DNA of 64,000 nucleotides from Apium graveolens (lineage: Eukaryota; Streptophyta; Magnoliopsida; Apiales; Apiaceae). Location: positions 236,372,201 to 236,436,200 of the forward strand of contig NC_133649.1 in NCBI RefSeq assembly GCF_009905375.1, read 5' to 3'. Shown in pieces: positions 1-64,000 of the stretch. The stretch's first letter is position 1. Every line of letters begins with the position of its first letter. A program made the position numbers and the translations under genes. The notes under the pieces were generated by a model. That model worked only from the letters and a program-made list of their open reading frames with translations. It was not told the DNA's origin and ran no database searches.

Positions 1-141
1 TCTGACCATGTGGAATATGACAAATTTCTGGAGTGGATACATGGACCTTGGCCCACCATCCAAAATTTACCCGCAACAATGAATTATGTACCTTATCAAT
101 TCGTCGACACCTTTATAGAATTACAAGCAACTATTATTTAA
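1..141 (+). other. Open frame entering from the left edge, unidentified
   Basis: Frame 1 is open from the first base to a TAA at 139-141 (46 codons). The peptide is rich in Trp and Pro (W-I-H-G-P-W-P near residues 12-18). It may be an exon tail or part of the Helitron whose helicase remnant follows. I do not recognise the family. Bases 142-259 hold nothing I can name. Confidence 0.25.
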
Positions 142-259
142 GTAATCTACGTTTGTATATCACTTCTCCTATTACAGAGTTCTTATTTATCTATATACCA
201 TTTATTGCATAAATAGAAAAATTGTTCAAGGATGTTGGGAAGATCCTCAAGGATTTCAC

Positions 260-700
260 CATTATTATTTTCCTGATGTCAGTTTTTTACATGAATTAGA
301 GAACATACTAATTACGTTAGAGCTTGGTTACAACCAAGCTCAACAGCGAGAGAAGCATGAGAAGCTATTTACAAGTTTAAACGAAGACCAACTTCAGGCA
401 TATACTTTTATGCTCAGCAGTGTAGCAAATAATGCCGGTGGCGTGTTTTTTATATATGCTTCAAGTGGCCGTGGGAAGACATTTATCTGGAAAACACTCT
501 GTTGCAGACTATGTAGTTTAGGTTATAATGTGATTCACGTGGCCTACTCTGGAATTACAACTACGTTTCTCCCAGGAGGCAAAACCGCTCATTGCAGATT
601 CCACATTCCGCTAAAACTTGACATGTGCTTGGTTACATGTATTAAACATGGCTTAAAGATTGGAGATTTAATTAACAAACCAAGAAGTAATGAAGAATAG
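260..700 (+). pseudogene. Helitron PIF1-like helicase fragment
   Basis: The frame contains a stretch typical of plant Helitron Rep/helicase proteins: an L-N-E-D-Q-L-Q-A-Y segment, then G-G-V-F-F-I-Y followed by a Walker A-like S-S-G-R-G-K-T-F, then a motif Ia region with S-G-I and L-P-G-G-K-T-A-H. In the family the P-loop normally reads G-G-x-G-K-T; here the second Gly and the Thr-like position are replaced (S-S-G-R-G-K-T), so ATP binding is doubtful. Only the first helicase motifs are present; the frame stops at 700 and no DEXX box, motifs III-VI or Rep domain are visible. Intact PIF1-type Helitron helicases are far longer. It is a decayed autonomous-Helitron piece; a host PIF1 relic is possible but less likely given the L-P-G-G-x-T-A-H signature. 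Confidence 0.7.
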
Positions 701-965
701 AAAGAATGATGCATAGGATAATTATGAGGGAAATAGTTGACAAGTCATAGTGATAATATGATGCGATTTAGCAGTCTGAAATCTTGGAAAAAATATAGTT
801 TAACAGTTAACAAAATTGCATAAGGACAAGCGTACATTACTTTAAAAACTATAAGGAGGACTACTGAAAAATATTCAGAATCAAAATAGTAAACTACAAC
901 TAAGTAGTAGCAAAATCAGGCCAAAATGGTAAAAAAAACAGAGCATAAACAAGGATTACCAAATA

Positions 966-1165
966 CTACTCAACAACTACTATATCAAAAGTTACTTCAT
1001 CTGCCCGCAAACTAAAAACAACTACATCGTTAAATTTCAGTCCATTTTCCCGCACAAATTTGTTCCATCCGGCCGAGAACCTTCTCTTTCCATTCGTCAC
1101 GTTAATTCCAGTGTTCTAAATTTGCCCAAATCTTTTACGATAGGATACAGGGTCCCATCAATGTA
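966..1165 (-). pseudogene. Terminal B3 exon of the relic
   Basis: An AG acceptor lies at 1167-1166 after a T-rich tract. The product runs Y-I-D-G-T-L-Y-P-I-V, then, after a small frameshift near 1110, G-K-R-R-F-S-A-G-W-N-K-F-V-R-E-N-G-L and D-V-V-V-F-S-L, the usual B3 core of G-W-x-x-F-V followed by a hydrophobic strand. A stop at 968-966 ends it in the expected place. Confidence 0.65.
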
Positions 1166-1254
1166 CTGCAAAATTATTGTTTCCAATTCATAATTTTGGG
1201 TATTTAAGAATTTCCACTATTGTCCACATTAAAAATAATAAATTGAAAACTTAC

Positions 1255-1517
1255 CAATCTGTTACAGTGTGTACCCACATGAGATTTCATAAGAGTAAAT
1301 GCAACTTCTTCAATAATGTTTTCGCCCATTTCCTCAAGTCCATCTTCGATATTGTCGTCTCCATCACTATTATCAATAATATCAAGATTATCTATGTGAT
1401 TGTATTCGGTCTCACTATCATGACCATCTTTATCATCACTAATTTAGACAATTATATCATTATTTAGTTCTTCTCCTTCTTCTGATATTATTTTTGTGTA
1501 ATCTATGTCATCCACGT
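1255..1517 (-). pseudogene. Acidic linker exon of the B3 relic
   Basis: Bounded by AG at 1519-1518 and by GTAAG at 1254-1250. The translation is very rich in Asp, Glu and Asn (E-E-G-E-E-L-N-N-D and D-N-S-D-G-D-D-N-I-E-D-G), as in the linkers between B3 domains of REM proteins. One in-frame TAA interrupts it. Confidence 0.5.
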
Positions 1518-1600
1518 CTGAAAATATAGTAATAAGATACATTATGCTTCATTATATTATTATGATGATATATTAAATTGTGTAAAAACTTATAAAATAC

Positions 1601-1941
1601 TTGAACAATCTTTTTCTGCATATCTTTCATAAACCAATGTCCATGTGTAATATCAGGTCTCGAAGATATTAAATCATATTCCACCTCCATCTCATCGCTC
1701 CTGTAAATTCTCATCCTGGCTTCATGATTTCCATCAATCGTAATTAAAAAGGTATCACGTCTCTGTAGATTATATTGCTTGAAGATTTTCCCATTTTTCC
1801 AATACCCTGTGTCTTTTTTATACGATACTGGAAAAATAGTATCTCCGCAACGTACCGTATTCGCGTTGGAAAGCATATGATCATAAAATAGACGAACCAG
1901 CATTGGTGGAATCTGTCAGGTAGCAATAGTTTAGAAGACAT
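1601..1941 (-). pseudogene. Second B3 block of the relic
   Basis: I-P-P-M-L-V-R-L-F, then a basic/hydrophobic strand pattern with F-P-V-S-Y, G-Y-W, K-I-F-K-Q-Y-N and D-T-F-L-I-T-I-D-G, matches the order of a B3 fold, whose domain typically begins I-P-x-x-F. The start M-S-S-K-L-L-L-P-D at 1941 is in another frame, so a one-base slip near 1912 is likely. Confidence 0.5.
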
Positions 1942-2179
1942 TGTAGTACATATTTTTGAAACAATAAACTAAAAAATTAATGTATGTACCAAGTCAGCTT
2001 ATAATTTCTTTGTAATGCCATGTATGCAAGTGCATTACATGTAAAACAGATGCAGTCCTATCTTCCGTTCCTGTTCAAAAGACATATATACTTAGAAAGA
2101 ATCATTGATGTATCATTAATCATCTATTCTCATATAATGAATATTATTATTAATAAAGCACAAAAAGGCCAAACATTAC

Positions 2180-2450
2180 CTAATGACATTTCATGTGGTC
2201 GAATATCATCACTTTTGAATAGACAAACATGAACCAGGTGTACGTCCAATGAAATAGGTGAATCGAACACAAGAATGTCAAATATTTCCACTTTACTATA
2301 CCTCACAAATTGTTTCCATCCATTACCAAAATAACAATCATTGTGGGATTTTTCAATTTTAACTTCCCAGGTTTTATACAGAAAACACAATTGTATTGTG
2401 TCCATGTCTTTCCATTGTCCATATAATTCTGACATTTTTTTCGGAAGTAG
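2180..2450 (-). pseudogene. Best-preserved B3 exon of the relic
   Basis: Flanked by an AG acceptor at 2452-2451 and a GT donor at 2179-2178. The product shows T-W-E-V-K-I, Y-F-G-N-G-W-K-Q-F-V and F-D-I-L-V-F-D, then a final V-H-V-C-L-F strand. This is the clearest B3 signature in the window and is open throughout the exon. Confidence 0.7.
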
Positions 2451-3143
2451 CTGTATTAGTAAAATAATCAAAAAGTTAAACATTTATAACACAAGAAAAA
2501 TATAAGAAAACATTTATGTATCAACCAACCATTTTACTTTTCCATGGGCCAATATCAGATGGGCGGATGGTATCTTCGTAAAAACTTAATTCCCTTCCAT
2601 GTATGCTAAAAAAATACCGCATCCTCGCCTTTTAATCCCCTAAATCATCCAAACCGAGAATGAACTCTTTTTCTTTGATATTATTAGGTATATTCACATA
2701 ATTTTGTGAATCACAACCAGAATAATCTATTGCCAGACCAGATGAATTATATATCTCAATAAAGAAATTTTCACCTCCAATATAATTCAACAATACCGTA
2801 TACATTTATCGGAAATTATGGCTTTTCATAAAATTTTCAAATCCAAGTAAATTTTTATTATCACTATCATAAAATCCTTCAAAATTAATTCCTCCTCTGC
2901 AAATAAGAAAGATTTGTCGAGGAAGTTTGGCACCAAATTCCATGGAGAATGGTTTTGGTACTCTCTGTCATCAATATATACGCAAATGATCAATTTCATA
3001 TTTATATTAATTGCCAACGACTCTATATTGAGTATTGTATTACATACCAATGAACCAAAAGAGTTATATTCACAAATTCCGACTAAGAAGCTTTTCCTCT
3101 TAGCTTTAAGGCCTTCTTCTGTTCTTGATAAACAACCTTGCAA

Positions 3144-4199
3144 AATTTGATAATATTGAAATCATTACGTAATTTTCAAAAAATATGTCAAAACTAGGCT
3201 AACTAGGCTAACTTTTAATTCATCCAAACATCAACTTGGAGTATAATGTAGAGGTTAAATATCACAAGCAATGTATAAATTATAAATAATAAAATAATTT
3301 GACATTACTTAGCAAGAGATTGTTATGTAAATCATATTAAATTACAAATAATAATACACAACACATTATACTATAACTGTCCAAAAATGGTGATGTAGAA
3401 TATCTGTGTTTTTGTACTTTCAAACTAAGTACAAACTAACCTTCATCATTTTTGCACGAGAGAGATGGTACAGTGCTAAACTGTGACTTGCAGCAAGAGC
3501 CGATACGATGATATTTTATATTAATAGAACTTATAATCTAAGATCATTTTACAATACATCTTGGTTTTCGTAGGATATTTTTTACATTGTATCTCTCGAA
3601 TTTATGCAGCTTACTTAATTGTTGCAATGATTTTCAATCTAATTAAATGAATATCTTTATGAAGATTTGACCAAGATCTAGATATATATAGGGTTTTTTT
3701 AACATATTGGACAGTTTTAGGTAAAATAAGACAACTAATATATTTATGAACAATACATTTTTCATATATTTAGCTTACTTAAATCTTTATATGGTTTTGT
3801 AGAATCACCGAAAAATCTTCATGAAGATTTGTAATGAATCAATCGATATCTTTTCAAATTTTTTTAAAAAAAGATCTAAAATAACGAAATTTGTAATTTA
3901 CATGCTTCCTTGAAAACATGTGTTTGTTTCTAAATTGATAAACTAATTTTCCGGATACACTTTTATTTTTAAAATATTATAACTCAGATTCTCAATAATC
4001 ATTTGTATAATTTATCAGCAATATAAAATAAAAGAAATAATTGTTTTAGCTTCTTTCTACAAACTAACTAAAGGAAAGTTTAAAATTTCCTAGGTATCGC
4101 TTATCAACTTTTCCTTCCTTTTGTATCCATATCTATCAGTCATAAATTATTACAATTTCATCTTTTCATATCAATCAATTAATGTAGTGAAAAAACAAT
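3144..4199. other. AT-rich DNA without recognisable features
   Basis: I see no coding pattern, LTR end or tandem array here; the stretch is strongly A/T rich with short homopolymer runs. Confidence 0.5.
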
Positions 4200-4810
4200 T
4201 AAAGATCATGAATCAAGTTTTTGACCAAGCATTAGAAACTAATATTGAACTCGGATTCGAAGTTGTAAAAAACTTACTAATATTGAATGAGAGATATTTT
4301 GCTTATGCCTCTTATAATTATAACGAGACTTATACAAAAATTTGTAATCTCGGAATTTAGTTAGTTTAAGTCTCTTTTTATTTCAAACAAGGAAGTATAT
4401 GTTTATGTCGTATTATATCGACTTATACAAATTTTACTTCAACTTCGGAAATAAAATGGACTAGCTTGCAGATATTCTACAAGGAAGCGTTTTGCTTATA
4501 TCTCTTATAATTATAATGAGATTTATATAAATAGCTTATAACTCGGAATAAGAGCGAGTCTTTAAGTTATTTTATATTTCAGACGAAGAAGTTTATTGTT
4601 TATGTAGTTACTTTTGACTTATACAAAAGAAACCGTTTTGTAAATATTCGACAAGGAAGATTTCGTTGCTATCTCTATATGAGATTTATACAAAGTGCTT
4701 CTAACTTGGAATATAAATTTTTACTTACTTTAACTCAACAAGGAGGTTATTTGTTTATGGTCGTAGATCGACTTATACAAAATTGCCTCGACTTGGAATT
4801 TAAGTAAATT
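4200..4810. repeat. Degenerate tandem repeat, ~200-bp unit, about three copies
   Basis: Two phrases alternate three times. One is of the type CTCTTATAATTATAACGAG followed by CTTATACAAA and a CTCGGAAT-like end (about 4308, 4500 and 4670). The other is of the type CAAGGAAG...GTTTATGTCG...CGACTTATACAAA (about 4388, 4580 and 4738). Copies diverge strongly, so this is an old array. The short ORF over it is a by-product. Confidence 0.5.
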
Positions 4811-6001
4811 GAAGTTGTTTTTAATTCCGGATAAAGATCTACAGAATATTAACAACTAATTTTAGGAAAGATTAGATGAGGTAGAAACTCTCCTAAATAT
4901 GTTTACAAATTAAGTGTACTAACAAGGTTTAACTAGTTTAGCACGAATACATAAAATTGTAAACTAACGGAATATTTGCGCAAAAGATCGAACAATTAAG
5001 CACTAAAATAAATATTAACTAACTTATGACTCTTGACCTTATAAAGGCTCAAATCTCTCTTAATTTAAAGAGTGAGTTACAAGAGATATAAGTTAGGATC
5101 GAAGCCGAAAACACACCAAAACGAATCCGAAAAGTTACCGTAAAGTGGCCGCAAAATTGGCCGGAGTCTGGCCAATAAACATGAAATTTTGGGAGGTTCT
5201 TGGGACACTTAGAGGCTGCAAGAAAGTGGTATTTAAGTTTCCTAACTAAGTGTTACAAGGTGTGAGAGATTTGAGCAAGGAAGGGGTAAAAAAGGTATGA
5301 AACTTAAGAAATATAAAGGCTTGCTTGCTAGAACCTTTGAGAGGTTTTTGCTACTGCAAAAGAGAGAGTTTGGGATGGCAAAGCTCCATAATTTTTCTTG
5401 CTCAAAATGGCTTCAACAATGCAAGTGAGGAAGTGTATTTAAGTAGGCCAAAATGTGACAAAAAATGGGAACAAGCTTTCTTAAATCATGGAAAATTATT
5501 GGCTGACCTTTGCACACATCCAAGAGCTATTGTACAACTGATTTTATCATACAAAAACATTCCTTACTTATTCCATATTTAAACATCTCAAAATAAAGTG
5601 AATAAATATGAGAAAAATGAATAAAAAATACATTTTTCTATTAAATTGAATAATCCCAGGAGATCATGGTAAAAATTTCACCTTGAAATTATTTCACCAT
5701 CTATGATGTTTAAGCGACCGATAAATTAGTTACGTACGGATTTTAGGGGTCATAGAAAAAAGCCATGAAAATTTATGAAATTCCTACCAATATTAGAAAT
5801 AAATATATGTATGTCAAATCCCAAGTTTCAAGTCAAAAATATATATTTAAGTATCATTTCGGATCTTTCGAACGTTAAAACAGCCTTTCGGAACGACCGT
5901 AAAAATCATTTATCTTTACCGACAATTCAGACAAAAGTTTTGACTTGATATATGTACAAACATAATATTTCTTGAATAATAATGACTATGAGGTCCAAGT
6001 A
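4811..6001. other. Unassigned intergenic DNA
   Basis: No domain is recognisable. An 85-codon frame at 5325-5582 (+) contains Cys/Trp-bearing segments but no known motif. The part after 5700 resembles decayed LTR DNA in composition. I cannot place any boundary. Confidence 0.3.
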
Positions 6002-6484
6002 TGTTAGGCCATTAATCAACTGTAGAGGGGGTGAATACAGTTAATACAATTAATTAGACAAAGCTTCAATAGAATTAATGGTTTTTATATTAACAGATAA
6101 AAAAGAGATTACAAACGTACTCTCTTAAAAGGATGAACAAATATCCTTGAGACCTGCTAGATTATGCGAAAAATATAACAATGTCGCAATGCATATAGCA
6201 TGAACCTAATATGTGCTTTATATAGAGCACAACTACACAATGTATAAGGAATCTTATTCTATTAACAAAAAGGAAACCTAATACAATGCTTCTGAGATAA
6301 AGTCCTTCACCGCCTTGAGTTCCTTTTTCCTTTTCCTTATCGAAGATCTACTGATGTGATAAATACTAATTACATCATCCGTTGATCTGTTGATATCATT
6401 ATCCGTTGATATCATCATCCGTTGATATAAGTTCTGATGTGAACTTCTGATAGTTTCTGCTGATATCATCAATTGCTCCTAACA
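6002..6484 (-). mobile_element. LTR of copia element G (3' LTR, minus orientation)
   Basis: The segment begins TGTTAGGCC and ends CTCCTAACA, giving TG...CA termini on either strand. On the minus strand it directly follows a polypurine-type tract (GTTGAGGGAGATTG), which is the 3' end of a SIRE-type copia internal region. At 483 bp it is shorter than the other copia LTRs here, so internal loss is possible. No matching 5' LTR is in the window. Confidence 0.65.
6376..6465. repeat. Short motif cluster ATCCGTTGATATCAT in LTR G
   Basis: ATCCGTTGAT occurs three times (about 6377, 6401 and 6417), interspersed with CTGTTGATATCAT and CTGATG/CTGATA variants. It is the LTR-embedded short-motif design also seen, with other sequences, in elements A/B and F. 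Confidence 0.6.
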
Positions 6485-8285
6485 ATCTCCCTCAACTTGT
6501 TCATTATGAAAATATGGACAAGTTCCAATTGATGATGTCAAAAATATCTAAATGCAGGAATTAAGTATGCATATTCAATCTTACTTCGGTGAATATCAAA
6601 TTTTACTCTACATTATGAACTCTAACACAATCTGGAAAATCTTCAAGAAACTTCCTCAACAGATTCTCTTCCATAACATCCAAATACCATTGCATCCTCT
6701 GTTTATGTTCCCTTAGTTCATTTGTTGATTCATCATTCTGATAAATGGCAGCCCTGAGATTATATAACTTTGAATTTCCAAGGGATAGATCATCCAGCTC
6801 CAGAAATCCAATTTTCTTTCCATTGGGATTAAAGATTAAAACTCTAGTCCCTAGACTCATTTCTATCTTGGCTCCTCCAATAGGCATATCAATAACATAT
6901 TCAGATTGATCAATGTACTTTGGAATGTAGTTTGATTTATAAGAAATTCAATTCTGCTTTAACTGTATCAGGTTCTTTATGAATGCAGACCATCTGGCAG
7001 TTACAAAATTAGTTACCTTGAGAATTGTAGCAATAAGTTCCAATTCCTGCCATGGTTTGTCTCTTAATTGTTCTTGCTTCAACCTAAAGCTTTTCCCAGA
7101 CTCCAGAAAATAGATTATTTTCTCTTCAGTATGATCAATAACAATTTGCACTGATATGATCTTCTGTAAGTCTTCAAGCATTACATTATCTCCAATTTCT
7201 GTCAAATAAGAATGCTTTCTTAGAGTCAAAGCATCTCCTACAAATGGATCATCAACATTTAATCTTCCAAGACCACCTGTGATTCCAGGTTGTCTAGATC
7301 GAGAACTTCCACTATAAATCTTCTTTAATATTTCAGAAGAATCTATTCTAGGTGCTGGTTTCTTGCTTCCCCATAGTAGCTTCTTCTTTTCTTCAAAATT
7401 AAGTTCTGACTTATCAGAGACTATGTCTTCAGAATCAGGATTTGATAAATCTGCTTGAATTAGGTTTAAGAAAGAAACAACATGAGTAGAATCAGAGGTT
7501 GTGATTGGTTGAATAACAGCTTCTTTCTTAACTTGAGCAGTGTCAGAAATTTATTTCAGTTTATCGGCCCAATCAGATCTATAAATCTTCCTTCTTTGGC
7601 GAGCTTGGCTGATTCTTCTTCTTCAAATATTTCTTCAATATCATAAGCTTGAACTACTATATAGATTAGATTTATCTGTATTTTATATTTAGTTTCCTTA
7701 GATACTGATTTCTTCTTTGCAACAACTTTGGCTTTAGACTTTGAAATCTTTGACTTCTCTCATATCTTCTCTTTTCCTTTAAGCTTCTTGTCAGCAGTTA
7801 AAATAGCTTGAAATCTGAGAGATCTTTCATCTTCTGCCTGACTAACTTCCCTTATAAGTACACCTCTGGTTGGTATGTTAGAAGAATCATCTTCATAAAG
7901 TACTTGAGAAATAACAACAATATCATTTGCTGTCTTCATGGAATTCTTGAAGTCTTCCTCCATTTGCCTTAGTTGTTCATGATCAATTCCAGGATTTTCT
8001 CTTTCAAAGATTCTTCTACTCACCTTAGAGTCAAATGCTTGAATCTTTGGATCCTTGTAGAACAGAGGTGTCTTCCATCCTTTTACTTTCAGAATTTGAA
8101 TATATTGACTTGCTTCAGCACCAACTTCTATCTCCAGAATACCTTTGTCTTCATTAGCAGCAGTTGTGACTTGTAAAGTAATTGTTATATTTTTGTAGTC
8201 ACAGTCAATTATTTAAATCTTTTATTTCTCTTACTCTCTCCACCTTGCCTAGATTGAGATCTAGTGATCGCTTTTGATGAACCAC
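6485..8285 (-). pseudogene. C-terminal part of the extra ORF of copia G
   Basis: Three minus-strand frames (8023-7760 with open extension up to about 8170, 7229-6948 and 6887-6603) together resemble the C-terminal half of the extra ORF of copia F (44965-46437). Both have a P-L-F-Y-K-D-P or S-I-V-F-Y-K-D-P block followed by a Lys/Arg-rich helix, then a block with paired basic residues and a long alternating helix, and end shortly before the polypurine tract. Stops and frameshifts separate the pieces. The function of this protein is not known; it is an extra ORF carried downstream of pol in SIRE-type elements. The 5' side is cut at 8285 by the LTR of copia A. Confidence 0.55.
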
Positions 8286-8889
8286 TATCATATATAAGTG
8301 ATGATGTCAAAGATTACTGAAGATAATAATATCATTAGTTGCCCTGGTCAAAGTGTGAAACATAGCCAAATGGACATCTGATCTAAGGAGAATAATGAAC
8401 TGTTACTTTTTATAATTTGTTAAGCTTGGGGTTAGTCTAGTTAACAAGCATGAATGTGTGTTAAGCAATCTTCTCACCAACTGGGAGAGATTGTTGTGCA
8501 AGAAATGCCTGTATCTAAACAAGACTAAGTCATTTTGTCAACCCTAAATAAGTTGTATTGTTATCTTAATTTGTATTTTGTAATTGTAACATTTAAAATC
8601 TGTAAAAATGTCAAAAGAGTAGACTGAAGCCTTTTTCTATAAACAGTATCAAGCTTAAGAATTTTATCTGGAAGAAGATCAAGAAGATCATGCCTCAGAA
8701 GAATTCTAAAGAAGCTTGGAGTTGAATAAAGCTGTTTTAGGAAAAATACTCTAAGTCAAGATCTCTACAAGTCACAGATTTAATGTTATAGAGAAGTCAT
8801 TCCAGAACTCCAGAATGGCTTATAGAGAACTCAGAAAGCTTACAGAGAAATCAGAGATATTGACAAGCAAATTGAAGATGTGAAGATTG

Positions 8890-9165
8890 GAGATATCGAC
8901 AAGTCATTTCTTCACTAGAGTACTCAGAGTTATCGAAAAGTCTACATTCATTAGAGAACTCTGAGTTATCGATAAGTCTAAGTATACTAGAGAACTCAGA
9001 GATATCGATAAGTTAAAATTCACTAGAGAACTTTAAGTTATCGACAAGACAAAGTGAAGACATGATGCTGAGAGATCTCGATAAGCTAAAGTTTCATTCG
9101 AGAACTTAGAGACCTCTATAAGTCAAATTCACTACAACATTAGAGATCTCGATAAGTCATTATAC
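8890..9165 (+). repeat. ~36-bp tandem array in LTR A
   Basis: A unit of the type CTAGAGAACTC-AGAGATATCGATAAGTC recurs. Core TATCGA/TCTCGA starts lie at 8894, 8931, 8967, 9003, 9039, 9076, 9113 and 9147, so steps are 37, 36, 36, 36, 37, 37 and 34 bases. The core is near-palindromic (GACTTATCGATAAGTC). The inverted LTR at 20717-21496 holds the same first part. Confidence 0.75.
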
Positions 9166-9420
9166 TTATCGAGATGTCAAGATCTCTATGTTCCTAAACT
9201 GGAGATCTCGAGTAAAATTCTTAAAGTACAGAATCACAGACCAGTTCAATATTCAAGATAAACAATCAACAAACAATCCGACCAGCTAGATTGACAAGTC
9301 TACAAAAAGCAGCTTGAAGAATGTGCAAGATCAATGGTAAATATTAACTGACAAAGGAAGATCAAAGTGAACACGGGATGCTAAAGATATGCTAAGCCAG
9401 AAATGGAAGATCTACTTTTC

Positions 9421-9428
9421 TATAAATA
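9421..9428 (+). promoter_or_regulatory. TATA box of LTR A
   Basis: TATAAATA lies downstream of the motif array and about 390 bases before the LTR end, a usual place for the U3 promoter of a copia LTR. No transcript data can confirm it here. Confidence 0.5.
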
Positions 9429-9816
9429 AAAATGACAAGTGGCAGTTTAGAAAAACTAATAGCATGTCTTGTTACACACTGTGTAAACTAGCAGTTAACT
9501 AAGTTATAAATTTAACACTGGTCCTTTAGTTAGTTGTAACAATTTAGATCAAATTTCTTGGTAACACTCTCAAGGAGAAGCTAAGCTCTTTATCAACAAA
9601 GAGCCTAAAAATTTTGTAGTAAAACAGTCTTAATTTTAATATAAAATTAAGTAAGTTTTGAAGATCTGGGTTCTTTATTTTCTGCAAGCTTAAATTCTGC
9701 ATGAACACATTTCACTACAAGATTTAATTTACTTTGTTCAACCATAAACATTCAAGAAAAGCACAAAAATAGTAAAATACATTCACCCCCCTGTGTGTTA
9801 TTCATTACCTAACAAG

Positions 9817-9828
9817 TGGTATCAGAGC
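9817..9828 (+). other. Primer-binding site of copia A
   Basis: TGGTATCAGAGC, complementary to the 3' end of plant initiator tRNA-Met, lies two bases after the LTR end. Confidence 0.85.
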
Positions 9829-9865
9829 AAAATCTGAAAGTAAACAGATTCAAGATCTTGGAATA

Positions 9866-10990
9866 ATGAATACACAGAAAATCAGTAGCATCAAAATCCC
9901 TACCTTTGACAAAGCTAACTACACTCTTTGGAAAAAGAAAATGATGCTGTATATCAGGATGGCCAATCCACTCTACATTCAGATCCTCAAGAATGGACCC
10001 TTCATTCCCATGGTTAGAGTTGAGGAATCTACAGATGGAGACATGGTTATCCCAGCCCATTTTACTCCAAAAGATCCTTTTGAGTATAGTGACCCTGAAA
10101 AGGAGAAATTTTCCCTGGATAACAGCTTGCAACTAATGTTGATTGAGTCACTTGACAATGTGATGTACAACAACATTGTCAACTGTGGCACTGCCAAGCA
10201 AATATGGGAAAAGATTGAGATACTCTGTGAGGGAACTGAGGAAGTTAGGTCAAACCAGAGAAGAATACTGATTTCACAGTATGAGGGTTTTATGGCAAAG
10301 CCAAAGGAAAGCATTACTGATGTGTTTGAAAGATTCTATAAACTGATAAATGACTTGCAACTTCATGACAAATACTATGAAGCTGAAGAAGTGATCCTAA
10401 AGTTCTTGCTTACTCTCCCTGATCATTTGGAACAGAAAATCTCATCAATCAGGGAAGGAAGAGACTTGAGCAGAATAACTCTGGAAGTTCTATATGGAAT
10501 TCTCAAAACATATGAACTAGAGATGATTCAAAGGAAATCATTGAGATCTGGTCAAGGACATGTTATGGATGGCTCAAGTGCTTTAATTGTTAATGAAAGC
10601 CAAACATCCAATGATGAACCAAGATCTCAAACTCCAGTTGCCTCAACAAGTGAGCAAAGAACAAATGATTCATAGGAGCAAGTCATTCTGGAATTGGAAA
10701 AAGATGAGTTCTATACTCTTGAAGAACTGGATAAGCTAGATCAGCTAATGGCCTATTTGGCTAGAAAATTCTCTAATATTAGAGTAAAGAAGCCAAGATA
10801 CTTCAAGAGTAAAGGACAGTCTTTCAACAAAGACAACAGCTGGAAGGAAAAAGGGAAGTACAATTCTGATAGCAAGAATGACTACAAAACTGGATCTGTT
10901 GACAGATCTAAGATAAGGTGCTTCAATTGTGATAAACTAGGCCACTTTGCTACAGAATGCAATGAAACCCAAGAAGGCAAAGAAAGATAA
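9866..10990 (+). pseudogene. gag: Copia A gag
   Basis: Gag forms the virus-like particle of the element. The frame starts M-N-T-Q-K-I-S-S-I-K-I-P and carries the plant copia Gag signature: F-D-K-A-N-Y-T-L-W-K-K-K-M near residue 13, then D-N-V-M-Y-N-N-I-V-N-C and A-K-Q-I-W-E-K-I, and later L-T-L-P-D-H-L. A TAG at 10673 splits it from a second part in the same frame, which ends with a CCHC zinc knuckle (C-F-N-C-D-K-L-G-H-F-A-T-E-C) near 10918. The frame is lost soon after the knuckle. The TAG fits a CAG-to-TAG change. Confidence 0.85.
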
Positions 10991-11737
10991 AGCTTATCTT
11001 GAACTTGAAGCAAAGTATGAAGCTCTTTTGAAGAAATAACAAATCAAAGCTTATATCGCAGAAGGTAAAAGTTGGGATGACTCTGAAAATGATGAAGATG
11101 AAGAACTTGGTAACTATGCACTCATGGCCTTGGAGCAAGGAGAATCATCATCATCTAAATCACAGGTACCAACTCTTACCACCATTGATTTAAATGTGAA
11201 TCAATATAAGGAAACTGTTGAAAAGATGAGTACATAAATGTTTCACATTCATACAAGCATGGTGGCTGCAAATGAAGAAGTGAGCAGACTGATAAAAATG
11301 AATGAGAAGCTTGAGAATGAAAAATATGGAACTAAATTATTGATAGTAGAGCTTGAAGCCCTGAAACAAGAAAATGGTTATCTGAAGAACAAGATCAAGT
11401 GTGCAAATGAGATTGAGGCTGTGCTAAGGGAAAAACTGGAGAAAACTGAAGTAAAGTTGAAGTCCTTCAATAATGTATCTGAATTGGTTGGTCAGTACCA
11501 TGAGAAAAACAAACCATGTGCAAACATTGTTATTCTTCTTGATTATGATGCTTTGAACAACAAAAAGAAAAACATAAGGGATAAATGAAAAACAACAGAG
11601 AATGAAAATGTTCCAGCAATGCTGAAAAAGGTAGGGTCACCTGTGTTCAAGGCTTGTAAAGTAGACTTCAGTGAAAAAGAATTGATTATCAAGCAAAAAA
11701 TTGCAGATGAGGATAATGTCAACTCCGTCTAATATTG
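10991..11737 (+). pseudogene. Copia A post-knuckle coiled-coil region
   Basis: Frames downstream of the knuckle encode an acidic patch (D-D-S-E-N-D-E-D-E-E, near 11080) and, at 11238-11588, a Leu/Glu/Lys-rich heptad-like helix typical of the spacer between Gag and protease in SIRE-type elements. Several stops and frameshifts occur. Similarity ends about 11737, before any protease motif. Confidence 0.6.
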
Positions 11738-11986
11738 GATTGTGCTCCTTGCAACTCGATTCTATAAACAAAAGGACTATCTTAATTGACAGAACCAACT
11801 TAATTGACGTAACTATACGTCTTGATGTCTACCCGATCGTTTATAACTAATCATGATATTTTAAAACTATAAACAGATAACATGCATATCATGTAACATG
11901 TAATCATATTATTCGTATAAAACGTAATCACATACTTCACGTAACACATAAGTCAAATTATTAAAACATAGATCTCGGTACGTTTA
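11738..11986. other. Unassigned segment between copia A and LTR E
   Basis: AT-rich, with several ACGTAA/CATGTAA phrases. It has no coding pattern and I cannot tie it to copia A or to LTR E. It may belong to an older LTR split by element E. Confidence 0.3.
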
Positions 11987-14900
11987 TGTAACACCCCCAG
12001 ATCCGGGGTCGGGGATCCGGGTCATCACGGTCTTTCTTTCCATAATATCACTTAACTTAATTAATAATAAATAACCTCATGCTGTGACCCCACACTAACA
12101 CACACCACAACACGTTATAGTCTCAAAGATGAAATTGAAATAAGTACAAGTCCTTGAATCCACAAATTAAAAGTTATTATAACCCAAAATGATTACTTAA
12201 TAAGTTTATAGTTAATTGCCATTATCTGCCACAAGTTATAATTATACATAATTGATTGGCAAAAGTAGAATGCCTGATCTACAGATAGATCTACCTCTGC
12301 AGCTATAGCAGCTATGATATCAACGGGAAGGCGCGGGATGCTTCCCATGCTCTTGCGCTGGGTCTGCTTGAGTCTGGCCATCCTTCCTAACTGTTGTTGT
12401 ATGATGAAGAAATGAAGCAAGAGTGAACATTACAGTTCGCAAGATAATATATAGTTTAATCAATAATGTAAGTATCTAAATAGATAACTTACTGGAAACC
12501 TTTATAAAGTGTAAGATAATTACTTACTGGATATAAGCTAAAAGGGAGATGAAGTTACCAAATACTTCACTATACTTATATCATTTTAGGAAACTACTTG
12601 AACTACCACTGCTCAAAGTATAATAAGTTTTCGAAGTTCGTCACATAGATGAGACTACAAGATAAGACTTGAATGGATTCAGTCTTTGAAATATCGGTTG
12701 AAAGAATGAAGTTACGAGATACTTCATTAGTCCCGATGATATATACCTATATATATACATCTCATACACTCTTCTGCTATTATAAGTATAAACAGAGTTG
12801 TCATTCCCAAGAATTTTGTAAAGAAGATACTTTGGCATAAACCTGATATTTTGCTAATCAGGCAAAGATACCGATAAGTAACCTTTTCTACTAGTAGATG
12901 GACGAATTCCCCACTGGTCATCACCCTGGCCGCATTAGGACCTATGCTGGACTGCCACCCAACCACTTATGCATTGATGGACTCCCACTGAGCCACTTAC
13001 ACTTTCATGGATGCCCACTGAGCCCATGTTGCTTATGCCGACTCAAATAGATGGACTTTCTTCCCGAATGTTGGGCAAGTAATCAAAATGTTTTCTCAAA
13101 ACAGCAACCTCGTTGCGAATATAAAATACACCAAAGAGTCGGGTCCCTTAGGTTTTGAGCGAGTGTTTAAATCCCCTTCAAAAGGAAGATCTTAAATCTA
13201 AAAATGAGTTTTGGGATCCACTCTAACTCTTAAAATCATTTTGAAGACTCGAAAACATTTTAAAGAATGTTTAGAGTAATGATGATTTAATAAAATAAAT
13301 CAATCCCGATATATTAGAAAATATCTGAATATTATTATTTAAATAATATTCCCATAAGGATAATCTTTATAAAAATAATTGAAGTAAAAGTTTTAAAACT
13401 CCTACTTGAAATGAATAATAAATAACCAAAGATATACTTATACGAAAGTACGATCTTTATTTGAATAATCGAAAATAAGTTTGATTATTATTCAAACTAT
13501 CGAATATAACTTATTCAATTAATAGTTATAGAAAACTATATATATATAAATATATATATTATAATCGGGAACATCAACTCCCGGTTTAGAAAAATGTTCA
13601 CCTCTGGGTCCCCTATATTAAGGGTATACGCAACTACTGCTTATCTCTAGCATATGTATTATGCAGCTTATAAGCATTTGAATTGATAATAGAATATCAA
13701 GATTTTCACAACATGCATATATATTCCATATCAACATACTCCAATATATCTCAAGATTTGCTAATAACAGTCATGCACTTATCTCAAGATAATGCATCGA
13801 TATATTTACATCACAACAACAGTATAACGGGTAGAAAATTTGCCTGAGCGACTGGGGGTGGTAAAAGGCCTGGGGCGAGTCTGGTAACCTATAAACAACA
13901 TATAAGTTGGAATTAAACCACGGTCGCTTAAGAAACTAGTCTTTAACCAATTAGACCCTAACGTTCACTTTTGCGCTTAACGATTCACATAAGTCGCTCG
14001 AGTACCCTCGGCTCCACCAATTTTAATAACTTAACCGTTATGAATTTTAAGGCGACTCTTTCGCGAATACTCTACCAACTGACCTATTGACCTTACATAA
14101 TTGTTTCATACTCCAAATAGTCATTTAAGGACCTTAACCAAGGTTTCAAAGTAAGGCGAGGGGAAATGGTTCGTTCGCGAAACGCCGTTACTTAAAACGG
14201 TCGTTTCTCCTAAACCGTACATCGGATTTAAGCGAACCACATATCAAAACGAAGCTTACGACATAATCTAGCTAGACATGGAAAAGTCACAGATTAAACA
14301 GTTAGCTCTCTGTCCCGAACACTAAGAACAAGCAGTTGTATGAAATTGGGCATTACGACGACTATGTTTACGCGATTACCAAGTTTTAAACCACTCCAAA
14401 CAACCACAATTCCACTCACAACCAACAATACAACCAACCCTCATCCAAAACTTACTACATCAGTCCCCAAATCTCAAGATTTTCCAATTCATTCAACCCC
14501 AAACATGAACTACTAACTATACTTAAGTTTCATTAACTATAAACAAGATTCCAACATCCAAATCACTACAAATCCAATCCAAACTCTAAATACACAAGCA
14601 TCATGCTTCAAATTTACTATAACAATAAACCTAATAATCAAAGTGAAGTTAGGGTTTGGAGGTGTTATACCTTCCTTGGAGTGATTAGAGTAGCTAGGAA
14701 GCCTTAAGAAGCCTTGAGATAGCTTAGGAATGCTTCGATCTTAAAGGAAAATCAAAGAAAACAAAGTTAGTAACTTGAAAACACTACTCATTGTATTCTT
14801 CCTTGATTTATTGGAAGAGATTCATGAAGAATTGGAGGCTTAAACTTCTAGGATAGCCATAACTAATCATAAGGGACCTTGGATAATTACCTTGTAATTT

Positions 14901-15616
14901 AACAAAGCTTGGATCTTGATTTTTGGAAATTTTCTTCTTGAAAAATGAAGAAGGCCGAGAGCTTCTTCTTCTTGGGAGGGTTTTTACTTTGCTAAATGAG
15001 TTTATGGTGGAAAATGGAAGTGAATGGGATATTTGGGTGATAAATGGATTGATTAAAGTGAGTGGAGTGCTAAGCATGACATCACCTTGGTGACTTCATC
15101 ATTTGCCACTTGTCATCACTTGGTAGTGGAAGCATCTTCTTATGCTAATCCTTGCTTAAATGCTTGATTATCATCCTTAATCCTTGCACTAATCTCTCTT
15201 GCAGTACTTGTCATTTAATTATTTTACGACTCGTTTATCGTTCGTTCTTGCTAATCGTTTAAGGGATCATATCCGGGATCTTATTACTTGGGTTCCCTTA
15301 ACCTTTCTCAATATATTATATTCCTTTTATGATCCTCTCTTATAATCCTTGAATTTAAATCCTTTTAATCATGTTACCTTATACTCAATTCTTTCAGTAT
15401 CTGGTGGATTTTCGGGAAAAATCAAAACGTTCGAATTTGGATTCTGACGATCTTTACATACACTTATATACAATATGGAGTACTAATAAGATCTTAGAAT
15501 ATTAATAAAAGAACTCCTGCATAGTGTGGCATGAAAAGTTTTCTTAATCAGCATAATCAGCAAAATCACTATTCATAAGGGTTACAAAAAGTCGAAATTT
15601 TTTTGAGGTTATTACA
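11987..15616 (-). mobile_element. 3' LTR of chromovirus E (Tekay-like)
   Basis: Begins TGTAACACCCCCAGATCC and ends GAGGTTATTACA (+ strand); on the minus strand it starts TGTAATAACC directly after a polypurine tract. Length is 3,630 bp, in the range of Tekay/Del chromovirus LTRs. Its terminal ~320 bp recur at 16242-16561 and its terminal ~1.8 kb at 62133-64000. The LTR end carries a near-palindrome (GATCCGGGGTCGGGGATCCGG split by one base). Confidence 0.8.
12949..13040. repeat. ~30-bp tandem repeat in LTR E
   Basis: Three imperfect units start at about 12949, 12979 and 13009, each built on GGACT(G/C)CCAC followed by GAGCCACTTA and a short spacer. The homologous LTR at 63397-63485 has the same three-unit block. 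Confidence 0.55.
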
Positions 15617-15630
15617 GTCTCCCCTTCTTA
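15617..15630 (-). other. Polypurine tract of chromovirus E
   Basis: Minus strand TAAGAAGGGGAGAC abuts the LTR start TGTAATAACC, the usual plus-strand primer position. Confidence 0.7.
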
Positions 15631-15649
15631 AAAGGATTTCGTCCCGGAA

Positions 15650-16241
15650 TCAGATAGAAAATAAATGGGGGTACTTTTCTAGCATTACGCTCTCTAGTTC
15701 CCAAGTTGACTCCTCCATATTATGATTCTGCCATAACACTCTGACTAGCTTGATCACTTTGTTCCGAAGCACCTGCTCCTTTTTATCCATAATCTTCACT
15801 GGCTTCTCCACGTAAGTCAGGTCTGGTTGCATGTCCACCTGCTCGTATTCCACTACGTGCCTGGCATCCCGATGATACTTCCTTAGCATTGACACATGGA
15901 ACACATTATGAACTTGTTGTAGGTTCGGGGGTAAGGCTAGCTTGTAAGCTAACTTCCCAATCCGTCTTAGTATCTCAAAAGGTCCAATGTATCTTGGACT
16001 TAGTTTCCCTTTCTTTCCGAACCTCAACAATCCCTTCCAAGGGGATACCTTTAGCAGTACTAAGTCCCCTACTTCATATTCTTTGTCCTTTCGGGCTAAG
16101 TCTGCATACTTCTTCTGTCGGTCTTGGGCTGCTACAAGCCTTCCTCTTATGAGATCCACTATGTCTTTGGTCCTTTGGACCACTTCGGGTCCAAGCATCT
16201 TTCGCTCCCCCACTTCATCCCAGTATAAGGGATACCAATTC
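15650..16241 (-). pseudogene. pol: Chromovirus E integrase C-terminus with chromodomain
   Basis: Integrase inserts the element cDNA; its chromodomain steers insertion to heterochromatin. The frame begins inside integrase (W-D-E-V-G-E-R), continues through A-A-Q-D-R-Q-K-K-Y-A-D, the G-P-F-E-I-L region with G-K-L-S-P-R-Y-I and V-H-N-V-F-H-V-S-M-L, and ends with a chromodomain-like block (V-L-W-Q-N then E-E-S-T-W-E-L-E) and P-H-L-F-S-I. Everything upstream (gag, protease, RT, RNase H, catalytic core) is missing: the frame is cut at 16241 by an LTR end. The surviving part has no stop. Confidence 0.85.
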
Positions 16242-16561
16242 TGTAACACCCCCAGATCCGGGGCCGGGGATCCGGGTCGTCACGGTCTTTCTTTCCATAA
16301 TATCACTTAACTTTATTAATAATAAATAACCTCATGCTGTGACCCCACACTAACACACACCAGAGATGAAATTGAAATAAGAACAAGTCCTTGAATCCAA
16401 AAATTAAAAGTTATTACAACCTAAAATGATTACTTAATAAGTTTACAGTTAATTGCCATTATCTTCCACAAGTTATAATTATACATAATTGATTCCCAAA
16501 AGTAGAATGCCTGATCTACAGATAGATCTATCTCTGCAGCTATATCAACTATGATATCAAC
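16242..16561 (-). mobile_element. Terminal fragment of an E-family LTR
   Basis: The first ~320 bases match 11987-12310 closely (TGTAACACCCCCAGATCC, the CACGGTC phrase, and the CTGCAGCTATA...GATATCAAC end), then similarity stops. On the minus strand it ends ...GTTACA directly before GAAT-TGGTATC, which is the start of a PBS, and the sequence then passes into integrase. It is best read as the remains of the 5' LTR of element E. Confidence 0.7.
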
Positions 16562-17787
16562 ACCCAAACCGGATCGTTTTGATCAATTTCCAACACCCAA
16601 ACGAATCAACACAATTCCAGAAACACGAATCCATCTCCTAAAATATCGATCAACTACTGGAACACAAAATCCGATCAAAACATACCCAAAAACCGGCGAA
16701 GCAATCAGAAAAATCCGATTACCCCTAATACTGAACGAAACTCACAGATATATGTCTCAAAGTAATCCTGGAATTCAAACAAACATATTTGAATAAGTTT
16801 AAACATCAAATAATTTATAAATTTAAAGTCAAAAACTAAAGAACACAAGAACTTCGACTTAATCATTCCCGGGATTAAACATCATAAATTTATACTCAAA
16901 TCGATCCTATAAATCATGAAGAAGCTATTTCTAACATCAAATTCAATCAATAATCATTCAAAATCAAAAACGAATTTCAAGATCAAGAACACTAAAATTG
17001 ATTTTTACCATTACTCAATCTCAGGTGCTAAAACTGGTATCAAATTAACGGGCTCGTTGAGAGGATTTTTTTGGTTACTAGAACATCAGATTTGGCTTCC
17101 TTAATCACCCAAAATCATTGATTCTTTGTTCTTGAATTAATTTCACCCCCAAAATTCTTGATTTTTGTTTTTAATAAAAATAAAATGAAATAAAATAATT
17201 AATTATGCTATTTATCCTTTTTGAAAAATAAATACCCCCAAAATTAATTTAGGGTGTTTTTATCCCCCAATTAAAATAATTAGGACCAAAAAAATAATTA
17301 TGGGGAATAATTTTTAAATCCGATAAATACAAAATTTTTGTCAAAATTCCTAAAAAATTATGAATAATTCAAAAATGCAAAAATAATGGGTATTTGAAAT
17401 ATGAATGATTTTATAAAAATAAAAATATGAATTTTGTGGGGTTTGAAGTCCCGGCGGGGTCCCGGTCCGTTGATTTTTGAAAAATCGAAACGATTCCTAA
17501 ATTAACAGAAAACCCCGAAAACACATAAACGTTCAAACACACATAAAACGAGATAAAATGAGTACCTCGATAAAGACGCAAATAAACACGCGTCCTGATT
17601 GCAGATTGATTCATATAAATACATTTCAAACACACAATAATTAATCGAAAAATTGTATGGTCCTTGCGGGGCCAAAAATAACAACTATAACACGTAATAT
17701 CATGGAAATAATCTTTTAAAACTCATAAAACACATTATATTTATTTAGTTAACACAAAATATTCACATAATTTTCCCGGATATTACA
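16562..17787. other. Unassigned LTR-like DNA
   Basis: No protein motif is seen. It ends CCCGGATATTACA, an LTR-like terminus, just before copia pol sequence resumes. It does not resemble the start of LTR E. It may be part of another long LTR that was joined to the E fragment by deletion. Confidence 0.35.
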
Positions 17788-17939
17788 ATGTGGAAGCAGG
17801 TACACTGGAATTGGTCTTTGTTCCAACATATTAGAAAGTAGCAGATATATTCACCAAGCCTCTCCGTGAAGCTACTTTCACAAGATTGGTGAATGAATTG
17901 GGAATGATATCAGGACAATTCTCAAACTCTAATATTTAA
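17788..17939 (+). pseudogene. pol: Copia A' RNase H C-terminus
   Basis: The frame gives L-E-L-V-F-V-P, one stop, then V-A-D-I-F-T-K-P-L, A-T-F-T-R-L-V-N-E-L-G-M, the near-invariant end of plant copia RNase H, followed by the expected stop at 17939. All upstream pol is absent. Whether it belongs to the same copy as gag at 9866 is not certain, because the short motifs of its downstream spacer (CTGATA type) differ from those of LTR A. Confidence 0.8.
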
Positions 17940-19188
17940 GACTACTGATATCTTGAAGCATGGTATCTTATTATGTGTTAGTACTTGTTAGATACTGATT
18001 ATTGTTCTAAATGTTGATACCATGATAACATGCAATTATCTTCTGTGAATCCTATGTGAAAACTGCATGTTGAACTATTGATTATGTGTACATGCTCTGT
18101 TATTGGTTAAACTTTCTTTGACTAATAGATCCTGTCAGTAGTTGATAAATTCTGATATTGCTCAAACCAGTGTTGACTGATAAATCCTGATAGTCGTAAT
18201 TAAAATACTGATAATGGTCGAACCATGATTGACTGTTATATTTCATTGATTATTTTGAATTTATTCGAAATAAATGGTTACACGGTATTTTTAATTAAAC
18301 AGTGAGTTAGTGGAATATCTTTTAGTTGCATTGACCATGTCTCGGATTTATCGTCGTAGGTTGATGAAAAAACTAGAAGATGAAAAGAATAAAAAGTCTG
18401 AGTAGTTAGATTGTTTTAGGATTTTATGTTTAAAATTCTATAGAATCTTGTACTTTGCTTCTTAATTACTGAAAATATTTTTGCCTTCTTTGACTCTTTA
18501 AGTGAATGAATGTTTACTATCTTATTTGTACTTGAATGTTTTTGACCGTACATATTCAAATCAGTACTGCATGCTTAATTTCAGATATTTTTAATAGTGC
18601 ATGTGAAGAAACTAATCTCTGTTTAAGTTCATATGTGCACTGCAGTACAGATTGAGCACACTACAGGAAGTAACTGCTGTTAAAGAAGAAATTTATGAAA
18701 GATTTAATTCTTAGCCAATGCGAATTATAGTCTTTGAGTGTACTTGACTATCTAAAATGTCTATTCAAGACATACTTTTGAGACTTTTTTTTTCTTATTC
18801 AAGAAAGTTGTTCACACTCATTTCTTAAAATTAACGCATCTTACATCTTAAATTTCTTCTTACAACTGAAACACTTGAATCCATTTCTCAAATGTTGCCA
18901 AAAATCAAGTCACATAATTCTTGAATTATGCTCACCACTCAGAAACAACATTCAGTTGGTTAATGACTACTTGCTAATGTAGATCTTAATGATACTAACA
19001 GAGACACGGAGGTTTCATCAGCTTTTACTGAAGACTCTGTGAGAGCTTTTAATAAACACATTCAAGTGTTAGTTCTTTACAAGAAGAAGAAGGTTTGATA
19101 TCATGGTACATGATAGTAACCTGGTCAAATCCTCTCCAATTCAAATGGAGGTTCTCATTTTTGGTGAACAACAACTGTCATAATTATA
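17940..19188 (+). other. Copia A' pol to extra-ORF spacer
   Basis: Noncoding in appearance, with repeated CTGATA/TTGATAAAT phrases around 18125-18235. A short basic frame near 18334-18406 (M-S-R-I-Y-R-R-R) may be the end of a small ORF like the one in copia B. Confidence 0.4.
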
Positions 19189-20687
19189 GTGTTAACTGTG
19201 AGTTTAATTGTGACTTCAGATTCACAAGGTATAAATACTGTTATTACTTTATCAGCATTTATTCTAAATACTGATTTAGTCTTTTCAGCATTTATTTTTT
19301 ATGATATAAATCTTGTTGGTATGATTACTTCTAGACCTTATTTAAGGACTACCTCTAGTTGTATGACCACAAATCATCCTTCTTTAGCCACCTCTTATTT
19401 CCGTAGGACAATCTTTCTGAGTTTTTTCTGTGAAATGTGTGAAAAGATTGAGAGAAAAACAGAATTAAAGAGAGGCGGGATCCTTCTTGGCAAAAGGAAA
19501 GGTCGATGGGAGATAGGATTTTGTAATCCTTATGAAGAATCTTGGACTATTAAAAGTCATGAGATGTGTGGTGTGAGGAGTAGTGAGACTACTTTAAAAG
19601 AATAAAGAGATTAAGTTTTACTTGTTATATGATTGCAGGTGCACAAAGTACTAAAGAAACAGATATTGAACAACAGTCTGTTGAATCTCAAATATACTCT
19701 GATGTACCAAGTGCTTTTAATCTCCTTGCAAGTCTAAGTACTGATACTTTCTTGCAGTCCATACATTCTACTATTCCACCACATGAGAAAATCCCTGTTA
19801 TTGTTGAAAAACAGTCCATTTACTCTGCTTTTCCATCACTTGAGAAAATCCCTGTTATTACTGAAAATGAAATAGCACAACATTCCATTCATAAGGTTTC
19901 ATTCATTTCAGGATCACCACAACATTCTATAGGAAATGAGGTCCTGGAAGTAAATTTTGAAGCTCAAGTTCATTTATCTACAATTCTTGAAGATGTGGAG
20001 TTAACTGCTGATGGTATGGAAGCTTCTGAAGTTGTTGGATCACATAATGCACCAATTTCTAATTTTATTCTACATGTTGAAGCCGGTGATGAAGTTCAGC
20101 AATTAGTGCAAAATCCAGTTGCTATTGAAGAATCTAATGATGGTGAAGAAGCTAATATTTCTAATACTACTATATATCCTGATGATGATCTTTTCTTCCC
20201 TGAAGATATGCCTATGCAAATGAGACAACAGAAAATGAAAGAGTTAGATGCTAAGAAGGAATATGATTATTTTGATAATCTCTGGAATCTTCATTGGAAA
20301 GATGATACATATCCTATTTCCAGAACAAAAGCTGTTGCACATCTGGAAACAATAGAACAGAAGATTGGGAATTTTGATATGCTGAATCATCTGAAAGCAT
20401 CAACTTTAGTTGTTAGATCCTTACATACAGCTCAAGAATAAACCACTTCTCAAATCAACTAAATCAAAGAATCATTGATTGCTTCAAGGCTGACTACTCA
20501 TCAGAAAATTCAGAAACAAATTGCATCAATAGTTGTCAGACAGAATGCAATTGAAGCCAGTCAAGCTAGATTGGAAGCTAAACAAGTTCAAATGTCTGAT
20601 CAACTTACAGAAGTACCGAATTCAATGCAGCTGATTCTTTCTCTACTGCTTGGTGATGATGCCAAAAAAGGAGGAGAAAATTATTAA
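19189..20687 (+). pseudogene. Copia A' extra ORF, partial
   Basis: Three open stretches (19189-19605, 19629-20441 and 20475-20687; the last two share a frame) encode a low-complexity, Ser/Glu/Ile-rich chain, then an acidic region (D-D-D-L-F-F-P-E-D-M-P), a helical segment and a C-terminal coiled coil with L-L-L-G-D-D-A-K-K. The coiled-coil end corresponds in position to the middle of the extra ORF of copia F. The first stretch is shared, in reverse, with copia B at 27166-27400 and 21880-21950. Function unknown; stops at 20441 and near 20460 break it. Confidence 0.6.
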
Positions 20688-20716
20688 ATCTTAATGCAAA
20701 CAGCTGACATTATTAA

Positions 20717-21496
20717 ATCATGTCTTCACTTTATCTTGTCGATAACTTAGAGTTCTCTAGTGAATTTTGACTTATCGATATCTCTAAGTTCTCTAGTAGA
20801 CTTAGACTTATCAATAACTCAAATTTCTCTAATGAATGTAGACTTGTCGATAACTCTGAGTTCTCTAGTGAAGAAATGACTTGTCGATATCTCCAATCTT
20901 CACATCTTCGATTTGCTTGTCGATATCTCTGATTTCTCTGTAAGCTTTCTGAGTTCTCTATAAGCCATTCTGGAGTTTTGGAATGACTTCTCTATAACAT
21001 TAAATCTGTGACTTGTAGAGATCTTGACTTAAAGTATTTTTCCTAAAACAACTTTATTCAACTCCAAGCTTCTTTATAATTCTTCTGAGGCATGATCTCT
21101 TGATCTTCTTCCAGATAAAATTCTTAGGCTTGATCTTGTTTATAGAAAAAGGCTCCAGTCTGCTCTTTTGACATTTTTACAGACTTTAAATGTTACAAGT
21201 ACAAAATACAAATTAAGATAATAACACAACTTACTTAGGGTTGACAAAACGATTTAGTCTTGTTTAGATACATGCATGTCTTGCACAACAATCTCTCCCA
21301 ATTGGTGAGAAGATTGCTTAACACACATTCATGCCTGTTAACAAGACTACCCCCAAGCTTAACAGATTATGAAAAGTAACAGTTCATTATTCTCCCTAGA
21401 TCAGATGTCCATTTGGCTATGCTTCACACTTTGACCAGGGCCACTAATGATATTGTTATCTTCAGTAATCTTTGACATCATCACTTATATATGACA
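20717..21496 (-). mobile_element. Partial 3' LTR of copia B, inverted copy of LTR A
   Basis: The minus strand starts TGTCATATATAAGTG right after a polypurine tract and matches the first ~780 bases of LTR A (8286-9066), including the GACTTATCGATA motif array. The match ends sharply at 20717 (GTGAAGACATGAT), where plus-strand extra-ORF sequence abuts. The distal half of the LTR is absent. Confidence 0.75.
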
Positions 21497-21962
21497 ATCT
21501 CCCCCAACTTGTTCATTATGAAAGTATGCACAAGTTCTGATTGATGATGTCAAAACTCTAACTAAATGTAGAACTCAGTCTTCCCAGTGCATTTAGATTT
21601 ACTCTTCTCTCCCCCTATAAAGAAGAGAGTATTATTGTCTTGCAACATCCATCAGCTGTTTTCGCATTTAGATATGTTCTCCCCCTTTTTGACATTATCT
21701 TGAGGTGGAAAGAATCAACTAGATGCATGTTGTTCAAGCTTTTTCCACTGTTCATTTAGAACAATATCTGCAGCTTCAAGCTATAGTGATTTCAACAGGT
21801 AGAATAGGAGATTTACTCAGACATGCAGAAAAAGTCTTTTAGTAACAAGTCCTAAACGCTATGTTCTTTTAATAAGTAGTCTCGCTACTTCTCACTGCAC
21901 TAGTCTCATGACTTTTAAGAGTTAGAGTTTCCTTACAAGGATTACTAAATCCAGACACTCAT
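21497..21962 (-). mobile_element. 3' end of copia B internal region with polypurine tract
   Basis: Minus strand AAGTTGGGGGAGAT (21510-21497) is the polypurine tract. Upstream in the element lie G-rich AAAGGGGGAGA phrases near 21680 and a stretch (21880-21950) matching copia A' near 19515-19600. It is separated from the rest of B by the solo LTR and resumes at 27164. Confidence 0.7.
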
Positions 21963-22635
21963 TGTAATAACTCGAATTTTTGAGACCTTGTAAAATGTTT
22001 AAATGAATAGTAACCTTGACGGACGGGAAAAACTTTTGAGCCCACACTATGTAATACATGAGAAAATGAGTTTTGGAGTTGATATTACGATTATACGTAC
22101 AAAATGAGTGTATGTAAACACTATTAGTTTTCGAAGAAAACGAACTTTGAAAAATGACCGTATTTACGACTCATCGAGGATTACGGAAATCACAATATAA
22201 TTACGAGATTAAAACCCTACAAATTTTATTCAAGTAGGATAATTAAAAATATAAGGAAAGAATACGGAAGGAATTACGTCGCGAACCATTTACGAGTAAG
22301 TATTACGAAAACGTTTAAGCAACCGAGCGAATACGTAAACGATTAAATAAACGTAACACACTAACTAAACCATGGTAAGGAAGTAACCATGGTTACTTCA
22401 TCAAATTGTGAGCTAACCATAGGATGACCAAGCTAGCTAGCAAAATAGTGTGCTAAGGATGCTAAACCTTGTAGTTAGCTTGTAAGCTAGCAAGTTACAA
22501 AGATTTGTCCCTAAAATTTGTAACCAAGAATCAACCTAGAATGCTATACTAGGAGAATAAAATCAATTTCAAGATATCACCCCATCTTCCTAGAAGTTAC
22601 CTAGCAAATCAATCAAGCTAAGCAACCAAGAGGAG

Positions 22636-22643
22636 TATAAATA
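22636..22643 (+). promoter_or_regulatory. TATA box in the solo LTR
   Basis: TATAAATA followed by a C-rich run, about 670 bases from the LTR start, is a plausible U3 promoter element. No transcript evidence. Confidence 0.4.
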
Positions 22644-25340
22644 CCCCCCTTGATGCTCCATTCGGCCCTAATGCAAAAGAAGGAGAAATCAAATTCAAAA
22701 CTCCAAGTTCTAGCTCTTGTAAAATCATCTAATTAATTATCAAGCCTCCTAGAAATTAAACTAAGGTAAGAAAATTCTTTCATCTCTTTTTATCAAGGTT
22801 TGATGGGTGAAATAAATTCAAGAAACTCACTAGTGAATAGTGTGAATAGTAACCTCCCTTTGGTTTCTTGATTTCAATGGTGGTTTTAGGTTCTAAAAAT
22901 CATACCAAGCACTTCCAAGACTCCAGCATCCTCAAGAACACATCTCAAGCTTTCAATAAATGTAAAAATCTTTTGCCCAACTTTATTTAAGATTCATTTT
23001 TTAGATCCATTTAGTATGTGGTAGTAAAACTAGTGTAATGAGTGTTATTGATGAAATCTTGATGATTAAGTTAAGTAGATTTAAGGTTGGTTGTTATTGC
23101 CTCAAGAACATGATGTTCTTGAGAGGAGTTTGTGTTTTGATGATGATATGATGATTGTTGGTGGTTGTGTTAAGAGTTAGGGCGTAAACGAAACCCCGAT
23201 CGTAAACGTAACTCCGTTAAAACCAACGAATCGTAACTTTAAGTTTCTGCAGAAAATACCGAAGTTTTAAACTATAGTTTCTTGAAAAATAACCTTTTTT
23301 TAGGATAGAAAATGTTATAAGGATCATTTAGGCGCTTTAATCGCTTGATTCCGATTTACGGATCAAAAGTTATGACCGTTTTAGTAAAAGTCGACAAAAA
23401 CTGCTACGAATTACGAACTTTGAAAATATAAAGGATCGACTTAAAAGTGTCCATAAATCATGAAATTTTTACAGAGTGTAAAATATTGAGTTTCCTAAAT
23501 TCCATAAAAATTTCAAGTGAAAATAATGATTTCTCAATTTTATAAAAATGTCGGAGCCGAGACCACGCGAGTAGAAACCGTAAGAATCCATAAGCGGAGC
23601 CGACGGCGATAATAAGAATAAAGCCAAGATACTTAGGAAAATGAAGCGACAATAATGTGAATATGACTTAAAGGAATAATAAGGGTAGTATAAGATGAGA
23701 GGGTGCATAATAAGTAGCACATGAGTGCGAGTCACTGTAAATTAGAACGGGACCTAACGAAATGAAATGTGTTTATGGTTATAGATTTCCGAGCGGAACC
23801 TAGAGCATCCTCCACCTCGAGATACCCATGCAAGTTTACGAACCCAACTCCATTTTAATGTTGTGTTGTGAAAGGATTGTTTTACTATCATTGCATAAAT
23901 ACCATGCTTGCCATGATACGTAGTTGTTGAAATTTCGCATAATGTAGCGATGTTGTATGATAAAGTATATATCGTGAAATGTTATTTCGCTTTAAGCGTG
24001 ACGTATTATATAAGACCGAGAGTCGGTCGGAATTTAAGATAAAACCCGGAAATCATTTCCGGTGATATTATAGGACGGTTATAAGTCCATAGTAGTACGT
24101 TTTAAAGGGACTCAACGTCCACTTACGAAACATTAAAACACCTCGAACTTTTATTAAAACGATTTCCCAACGATCATATTCCCTCAACTATATTTTATTG
24201 TTCGAATAATAAATACTATATACTTATTCATTATTATGGGAGTAGTATACTCCAACGATTATTTATTTCAAACCCGATTAATCAATATAGATTATTAATT
24301 ATGGAGACACAAACTAGTTGAGAAATATTATTTTAAATATTCTTTCAGAGAGTAAACCCATTCGAGGTTTAATTATTTATCGATTATCATTTAATTATTT
24401 ATTATTTATTAAATGGTTTATTATTGATTTAAAAATCATAGATCCTGATTTAAAACATACTTTCTGATTTCAGAATATCATTCGAATAATTTCAGATCGT
24501 CGATGAATATTATCCCGACTTATTTAATATGTTGAATATAGTTTCAAGGAGAAACTTTTCCCCCTTATTAATTATCTGTTGACAACGGTCAACTCACATC
24601 CTTAGTACTTCCTTCGAAATTCTCGGAAGTACGTATATACATATATACACTTATATCTTAGAGAGATAAGCTGTTTCTATCAACAAGCAAAACGCTTGGG
24701 GAACTTCGATGTGGTTTGAGTTCTCGAGATTGATAGAATTCTTTTAAAGGACAAGGGAGGGATAGACTCTGGTACTATGTGTGCTAGATGGACTACCAAA
24801 GGTACCACAAGTGAAGTTACTCAGTGTACTCAGGAACTTGTCAAGTATGTGTATACCCGAAAATGGGACACATAGCCCTAATGGGGCAAGGGTGATAATC
24901 GGGTTACGAAGGTGTCGTCCTTCTACTAGTAGAAAAGGTTACTATTATCGTATTACGACTGATCATCGTATACGGTGGCTCCAACGAGTGTCCTAATTCT
25001 TCCAATTGGAATTGAGATGAAATACCGTAACCCAAGCCTAGGTGCTGGGATTACTATTAAGGTATTCACAGGATATTAAAATCCCTTAAAGAATTGTTTT
25101 CATAAGAAGGTGTGTATCACCAAGGAAAACTATTTTCGAATAAAACATAATTATCATATACAATGTTATCATACAGTCATTTTCATACTGTACATTATTA
25201 TGCTGGGCATTATAGCTCACACTTGTTTTCTTAAATTGACACAACACAACAGTGAATCAAGATGCCTGCCATGAGAACCACAGCCATGAAACGGGTAGGA
25301 AATGGCCAGCTGTTCCGTAGATTATTTGGTGCTGTACCAC

Positions 25341-26790
25341 TGTTAGGGCGAAAACACGCGCTAATATTCACGCAAGTATACGCGTTCACAAGTAATATAG
25401 AATACTTTCTAGTTCGTTCCCACAGAGACTCAGACTAATTATGTTCAATTAAACTCACTCACCAATGTATGATTACTTCTCAATGTTAAGACAATAACAC
25501 TTAGATTTAAGTAACTAATTATTAACTACAATTAACTACTAAAATTAACTACTTAATTAACACTTCGAATTAACAATATTAAAACACTCATTTGATCACA
25601 ACTTCATTACTACTTCCTTCAATAGTTATTGTTATTACCCTTAGCATGCAACAGTGATGATATTAATCGAATAACACGAAACGGATAAAAGCCAACTTTC
25701 ATTGTACTAATACCATTCTACCAAACATCCACAATTAAGATAGAAGTTGAATAGGCATCAATTATGTTGAGTCCCTATATGTCTACAGAAATTGACAACA
25801 TAATGATTTAAGAACAAGTTATTCCTTTTGATTACACAGGGCGAATAAAATGGTTAGAGTTACCCACTAATCATGCAGACTCGTACAAGAACCTATGCTA
25901 GCATGGCAAGTTCTAAATCCCGAGATCCACCGTCGCTTCACAAGAGATTAACACCCTATCTTATATGTTCGTGATGCACATAAGACGAATACGCACAACC
26001 AATACTAGATATCATACAATCATCACACACTAAGGTATTAAACAACTAACTAAAGAATTCCATAGTAAATCCGTTACGACCCCATGATCACGATTAGCCC
26101 ATGTTAGCACTTATCGTCATCATGGGTTCATATAAAAACATGATAAATAAACACAAAAGAATAATAACTAAACTAATTATATTAAACCAGAGTACGTCAC
26201 AAGAGTAATAGGTTCAAAGCAAAGAAAACTAGCATCCAACGTTACAACGAAATAAAGAATCACAAGAATATATGCTTCCTCTTCGTTGCGGTGTGCTAAA
26301 ACGGTCTTCTTCCTTATCTCCTTTGCTCCTCGATTAATACAACGATCCAACACACGTGAAACGTCTCTGAAATCTACTTATATAGGAGTCCCATAAAACT
26401 CAGATTACTCAGAAGTTGGAAGCCAAACATAAATAGGAGTCTAAAATAATAAATCTGATTTTTCGTCCCTGCACGGCCGCTCAGCATAGCTGAGCGGGCG
26501 CTCAGCTTCCTGCGTGGCCGCTCAGCATAGCTGAGCGGGCGCTCAGACCCCTACTGGAAAATGGTCTGTTTTTGCTCCGTTTCTTCGCTGTAATCTGCTC
26601 CTCTCTTCCCTCTTGCAATGCTAGACACATGCCAAGGCTTATTTTTGATGAATTCTCCCCCGAAATGCAACTAATACCCTGAAATGCACAAACACTAGAA
26701 AAACGCATCAAATACACAAAATAATTGATTTTAAGACACCAATTTAAGCTATTATAAGACGTTCTAAGTGGTATAAAATGCCACTTATCA
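25341..26790. mobile_element. Second solo LTR nested in the first
   Basis: Starts TGTTAGGGCGAAAACACG and ends AATGCCACTTATCA, with the direct repeat ACCAC at 25336-25340 and 26791-26795: TG...CA ends and a 5-bp target duplication. Length is 1,450 bp, without coding motifs. Family and orientation are not determined. Confidence 0.75.
26475..26546. repeat. GC-rich 31-bp direct repeat with internal hairpin
   Basis: GGCCGCTCAGCATAGCTGAG plus CGGGCGCTCAG occurs at 26475-26505 and 26516-26546 with a 10-base spacer. Each copy contains the perfect palindrome-type arm pair GCTCAG-CATAG-CTGAGC. It contrasts sharply with the AT-rich surroundings. Confidence 0.8.
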
Positions 26791-27163
26791 ACCACAGGTA
26801 ATCAGAATAAGCTGGATTAGTTTTCAGTTGTTTATAGTTCGGCTTATTTATAAGTATGACTTATGTAAGGTAAGAAACAAGAAACGTATATTTGGCCGGC
26901 GGACTAGCCTTACTTAAGGGTTACTCCCCGGTAAGATTAATTACTTTTGGGTTGTAATAAATATCACTTGATGGTTTACAATTACTCTAGTTATGATGGT
27001 TCGTTTCCAAGACAATAACCTGTAAGTGTGTATGTGTGTATGTGTGATAAGTGTGGGGTCGTGAAGCGTGAGTATTTATATATTGTAGTGTGACTTGTGT
27101 GGTTATAAGAGTTTAGATGGTGTGGCTTCCGAGACTCCTGACCCCAGTTTTTTGGGCGCCACA

Positions 27164-28652
27164 CTCATCTACCTCTCCTTTTTCCAGGAAGGATCCTGCC
27201 TCTCTTATTTTCTATTTTTTCTCTCAATCTATTCTCTCATCCTCACATGAAAGGATCAGATGCTGCTTGACCTATAGAAATAAGAGGTGGCTGAGAAGAG
27301 TTATCTGTGATCATATTATTAGGTGTGATCCATATAGGTCTAATCATACTCATTTCATCAAAAAAATGGGTATGCATTTCATACCTTGTGAGATTCTGAA
27401 GAAGTAGCTGATTAATTTAACATTAGTATGCAGCTGCATCTTTTATCAGTTTCAACTGTTCTCACAATGTCCTCAGTGATTCCGCCTTCATCACCATTTT
27501 GAAGTAATAGTTCTTGTGTGGCTGGAGATTCAAGAATTGCAGTATGGCTTTGACATCCAGGTTCTTGTGTACTCTACTCCATTGTCTGAATTCTGAGCTT
27601 CTGTTAACACATGTTTTTCAAGAGATTCTTCCTTGTCTGCTATACTATGTAAAGTATAGGTTCTTGTGTGCATAATCTAGGAAGTAAGAGTCTTTTGATA
27701 GTCTCATCTATATGTCCAAGAGTAATTACCTTTACTCTCTTTTAACTTTGCTGTTGTAGGAACCTTTGACAGCTTCCCTTAACAAATCTTCCTTAAGGTT
27801 GACATAACAAGGTTGATGAGCTATTGTGAAGACCATTATCAGATGAAGTTCTGGTCATTTCTTTGGAGATGACTCAGAATAGCTTGTAGCAGTTCTGATT
27901 TAGTAAGCATAAGTATCCTCTTCATGAATTCTGAAAGTTTTAAATAAGCATGAGGATCTTGGCTTATTACATCCTTCTTTTCTCAAACAACAAAACAAAT
28001 GAAGAACATTTTGTGAGGTTTATGTCCTTTTGTAAAACAGGTTCCTTTTGAGAGTTACCTGAGTGGGATTGTGTTTGAGTTTGTGTTTGTGTTGTTGTGC
28101 CTGGGTGAACTGTAGTTTGGTTGTGAAAGATGTATTAATTGCAATTTAGCACAAATGCCTGTTGAGTGATCCATAGATCTCAGAAATCTTGTATTTAACA
28201 AGTTTCTTACAATTATTTTAGGCAAATTCAGAGAATTTTGCAAAAAATTGATTTTCAAAGATGTTGACATACAAAAGTTAAGAGATTTAAAACATAAATC
28301 AAAAGTGATTTTGTGTAATATTCTACTTTACTTATCCATTGATATGTGTGATACATCAGATGAAATCAAATGTGTTATCTCTGCTTCGAGTGATTAGTCT
28401 GAGTTCCCCGTTGTTGTCTTGAAGAAATTGTGTTTGCCATGTACTTCATTGAACATATGTAACTTTATGATGTTTTTAGTTGCATACAGTATTACAGAAA
28501 ATATGATACTCAGATGAATTGTAAACACATAGCAGACAAGACACAAACAGCTTTAAAATAGAGAAGGTGAAATATTTTCATTAATATTGAAACAGAGTAT
28601 AGGAAGATTTAGATTTTAACAATTTAAACCCTAATCCTAACTACTCTAGTCT
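27164..28652 (-). pseudogene. Copia B extra-ORF relic
   Basis: The minus strand from about 27410 to 27166 aligns with copia A' 19330-19500 (shared ATTGAGAGAAAAA and AGAGAGGC-GGATCCTTC phrases), so this is the broken extra-ORF region of B. No long open frame survives. Repeated GGTTCTTGTGTG phrases (near 27513, 27569 and 27658) indicate a low-complexity, repeat-bearing coding stretch. Confidence 0.5.
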
Positions 28653-29006
28653 CTACCTCTTCTCAGCTTCAATCCTCCTTGCCCTTTGTTGGTACGCTTT
28701 GGACATGGAGTAAGCAAGAGAAATGATTCTCTCTTGCAGCTCCAGAGCAGCAAGGCGTTCCTGCTCAACCACCAAAGCACGTCTCTCTTGCTCCAGAGAG
28801 ACTTCTCCCTCGAAAAATAGAAAGTTTATCTGATCATCCCAAGAGAGTTCTTCAAAAACTTCAAGGGGAACATCAAAAGGTTTGCAAATGATCCCTTTGA
28901 TGCGGACTCGAAGCCCAAAAGGGTCATAATTGACCTTATTATCAGCCAAATGAAGGGTTGGAAGATAAACACCATTGTTGAGCGTGTAGAATACATGAGC
29001 GGTCAT
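28653..29006 (-). CDS. Copia B small ORF downstream of pol (117 aa)
   Basis: An intact open frame starts M-T-A-H-V-F-Y and ends in a Glu/Arg/Lys-rich coiled coil (L-E-Q-E-R-R-A-L-V-V-E-Q-E-R-L) with tail R-R-I-E-A-E-K-R. The N-terminal half is hydrophobic-aromatic with Y-D-P-F, C-K-P-F and W-D-D-Q-I-N-F-L-F-F. The frame is open upstream to 29165, but the ATG at 29006 is preferred: it lies 91 bases after a TATAAAA box and a pyrimidine-rich leader. Position, after pol and a motif-rich spacer, equals that of the extra ORF of copia F, but the proteins do not look alike. Function unknown. Its intact state contrasts with the damaged pol around it. Confidence 0.6.
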   Translation of the reverse strand: MTAHVFYTLNNGVYLPTLHLADNKVNYDPFGLRVRIKGIICKPFDVPLEVFEELSWDDQINFLFFEGEVSLEQERRALVVEQERLAALELQERIISLAYSMSKAYQQRARRIEAEKR

Positions 29007-29096
29007 GGATAGATTTGAACAAGATGAAGGTTTGGAGTTAGGATGTTTGTTGAGAAAAAGAAATAGTGATGAATAATGAAGAGAGAAGGATTTGAA

Positions 29097-29103
29097 TTTT
29101 ATA
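29097..29103 (-). promoter_or_regulatory. TATA box upstream of the copia B small ORF
   Basis: Minus-strand TATAAAA, 91 bases before the ATG at 29006, followed by a CT-rich leader. The motif cluster 29650-30215 lies further upstream. The arrangement repeats that of copia F at 41456-41884. Confidence 0.5.
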
Positions 29104-29649
29104 GAGGGAGAAAAGAAGCCAAAGAGACACTTGAGTTGCCCGGTGAATAAGTGTTTTAACCACACACACTACATGAATCTAGGCAGTTAAAAAGTGACTT
29201 AACTTTCTAACTTAATTATTCCCCATGCAAGTACTAAAAAAAACTTACATAAAAGGTTTAACTATTCTCCATGCAAGTACTCAAGAACACTAATTAAATT
29301 AAATACTCCGTACTGAGAAATATTTATTTTGAATAAATTCAAAAACACATAATAAGCACTTAGTCAAATAAAGTCAACTATTATCAGTATTCTAAAAACA
29401 TCACATATAATATACTAGTCTACGTACATTAGACTCACACATTCCACATTTGATCAAAAAAATGCACATAAGCAAGTAAATGTGTCAATAAGTTTGAGTA
29501 ATTATAGACAAAGTATGTAAAAAGTATTTCGCTGAACATAATTAATGAATTAAATTATTCCAGCTTTTCATACTTTTTGCTTCTTTTGATCTGTTATTTA
29601 TTAACTTAATATATTTAGGATATGAATTAATAAATATACAGTTTACTTA

Positions 29650-30215
29650 GAGTTTTTAAAAAATTCCAAGTTAAAATATGTATCGAGAAGTCTAGGTATT
29701 TATAGAAAAAGTAAATGACTTGTCGAGAACTCAAAAATAGACGTGTGGAGTTTGTCCATCGAGAAGTCATTTTAAGAAATGAAGTATATTTCGAGAAGTC
29801 ATTTTAAATTACTCTTTTAGAGAACTCAAAATTGACTTATTGAGATGTCAAATAAATACCCAGTTTATCCAAAAAGTGGACTGAATTAATTCCAACTTTT
29901 ATTTGAACAAATTCAAAAATAAAAATTAGAATAAATTTTCCAAGGGTATTTTACCAAAATAATTTATTGATTTAAATTATCTCAGTTCTGAGTTATTGAT
30001 AAGTCAACAATTGTACTTGTAGAGAACTCTGCGAACTATCAGTACTAGAGAACTCTTCAAGGACTTATCGATAGGTCATTGTTAAGCCTATCGAGGAGTC
30101 ACTCGAGAAGTCAGTAAATTGACTTATCGAGGACTCACTCGAGAAGTACTAAAATGACTTGTCGAGAAGTCAATTTTGACTTATCGAGAACTCAGTTCTC
30201 TATATACTTTAGGTT
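29650..30215 (-). repeat. Motif cluster (TCGAGAAGTC / GACTTATCGA) in the pol to ORF spacer of copia B
   Basis: At least a dozen copies of TCGAGAAGTC, GACTTATCGA and GAGAACTC variants occur in both orientations, densest at 30060-30205. The same vocabulary forms the array of LTR A and the B LTR. The spacer is otherwise noncoding. Confidence 0.75.
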
Positions 30216-30443
30216 TCTGAAATTCTGTCTTCTGTTAATTTTATATATTAAGGATGTAAATTAACAACTGAGTAGTTTACTTAGAATTTGAAAAATTTCA
30301 AGTTGAATTTGAATTTGAAAAACAAATATGCAGAGATTTTTGAAATATTTATAATTCATATTTCAGTTAATTTCCAATTAAATCAAATTAATTTTTATTT
30401 ACTGGAGATTAATCTGCTGCAAAATATTAGCTAAATTCTTGCC

Positions 30444-32027
30444 TTAGGATGAAGAATTAAGCATTCCAATTTCACCTACAAGTCTAGTAAAAGTTGCTTT
30501 ATCCAAAGGTTTAGTAAAAATGTCAGCCAATTGTTTTTCTGTTGGTACAAAAATTAGCTCAATGGTACCATTAGTAGCATGTTCTCTAATAAAATGGTAC
30601 CTTACATAAATGTGCTTTGTCCTAGAATGATTAACTTGATTAGCTACTATATATATAGCACTAGTATTGTCACACATAATAGGAATTTTGTGTAACACTA
30701 GGATATAATCCATTAGCTGATATCAAATCCAAAGCACTTGAGCACAACAGCTTCCTGCAGCTATGTATTCGCTATAGAAGTTGATACAGATAGCTATTTC
30801 TTGCTATACTAGGATACAAGTCTTTGTCCAAGAAATTGACAGCTTCCACTGGTACTCTTTCTGTCAACCCTGCATCCAGCAAAATCTGCATCTGTGTAAC
30901 CAACAGCTTCAAAACCAGTTCACTTAGGATACTATAATCCCAAATTTGGAGTTCCCTTCAAGTATATGAAAATCCTCTTTACAGCCATCAAATGTGATTC
31001 ATTTGGATTGGCTTGAAATCTTACACATAAACATGTTGTAAACATAATGTCTGGTCTACTTGTTGTTAAGTAAAGCAGTGATCCAATCATCCCTCTATAG
31101 CTTGAGATATCTACAATTTTGCCCTTTTTATCTTCATCCAACTTTGTTGTAGCAGACATAGATGTAGATGCAGGTGAACAATCAACCATACCAAACTTCT
31201 TCAATAGATCCTTGACATACTTAGTTTGGCTGATGAAGATACCATCACTTCTTTGACTAACTTGAAGTCCAAGAAAGTAACTTAGTTCCTCCATCATACT
31301 CATTTCATATATTCACTTTGCATAAGCTTGGAGAATCTTTGGCAAAGCTTTTCATTAGTAGAGCCAAAGATGATATCATCCACATAAATCTGAACTAGGA
31401 TCATATCATCACCATATTTCTTGAAGAAGAGAGTCTTGTCTATGGTACCTCTAGTAAAACCATGCTTCAGTAGGAAATATGACAGGGTGTCATACCAAGC
31501 TCTAGGTGCCTGTTTTAGTCCATATAGAGCCTTGAGTAACTTGTACATAAAATTTGGAAATTATGGATCTTCAAAGCCAGTGGCTGTTGCATATAAACTT
31601 CTTCTTCTAGCTCACCATTCAGAAAAGCACTCTTGACATCTATTTGATACACTTTAAAATTCGAATGTGCATCAATTGCTAGGAAAATTCTTATTGCTTC
31701 AAGTCTTGCAACTGGAGCAAAAGTTTCATCATAATCAATTCCTTCTTCTTGTGAGTAGCCTTTTGCAACCAAACTTGCTTTGTTCCTGGTAACTACACCA
31801 TTTTCATCCATCTTGTTCCTGAACACCCATTTTGTTCCAATAATGCTTTTATTTTTTGGTGTAGGAACTAACTTCCAAACTTTGCTTCTTTCAAACTGAT
31901 TCAGCTCTTCCTGCATAGCAGATATCCAGTCAGGATCCAGTAGAGCTTCATCAATTTTCTTAGGTTCTGCTTGAGACATAAAACATGCATGTAGGAACTC
32001 ATTAGCAGTTGAACTTCTAGTCATCAC
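30444..32027 (-). pseudogene. pol: Copia B reverse transcriptase and RNase H
   Basis: Read from 32027 down: the [11 protein letters not shown] linker, [26 protein letters not shown], then (31548) [13 protein letters not shown], the catalytic [16 protein letters not shown], and (30713) RNase H C-D-N-T-S-A-I and L-A-D-I-F-T-K-P-L. Frame changes near 31530, 31305 and 30930-30720 break it. RT copies genomic RNA to cDNA; RNase H degrades the RNA strand. Divergence from F shows a separate family of the same lineage. Confidence 0.9.
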
Positions 32028-33066
32028 ACCAGCAGTAGGATCACCAATAATTGCTTCTCTAGTGTGACTTCTATCCCACTTCCTTGTATGCGTTTGTTGA
32101 CTTGTGCCTTCATTATTTTCTTCATTGTTGCTATGACTACTGGATCCTTCTTCTCTTTCCCCCCTGAGTTTGTGCTCTCAAATTCAGGTGTTTGAGATAA
32201 GTTTCCATTTCCATAATTTTCCTGCTGAGTAGTCTCTTCATTTAATGTCTGTTGAGCATCAACTTTATCTTCCCCATCAGAATCACTATAAATGTTGAGG
32301 TTTTCAAATACTAGGGTTTCAGCTTCATTATCATCAAGGCATTCCAAGTTTGGACACTTGTCATCATCAAAGGTCACATCTGTGCTCTCCATAATCTTCT
32401 TTTGATTAATCACATAAACTTTGTAGGCTGTTCTTTCCAGTGAATATCCCATAAAAATTGCTTCAAAAACCTTTGAGTCAAATTTTCCACATATTCAGAG
32501 TTGTCTTTCAAAATGTAACACTTTCTTCCAAACACATGAAGATGTTTACAGTAGGCTTTTTTAGACATGATTGAGTAAGGTGACTTGCCATGTGCCTTGT
32601 TAATGAGATATCTGTTCTGAGTATAACATGCAATGTTAACAGCCTCTTCCCAGAAATTTGTTGGCAACTTGGCATCTTGCAACATTGTCCTGGCAGCTTC
32701 AACCAATGTTCTGTTTTTTCTCTCAACTACTCCATTTTGTTGAGGTGTTCTGGCATCTGAGAATTCTTGAACAATGCCTTTGCCTTTGCGGAAATCATTC
32801 AATGTAGCATTTCTGAATTCTGTTCCATTGTCACTTCTCAATATTTTCACATAATTGTAATCTTCAGCCTGTTTTTCTATCTTCCTGATGTGCTCAATTA
32901 TGATGTGTGGAGTTTCATCTTTAGAGTACATGAACTCTACCCAAGTGTATCTTAAGAAATCAACCACCATCACAAGTGCATATTTGTTCCTTGAAATTGA
33001 TAAGACATTCACTGGCCCAAATAAGTTTATGTGAATAAGTTGTAATGGTGCACTTATAGAATTCAC
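32024..33066 (-). pseudogene. pol: Copia B integrase and integrase-RT linker
   Basis: The core has R-S-D-N-G-T-E-F and Q-Q-N-G-V-V-E-R-K-N-R-T, the second and third catalytic acidic positions. The first position reads H-I-N-L-F-G-P-V instead of the usual H-x-D-L-F-G-P, so the leading Asp is replaced by Asn; this alone should abolish strand transfer. A frameshift occurs near 32440-32500, after which the acidic linker (32452-32024) continues. The zinc-binding N-terminus is partly in the next upstream piece. Confidence 0.85.
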
Positions 33067-33178
33067 AGTTTTTGACTTGTGACTAGATCTTTTTTCATTT
33101 TTCCTTTCTGACAGGCTTCACAAACTTCAACTTGAGCAAATTCCATTTTAGGCATGTCTCTTACTAACTCTTTTTTGA

Positions 33179-33649
33179 CTAAGGTGTTAATTCCTTGAAA
33201 TTCAAGTTAGACAGCTTCTTATGCCATAGCTTGCTTTGTTCTTCTGATGCCTTGGTGTAGAAGCAACAAATACCATCCTTATTTGTTGAGTCCAAGTCTA
33301 CATCAAACAAGCTTCCTTTCCTTGCTCCTTTCAGAGCAACTTCACCAGTTTTCTTGCTGATAAAAGTGCATTCTTCTTTGTTGAATAAAACTTCAAAGCC
33401 TTTGTCTGCAAATTGGCTAACACTGAGAAGATTCACTTCAAGACCAGCTACTAGTGCTACATCATCAATGACAATATTTTTAGAAACAATCTTGCCATAT
33501 CCCAATATGAATCCTTTGATGTTATCTCCAAAGGTCACCAATGGGCCAACTTTCTCCTCAAACTGTGATAGCAGGGCCTTATCACCTGTCATATGTCTAG
33601 AACATCCACTGTCAATAATCCATATGACTTTATTCACTTTGCCCTGCAC
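33179..33649 (-). pseudogene. pol: Copia B protease and GAG-pre-integrase region
   Basis: Carries W-I-I-D-S-G-C-S-R-H-M-T-G (aspartic protease D-S-G), V-N-L-L-S-V-S-Q, and L-W-H-K-K-L-S-N-L-N at the end, the first half of the integrase zinc site. The frame stops at 33179 and is separated from the integrase core by stops around 33070-33180. Confidence 0.85.
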
Positions 33650-33827
33650 ACAATGAGATTCAGGTGTGTTTAGTGACCCAAGCAGTGTTGGGTAATTTCT
33701 TCTTGTTAACTGATTTAGCAGAAGTAGAGTGAGTTATTTAAGATAAAATAGAGTTCAAATATTGTTGTGCATTTTCCCTATCTAATGTAGACCCAATTTT
33801 TGTTTCTTTAAGGTCTACTTTCAGTTT

Positions 33828-34205
33828 TTAGCAACTCTTCATCACTTTCAAGTTGCAAGGGATGCAGTCAAACTTGTCACAGAATGAGTAGGGATCATTT
33901 GAATCTGTTTCATTGTATTTGAAAGCTCCTTCAGTTGGCTTGCTAACAACCTTTTCACAAAGGTGAGTTAGATGATTTTCAGACCCACATTTTTCACACT
34001 TCTTTCTAGAAGCATCTATAACATAAGCAAGATTATTGCTTTTTTTCCCTATTTTCCCATTTCTATTTTTCTTCTTCTTTCTTGCATCTTCAATCTTTAT
34101 TTCTTTAACAAGAATCTTGGTGCTTTGATTATCCATGAGATTTTCTTCAGACTTAGAAGATAGAATTGAGTTTGCATTTTTCTTTTCCCAGCAGATATAA
34201 GCCAA
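33828..34205 (-). pseudogene. Copia B gag-to-protease spacer fragment
   Basis: Contains a second zinc-knuckle-like C-E-K-C-G-S-E-N-H-L-T-H-L-C typical of the Gag to protease spacer in SIRE-type elements, and a run of basic residues. The real gag, the leader and the 5' LTR of B are missing: at about 34206 sequence changes to the LTR of chromovirus C. Confidence 0.65.
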
Positions 34206-35378
34206 GGTTATAGTGAGAAGTTATTGAGCATACCAGGCAAGTATTCCTGAACTTTCTTGTAGTATAATTACAAGTATCCCTATCTTCACTTATCATTCAA
34301 GTGATATTTATTTTGAATCTTATTATGCAAGTTTTTTCACCTATTCTAAATTCAGAATAGTGTATTAGTTTGTTTATTCATATACCAAATGCAGCTTTAT
34401 AAACTATTCTAATTTTAGAATAGTTTAACATTTTACTTATCAGACTGTTCAATCATAATCATGAAAGTATATCTTCCCTATTCTATGTTCAGAATAGTTA
34501 AACGTTTGTTATATTTTGCTGCAATTACTCTATACAGTGGAACTTTGAGATGAGATTAGCGAATAACTAATTGTTCTAGTTGTTTCGCCATCAGTTGTTG
34601 AGATGACTCTGGACCATGAGAAATGGGGAGTTATATGGTTAAGGATGTCGTTTAATCCGGCTCCTTTGATTAAAAATGTTTTTATGGATTGGATGGTAGC
34701 GTAAGAGGCCGCGGCGGCGGTCCAGTGTGAGCCATGTATTATACTTGATTATAATACCTCGCTAGGCCAATGTGTGCCTTGGGTGCCCTTTTGTTTAGTT
34801 GGATATGCTTCAGCATGTCGGTGTTACTCCGCGGCTGATCACCAGCGACAACACACCATCGTTCGAGGATTCCAATCTAAAATATTAAAAAGTATGGTTT
34901 ATCATTAAAGCTTATAATAGTTGTGGTTTACTCTGATATTGTTGTTCAGTTTCATTCTTCAGATATATTGATTTTATTGTTTCAAGTATAAACTATATAC
35001 TGCTTGCTGATCATTTCTTTTTCTCATACTTGTTTATTATTCTGATTCTTTCAGCTATGCCAGAGCAGGCCTGGGTCCCAGGTTTCTTCGGGAGTTTTGT
35101 ACTTGTAAATAGTTTGGTGTGTTTTCCAGGTAGACTGTTTGGGACGCTTGACTAGTCTAGAGGTTTGTGATAAAATTTAAATAGTTGTAAAACTAAATAG
35201 ACTTATGGGTTGTAATAATATTTGGTTTATATTAGTGCCTGTTTCATACTATAACCAGTGATCGATCCAGTTGCATGTAATGGATCATATTTATTATTTT
35301 ATTCCGTTGTGCCTATTTTAGTTTGCTTTATCGTATAGTGTCCCCCAAATCTAGGCCCCAGATTTGGAGAGTGTCACA
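34206..35378 (+). mobile_element. Truncated 5' LTR of chromovirus C
   Basis: The right end ...CCAGATTTGGAGAGTGTCACA is followed by a decayed PBS. A GCGGCTGATCACC phrase at about 34831 is shared, in reverse, with LTR D (near 51430 and 60785). The left boundary is not a TG terminus and abuts copia B, so the LTR is truncated. It holds three 20-bp palindromes. Confidence 0.6.
34341..34497. repeat. Three spaced 20-bp palindromes in LTR C
   Basis: CTATTCTAAATTCAGAATAG at 34341-34360, CTATTCTAATTTTAGAATAG at 34404-34423 and CTATTCTATGTTCAGAATAG at 34478-34497. The outer arms CTATTCT/AGAATAG are perfect in all three; only the centre varies. Confidence 0.8.
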
Positions 35379-35846
35379 GGTTGATATCAAGGCTACAGGT
35401 TTTGGTCACTGAAACAGGCTTATGATTGTCATAAGTCATAGGAAGATCACATAAGATAAACGCATATAGTTTAACTCTTATAGAGTTAAGTTTAGGTTAT
35501 TGGGCTGGTTTATAGCTAAGTTGTTCAGGTTTCCTGTTTTGCGTTTAGCTTTAGGCTTTTGGTGCCATTCCTTTGCTATTTTATTGGTTCCCAGAGATAG
35601 TGGGAAGTGATGAAAGAGGTTGAAAGGTTGTGTTGCAACCCATCCACCAATTGTTGGTTTATTTGAGATCGTTGAGCAAAAGTTGGACGATTTTAATAAT
35701 TCCTTATCATTTTTCTTTGAACTATTATTCTTTGAGATAGTAAGCAGGATTATGTGATAATCATGTGGTAGGTGTTAATATGTTAGCAAGTTTATATTAA
35801 TTTGGAAAAGAGATAATGCATGAGAATTTTGATATGCTAAAAGATT
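35379..35846 (+). other. Leader of chromovirus C with decayed PBS
   Basis: GGTTGATATCAAGGCTACAGG at the LTR edge resembles the tRNA-Met PBS with several substitutions. The leader continues to 35846, where copia F is inserted, and resumes at 47654 after the AGATT duplication. Confidence 0.6.
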
Positions 35847-36186
35847 TGTTGTGAATATGTTGTGTACTTGATGATCACTTAAACAAAACATCTAAGTAGA
35901 TTTTACTTAGTGAAATAATGTAGCACTCGACGGATAAGAATTATAGTCCCGACGGATAACTCATTATAGTCCCGACGGATGATTAACTTATTATCCATTG
36001 AGTGAGTAGCTTATGTAATAATAAGTTTGTAGCACAGTGATGTATGTACCTTTGTATAGAATCTGTAGTAGCATATAAGTCATGTTGACTTTAACTAGAT
36101 ATGCAGAATAGGTTGATTAATTGTACATAAGCAATGTCTTGTAATTCTGTATAAGTGAAATGAAGTCAAGTGCCAAAATAGCTACC

Positions 36187-36303
36187 AACAGATGATTAAC
36201 AAAGCCTTCGACGGATGATCAAATGACTATCAACGGATGTTTAACATAGCAGTTGACGGATGATCAATTAAGTCATCGACGGATGATCTGAAAGTCGACG
36301 GAT
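36187..36303 (+). repeat. ~22-bp tandem array of CGACGGATGATC in LTR F
   Basis: Core starts are 36187 (CAACAGAT), 36209, 36231 (CAACGGAT), 36254 (TGACGGAT), 36277 and 36296; steps 22, 22, 23, 23 and 19. All copies are in the same orientation. The 3' LTR has the same array with more C-to-T changes in the core. Confidence 0.85.
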
Positions 36304-36481
36304 GATCATATCAAGAATTCAAACATCAGTTGAACAGTGAAAGCTGACACACAGCCGTCGAGTTGGATACAAACATATTGTGGAAGCCCATTAACTGGGT
36401 AATAGAGGACGAAAAGCAGCAAAGATTAAGACTGTTAGATTTTATATTTGTTCAGTCTTTTTGACTTTGTAATCTTGGTTT

Positions 36482-36488
36482 TATATAA
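36482..36488 (+). promoter_or_regulatory. TATA box of LTR F
   Basis: TATATAA lies in the loop of an inverted repeat (CTTGGTT...AACCAAG), about 190 bases after the motif array and 380 before the LTR end. The 3' LTR keeps the TATATAA. Confidence 0.55.
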
Positions 36489-36871
36489 ACCAAGAGAGTA
36501 GCAAATAGAAAAATAACTGAGATAGTTGAGAAACACAAAAACAGAGAAATCTTTGTAAGCTTAATCTTTAGCATTTCTTGTATTCTCAGTAGTTCAATTT
36601 GTAAGCAGCTGTAAGCATTTCTGCACACAGAGTCCTCTCGATATATTATATATATCTCTGGTGGAATTGTTTAAATCCACCAGAAAGTTTTTAAAGACTC
36701 TTGTTTTTAATTACTTATGTTTTGATTCATTTAAGTTTACATTCCGCATTGTACTAATCAAAACAAATATATCTTTAATCGAGTTGAACATTTTTATTTC
36801 AAGAAAAAGGTTCAAGAATTCCATTCAACCCCCTTCTGTAATTCTTGCTATATTGTTAAGGGACTAACAAT

Positions 36872-36883
36872 TGGTATCAGAGC
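36872..36883 (+). other. Primer-binding site of copia F
   Basis: TGGTATCAGAGC two bases after the LTR end, matching initiator tRNA-Met. Confidence 0.9.
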
Positions 36884-36930
36884 AAGCTCTTAATCTACAA
36901 AGAGTTTAAAGATCAAAACAATTCAGCAAG

Positions 36931-37973
36931 ATGAATAAGAAAGATGTTGGAGTCAAGATTCCTTTTCTTGATAAAGATAATTACCATCATTGGAAGGTAA
37001 AGATGCATCTTCACATGCTTTCTCAAGATGAGGCCCATGTGGACTGCATAGAAAGAGGTCCTCATGTTCCAATGAGAGCTGCAACAGGAAACGAGCCATC
37101 TGTTCCAAAGCCAAGGCATGAATGGTCTGATCCTGACATTGAACAAGTCATGAAAGATAAAAAGGCCATGAACATTCTGTTCAATGGTGTTGATGCAGAC
37201 ATGTTTGATAACATCATCAACTGCAAAACTGCCAAGGAAGTTTGGGACACAATACAGATAATTTGTGATGGCACTGAGCAAGAGAAAATAAAATGCAGCT
37301 CCTGATTCAGCAATATGAGCATTTTCACAATGAAGAAAGTGAGTCACTCACTGACATTTTTAGTAGATTCCAAAAACTACTAAATGCTCTTAAGTTGCAT
37401 GGAAGAGTCTATCAGACTAAAGACTCCAATTTGAAATTTCTCAGATCTCTTCCAAAGGAATGGAAACCAATGACAGTCTCATTGAGAAACTCACAAGATT
37501 ATAAGGAGTTTACTTTGGAGAGCTTGTATGGCATTCTGAAAACCTATGAGCTTGAGATAGAGCAGGATGAAAGAATGGAGAGAGGAAAGAAGAAAGGAGG
37601 ATCCATTGCACTAGTTGCTGATCTGGAAAAGGAGAAGGAAGTGAAGATGGAAGCTGTGGAATCAACTTCAAAGGTCTGTGAAAGCAAGGGTAAGGGGCTA
37701 GCTGCAGAAAATGAAGATTCATTGAGCCAAGATTACATGGAGGACATTGATGAGCACCTAGCATTCCTTTCAAGAAGATTTGCCAAGCTCAACTTCAAAA
37801 AGAACTTTGGAGCAGCCAAGCCAAATAGAAACATGGTGGATAAGTCAAAATTCAAATGTTTCAAATGTGGCTTGGCAGGGCATTTTGCAAATGAGTGTAG
37901 AAAGTCAGATTCCAGTAAGAAAAGATTTGAGTCTGTAGATTACAAGCAAAAATACTTTGATCTACTCAAATAA
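36931..37973 (+). pseudogene. gag: Copia F gag
   Basis: Starts M-N-K-K-D-V-G-V-K-I-P-F-L-D with D-N-Y-H-H-W-K-V-K-M, D-N-I-I-N-C and A-K-E-V-W-D-T-I, then continues after a frameshift near 37290 with L-L-I-Q-Q-Y-E-H-F and L-K-F-L-R-S-L-P. A zinc knuckle C-F-K-C-G-L-A-G-H-F-A-N-E-C lies near 37858. A TAA at 37971-37973 separates it from the protease part in the same frame; it fits a Gln codon lost by C-to-T change. Particle-forming protein; without repair it cannot be made full length. Confidence 0.9.
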
Positions 37974-38021
37974 AAGGAAAGGGCTTTTATTACACAAGAG
38001 AATGACTGGGCAGCTGATGGT

Positions 38022-40046
38022 TTGGATGAAGATGAAGATGTCAGCTATGTCAATCTAGCCCTTATGGCCAAGTCTGATGAAACAGAGACAAGTTCCTCAA
38101 GCAATCAGGAAAATAGAAGGAATCTTTGGTACTTGGATAGTGGTTGTTCAAGACACATGACTGGTGATTCTACCCTGCTCACAGAGTTTAAGGAAAGAGC
38201 TGGCCCAAGTATTACTTTTGGAGATGACAGCAAAGGATATACTGTGGGATATGGCTTGATTTCAAAGGACAATGTCATCATTGAAGAGGTTGCCTTAGTG
38301 GATGGTCTCAAACACAATCTGTTGAGTATCAGCCAGCTTTGTGACAAAGGCAACTCAGTAACCTTCAACAAAGAAGCCTGTGTTGTGACTAACAATTAAA
38401 ACAACAAAGTGGTTCTCACTGGTGTGAGAAGAGGAAATGTGTATCTAGCTGACTTCAACTCAACTAAAGCAGAATCTGTAACTTGTCTTCTCAGTAAAGC
38501 AAGTCAAGATGAAAGTTGGCTATGGCACAAGAAACTATCCCATTTAAACTTCAAGACCATGAATGAGCTGGTAAAGAAAGAACTAGTAAGAGGCATTCCT
38601 CTAGTGGAGTTTACAAAGGATGGACTGTGTGATGCCTGCCAAAAAGGGAAGCAGATCAAAGCATCATTCAGGAAGAAACTTGATTCAGCAATTGAAGAGC
38701 CTCTGCAACTCCTTCACATGGATTTGTTTGGACCAGTCAATGTATTGTCAATTTCAAAGAAAAGATTTTGCCTAGTAATTGTAGATGATTTCTCAAAGTT
38801 CTCTTTGACATATTTCCTAAAGTCTAAAGATGAGGTTAGTGAAATCATCATCAATCACATAAGGCAAGTTAACAGTCATCCTGATTTCAAAGTTAGAAGA
38901 ATCAGGAGTGACAATGGAACTGAGTTCAAGAACTATGTCATGAGAGCATTTTGTGAGGAAAATGGAATCTTGCATGAGTTTTCAGCAGCAAGGACTCCAC
39001 AACAGAATGGAGTAGTGGAAAGAAAGAAGAGATCTTTTATTGAAGCTGCAAGGAAAATGCTTGAAGAATCAAAATTACCAACATATTTCTGGGCTGAAGC
39101 TGTAAACACTGCATGCTACACTCAGAACATCTCTCTGATTAATCAAGCAAGATGCATGACACCTTATCAATTGTTCAAGAACAAGAAGCCAACTCTAAAC
39201 TTTCTTCATGTCTTTGGCTGTAAATGCCATATTCTGAGAAATCAAACTGATCAAAATGGGAAGTTTGATGCTAAAGCAGATGAAGGAATTTTTGTTGAAT
39301 ATGCTGTTGGTAAAGCATATAGAGTCTACAATCTAAGAACCAACATTGTTGTTGAATCTATACATGTTATGTTTGATGATAAAAAGATTGAAGGACTAAA
39401 AGATGGAGATTACCATGAGAGCCTCAAATTCGATAATGTTGAAATGGTCAGTGATGAAAGTGATGATGAGAGTGATCAAGAAACAGTGTCTAAGGATAAT
39501 GTAGACAAATCTACCACCAATGAAGCACATAACTCAACATCCATCGAGTTACATAATGCTTCATCCGTCGGAAGGCAATCTGTGTTATCCGTCGGAAGAC
39601 AACCTGCCTCATCCGTCGGTACTCAAAATTCACCATCCGTCGGGTTATCTAAAGGAGCAGGAAATCAAGGAAGGTCACCTATAGAAAGTACCCCTTTCAC
39701 AAATCAAAGATCCACAAACTCAGGGGGAGTTTCTAGCAATCAAAACTCAATCACACATCAAGACAATATTGAGGTCTCTTCATCTAGAGCCAATCTACCT
39801 CAACCAAGGAAATGGACAAAAGATCACCCCTTTGAACTAATTATTAGTGATGTGTCTTCTAGAGTTCAAACAAGAAGAGCAACTCAGGAAGAATGTCTAT
39901 ACAGTAGCTTTCTGTCAAAGGAAGAACCAAAGAAGGTAGAAGAAGCTTTGCTGGATCCTGATTGGATTTTAGCTATGCAGGAGGAGCTAAACCAATTTGA
40001 AAGAAATAAAGTTTGGAAGCTGGTACCCAAGGAAAGAATCCAATAG
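38022..40046 (+). pseudogene. pol: Copia F protease and integrase
   Basis: Same frame as the second part of gag. L-W-Y-L-D-S-G-C-S-R-H-M-T-G is the protease active site. A TAA at 38397 interrupts it, then 38409-40046 is open for 545 codons: L-W-H-K-K-L-S-H-L-N and C-D-A-C-Q-K-G-K form the zinc site; H-M-D-L-F-G-P-V, R-S-D-N-G-T-E-F and V-V-E-R-K-K-R give the D-D-E catalytic triad, all present. The Ser/Asn-rich tail holds the 24-bp motif array. The frame is lost near 40046, just before RT. Confidence 0.92.
39539..39642 (+). repeat. Exact 24-bp-period ATCCGTCG array inside the integrase-RT linker
   Basis: ATCC(G/A)TCG starts at 39539, 39563, 39587, 39611 and 39635: four steps of exactly 24 bases (8 codons), all in one orientation. 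It encodes repeats of the S-S-V-G-x-Q type in a disordered linker. The core is the complement of the LTR motif. Confidence 0.85.
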
Positions 40047-40072
40047 ACACCAAATAGGTATTCAGGAACAAG

Positions 40073-41362
40073 ATGGATGAAAATGGCATAGTAGTAAGGA
40101 ACAAAGCCAGATTGGTTGCTAAAGGCTATTGCCAGCAAGAAGGAATAGATTTTGATGAAATATTTGCTCCTGTTGCAAGACTTGAAGCCATCAGAATCTT
40201 CTTAGCCTATGCAGCCCATGCCAATTTCAAGGTCTATCAAATGGATGTCAAAAGTGCCTTTCTGAATCTGAAAGCACTTTATGGACTGAAGCAAGCACCT
40301 AGAGCCTGGTATGACACTTTATCAAAGTTCCTTTTGGAAAATCACTTCACAAGAGGTACTGTAGATAAAACTTTATTTTTCAGAAATGTTAATGGCTCTA
40401 GCATACTTGTTCAAATTTATGTAGATGATATTATCTTTGGCTCTACAGATGAGAAATTTTGTAAAAAGTTTGCCAAACTGATGCAAAGTAAGTATGAAAT
40501 GAGTATGATGGGAGAACTAACTTACTTTCTTGGTTTACAAGTTAAGCAAGTTAGTGATGGAATATTCATTAGTCAAACTAAATATATTTTTGATCTTTTA
40601 AAGAATTTTGATCTAATGGATTGCACATCTGCAAAAACTCCCATGGCCACTGCAACTAAGCTTGAACTAAACACTACTGAAAGGTCTGTGGATATTTCAA
40701 GCTATAGAGGCATGGTTGGCTCACTTCTGTACTTAACAGCTAGTAGGCCAGATATAATATTTGCTACATGTTTATGTGGTAGATTTATGGCTGATCCTAG
40801 AGAGTCTCACTTAATAGCTATTAAGAGAATTTTCAGATATCTCAAGGGAACACCAAAACTTGGCATTTGGTATCCTAGCGATTCTGGTTTTAATCTAACT
40901 AGTTATTCAGATGCAGACTATGCAGGTTGCAGAATTGACAGAAAAAGCAAAACAGGAACTTGTCAATTTTTAGGAAACAAGCTTGTGTCCTGGTTCAGTA
41001 AAAAGCAAAATTCAGTTTCTACTTCTACAGCTGAAGCTGAATATATTGCTGCTGGCAGTTGCTGTGCACAGATTTTATGGATGAAAAATCAATTGCTAGA
41101 CTATGCTCTGCAAGTTGAGAGGATTCCTATTTTCTGTGATAACACAAGTGCAATTGCCATCACCGAAAATCCAGTGCAACATTCAAGGACAAAGCACATA
41201 GACATCAAGTACCATTTCATAAGGGAACATGTAATGAATGGTACTGTAGAGTTACATTTTGTTCCAAGTGAGAAGCAACTTGCAGACATATTTACCACGC
41301 CACTGGATAAATCCACCTTTTCTAGGTTGGTAAGTGAGTTAGGTATGCTTAATTACTCTTGA
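40073..41362 (+). pseudogene. pol: Copia F reverse transcriptase and RNase H
   Basis: Open for 429 codons in a new frame: A-R-L-E-A-I-R, V-K-S-A-F-L-N, then directly [15 protein letters not shown]. The ~30 residues that normally lie between these blocks (seen in copia B as a G-E-L-E-E-E-V-Y region) are missing. The catalytic Y-V-D-D-I-I-F-G-S is intact; RNase H shows D-A-D-Y-A-G-C, S-T-A-E-A-E-Y and C-D-N-T-S-A-I, and ends [11 protein letters not shown]. The internal deletion removes part of the RT palm, so the enzyme is probably inactive. Confidence 0.92.
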
Positions 41363-41455
41363 ATCTATCTGAGTTAATTTGCAAGTTGAAAAGTAGCCAG
41401 AAATTTAACTGATTTTTAGTCATGAATGAAATTTTGACTAAGTCAAAATTTGCAT

Positions 41456-41670
41456 CTCGACGGATGACCATTATCCATCGAGTTAAGTCATCCGTCGATA
41501 TACAATGTGCAAATAAAAATTAATTATTTTTCTGGAATCTTTTAAAACTCGACGGATAACAGTTTATCCTCATCCGTCGAAGTGTCTAAATCTTAACCGT
41601 TAATTCCCTGAACATTATCCATCGAGTATACTTACAGTTTGTAAGCATTACACGACGGATAATGAGTGAA
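41456..41670 (+). repeat. Inverted-pair motif cluster upstream of the copia F extra ORF
   Basis: CGACGGAT at 41458, ATCCATCG at 41473, ATCCGTCG at 41490, CGACGGAT at 41550, ATCCGTCG at 41572, ATCCATCG at 41617 and CGACGGAT at 41653. Pairs 41458/41473 (7-base gap) and 41550/41572 are inverted and can form hairpins; the latter has a perfect 8-bp stem. The cluster lies ~100 bases before the TATA box of the extra ORF. Confidence 0.85.
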
Positions 41671-41766
41671 ATTTTTACAGTTTATTCTTAAAACGGCTAA
41701 TTTGGGCAATTTCTATCGGGTAATTTACTTCTCTTTATTATTTTTATCCGTTGTTTTTGAGCAAAA

Positions 41767-41774
41767 TATAAAAG
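41767..41774 (+). promoter_or_regulatory. Internal TATA box for the extra ORF
   Basis: TATAAAAG, 110 bases before the ATG at 41884. A pyrimidine-rich leader (TCATTCTCTCTC and CTCTTTCTCTTC) follows and the start context is AACAATGGC, the favoured plant context. Suggests a separate mRNA for the extra ORF. Confidence 0.55.
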
Positions 41775-41883
41775 CTTATTTCATTCTAATCATTTTCTTT
41801 TATCATTCTCAAATTCAACTGTGTTTATTTCATTCTCTCTCAAGCAAAAATCCTCTTTCTCTTCAAGCTTTCCTTCTCTAACA

Positions 41884-44800
41884 ATGGCACCTGTAGTAAA
41901 TATTATGTCTCAGACTGGGTTCATTTATGATAAGAACAACTTCACTGCTTTGGTCAACAAGGGCATTCAGCAATCAAAAGACTATCACAAGATGATGGAC
42001 TTCGTGAAGAACTGCAAGTTAAGTTTTGCCATGCTTGAATCACCCACAATCTTTTGTGAAGTTGTAGAAGAGATGTGGACCTCTGCAATTTACAACTCTA
42101 CTGACAAAACCATCACTCTGACAATCAAAGGTAATGACTTCTGTATCAATAGTGATGTGATAAAAGCATGTTTCAAGATTCCTGATGATAATGTAACTTC
42201 ACCACACACTGACACTGATTTGATCAATATGCTTAACTCCATGCATTATGCACTTCCTACTAATAAGCTAAGTGATATTAGGAGATTAGGTCTTAGGAAG
42301 GAATGGAGTTTTATGTGTGATGTTGTAACTAAAGTTTTCTCTGGAAAAATCGAGAATTTTGATTCTGTGAACATTTCCATGCTTAACATGCTATACATGC
42401 TAGTTACAGACAAATTTTACAATTTCAGTGACCTTGTCATATATGAGTTAGGTTTTAAACTAGGTGAGTTAGCCAAAAGGGGAAAGAACATATATTATGC
42501 TAGATTTTTTATGCTATTGGCTAACCATCTTTGTCAAGAAATTGCACTTGAGAACCCAAACAACAAATTAGCTTGTTGGGTTCAAGAGAGAAGAATCATT
42601 GCAGATTTGAACAGAGCCAACCACCATAGGGATGTGCCAATGTTCTATTTTCCTGTAATGCTTACACCTCAGGTAAGTGAGGTAAGTTCATCCATACCCT
42701 CAACTATTCCAATCTCCTCTATTTCTTTAACTTCAGGCATAGCTAAGGCAACTATGACAATGACCAAACAGTTGCCTACCAAAGCTGCCAAATTAACTGT
42801 AATTTCCAAATCCAAATCAAAGAAAACCCCCTCTAGTATCTCTCAAAAGGTACCAGTTGAAAAATCTACCAAAGCCAAAGAGGGGAGTGTGAAGGAGGGT
42901 CAGATAGGTGAGGGAAGGGGTGAACATCAAAGAAACCCCAAGGATAAGGTTGGAGAGTTGAGTGAATCCCAGCCTAGCCACACTGCAGTTTCCCAACAAA
43001 CTGCAGTGCTTAAAAAGGATAAAAGCTCACTTCTAGCTGCATCCTCCCAAAAGGATGTGGCTATTGAACAAAGCTCTCATCCAAGAGCACAGGCCAAAAG
43101 GGTTAGGGACACAAGCTCACCCCAAACTTACACTAGAAAGAAGAAATCCAAAACAACTGGGGATGCACAGGGCACACACACAGTGCAAACTGGTGTTAAA
43201 GACACAGTCCCTGCACCTTCTCAAATTCAGATTGATGTGGCTCCAATAAATGTGGAGTCACAGTCAAAATCTCTTATAATAGAAGCCACTGAAACACCAT
43301 ACTCACCAACTAACTCACTGGAAGTGGATATGATAAACACTTCAATTCCTAATTCCCCTTCTTTAACTCTGTTGGGGAAGCCAAAATCTAGTGCAAGTGA
43401 GCATCATCTTTTAGATGATTTGTTGGTTCACTTGCCAATTCTTTTAGATACTATTGTGACATCTGTGCCTCAAATAACTTCAATCAACATAGAGTCAACA
43501 ATAGTTTCTCTTCCCACCTCATTCATTTCTACTCTCTCGATGGATATTGCTCATCCGTCGAGTAGTGATTGTATCCTGACGGATAAGCTTAACAGCAGTT
43601 ATCCGTCAGATAGCTTTACCACTCACCCGATGGATACCACTTATCCGTCGAGTGTCTCTGCACAACTTCAAACTTCAATTATTTCTAGTGCAGAAGATTT
43701 AGTGGTAATAGAATCACTCTTAGGACTGAGAGAGGAGAGTGCTTTGAGTGAGAGGCTGGGTTGCTCCCAGGCAAAAGGAGAGGAAAAGAGTGAATCTCAA
43801 CAATCCATTTCTTCAGGATTGGCAAAAGTGAGTGAGAGGAGTCCCACCTTAGTAGGTGAAGGTGATGGTGTGAGGGTGGGGAGCCAGGGTGAGTCCCTGA
43901 TGCAACAAAAGAGAGAATATGAGAGAAAGGCAGGTACAGGAGAAATAAGGGTGGATCCAGCCATTGCTAGTGAGTCAATGATTGTGGATGATGCTGAAAA
44001 GGGAAGACAATTTCAGCAACATTACAAAGCTGAAATTGATAACATTTTCTTGGATGCTGACACTTTTACTCATCCTGTGTCAGCCTATCAATATTTGGCT
44101 GCTCAGGGCAATGTGGAGGCAGAGCAGACTTTGAATTTGGTGCACACCACAGAATCTCTTCAAAGAGATAAAGCTGCTGTTAACAGGATGCCTTCTCAAG
44201 CTGGAGAGCCATCTGAAGAATTTGGAGTAAATTCTAATGATGATGACTCTGGTTCTTTGGACGGAAGTATGAACTTAGGGGGAGCTGAAGGCCCAAGTTT
44301 TGCTTTAAGTTTACCTGAATGGGCATGGGCAAAGGAATCTACACCAGGAGAATTTGAGGTGTCTTTGGTCAAACAAGTAATAGCTATTCAACAGGCCCTT
44401 CAGGAAACTTCAGATGCTGGTACCAAGGCTTTTCTTCAAGCTTACCTAGACTCTCTACATCTAATGAAGATCCAGCACTTAAGACAGAATCTTAGTATGG
44501 ATGAATTTAAAAGAGATATAGCTGACTTGAAGACCTATAACTCTGAGAAGCTGGATTCAGTAATGCCATATGGTACCATGCAAGATCTACTACTAAGATT
44601 GAGGAGAGAATCAGACTCTGAAAAGAAGCTAGCCAAGCTGGAAAACAGAGTTCAAGTTATTGAAGATTCAGTGGCTATTCTTCTTCAAAATCAACAGACT
44701 CAGACAAATCTTCTCATGCAACTGGCTAAAGCACAAGGCCTAACTCCTCAACTTGATGCTAACAAAAAGGGGGAGAGAGAATCAAGTAAGGGGGAGAAAG

Positions 44801-44892
44801 GACCAACAGAGGGGGAGAAACTTCAAGTACAAATCAGTACCTTCAATTACTATCTCCAAGCCACCAGTTGCAGATGGTATAGATCTAATTAA
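41884..44892 (+). CDS. Copia F extra ORF, N-terminal ~1,000 codons
   Basis: The frame is open from 41821, but the ATG at 41884 (M-A-P-V-V-N-I-M-S) has the AACAATGGC context and lies after the TATA box and leader. About the first 260 residues form a globular, helix-rich domain with conserved-looking aromatic spacing (F-V-K-N-C-K-L-S-F-A-M, I-K-G-N-D-F-C-I, W-V-Q-E-R-R-I); I do not recognise the family. A long Ser/Thr/Lys/Pro-rich disordered part follows, holding the motif hairpins at 43538-43650, then a helical region and a coiled coil with L-L-Q-N-Q-Q-T-Q-T-N-L-L. The frame shifts near 44820 and continues in the next entry. SIRE elements carry an extra ORF here, sometimes called env-like; I see no signal peptide or membrane span, so an envelope role is not supported. 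Confidence 0.7.
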   Translation: MAPVVNIMSQTGFIYDKNNFTALVNKGIQQSKDYHKMMDFVKNCKLSFAMLESPTIFCEVVEEMWTSAIYNSTDKTITLTIKGNDFCINSDVIKACFKIPDDNVTSPHTDTDLINMLNSMHYALPTNKLSDIRRLGLRKEWSFMCDVVTKVFSGKIENFDSVNISMLNMLYMLVTDKFYNFSDLVIYELGFKLGELAKRGKNIYYARFFMLLANHLCQEIALENPNNKLACWVQERRIIADLNRANHHRDVPMFYFPVMLTPQVSEVSSSIPSTIPISSISLTSGIAKATMTMTKQLPTKAAKLTVISKSKSKKTPSSISQKVPVEKSTKAKEGSVKEGQIGEGRGEHQRNPKDKVGELSESQPSHTAVSQQTAVLKKDKSSLLAASSQKDVAIEQSSHPRAQAKRVRDTSSPQTYTRKKKSKTTGDAQGTHTVQTGVKDTVPAPSQIQIDVAPINVESQSKSLIIEATETPYSPTNSLEVDMINTSIPNSPSLTLLGKPKSSASEHHLLDDLLVHLPILLDTIVTSVPQITSINIESTIVSLPTSFISTLSMDIAHPSSSDCILTDKLNSSYPSDSFTTHPMDTTYPSSVSAQLQTSIISSAEDLVVIESLLGLREESALSERLGCSQAKGEEKSESQQSISSGLAKVSERSPTLVGEGDGVRVGSQGESLMQQKREYERKAGTGEIRVDPAIASESMIVDDAEKGRQFQQHYKAEIDNIFLDADTFTHPVSAYQYLAAQGNVEAEQTLNLVHTTESLQRDKAAVNRMPSQAGEPSEEFGVNSNDDDSGSLDGSMNLGGAEGPSFALSLPEWAWAKESTPGEFEVSLVKQVIAIQQALQETSDAGTKAFLQAYLDSLHLMKIQHLRQNLSMDEFKRDIADLKTYNSEKLDSVMPYGTMQDLLLRLRRESDSEKKLAKLENRVQVIEDSVAILLQNQQTQTNLLMQLAKAQGLTPQLDANKKGERESSKGEKGPTEGEKLQVQISTFNYYLQATSCRWYRSN
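43538..43650 (+). repeat. Three motif inverted pairs inside the extra-ORF coding sequence
   Basis: CGATGGAT 43538 / ATCCGTCG 43553, TGACGGAT 43578 / ATCCGTCA 43601 and CGATGGAT 43628 / ATCCGTCG 43643. Orientation alternates strictly; the first and third pairs share the 8+7+8 spacing of 41458-41480. The encoded repeats are of the H-P-S-S and Y-P-S-S type. Confidence 0.85.
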
Positions 44893-44964
44893 AGCAGCAA
44901 TAGCAAATTTCAAAGTTGCTAAAAAAGGAAAGTTGAGTTTGATCAACTGGGATAAGATTGATGA

Positions 44965-46437
44965 GGAGATACAGAAAAATTTGAACTAGTCAAGGAGCCA
45001 GTTAAGTCAGCCATCCATCACTCTCATGTCAAGCCAATCAGTGTGAATGAGATGAGCATGAACTATCTGGAGAAAGGAAAATCTTCCTGCATCAAATCAC
45101 AAAAGGCTGAAATAATTCTCAAACCAAGGGCAAATTATCCAAAGTCATCTTTGAAGAATCCCTTGGACACTGTGTATGAGACACCCAAGCCTGATGAAAA
45201 GAAGCTTCTGTCAAGATCCATTGTCTTCTATAAAGATCCAACTGATTCAGCCTCAAAAAGGAGAATTGCTAAGATATTCAGAAATGGAAAGGAAATTTGT
45301 GTGGTAGCTGGACATCCACAATTTGCTCAAGCAAAGAAAGAAGAGAAAGCAAGATTAAAGAAGGAAAAGAGGCAAGCTGCTCTAGATGCTAAGAAATCTA
45401 AACAAAAGAAAGAGCAGATTGTCATCTTGGCCAAGCTACAGGCTGTAAACTCTTCTCAACAAATTCCCTCTCAACCATCTGAAGTTGCTGAATCAAAGAA
45501 GAAGATTGAAGAACAGAAGAAATCCCCAAGAAAGAAGGAATTGGCTAGAAGAACAAAAAGGAAACTGGATGTTGTTGACAAGGAATTGGAAGATCAATTT
45601 CCTAAGGAATCCACACCAGCTAAAACTCAAGCATCAAAGCCCTCTGTGGTATTTGAAGACATAAGGGTGGTGGACCCCTACAGGAATATACATGGAGAGC
45701 CTATTGTGCCAAAGGATGAGCCAATAGAGTGGGATAAATTACCAATTCCTGACTTCAACTTGCCAATCCTTACTAAGCCAAAAAGGACAAAATCAAGGGC
45801 AGTCAAGAAAGTGAAGCTGTCACCTCTCAAATCCAAGTTAGTAGTTAAAGCTCAACCCAAGGTCAACTGGGGAGACTACTTGTACTTGTGTGACATCAAA
45901 GAATTCTCAGATCTAAACCTTTATCTGGAGGAACTGGATGAAGTAAGGGCAATTGATGCATACAGAAACCTACCTGAAAGGTTGGTGTTCAAGTACAAAG
46001 GAGGAAGGGAGATTCAGTGGCCTCTTCACAGGGTACTTCAAGAAAGCCAAGCTGTGTTGATCAAAGTCTATTCATCCTTCAAGAAAAACTTTGGGTTCAA
46101 TGTAACTGCAAGAAGACTAGTATTGAAAAAGATTGAAGAGCTGAGGAGTGTTAGAGCTAAAGATGCACTCCCAAAGACTCTAATCATCCCATACACAGGG
46201 AGAAGAGTGCATCTAAGGCCCTACTGGCTGATGGAATTCATGGATGACAAGGGTGTGAGAAGATTCTTCAGACTAGAAGACCAATTGAGTATCTCTAGCA
46301 ATGAGACTCTCTTGGAGATGCAAGAATTGCTAGATCTCTCAGAATCTGATGAACTAGAATTCCACAGGCAGCTCCAGAATCAAATTGAAGAAAACAACAG
46401 AAAGCTTGGAAGAAGATCCAGACCTTCAAGAAACTAG
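44965..46437 (+). CDS. Copia F extra ORF, C-terminal ~490 codons
   Basis: Reading returns to the frame of the first part after a ~150-base stretch read in another frame, so two compensating indels (near 44820 and 44975) interrupt what was one ORF of about 1,500 codons. This part has S-I-V-F-Y-K-D-P, a long Lys/Glu-rich helix, a W-G-D-Y-L-Y-L-C block and a compact end with F-K-Y-K-G-G-R-E-I-Q-W-P-L-H-R-V-L-Q and P-Y-T-G-R-R-V-H-L-R-P-Y-W. The same module occurs in copia G. The ATG at 45064 or 45043 could serve internally, but the upstream frame is open and homologous. Function unknown. Confidence 0.6.
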   Translation, partial: GDTEKFELVKEPVKSAIHHSHVKPISVNEMSMNYLEKGKSSCIKSQKAEIILKPRANYPKSSLKNPLDTVYETPKPDEKKLLSRSIVFYKDPTDSASKRRIAKIFRNGKEICVVAGHPQFAQAKKEEKARLKKEKRQAALDAKKSKQKKEQIVILAKLQAVNSSQQIPSQPSEVAESKKKIEEQKKSPRKKELARRTKRKLDVVDKELEDQFPKESTPAKTQASKPSVVFEDIRVVDPYRNIHGEPIVPKDEPIEWDKLPIPDFNLPILTKPKRTKSRAVKKVKLSPLKSKLVVKAQPKVNWGDYLYLCDIKEFSDLNLYLEELDEVRAIDAYRNLPERLVFKYKGGREIQWPLHRVLQESQAVLIKVYSSFKKNFGFNVTARRLVLKKIEELRSVRAKDALPKTLIIPYTGRRVHLRPYWLMEFMDDKGVRRFFRLEDQLSISSNETLLEMQELLDLSESDELEFHRQLQNQIEENNRKLGRRSRPSRN

Positions 46438-46612
46438 AAAAACCTGCTCAGGCTAGAGGAGCATCTTGAACTGACTGTGAGCCAAACCTTGTACATTTTG
46501 TTTAATTGAAGCACTTTCAGTTTTATCTACTTATCTTTAAAGATACATGTTTAGGATGTTTTGTTATCATCAAGTATCTCTTAATTTATGGCTACAATTC
46601 CAGTAGACATAA

Positions 46613-46624
46613 ATTGGGGGAGAT
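46613..46624 (+). other. Polypurine tract of copia F
   Basis: ATTGGGGGAGAT immediately precedes the 3' LTR start TGTTGTG. Confidence 0.9.
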
Positions 46625-47648
46625 TGTTGTGAATATGTTGTGTACTTGATGATCACTTAAATAAAACATCTAAGTAGATTTTACTTAGTGAAATAATGTA
46701 GCACTTGACGGATAAGAATTATAGTCCCGACGGATAACTCATTATAGTCCCGACGAATGATTAACTTATTATCCATTGAGTGAGTAGCTTATGTAATAAT
46801 AAGTTTGTAGCACAGTGATGTATGCACCTTTGTATAGAATCTGTAGTAGCATATAAGTCATGATGACTTTAACTAGATATGCAGAATAGGTTGATTAATT
46901 GTACATAAGCAATGTCTTGTAATTTTGTATAAGTGAAATGAAGTCAAGTGCCAAAATAGCTACCAACGGATGATTAACAAAGCCTTCGATGGATGATCAA
47001 ATGACTATCAATGGATGTTTAACATAGCAGTCGACGGATGATCAATTAAGTCATCGACGGATGATCTGAAAGTCGACGGATGATCATATCAAGAATTCAA
47101 ACATCAGTTGAACAGTGAAAGCTGACACACAGCCGTCGAGTTGGATATAAACACATTATGGAAGCCCATTAACTGGGTAATAGAGGATGAAAAGCAGCAA
47201 AGATTAAGACTGTTAGATTTTATATTTGTTCAGTCTTTTTGACTTTGTAATCTTGGTATTATATAAACTAAGAGAGTAGAAAATAGAAAAATAACTGAGA
47301 TAGTTGTGAAACACAAAAACAGAGAAATCTTTTTAAGCCTAATCTTTAGCATTTCTTGTATTCTCAGTAGTTCAATTTGTAAGCAGTTGTGAGCATTTCT
47401 ACACACAGAGTCCTCTCGATATATTATATATATCTCTGGTGGAATTGTTTAAATCCACCAGAAAGTTTTTAAAGACTCTTGTTTTTAATTACTTATGTTT
47501 TGATTCATTTAAGTTTACATTCCGCATTGTGCTAATCAAAACAAATATATCTTTAATCGAGTTGAACATTTTTATTTCAAGAAAAAGGTTCAAGAATTCC
47601 ATTCAACCCCCCTTCTGTAATTGTTGCTATATTGTTAAGGGACTAACA
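46625..47648 (+). mobile_element. 3' LTR of copia F
   Basis: TGTTGTGAATATG...GGACTAACA, followed by the AGATT duplication. Compared with the 5' LTR, several CGACGGAT cores here read CGATGGAT or CAATGGAT, the pattern of C-to-T decay at CpG. Confidence 0.95.
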
Positions 47649-47714
47649 AGATTGCTACATATTTGACCATGCTTGACATATTTTATATAAGTTGCTTGTT
47701 TTCTTACCAGAATA

Positions 47715-48271
47715 ATGGGTCCGAAGAAAAAGAGTAAGCTAGCCGAAGGCCATTTCAGAATCCCAATCAACAAAATTCCAACTGTCCAGCGCAGCCATAT
47801 TGCAGAACTTGTAAAAAAAGGCACTTTGGGGTTTGTAAGGCTAATATATCATGTTTTAAGTGCAATCAGAAAGGACACTACGCGAATAGATGTAAAAATC
47901 GAATGTCTGTTCAAAAGTCAAGGATAATATATTTCAAGTGTGGGAAGGTTGGACACATCTACAGGAACTGCCGTGTATCAGGTCCAGTTGCGAAGGTGCC
48001 AATAATTGAAGGACTAGCCGCTGGAAAGAAAAGTCAAGGTAATCGGTCTCAAAACCCGAATCAACAAAAGACTAGTTGTCCATCAGTTTTAGATTGTAGA
48101 ACGTGCGGTAAGAATCATTATGGACCTTGCAAGGCTAACACTATTTGCTGCCGGTGTAACATAAAAGGACATCATGCTTATGAGTGCCGTAACCAGATGT
48201 CAGACGTTATATGTTTCTGATGTGGGAAGATAGGACATTATGTTAACAACTGTAAAGAGCAAGCTTCAGGA
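47715..48271 (+). pseudogene. gag: Chromovirus C gag with duplicated zinc knuckles and no capsid
   Basis: The start M-G-P-K-K-K-S matches the M-P-P-K-K-K start of gag in element D, but within ~25 codons the sequence jumps to the knuckle region; the whole capsid domain is missing. Then a three-knuckle set (C-R-T-C-K-K-R-H-F-G-V-C; C-F-K-C-N-Q-K-G-H-Y-A-N-R-C; Y-F-K-C-G-K-V-G-H-I-Y-R-N-C) is followed about 290 bases later by a second set (C-R-T-C-G-K-N-H-Y-G-P-C; C-C-R-C-N-I-K-G-H-H-A-Y-E-C; C-G-K-I-G-H-Y-V-N-N-C). Element D has one set. A frameshift near the start and a TGA in the last knuckle (near 48218) break it. Confidence 0.8.
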
Positions 48272-48310
48272 ATAAATGTTCTAAAGATTGCAGGACCATC
48301 ATCCCAGATT

Positions 48311-48890
48311 ATGCCAAGGTTTGAAGGACCACCAGTTCAACCCGAAGCCAGAATGTTCAATATGATTATAAATGATGTTGTTCAGAGGTCCGATGTGGTT
48401 GCAGGGATGCTTTCAGTTAACTTTGTAGATGCTAAAGTTTTAATTGACTCTGGAGCTACAAGGTCATTTAATTCTAAAGATTTTATCGATAAAAAGCATT
48501 ATGAAATTGAATTGTTAGAATAAGCGTTAATGATAGAACTAGCTAATAAGAATCAAGTTCCCATTGATCGAGTGTGCCCGAGGTATGATTTTGAGATAGC
48601 GGGACATCATTTTTATGCCAATTTATTACCTTTTAAGTTGGGAGAATTTGATGTTATCTTAGAAATGGATTGGTTGTCAGAATATAACGCGCAGATCGAT
48701 TGTAAGACTATAAAAGTGAAACTTCAGACATTGGATAATAAGAAGAAAGTGATATTTCGAGGAAGTAAGCAAGAAAAGAAGTATTTAACGATAGCTCAAG
48801 CGAAGAAGTAATTGCGTCAGAATTGTGAGACGTATTTAGCTAATGTGATAGATACCAACAAATAAATTTCAGCACAAGAAGAAATTCCAG
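48311..48890 (+). pseudogene. pol: Chromovirus C protease
   Basis: V-L-I-D-S-G-A-T-R-S-F carries the retroviral-type D-S-G active site. It continues through F-K-L-G-E-F-D-V-I-L-E-M-D-W-L to a K-K-Y-L-T-I-A-Q-A-K-K end. Stops at 48521, 48809 and 48863 interrupt one frame. Confidence 0.8.
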
Positions 48891-49870
48891 TTGTCAATGA
48901 GTTTCCAGATATCTTTCCAGACGATCTTTCAGGATTACCTCCCGACAGAGAGATTGAGTTTGCAATTGACCTAGCACCCGGAACAGAACCAGTTTCTAAA
49001 GCCCCGTATTGAATGGCACCAGTCGAAATGAAGGAGTTGGCAATTCAATTGCAAGATCTTTTAGAGAAAGGAGTCATAAGACCCAGTGTATCCCCGTAGG
49101 GCATACCCGTTTTATTCGTCAAGAAGAAAGACAGAAGTATGCGGTTGTGTATTGATTATCGAGAATTGAATATGCTGACCATTAAGAACAAATATCTGTT
49201 GCCAAGAATTGATGATTTGTTTGACCAACTGAAAGACGCTGTATGGTTTTCTAAGATTGATTTAAGATCAGGATATCATCAACTGAAGATCAAGCCAGAA
49301 GGCATTCCGAAGACAACATTCAGAACCAGATATGGACATTTTGAGTTCTTGGTGATGGCATTTGGATTAGCCAACACACCACCAGCTTTCATGGATCTAA
49401 TGAATCGAGTATTCAAGAAGTATTTGGATAAATTTATAATTTTGTTCATAGACGACATCTTAATCCATTCCAAGACGGAAGAAGAACATGCAGAGTATTT
49501 GAGAATAGTTCTGGAGATACTGTGACAAGAGAAATTGTACGCAAAGTTTTCCAAGTGTAAATTTTGGTTAAAAGAAGTACGATTTCTTGGGCACGTGATT
49601 AGTAGTAAAGGAGTGGAAGTGGATCCGTTAAATATTGAAGCTATAATCAGCTGGGAGAGACCAAAAACACCAATAGAAGTAAGAAGTTTTATGGTATTAG
49701 CAGGTTACTACAGAAGAATTGTGCAAGTTTTTGCGAAGATAGCTACGCCATTGACAAAGCTCACCAGAAGAACCAGAAATTTGAATGGAATGAGAAGTGT
49801 GAGATCTACACGGACCACAAGAGTTTAAAGTATATCTTTATCCAGAAGGAATTGAACATGAGGCAGTGAA
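48891..49870 (+). pseudogene. pol: Chromovirus C reverse transcriptase, RNase H mostly deleted
   Basis: [23 protein letters not shown] and the catalytic [11 protein letters not shown] are present, then [10 protein letters not shown] and G-Y-Y-R-R. After the K-L-T-R-R-T segment the sequence jumps to Y-T-D-H-K-S-L-K-Y, the end of RNase H, so most of the RNase H domain is lost. Stops at about 49011, 49099 and 49524; several fit C-to-T changes. Confidence 0.85.
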
Positions 49871-49881
49871 GATGGCTAGAA

Positions 49882-50955
49882 TTGATCAAGGAATTTGAGA
49901 GGCTTGAAATAGAGGTCAGTATTTCAAGTATGTCTACAGATATGTTCTGTGCAATTTCTTTTCAACCAGAACTATTAGAGAAGATAAGAAGATGTCAAGA
50001 AGAAGTAATGAGCCATGAACAAGATGAGTTGACAGGAGAAGAGAAAGGGAGTCAAAAGGATGATAAAGGAATCTTAAGATTTTCTACCAGAATATGGATA
50101 CCCAATGTAGCTGAGCTGAAAGATGAATTTCTTCGAGACGCTCACAGTTCTAGATATTCAATTCATCCCGGAAGTACGAAGATGTTCAAAAACTTAATAG
50201 AAAACTTTTGGTGGCCAAGCATGAAGAAATATATTGCTGAATGGGTGAGTAAATGTTACATTTGCCAGCGAGTCAAAGAAGAACATTAAAGGCCCAGTGG
50301 ACTGTTACAGCCATTGGAAATTCCAGAATGGAAATGGGAACATATTGCGATGGATTTTATAGTTGGATTACCAAGGACCAAGGCAAATCATGATGCTATT
50401 TGGGTTATTATTGACAGAATGATGAAGTCAGCGTATTTTCTTCTTATTAACGAGAGATTTTCATTGGATAAATTGGTTTGGTTATACCTAAAGGAGATTG
50501 TAGTTCGACATAGAGTTCTAGTATCCATAGTTTTAGACAGAGATCCTTGATTTAATTCATGATTTTGGAGACGTCTTCAAGATTATCTCAGAACGAAGTT
50601 GAATATGAGTACCGTGTATCATCCGCAGATAGATGGTTAAAGTGAAAGAACAATTCAGACTATAGAAGACATGATGAGAGTATATGCCCCAGATTTTGAA
50701 GGAAGTTGGGACGAACATTTGTCATTGGATGAATTCTCCTACAACAACAATTACCATGCCAGTATTGGAATGCCGCCATACGAAGCCATGTACGGCAGAA
50801 AATGCAGATCTCCAATATATGGGGATGAAGTAGGCGAGAGAAAGATTTTGGGTTCAGAATTGATCCAACAGACAAGAGAGAAAGTGGAACTCATTCGAAA
50901 AAGATTAGTGGCATCTCAAGATCGTCAATGCAAATATGTTGATCCTGCTCGAAAG
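49882..50955 (+). pseudogene. pol: Chromovirus C integrase, cut by element D
   Basis: Zinc site H-P-G-S-T-K-M...C-Y-I-C-Q-R, then M-D-F-I-V-G-L-P-R-T, a changed L-D-R-D-P for the usual S-D-R-D-P, and S-E-R-T-I-Q-T-I-E-D. Stops near 50287, 50549 and 50639. It breaks off at D-P-A-R-K, where the LTR of D begins at 50956; GAAAG just before the junction is the presumed target duplication. The chromodomain end would lie beyond the window. Confidence 0.85.
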
Positions 50956-53900
50956 TGTCACACCCCCAACTTAACAATACATAATATAAAACTATTACAA
51001 TATTTAAAAGAAATTAAATACAACCGAATCCAAGAATTTACAGTTTAGGGTTTGGAACAGCCCAACACTACTAACTATTACAACTCATTTTAATATCGAG
51101 TCCTCACACAAAACTATCTCTTATTCTACTTGAGCTCGAACATACGCATCGGCATCACAAGTCTTACGCGCTGTCTACTTGAATCTAACCATATCTGCTA
51201 GCTGTAATATCAGGGTGAAAGCAAGTAGTGAGCCAAATGCTCAACAAGTGCTAAATAATACGGTACAAAACATAAATTGAGATATATTTAAAAGAATAAT
51301 AATGTGAAGATAGAGCTAATAATAATAAGAGATGTAATTTTGGGTAATGGCATCTTTTGTTTGTAACAAAACATTTCCAAAATCATTTCTTAATCAAAAA
51401 CCATTTTATGACGCTACGGATTACAGCCGGTGATCAGCCGCGAAGTAATCCCGAACCTCGCTGGGTTCTAAAACATTAATGGGATACCTAGGCAACTTTT
51501 AAGCCTACAATATAAGTGTGGAAAGGACTCGCGTCTCAGTCTAGATCCACTATTTAAAGAAAACATTTATCCCCCTTTGGGACTGAAATCCAGATTTTTA
51601 ATCGTTTCAAAAACTGATGCCGATTGATAGTAAATTTCTTAAACAGTCAACATCTTTATCAAGGGATTATAGATCAACTTTTAAACACTGGAAATATGAT
51701 CACTAGATCTCAGGGCCATGATTCAGTAGACTTTACTCTATCAGGGTACTTGAACAGTTTCTATTTACAAGGATTTTGACAAGGAGATTTAGTAGGGTTA
51801 TTGGATAATATGAAAGAGTATTGCCAAACTAGGCTTTAAGCAATAGTTTCAAATAAGGTATGGATATTAAAATATCAAGAAGATAAGCATGACTGGTTCC
51901 AGGTATGATGTAGGTGTTAAAAGACAAGGAAAGTGATCATCAACTCAAGGTATATCAGGGTATCAAGCTTTAGGGTAAGGATAGGGTTATCAAACAATCA
52001 TGAACGACTTTAAAGAATAACTGGCTTTTAGGTATCAAGAGAAAGTTTCTATTGAGGTTCTTACAAGAGTTAAATCAAAGCATTGGGGTGCAATATTAAG
52101 ATTTCTCAGGAATCAATAGCATGTTAATCAAAAGGATCAATCAAGTATTATAAAAAAATCTCTATTTTATGATGGCATCACAATTACTTTGGTATACTAG
52201 CATGGTATGACTTTTGATCTACTTGCAATAAGTAATTGAGGGTTCATGGCATTTCTATATAATACGAAGATAGATTTGAGAATCACTTGGTTCAGGTATG
52301 ACAAGATAAATCAGGATACTCACATCATATATATATATATAAGAACTGGTTACACTCATTCGCAGTATAAACTAAAAAGTAGGTTGAATCACTTACTTTG
52401 AGAAGGCTGGACTGGACTGGCAAGTAAGAGCAACTGGAAGCTTTACTTGACCTTTATGGAAAGTTTACCCTTGTCTCGAGATCCTACACAATTAATAATA
52501 ACCTCATTATAATATATTCTCACCAACTCAACCTATTTACAACCCGAAATTAAACACAAATGGCACTTAGGCCTATATGCAAGCAATTTATAATCACCTT
52601 ATAAATATAGAAGTACACATAGGCACATATACTCATATACCATATTTAAGTACCAAATAATATTACACACACCATATTGCAACACTAGGCTTGGATGATC
52701 TCGCTCCACAACTTAAGTCACTTGATCGCTAAACTAGATAAAATCTCCAAATTTTGGCCTCCTAACTCGATGTGCCTTTACTAAACCATCCAAATCCTAT
52801 TGACCCTCACTTGGGCATTTCACTCTACTGAATTTATGCTATCTTAAAACTATAGTGGTCAACCTAGGTATCACTCATAAGTGCTCTAAAACTATGTGGT
52901 AAGTGAAAGTGCTTATTATGGTAAATTTCAGAATGACATCTATGGTTTCTCGGGTGCATTAGATACTCTTACACTACAATTTTACCTCCAAAACTTCTAC
53001 ACTAGACTCTTCTGATCATAAGGCAACTCCCAAACTTGATGTGGCTCAAGGGACTAGCTTGGGCCTCACTAGGCCTAAGCTTAAAGTCCACGGTTCCCCT
53101 GTTTTTCTGGGCAGAAAAGGTCCTGACTTGAACTAACTTGTGACACATTATTCTAACTCAAATCCTATGAAGTATGAGTGGAAAAACTCCTCTGACACTC
53201 CCTCTAACTAAGTCCCTATAGGGACTAATGAGGGCCTACCTATGACATGGTTAAAACTTCCCATTTCTAAGTTGCAACAAAACTGTCCCCTGCTGGACAG
53301 ATTTTTTGATTCCACTCGGGCACCTAACCAAATGTCTTACAAACCTCCAACAATCACCTATAACCTATTGTATACTCCTAGTGCTAGTTTCTGGTGGCTT
53401 GGGCCTCAAAGTCCACAACAAATTCCCATTCAAAACTTCCCCACAAACTAGTGCAACAATTCTGGAAAAATGCAAACACTAACTAAACCCTTTCCACCTT
53501 AACTCCCACTTAGTAACAAAGCATCCAACCTTTACCAAAGCAAACCTAGTGCATCAAAATCCTAAAATGGTGCCTCAAAAGGAGTGGAGATCATCCATTC
53601 CCTAGAATACCGACATGCAAATAAAAATACAACATGCAACTCATGGAAAACACTTAACATGGTTTCAGCTAATCATGGAGTTTAAATTCTTGCAAATTCG
53701 ACTTGAACCTATTACCCAACCTTAATAATCATGAAATATATCTTATCTTAACTATTATTAAGCAATATATCCTGGAAACAATCTATTTCAAGCACAAATA
53801 ATTCAAATTTATAGAATTTTAAACATGAAAACATGATTTCGAGAAGAGTAGCATACACAACATGGTTGATCATCATATTAACATCTTAAAACTAGCATGC

Positions 53901-54860
53901 ATGTTTAAACATAATTATATAGTGAAATTTCAGTAGCATGCAAAGGTTTTTAAGGCATGGTTTCTCCATAAAACACTTGGTTAAAACATATATGAAATGT
54001 ATCTCATAGAGAGCTCTTGAATTCACAAGAATCAAGAGTTTCTCTTTGGAGATCACACAAAAGCTACACATGCAACCATGAAACTTCATATCCCAATCAC
54101 AAAACTCTTGGGAAGTATATAAAATAAATATAGATAGGGGAATTACACTAGGGAAGATGAGAATGGAATGAAAAAAAAGAAGGGAGTGGGGAGGGGGTTC
54201 TCGGCCGAGAGCAAGGAGGAGAGGGAGGGGAGGGAGGTGAGATGAGGGTGGAGTGTGGAGTGAGTGAAATGATTTCTCATATTTTGTTCTTGGTTTTATG
54301 CTTTTGATTGACTAAAAGAAATGAGTGGAAATGAGAATGTACAAGAATAACCTCTAGCTTAAGTTAGGCCATTTTGCATGCAAGGTTAATGTGGTAATTT
54401 GGCTAACAAAAGGTGAGTTAGTGGGGTTGGAAATGTCTCATTTGCCCTTTAATGGAATGGAAGAGTGATTTGCATGCAAGGGTTTCCATGTAATTTTCTA
54501 ATTATTAACAAACAAATTTTCAAAGATTTATTTTTATAAAATACAATAAAAGTTCAAAAATTATAAAATTTATACCATAAATAACTTGGATTTTTAGAAA
54601 TTTTATGAGATCACTATTGAAATTTGGGAATGTAATAACTTTTAAAAGAAAATTTTCCAAGGTTTAGAATATTCCTTATAAATTAAAAATAAGGGTAATT
54701 AATAAAACTCTTGCTTTGAAAAATTTATATACTACATAAAGCAACTTATAACGCAGCAAATTCCATTCACACAAATGTATAATCACTACGTATATTTATA
54801 ATCGGCTCTAATATTATACAGAATTCACAAATAATATTACACAAAATACCGGTCGTAACA
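50956..54860 (-). mobile_element. 3' LTR of chromovirus D (Tekay-like)
   Basis: TGTCACACCCCCAACTTAAC...CCGGTCGTAACA, 3,905 bp. On the minus strand it starts TGTTACGACCGG after the polypurine tract. The first ~1.83 kb is repeated at 60309-62132 with a few per cent difference by eye. Short open frames inside (for example 53242-53451) look like chance. Confidence 0.9.
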
Positions 54861-54876
54861 TCCTCTCCCCCTTAAG
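54861..54876 (-). other. Polypurine tract of chromovirus D
   Basis: Minus strand CTTAAGGGGGAGAGGA abuts the LTR start TGTTACGACC. Confidence 0.85.
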
Positions 54877-54894
54877 GGATTCTGTCCCCAGAAT

Positions 54895-57712
54895 CTAAGA
54901 GAACAGATGAGGATACCGGGAACGCATCTCAGACTCTAACTCCCAGGTTGATTCTTCGACCTTGGGGTTCCTCCAAAGTACTTTTACTAACTTTACCGAC
55001 TTATTCCTAAGACTCTTTACTTGCCAGTCGAGTAATTTGACAGGTTTCTCCACAAATGACAGGTCTGCCTAAATTTCTACAGGTTCATATTCTATCACAT
55101 GGTTGGCATCAGGATTGTACTTCTTAAGCAATGACACATGGAACACATTATGCACATGCTGATACTGAGGTGGTAAGGCTAACTCATAGGCCACCTTCCC
55201 CACTTGACTCAAAAATTTCAAAAGGACCTATATATCTAGGTGCTAACTTCCCTTTCTTGCCAAATCTAGACAACCCTTTCCTTGGTGACACCTTCAGCAA
55301 AACGGCTTCGCCTACTTGGAATCTAACATCCTTACGCGCTGGATCCGCATACTTTCTCTGTCTATCTTGAGCAGCAAGCAACCTTTTCTGAATTAATTTT
55401 ACTGTCTCATGCAACTGTTGTACCAATTCCGAGCCTAGAATCTTTCCTTCTCCTACTTCATCCCAACTTGTCGGTGATCTACATTTCCGTCCGTATAAAG
55501 CTTCGTATGGTGGCATGCCAATACTGGAGTGATAGCTGTTGTTATATGAGAATTCTACTAATGGCAAATGGTCGTCCCAACTTCCTACAAAATCGATTGC
55601 ACAACTGCGCAACAAGTCTTCGATTGTTTGAATTGTCCTTTCGCTATGACCATCAGTCTGCAGGTGATATGCCGTACTCATGTTCAGCTTCGTGCCAAGA
55701 CTCTCTTGAAATTATTTCCAGAATCTCGAGTTAAATCGGGGATCTCTGTCTGAAACTATCGATACGGGTACTCCATATCTTAGTACGATTTCACGCACAT
55801 ACAGATGAACCGATCTGTCCAATGACGACTTCTCATTAATTGGAAGAAAATGCGCCGAGTTCGTAAGTCGATCAACTATAACCCATATAGCGCCATGTCC
55901 GGATTTCGTTCGCGGTAGTCCCACTATAAAGTCCATAGCAATATTTTCCCATTTCCATTCTGGAATCTTCAGGGGCTGAATTAATCCGCTTGGTCGTTGA
56001 TGTTCTGCCTGCACTTTTTGACAAGTATAACACTTCGCAACCCATTCTGCCACTTCTCGCTTCATATTTGGCCACCAAAAGTTCTACTTCAAGTCTCGAT
56101 ACATCTTGGTGCTTCCCGGATGGATTGAAAATCTTGAATTGTGGGCTTCTTGCAAAATCTTATTCTTCAATTCAAGTACATGAGGAATCCAAATTTTTGA
56201 GGAAAACTTTAGTATACCTTGCTCATCCTTTTGAGTACCAATCTCTTCTCCAGTTAGCTGATTTTTCTCTTTCCTCATTACTTCTTCCTGACATTTCCTT
56301 ATCTTTTCTAATAACCTTGGTTGAAAAGTCATTGTACGACAAACCTCTTCAACTATTCCACAATCACAAAGTTCCAATTCAAACCTCTTAATCTCTTCAG
56401 ATAATTCTTTTGGTGTTGCTATCATATTCAATCGTTCCTTCCTACTCAAAGCATCGGCTACAATATTTGCCTTTCCCAGATGATAATTTATCGAGCAATC
56501 ATAGTCCTTAATCAATTCCAACCATCTCCTTTGCCTCATATTGAGCTCCTTCTGAGCTAAAATATACTTTAAACTCTTGTGATCTGTGTTTATCTCACAC
56601 TTTTCTCCGTATAGGTAATGTCTTCAAATCTTAAGTGTGAATACTATAGCGGCTAGTTCCAAGTCATGCGTAGGGTACTTCAATTCATGCGGTTTTAACT
56701 GTCTTGACGCATACGCGATCACCTTATTATGTTGCATTAGCACACAGACCAATCTTTTATGTGAAGCATCACTGAAAATCACAAAGTTTCCTTGGTCGTC
56801 TGGTAGTACTAATACTGGAGCTGTTACCAACCTCTGCTTCAACTCTTGAAAGCTATCCTCATATTCTGCATTCCATTCGAACTTTTGATTCTTCCTGGTT
56901 AACTTAGTCAATGGCGTGGAGATTTTCGAAAAATCCATGACAGATCTTCTATAATACCCTGCCAATCCTAGAAAACTTCGCACTTCCGTAGGTGTCTTTG
57001 GCCTCTCCCAACTCATAATCGCCTCAATCTTTGCCGGATCTACTTTAACTCCTTCATCTCCAATGACATGTCCCAAAAATTAAACTTCCTTTAACCAAAA
57101 CTCACATTTAGAAAACTTGGCATACAACTTCTCTTATCGGAGTATCTCCAATACTATCCATAGATGCTGCTTATGTTCTTCTTCTGACTTTGAATAAATA
57201 AGGATGTCATCAATGAACACCACTACGAACTTATCCAAATACTTTTTAAATACCCGATTCATCAAATCCATAAATGCTGCCGGGGCGTTAGTCAATCCAA
57301 AAGGCATTACTAAGAATTCATAATGTCCGTATCTGGTCCTGAATGCTGTCTTTAGAATATCCTCTTATTTGATCTTTAATTGATGGTATCCTGATCTCAA
57401 GTCAATCTTTGAAAAGCACTTTGCTCCTTTCAGCTGATCAAATAGGTCATCTATTCTTGGTAGCGGGTAACGGTTCTTAATCGTCACCTTATTGAACTCC
57501 CGATAATCTATACATAACCGCATACTTCCATCTTTCTTCTTTACAAACAGAACAGGTGCTCCCCATGGCGACGTACTTGGCTGTATCACTCCTTTATCCA
57601 ACAATTCTTGTAGCCGACTCTCCAACTCTTTCATTTCTGCTGGTGCCATCTTATATGGGGCCTTCGAAACTGCTTCTGTGCCTGGAGCAAGGTTGATCTT
57701 GAACTCGATTTG
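54895..57712 (-). pseudogene. pol: Chromovirus D RT, RNase H, integrase and chromodomain
   Basis: On the minus strand: [31 protein letters not shown] (RT); F-S-D-A-S-H and L-E-L-A-A-I-V-F (RNase H); H-P-G-S-T-K-M and C-Y-T-C-Q-K (integrase zinc site), M-D-F-I-V-G-L, S-D-R-D-P and S-E-R-T-I-Q-T (catalytic core), then V-H-N-V-F-H-V-S and a chromodomain end (V-L-W-R-N, E-E-S-T-W-E-L-E, P-H-L-F-S). One frame is kept from gag to about 55210, where a one-base slip occurs. Stops near 57365, 57125, 57080, 56624, 56084, 55712 and 55065; most replace a Gln or Trp codon. Confidence 0.92.
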
Positions 57713-59497
57713 TCAATCTGGTGGTAAGCCTGGTAGTTCATCTGGAAATTCGTTGACTACGGGAATATCTTCTATGCTGGGGTTGTCCTTTTCTGAATCC
57801 ACTACATAAGCTAGGAACGACTCACAACCTTTCCTAAGTAACTTCTTAGCCTGAACAATTGTAAGAAACAGTTGCTTTTGCCTCTGTCCCTTAAATACTA
57901 CTTTCTCTCCACTCTTCATCTTTAAATACACCTTCTTGGACTTACAATTAATCTGGGCGTTATTCTTCCCTAACCAATCCATACCTAAAATTATATCGAA
58001 CTCTCCCAACTTGAAGAGTATCAAGTCGGCTGAAAATTTATACCCCAAAATATCAATCTCACACTTCGGACAGAGTTGACTCACATGAATCTTCTCTTGG
58101 TTTGCAATTACCACATTTACTACCTCGTTCATAACCATTTTATCACATTGAAGTTTATCAACAAAAGTTTCTGATATGAAAGATCTTGTTGCTCCCGAAT
58201 CAATCAATACTTTAGCTTCGACATTATTTAGTAAAAGTGTACCTGCTATCACCTCAAAGTTCTGAACAACGTCCTTCATTTTTAAATCTAATGTCCTGGC
58301 TGTTTCTTGCGGAGTTGTTGTAGGTGGTGGAGGTAAGGCCAATACCTCAGCTGGCACGCTTGTACTGGTACTTGCCATGTTCATCAAAGCTTTGACTGGT
58401 CTGGTTGACTTGCACTCCCTAGCTATGTGTCCAGTCTTTCCACACTTATAGCATGTAACTCCCGGCTTCGGCATCTTACACTCGTTTGCCAAATGTCCCT
58501 TCTGGTTGCACCTATAGCATGTCATGCTCATCTTATTACACACTCCGGGGTGCCTTCTTCCACAATGCTTGCATTCTGGTCTCTGAAATCTGTTTTCTCC
58601 AACTTGTCCTTGGCTTGCCTGGTTGTTCCCCTTTGATTCTTGCCTTTTGCTCAAATTTCCCTTCTTTTGAAAATTTCCGCCTTTATGGAATCAAATCCTC
58701 TTCATATTCCTGTCTTGTGAGTTTCCGGCTTCAGACTTTCCTCCATAGAATGGAACCTTTCTCTTCTTATTATCTCTTTCCTTCCTTGACTGCATCCCAT
58801 TACTTTCAATCAGAGCAGCCTTCTACACTATGCCTACATTAGTATCAAGCTCAAACATAGCCACTCTATCTCTGATCCAAGACTCTAATCCTTGTTGAAA
58901 TCTCTTTGCTTTTTCCTCCTCACTGCTGGTATACTTTGTCACAAACCTTGATAACTCTGTGAACTTCTTCTCATACTCCAGTACAGACATACTCCCTTGC
59001 TTCAATTCAAGAAATTTAAGCTCCATCTGATTCTGCATGTACTCAGGGTAATACTTTTCCAGAAATAACTTCTTAAATCTTTCCCAAGAAACTTGCTGAT
59101 TTGCTTCCATAGCTTTTACTGAATCCCACCAATAGATGACTTCGCCCTTCAGGAAGTAAGTAGCATATGGTGTCTTCTGATCGTCCCCTAACTGTACCAA
59201 TTCAAAAGTTCTTTCCATTTCCTTAATCCATGTGTTTGCTATTATTGGATCAGTGGTATCATGAAATGCAGGTTGATTCACATTCTGAAAAGCCTTGAAA
59301 GTAAAAACTTGTTGAGGTGGTACTGGTGGATCAGGTGGTTGGTGTGGTTCACAGTTATCTTGGTTTTCAAATTGTTGTTGAAGAGTTAGTTGTTGTTGAG
59401 CTATAGCGTTTGTTTGCTGTTGTAAGGTTTCCAGTAATCGAAGAATATTTGGATCTGTGGTAGAGGTGGTTGTTGGGTTCTTCTTTTTGGGTGGCAT
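57713..59497 (-). pseudogene. gag: Chromovirus D gag and protease
   Basis: Start M-P-P-K-K-K-N-P at 59497 (an earlier in-frame Met at 59527 is possible but lacks family support). Capsid: A-F-Q-N-V-N-Q-P-A-F-H, W-I-K-E-M-E-R-T-F, A-T-Y-F-L-K-G-E-V-I-Y-W-W, F-L-E-K-Y-Y-P. Three zinc knuckles C-K-H-C-G-R-R-H-P-G-V-C, C-Y-R-C-N-Q-K-G-H-L-A-N-E-C and C-Y-K-C-G-K-T-G-H-I-A-R-E-C near 58580-58420, then protease V-L-I-D-S-G-A-T-R-S-F-I-S. Stops at 58823 (TAG), near 58695 (TGA) and at 57713 (TGA), all in one frame and each explained by a single C-to-T change except perhaps the middle one. Confidence 0.92.
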
Positions 59498-59678
59498 GAT
59501 CCTGAAATAAGAGTTACGTAAAAACATGTATGAATAATGAAATAATTTGAGGGTGTCACATGGTATTCTTGTTCATATATGAGGTCAAGTTTCAAATTAA
59601 ACAAATAGGGTGATGCATATAAAGGCGTATAATAAACAATTGAAAGCAAACGAAATGATAGTGCATTGAAATTTAAGG

Positions 59679-60227
59679 TCACAATACATCAAGATAAAAA
59701 TAAGGTCTGAATTTAGGGATAACATGCTTATTTAAAGGAACAACAGGGAGTTCTACATAGTCCGATAATACAACAACATGAAAGGTAGATAATGGAAAGA
59801 ACCAAGGCTCCACTCCATCGGAACGGGGCTTGGTAGTCTTCTCCTCTCGAAGCGTCTTCACAATACTCTGGAGCTCATCCGCCACCATCTGGATGATATA
59901 CTGGCTGGTACGGTCTCGATGCGATGGCATCTCCTCAAGCTTAGTGTTGACATACTGAACCAAAGTCTCAAGTCTCGCAGTCATCTGCTCCTTAGGATTC
60001 CCTTCATAGTTTCGGCTGTCCGGATACACATTCTTCAATCGGTCTATCAGTCGGTCGTTCTTGCCCTGAAGCATGTCAAACTCGCGCCTTAACTCAGCAT
60101 ACACGGAGAAAGCAATAGTGTCGTCCGACCCAGAGGATGACGAGGAGTGCGCCCTTTGCTGACAAACCATACGTAGATATATAAGAAGAGTATTATTAAC
60201 AAATTTACTTAACCTACTCTCTCGCAT
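59679..60227 (-). CDS. Chromovirus D leader ORF upstream of gag (182 aa)
   Basis: An open frame lies between the PBS (60303-60292) and gag (59497). It has a Ser-run (S-S-S-S-S-G-S-D-D), a long charged helix (Y-A-E-L-R-R-E-F-D-M-L-Q-G-K-N-D-R-L), a second helix with R-L-E-T-L-V-Q-Y-V and a hydrophobic Pro/Val-rich tail. No stop occurs, although the gag-pol frame beside it has about ten. An internal Met at 60167 (M-V-C-Q-Q-R) may be the real start. I do not recognise it. Extra leader ORFs are known in Tat/Ogre elements but this is a chromovirus. It could be a chance frame, but the charged-helix composition argues against that. Confidence 0.5.
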   Translation of the reverse strand: MRESRLSKFVNNTLLIYLRMVCQQRAHSSSSSGSDDTIAFSVYAELRREFDMLQGKNDRLIDRLKNVYPDSRNYEGNPKEQMTARLETLVQYVNTKLEEMPSHRDRTSQYIIQMVADELQSIVKTLREEKTTKPRSDGVEPWFFPLSTFHVVVLSDYVELPVVPLNKHVIPKFRPYFYLDVL

Positions 60228-60291
60228 AATGTCTATAACTTATACATATATCCTATAACCTATTTGAGCTGTCTAGGGACTCTAAACCATA

Positions 60292-60303
60292 GCTCTGATA
60301 CCA
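60292..60303 (-). other. Primer-binding site of chromovirus D
   Basis: Minus strand TGGTATCAGAGC, five bases after the LTR end GTGTGACA. Confidence 0.9.
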
Positions 60304-60308
60304 AAACC

Positions 60309-62132
60309 TGTCACACCCCCAACTTAACAATACATAATATAAAACTATTACAATATTTAAAAGAAAGTAAATACAACCGAATCCAAGATCTTACAGTTTA
60401 AGGTTTGGAACAACCCAACACTACTAACTATTACAACTGGTTTTATTATCGAGTCCTCACACAAAACTATCTCTTATTCTACCTGAGCTCGAACATACGC
60501 ATCGGCATCACAAGTCTTACGCGCGGTCTGCTTGAATCTAACTATATCTGCTAGCTGTAATATCAGGGTGAAAGCAAGTAGTGAGCCAAATGCTCAACAA
60601 GTGCTAAATAATACGGTACAAAACATAAATTGAGATATATTTAAAAGAATAACAATGTGAAGATAGAGCTAATAATAATAAGAGATGTACTTTTGGGTGA
60701 TGGCATCTTTTGTTTGTAACAAAACATTTCCAAAATCATTTCTTAGTCAAAAACCATTTTATGACGCTACGGATTACAGCCGGTGATCAGCCGCGAAGTA
60801 ATCCCAAACCTCGCTGGGTTCTAAAACATTAATGGGATCCCTAGGCAACTTTTAAGCCTACAATATAAGTGTGGAAATGACTCGCATCTCAGTCCATATC
60901 CACTATTTAAAGAAAACATTTATCCCTTTTTGGGACTGAAATCCAGATTTTTAATCATTTCAAAAACTGATGTTGATTGATAGTAAATTTCTTAAACAGT
61001 GAACATCTTTATCAAGGGATTATAGATCAAATTTTAAACACTGGAAATATTATCACTAGATCTCAGGGCCATGATTCACTAGACTTTACTCTATCAGGGT
61101 ACTTGAACAGTTTCTATTTACAAGGATTTTGACAAGGAGATTTAGTAGGGTTATTGGATAATATGAAAGAGTATTGCCAAACTAGGCTTTAAGCAATAGT
61201 TTCAAATATGGTATGGATATTAAAATATCAAGAAGATAAGCATTACTGGTTCTAGGTATGATATAGGTGTTAAAACACAAGGAAAGTGATCATCAACTCA
61301 AGGTATATCAGGGTATCAAGCTTTAGGGTAAGGATAGGGTTATCAAACAATCATGAACGACTTTAAAGAATAACTGGCTTTTAGGTATCAAGATAAAGTT
61401 TCTATCGAGGTTCTTACAAGAGTTAAATGAAAGCATCAGGGTTCAATATCAAGATTTCTCAGGAATCAATAGCATGTTAATCAAAAGGATCAATCAAGTA
61501 TTATAACAAATCTCTATTTTATCATGGCATCACAATTACTTTGGTATACTAGCATGGTATGACTTTTGATCTACTTGCAATAAGTACTTGAGGGTTCATG
61601 GCATTTCTATATAATATGAAGATAGATTTGAGAATCACTTGGTTCAGGTATGACAAGATAAATCAGGATACTCGCATCATATATATTAGAACTGGTTATC
61701 ACTCATTCGCAGTGTAAACTAAAAAGCAGGTTGAATCACTTTCCTTGAGAAGGCTGGACTGGACTGGCAAGTAGGAGCAACTGGAAGCTTTACTCGACCT
61801 TTATGGCAAGTTTACCTCGTCTCGAGATCCTACACAATTAATAATAACCTCATTATAATATATTCTCACCGAGTCAACCTATTTACAACCCAAAATTAAA
61901 CACAAATGGCACTTCGGCCTATATACACGCAATTTATAATCACCTTATAAATATAGTAGTACACATAGCCACATATACTCATATACCATATTTAAGTACC
62001 AAATAATATCACACACACCATATTACAACATTAGGCTTGGATGATCTCGCTCCACAACTTAAGTCACTTGATCGCTAAACTAGACAAAATCTCCAAATTT
62101 TGGCCTCCTAACTCGATGTGTCTTTACTAAAC
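60309..62132 (-). mobile_element. 5' LTR of chromovirus D, interrupted
   Basis: TGTCACACCCCCAACTTAAC matches 50956 onward up to CTTTACTAAAC (52785), where the E-family LTR begins at 62133. TAAAC (62128-62132) is the presumed target duplication. The rest of the LTR must lie beyond the window. Confidence 0.9.
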
Positions 62133-64000
62133 TGTAACACCCCCAGATCCGGGGTCGGGGATCCGGGTCGTCACGGTCTTTCTTTCCACAATATCACTTC
62201 ACTTAATTAATAATAAACAACCTTATGCTGTGAACCCACACTAACATACACCACAACCCGTTATAGTCTCAGAGATGAAATTCAAATAAGTACAAGTCTT
62301 TGAATCCACAATTTAAAAGTTATTACAACCCAAAACGATTACTTGATAAATTTACAGTTAATTGCCATTATCTGCCACAAGTTATAATTATACATAATTG
62401 ATTCTCAAAAGTAGATGGTCTGATCTACAATAGATCTACCTCTGCAGCTATAGCAGCTACGACATCATCGGGAAGACGCGGGACGCTTCCCACGCGCTTG
62501 CGCTGGGTCGGCTGGAGTCTGACCTTCTTTCCTAACTGTTGTTGTGTGATGAAGAAATAAAGCAAGAGTGAGCCTTACAGCTCGCAAGATAATATATATA
62601 GTGATAACAATAATATAAGTATCTAAATGGATACTTGCTAGAATCTTTTATCGTGAGTAAGATAATTACTAGTATATACTTACTAGTATATGAACCTTCT
62701 CATAGTACTCATAAAAGTCTTGGTCAAAAGAAATGAACCAAGTTGATATCTTAATGCGATGAAGTCGCAAAATATTCAGTATATATATATACATATATAC
62801 TTTTCAAAATATTGGAAGTCCTCTTCCATGCATAATATACACAAAATCCCAGTGTATAACTGTATATATAAAAAAATATCGTTGCAAGGTGATCTCATAT
62901 ATCTAACCTTGTCTCAACGTTTTTCTGAAAATCTTTGTCATTCATAAGACAATTATTAATTAGATATAAGTTTAAAGATGAAGTTACAAGATACCCCAAA
63001 GTACTTATATCTTTCCCAAATACTACTTGAACTACCCCCGTTCAAGTTACAATCAGTTTCAAAAGTTCATCACATAGGTGAGACTACAAGACAAGATTTG
63101 TATAGATTAAATCTTTGAAATATTATTAAAGGGAATGAAGTCATGATATACCTCATTAAGTTCTGATATATATATATATCCACCTATACATCTTCCTTTA
63201 TACATTTCCTGAAAACCTCTGTTATGTAAAGTATGAACAGAATTGCAATATCCAATAAATTTGGAAAGGAAAAGAATTTTGGCATAAACCAGATATCTTG
63301 CTGATCAGGAAAAGATACCAATAAGTAACCTTTTCTACTAGTAGATGGATGAATCCCCCACCGGTCATCACCCTGGCCACATAAGGACCTTGTGCTGGAC
63401 CGCCACTCGGCCTCTTACGCGTTGATGGACTGCCACCCAGCCACTTACACAATAATAGACCGTACCCAGGCCTGTCGCTTATGCCGACTCAATTAGATGG
63501 GCTTACTTCCCGAACATTGGGCAAGTAATCAATTCATTTACCAAAACTGCAACCTCGTTGCGAATATAAAATACACCACAGAGCCGGATTCCCCAGGTTT
63601 TGAGCGAGTATTTAAATCCCCTTAAAAAGGAAGATCTTAAATATAAAAATGAGTTTTGGGATCCGCTCTGACTTTAAAAAAAATCGTTTTGAAGACTCGA
63701 AAACACTTTATAGAGTGTTTGGAGTAAAGCTGATTTAATGAAGTAAATCAGTCCCCAGAATATTTAGAAAATGACTGAATATTATTATTTAAATAATATT
63801 CCCATAAAGAATAATCTTTATCAAAATAATTGAAGTAGAAGTATTAAAACTTATACTTGAAATGAGTATTAAATAACCAAAGATATACTTATATGAAAGT
63901 ACTATCTTTATTTGAATAATCGAAAATAAGTTTGATTATTGACACCTTATTCTTTAATAAAATAAAGAATATACCTCAACAAATAATCGGAGTCATAGAT
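62133..64000 (-). mobile_element. E-family LTR inserted in the 5' LTR of D, running off the window
   Basis: TGTAACACCCCCAGATCC and the following ~1.8 kb match 11987-13500, including the CTACTAGTAGATGGA phrase and the 30-bp tandem block. Similarity weakens after about 63940. Solo LTR or full element cannot be told from this window. Confidence 0.8.
63397..63485. repeat. ~30-bp tandem repeat in the second LTR E
   Basis: Three units based on GGAC(C/T)GCCAC...GCC-CTTAC, in the same place as 12949-13040 of the other copy. Confidence 0.5.

Follow-up and report, generated by a model that had tools for sequence, protein, structure and literature searches.

The DNA examined was a window of 64,000 nt from Apium graveolens (GCF_009905375.1, NC_133649.1, positions 236,372,201–236,436,200, forward strand); positions below are those of the window, and features lie on its plus strand unless stated otherwise. 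It contains a Ty1/copia element, copia F, at positions 35847–47648, with the target-site duplication AGATT on both sides. The element's end at 47648 and its duplication define two LTRs, 97.5% identical to each other: the 5′ LTR (35847–36869, TG...CA) has AGATT on its left, and the 3′ LTR (46625–47648) has it on its right. Pfam matches to Retrotran_gag_2, rve and RVT_2 were found, and pol is followed by an extra, envelope-like ORF, whose first open stretch (41884–44889) had no Pfam match.

By its sequence marks and domains, copia F looks like a Sirevirus, with the characteristic LTR/PBS junction, a C-rich LTR end and the extra ORF. The junction CA/ATTGG/TATCAGAGC, including the PBS (36868–36883), matches at 16 of 16 bases. 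The C-rich integrase signal CAACCCCCTTCTG, placed by eye and unscored, ends 31 bp before the LTR end; the published Sirevirus mean is 21 bp (Bousios et al. 2010, PMC2829016; here and below as given in the accessible part of that paper). The Sirevirus PPT octamer AGGGGGAG occurs at 39722 (39722–39729, in frame in the linker between integrase and RT), 44277, 44768, 44789 and 44810, at least 1.8 kb from the 3′ LTR in every case; 83% of the published octamers lie within 0.5 kb of it (PMC2829016). The terminal PPT, TGGGGGAG, which differs from AGGGGGAG by one base, is in the expected place, with its start 10 bp before the 3′ LTR, and is followed by AT directly before that LTR (46615–46624).

An 8-bp motif is present in 13 exact copies as CGACGGAT and 8 as ATCCGTCG, and all 21 copies in the window lie inside copia F. 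When up to one mismatch was allowed, there were 48 sites in the 64-kb window, 37 of them within copia F. Not a single copy appeared in 200 dinucleotide-preserving shuffles of copia F (mean 0, maximum 0), which rules out a chance origin and agrees with the preliminary description, where this density had been held not to be accidental. The motif had also been assigned there to four compartments, each with its own geometry, and all of them are present: the LTR, the integrase–RT linker, the spacer that separates pol from the extra ORF, and that ORF itself. Most of the listed positions were correct, but an LTR cluster at 35928, 35950 and 35973 and a spacer site at 41746 had been omitted, and the site given as 36187 really starts at 36186.

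In the LTR, the omitted cluster (35928–35980) consists of three exact direct copies. The second cluster (36186–36303) is a direct array with a spacing of 19–23 bp, starting at 36186, 36209, 36231, 36254, 36277 and 36296, with two mismatches in the first unit and one each at 36231 and 36254. A lone site in the opposite orientation, AGCCGTCG, with one mismatch, lies on the minus strand at 36353–36360. The TATA box, TATATAA (36482–36488), is located 178 bp downstream of the array; in published Sireviruses, the mean distance from the CpG island to the TATA box is 37 bp (PMC2829016). The 3′ LTR repeats the array, with copies at 46706–47081 and at 47131. The folding of the LTR array showed no excess stability over shuffles (z = 0.16).

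The linker array (39539–39642, minus strand) starts at 39539, 39563, 39587, 39611 and 39635. As described previously, its period is exactly 24 bp, but the array is not exact in sequence, since the first unit is ATCCATCG, one mismatch from the ATCCGTCG that stands there in many other copies retrieved from the genome. The copies are in frame (A TCC GTC G, encoding SVG) and share a single reading phase. The cores of the 24-mers are 95% alike and their flanks 41% alike, and the linker fold was more stable than its shuffles (z = −3.2).

The spacer cluster (41458–41660) contains seven sites in both orientations, at 41458 (+), 41473 (−), 41490 (−), 41550 (+), 41572 (−), 41617 (−) and 41653 (+); the site at 41746 is an eighth, with one mismatch. 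These sites are dispersed rather than in tandem, and the stretch folds far better than its shuffles (z = −5.8). A second TATA box, TATAAAA (41767–41773), lies 106 bp past the cluster, ahead of a CT-rich leader.

Three inverted pairs, with gaps of 7, 16 and 7 bases, are found inside the extra ORF at 43538–43650. The same 7-base gap occurs in the spacer pair 41458/41473 and in the extra-ORF pairs 43538/43553 and 43628/43643. Of the six copies, those at 43553 and 43643 match exactly, and each of the rest has a single mismatch. The left arms read T|CG ACG GAT and the right arms C|AT CCG TCG, with one-base variants, so that both orientations share one reading phase, which differs from that of the linker. 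This stretch, too, folds far better than its shuffles (z = −6.1).

If selection acted on the encoded peptides, which are Ser-Val-Glu/Gly repeats for the linker and S[TM]Dxx[HY]P[SL] for the extra ORF, the DNA word would be a by-product. These peptides do recur in relatives (29 linkers were delimited by word search among 186 fetched proteins). The same word is, however, found in the non-coding LTR and spacer, its coding copies use two different reading phases, and the codons that it forces are nearly unused elsewhere in the copia F open stretches: CCG for 0 of 110 Pro, TCG for 0 of 270 Ser and ACG for 1 of 154 Thr. Peptide-level selection alone is thus most improbable, even though fourfold-degenerate sites with a conserved residue showed no significant DNA-level excess (102/136 in motif codons vs. 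2539/3634 elsewhere, p = 0.22). The earlier observation that the motif is present in coding sequence is upheld, and there it keeps to fixed phases. With these phases and the avoided codons, the gene-internal copies make it easier to tell constraint on the DNA from constraint on the protein.

In the 8-mer, copia F has its own form of the "repeated motif" (RM) published for Sireviruses. As in the RM of Bousios et al. (PMC2829016), there are many copies, at least eight, with a CGG/CCG core and clustered CpGs, forming one array in the LTR upstream of the TATA box and another group of sites shortly before the extra ORF. A standard RM unit is a dyad palindrome, unlike the LTR and linker copies of copia F, which are one-way half-sites; some inverted pairs of the spacer and extra ORF do have the palindromic form. 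Because the units are not all palindromes, we class the motif as an RM variant rather than a standard RM. According to the accessible text of PMC2829016, the RM is known before the TATA box in LTRs, in the spacer before ENV and, in two of 13 RM-bearing elements, at the start of the extra ORF. The copia F LTR and spacer arrays are therefore of a known kind, which the preliminary description had not recognized, although its broader interpretation stands in part, as regards the non-random density and the presence in coding sequence. The in-frame 24-bp linker array, the one-way LTR half-sites and the three inverted pairs, which lie 1.65 kb into the extra ORF, are not described in the literature accessible to us. 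No report of copies in the linker or deep in the extra ORF was found in this mostly open-access literature, including the accessible part of PMC2829016, and the 20 titles listed, of 641 papers matching the 8-mer itself, were all unrelated. The regulatory role of the RM was left open as unproven in that part of PMC2829016, and we found no tests of it in the literature accessible to us. Searches for relatives with DNA in viral and prokaryotic collections gave 85, 5 and 216 pattern matches, none of which was confirmed.

RM sites make up 2.5% of copia F, yet they contain 61 of its 79 CpGs, and 13 of the 16 one-mismatch variants are CpG transitions. This C-to-T pattern suggests that the RM CpGs are methylated. 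The preliminary description had proposed, as a check, to see whether motif sites are more conserved than their flanks. Within the family this was not seen: six of the 25 differences between the two LTRs fall in RM sites, which account for 80 of 1023 columns (p = 0.011), and across nine LTR copies the RM columns did not differ significantly from the others, either at non-CpG (3/43 vs. 130/930, p = 0.26) or at CpG positions (11/37 vs. 5/13, p = 0.73). Seven of these nine copies were found using the array as query, which biases the test towards conserved arrays, and site 36186 was placed one base too late in it.

Between families, RM sites are more conserved than their flanks in both the spacer and the extra ORF. 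We compared copia F with a second, diverged family of the celery genome, G. In one G copy (C3, comprising loci L044, L069, L070 and L077), all four compartments carry the motif or variants of it with one mismatch, which excludes the refuting case of the preliminary description, one recent duplication within a single compartment. Four G spacer stretches were fetched, and three were aligned; the first part of the other, L072, is other sequence. Over the seven sites of the previously described cluster, with CpG transitions discounted and the absent site uncounted, 48/48, 48/48 and 47/48 RM bases agree, vs. 64–65% in the flanks. For all eight sites, the figures are 52/56, 52/56 and 51/56. The difference becomes smaller without the CpG discount and with gaps counted as differences (seven sites: 42/56, 42/56 and 40/56 vs. 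276/471, 292/471 and 293/471). After the discount, 6, 6 and 5 of the seven cluster 8-mers are kept, compared to 3–5% of other 8-base windows; site 41490 in L070 has one inserted base, which was passed over in this count, so that strictly five are kept there. In all three loci, 41550 is absent and 41746 reads GACAGTTT; the TATA box, leader and ATG align with those of copia F. In the extra ORF, RM bases agree at 92.6% vs. 67.4% for the flanks after the CpG discount (80.8% vs. 67.3% raw) across 30 G loci, the best protein matches among 68 scored of 168955 first-look candidates. The corresponding stretch folds with a mean z of −4.8 in these loci (28/30 below −2), compared to −1.45 in control windows of the same ORFs (45/120 below −2). 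The DNA of the second family thus suggests that the motif has been kept, and at the DNA rather than the protein level, although homogenization between copies could mimic selection.

In the LTR of the G copy, as seen in the single locus L077, an array with a period of 22–23 bp occupies the same place before the TATA box, but is of the CAACGGAT type. The G linker carries ATCCGTTG twice in the 24-bp register; this result comes from L069, as L071, L073 and L075 of the four stretches have no linker. The LTR and linker variants have changed in parallel. The two variants are complementary, and the linker and LTR arrays have opposite orientations both in copia F and in this G copy. A role in the genomic RNA would account for this: linker ATCCGUCG is complementary to U3 CGACGGAU near the RNA 3′ end, and such pairing, with local hairpins at the spacer and extra-ORF pairs, which persist in G, might serve in packaging, dimerization or circularization. 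However, a single DNA motif changing everywhere would give the same pattern, the G linker and LTR are from one copy, and the peptide SMDNPHPS suggests mixed linker orientations in other families. We consider this role distinctly unlikely.

The array-wide change of the G LTR variant is also what turnover would produce. Slippage and template switching during reverse transcription could have spread the motif passively, with tolerant coding stretches carrying it to no effect. The arrays are minisatellite-like, two of the eight spacer sites are not shared with G, and the extra-ORF signature is lost in 16 Heracleum proteins. On the other hand, the linker flanks are far less alike than the cores, and the spacer sites, which are dispersed, are mostly kept in G. 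Passive spread appears rather unlikely.

A binding site, an RNA signal and a small-RNA target, as proposed in the preliminary description, are all possible roles, and we rank the binding site highest. On the pattern of sites, our best reading, to which we assign a probability of about one half, is that the 8-mers are half-sites for a host sequence-specific DNA-binding protein, which would recognize them in either orientation. We know of no protein that binds the motif. The LTR array upstream of the TATA box would act on the LTR promoter, and the spacer cluster, together with the second TATA box, the CT-rich leader and the extra-ORF start, would form a putative internal promoter. With an RM cluster upstream of each TATA box, both promoters could share one factor. 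The linker and extra-ORF copies would add in-frame sites where repeats rich in Ser, Thr and Pro are tolerated, and the transposing lineages would have maintained these sites or renewed them over and over; after insertion, copies would decay by C-to-T change at methylated CpGs.

The strong folds invite another explanation, in which RNA hairpins formed by the inverted spacer and extra-ORF copies give rise to host small RNAs that direct methylation of all motif compartments, the motif being chiefly a host target. The fold excess of the spacer and extra ORF in copia F, and of the extra ORF in G, is consistent with this, as are the C-to-T pattern and the unexceptional fold of the LTR array. In maize Sireviruses, small RNAs are concentrated at the palindromic motifs of the LTR (PMC5311732 and PMC10760457, accessible parts). 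A purely harmful target should be lost, however, yet the motif is kept between families, and the arrays of the LTR and the linker consist of direct copies rather than hairpins, notwithstanding the linker z score. We regard this as possible, if doubtful. Extending the binding-site reading, one host factor, or else linker–U3 pairing in the genomic RNA, might link the LTR promoter, the internal promoter and two coding genes in an element-wide code, the word changing in parallel as families diverge and the reading frames bending to it; such a code is a tentative idea and somewhat doubtful too. The old suggestion that the extra ORF has an internal promoter can be put to a direct test on the promoter-like segment past the spacer cluster. 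The motif holds about three quarters of the copia F CpGs and therefore lends itself to studying how element regulation and host methylation contend with each other.

Similar arrangements occur in other elements. The maize Ji, Opie and Giepum LTRs have a palindromic cis-region (via the accessible parts of PMC5311732 and PMC10760457), which resembles the copia F motif in being repeated, fast-evolving, located in an LTR regulatory region and tied to small RNAs and structure; unlike in copia F, the word is CACCGGACNNNGTCCGGTG, it is palindromic, and the palindromes are placed in the LTR. A neighboring element in the window, copia D, has its own motif, CTCGAYAAGTC/GACTTRTCGAG, which has no CGG and differs from the copia F word. 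As in copia F, a cluster in the D spacer, which lies after pol and before a further ORF, is followed, as judged by eye, by a TATA-like site, a CT-rich leader and an ATG. Unlike that of copia F, the D linker has no array of the element's own motif. Together with the loss in Heracleum, this indicates that some lineages can do without the coding copies. In the genome as a whole, the pair ATCCGTCGA-N15-ATCCGTCGA was found at 3225 exact places (1671 + 1554) and its reversed control at one, a count that covers the 24-bp spacing, with families and compartments pooled, and implies no special status for that spacing.

The Sirevirus-like Ty1/copia element F occupies 35847–47648, with a 5-bp duplication (AGATT) and LTRs that are 97.5% identical. 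It has copia gag, integrase and reverse transcriptase (RT) matches, followed by an extra, envelope-like ORF without a Pfam match; the gag and pol frames are interrupted in this copy. The LTR/PBS junction is exactly the published Sirevirus junction and the LTR end is C-rich, as in Sirevirus; the polypurine tracts fit in part only. The closest named protein matches are from Apium graveolens, and the family is numerous: in the 3.33 Gb assembly (4849 contigs), the integrase–RT linker stretch gave 3411 first-look candidates, and the 40 that were scored, the window's own among them, all reached at least 98%.

The window has 21 exact copies of the CpG-containing 8-base word (RM, in either orientation), every one of them inside the element, and 200 shuffles yielded none, bearing out the claim of the preliminary description that this density is not chance. 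At ≤1 mismatch there are 37 sites, which cover 296 of the element's 11802 bases and contain 61 of its 79 CpGs. CpG transitions make up 13 of the 16 one-mismatch variants, compared to 4/24 expected by kind (p = 3e-8; the copies are non-independent, with LTR sites counted twice). RM sites hold 6 of the 25 substitutions between the 5′ and 3′ LTRs (p = 0.011), every one C-to-T or G-to-A, a pattern that would be expected for methylated sites decaying after insertion. Among nine LTR copies, CpG columns varied at about equal rates in RM (11/37) and elsewhere (5/13).

Bousios et al. (2010; PMC2829016) described 13 Sireviruses with palindromic repeated motifs that almost always contain a CGG/CCG core. 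These motifs lie upstream of the TATA box in the LTR and, in elements with an envelope-like gene, also directly before that gene; in two elements the beginning of the gene itself carries a few. The proposed role was LTR regulation, perhaps also an internal promoter, and later work in maize tied palindromic LTR motifs to small RNAs (PMC5311732, PMC10760457). Since the published motifs occupy such places, the RM arrays in the LTR and in the spacer between pol and the extra ORF are expected. New relative to the motif as described there are the coding copies, in the linker and extra ORF, and, secondly, the LTR copies, which are one-way half-sites, whereas the published motif is palindromic. The feature is real and non-chance. 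Half of it belongs to a known type, while the coding half, which occurs in two families, is new; its function is putative.

The linker array is a 24-bp repeat in the reading phase A TCC GTC G, and across its five units the 8-base core is 95% alike, compared to 41% for the 16 flanking bases. In the extra ORF, RM occurs as three inverted pairs that share a single phase. Elsewhere in the open stretches, CCG serves 0/110 Pro codons and TCG 0/270 Ser codons.

A second, diverged family, G, was found in the celery genome with the fetched protein P0145. One G copy (on C3) carries RM in all four compartments, mostly as one-mismatch variants: ATCCATCG once and ATCCGTTG twice in the linker (locus L069), two exact copies in the spacer (L070), RM in the extra ORF (L044) and five CAACGGAT among the matches listed for the LTR (L077). 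We compared the extra-ORF stretch at 30 G loci and three whole aligned spacers with the window element. With CpG transitions discounted, RM bases at the seven cluster sites of the spacer were kept at 48/48, 48/48 and 47/48 (raw, 42/48, 42/48 and 40/48), compared to 276/429, 294/451 and 295/452 for the flanks; one of the seven, 41550, is absent in G and does not enter these counts. An eighth site, 41746, is not kept in G, and its inclusion gives 52/56, 52/56 and 51/56. In L070, one base is inserted within site 41490. In the extra ORF, 1334/1440 RM bases were kept (raw, 1164/1440), compared to 1983/2940 in the flanks (raw, 1979/2940). The check proposed earlier, whether RM sites are more conserved than their flanks, came out positive against family G in both compartments, but not within the element's own family, where non-CpG RM columns of the nine LTR copies were not significantly less variable (3/43 vs. 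130/930). Fourfold sites were not significantly better kept in RM codons (102/136 vs. 2539/3634).

A factor that reads the RM half-site in double-stranded DNA would need no particular orientation, which agrees with the occurrence of the same word as direct arrays, as inverted pairs and singly. TATATAA follows the LTR array at 36482. After the spacer cluster come TATAAAA (41767), a CT-rich leader and AACAATGGC; the TATA, leader and start of the extra ORF also align in G. The internal promoter that we place after the spacer cluster is putative, because TATA-like words are frequent in AT-rich DNA. By eye, the neighbouring copia element D has the same order of motif cluster, TATA-like site, leader and start with another motif, CTCGAYAAGTC/GACTTRTCGAG, at 29690–30190 (minus strand), in the spacer after pol and before a further ORF.

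Small-RNA targeting would account for both the CpG pattern and the hairpins at RM, and it and the DNA-reading factor may both act on the same sites. RNA of the element's spacer and extra ORF folds well beyond shuffles. The G extra ORF had a mean z of −4.8 (30 loci), compared to −1.45 in 120 control windows, and the G spacers had z of −2.8, −3.3 and −4.5. The linker had z = −3.2, for which direct repeats alone do not readily account. The LTR arrays had no folding excess over shuffles (z = 0.16, −0.84 and −1.19).

In relatives, SV[DEG] recurs at 8 or 16 residues in 11 of the 29 linkers that could be delimited. The peptide expected of a pair with a 7-base gap, S[TM]Dxx[HYND]P[SL], was present in 21 of the 186 proteins fetched, with 26 occurrences in all compared to 0.08 expected after shuffling, although these proteins are related and the occurrences are not independent events. 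When the extra ORFs are aligned, the three right arms are [HY]PS in many celery proteins, a mix of HPS and HPL in some, [HY]PL throughout in two relatives, and HQL three times, with STD kept, in one carrot protein; the pattern is lost in 16 Heracleum proteins. The celery DNA behind HPS and HPL is ATCCGTCG and ATCCGTTG, respectively, and carrot HQL is predicted to reflect a further change in both arms. Peptides expected of RM pairs (STDSEHPL, STDSKHPL and SMDESYPL) also stand ahead of the GAG-pre-integrase region in one Heracleum protein and one carrot protein (P0014, residues 206–225; P0020, residues 22–29), possibly marking a further RM compartment. An Orobanche hederae protein, P0170, matches the extra ORF, RM-type peptides included. 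This plant is a parasite on ivy, which belongs to the same order as celery, so that transfer from plant to plant deserves consideration.

At 39722–39729 the linker contains, in frame (SGG), the Sirevirus PPT octamer, AGGGGGAG. Of the 30 copies of this stretch that were fetched, 25 have it; it also occurs in G (L069) and, as AGGGGGGA, in the linker of D near 32165 (minus strand). GG is found in 26 of 29 linkers. The octamer may represent an internal polypurine tract that is conserved. An inverted pair at 8288–9066 and 20717–21494 (94.7% identical), probably LTR pieces, contains arrays like the motif of D (ATCGATAAGTC). An LTR-like stretch at 6003–6485 (minus strand) has three copies of the TCAACGGATGAT type, which is the motif variant of the family G LTR.
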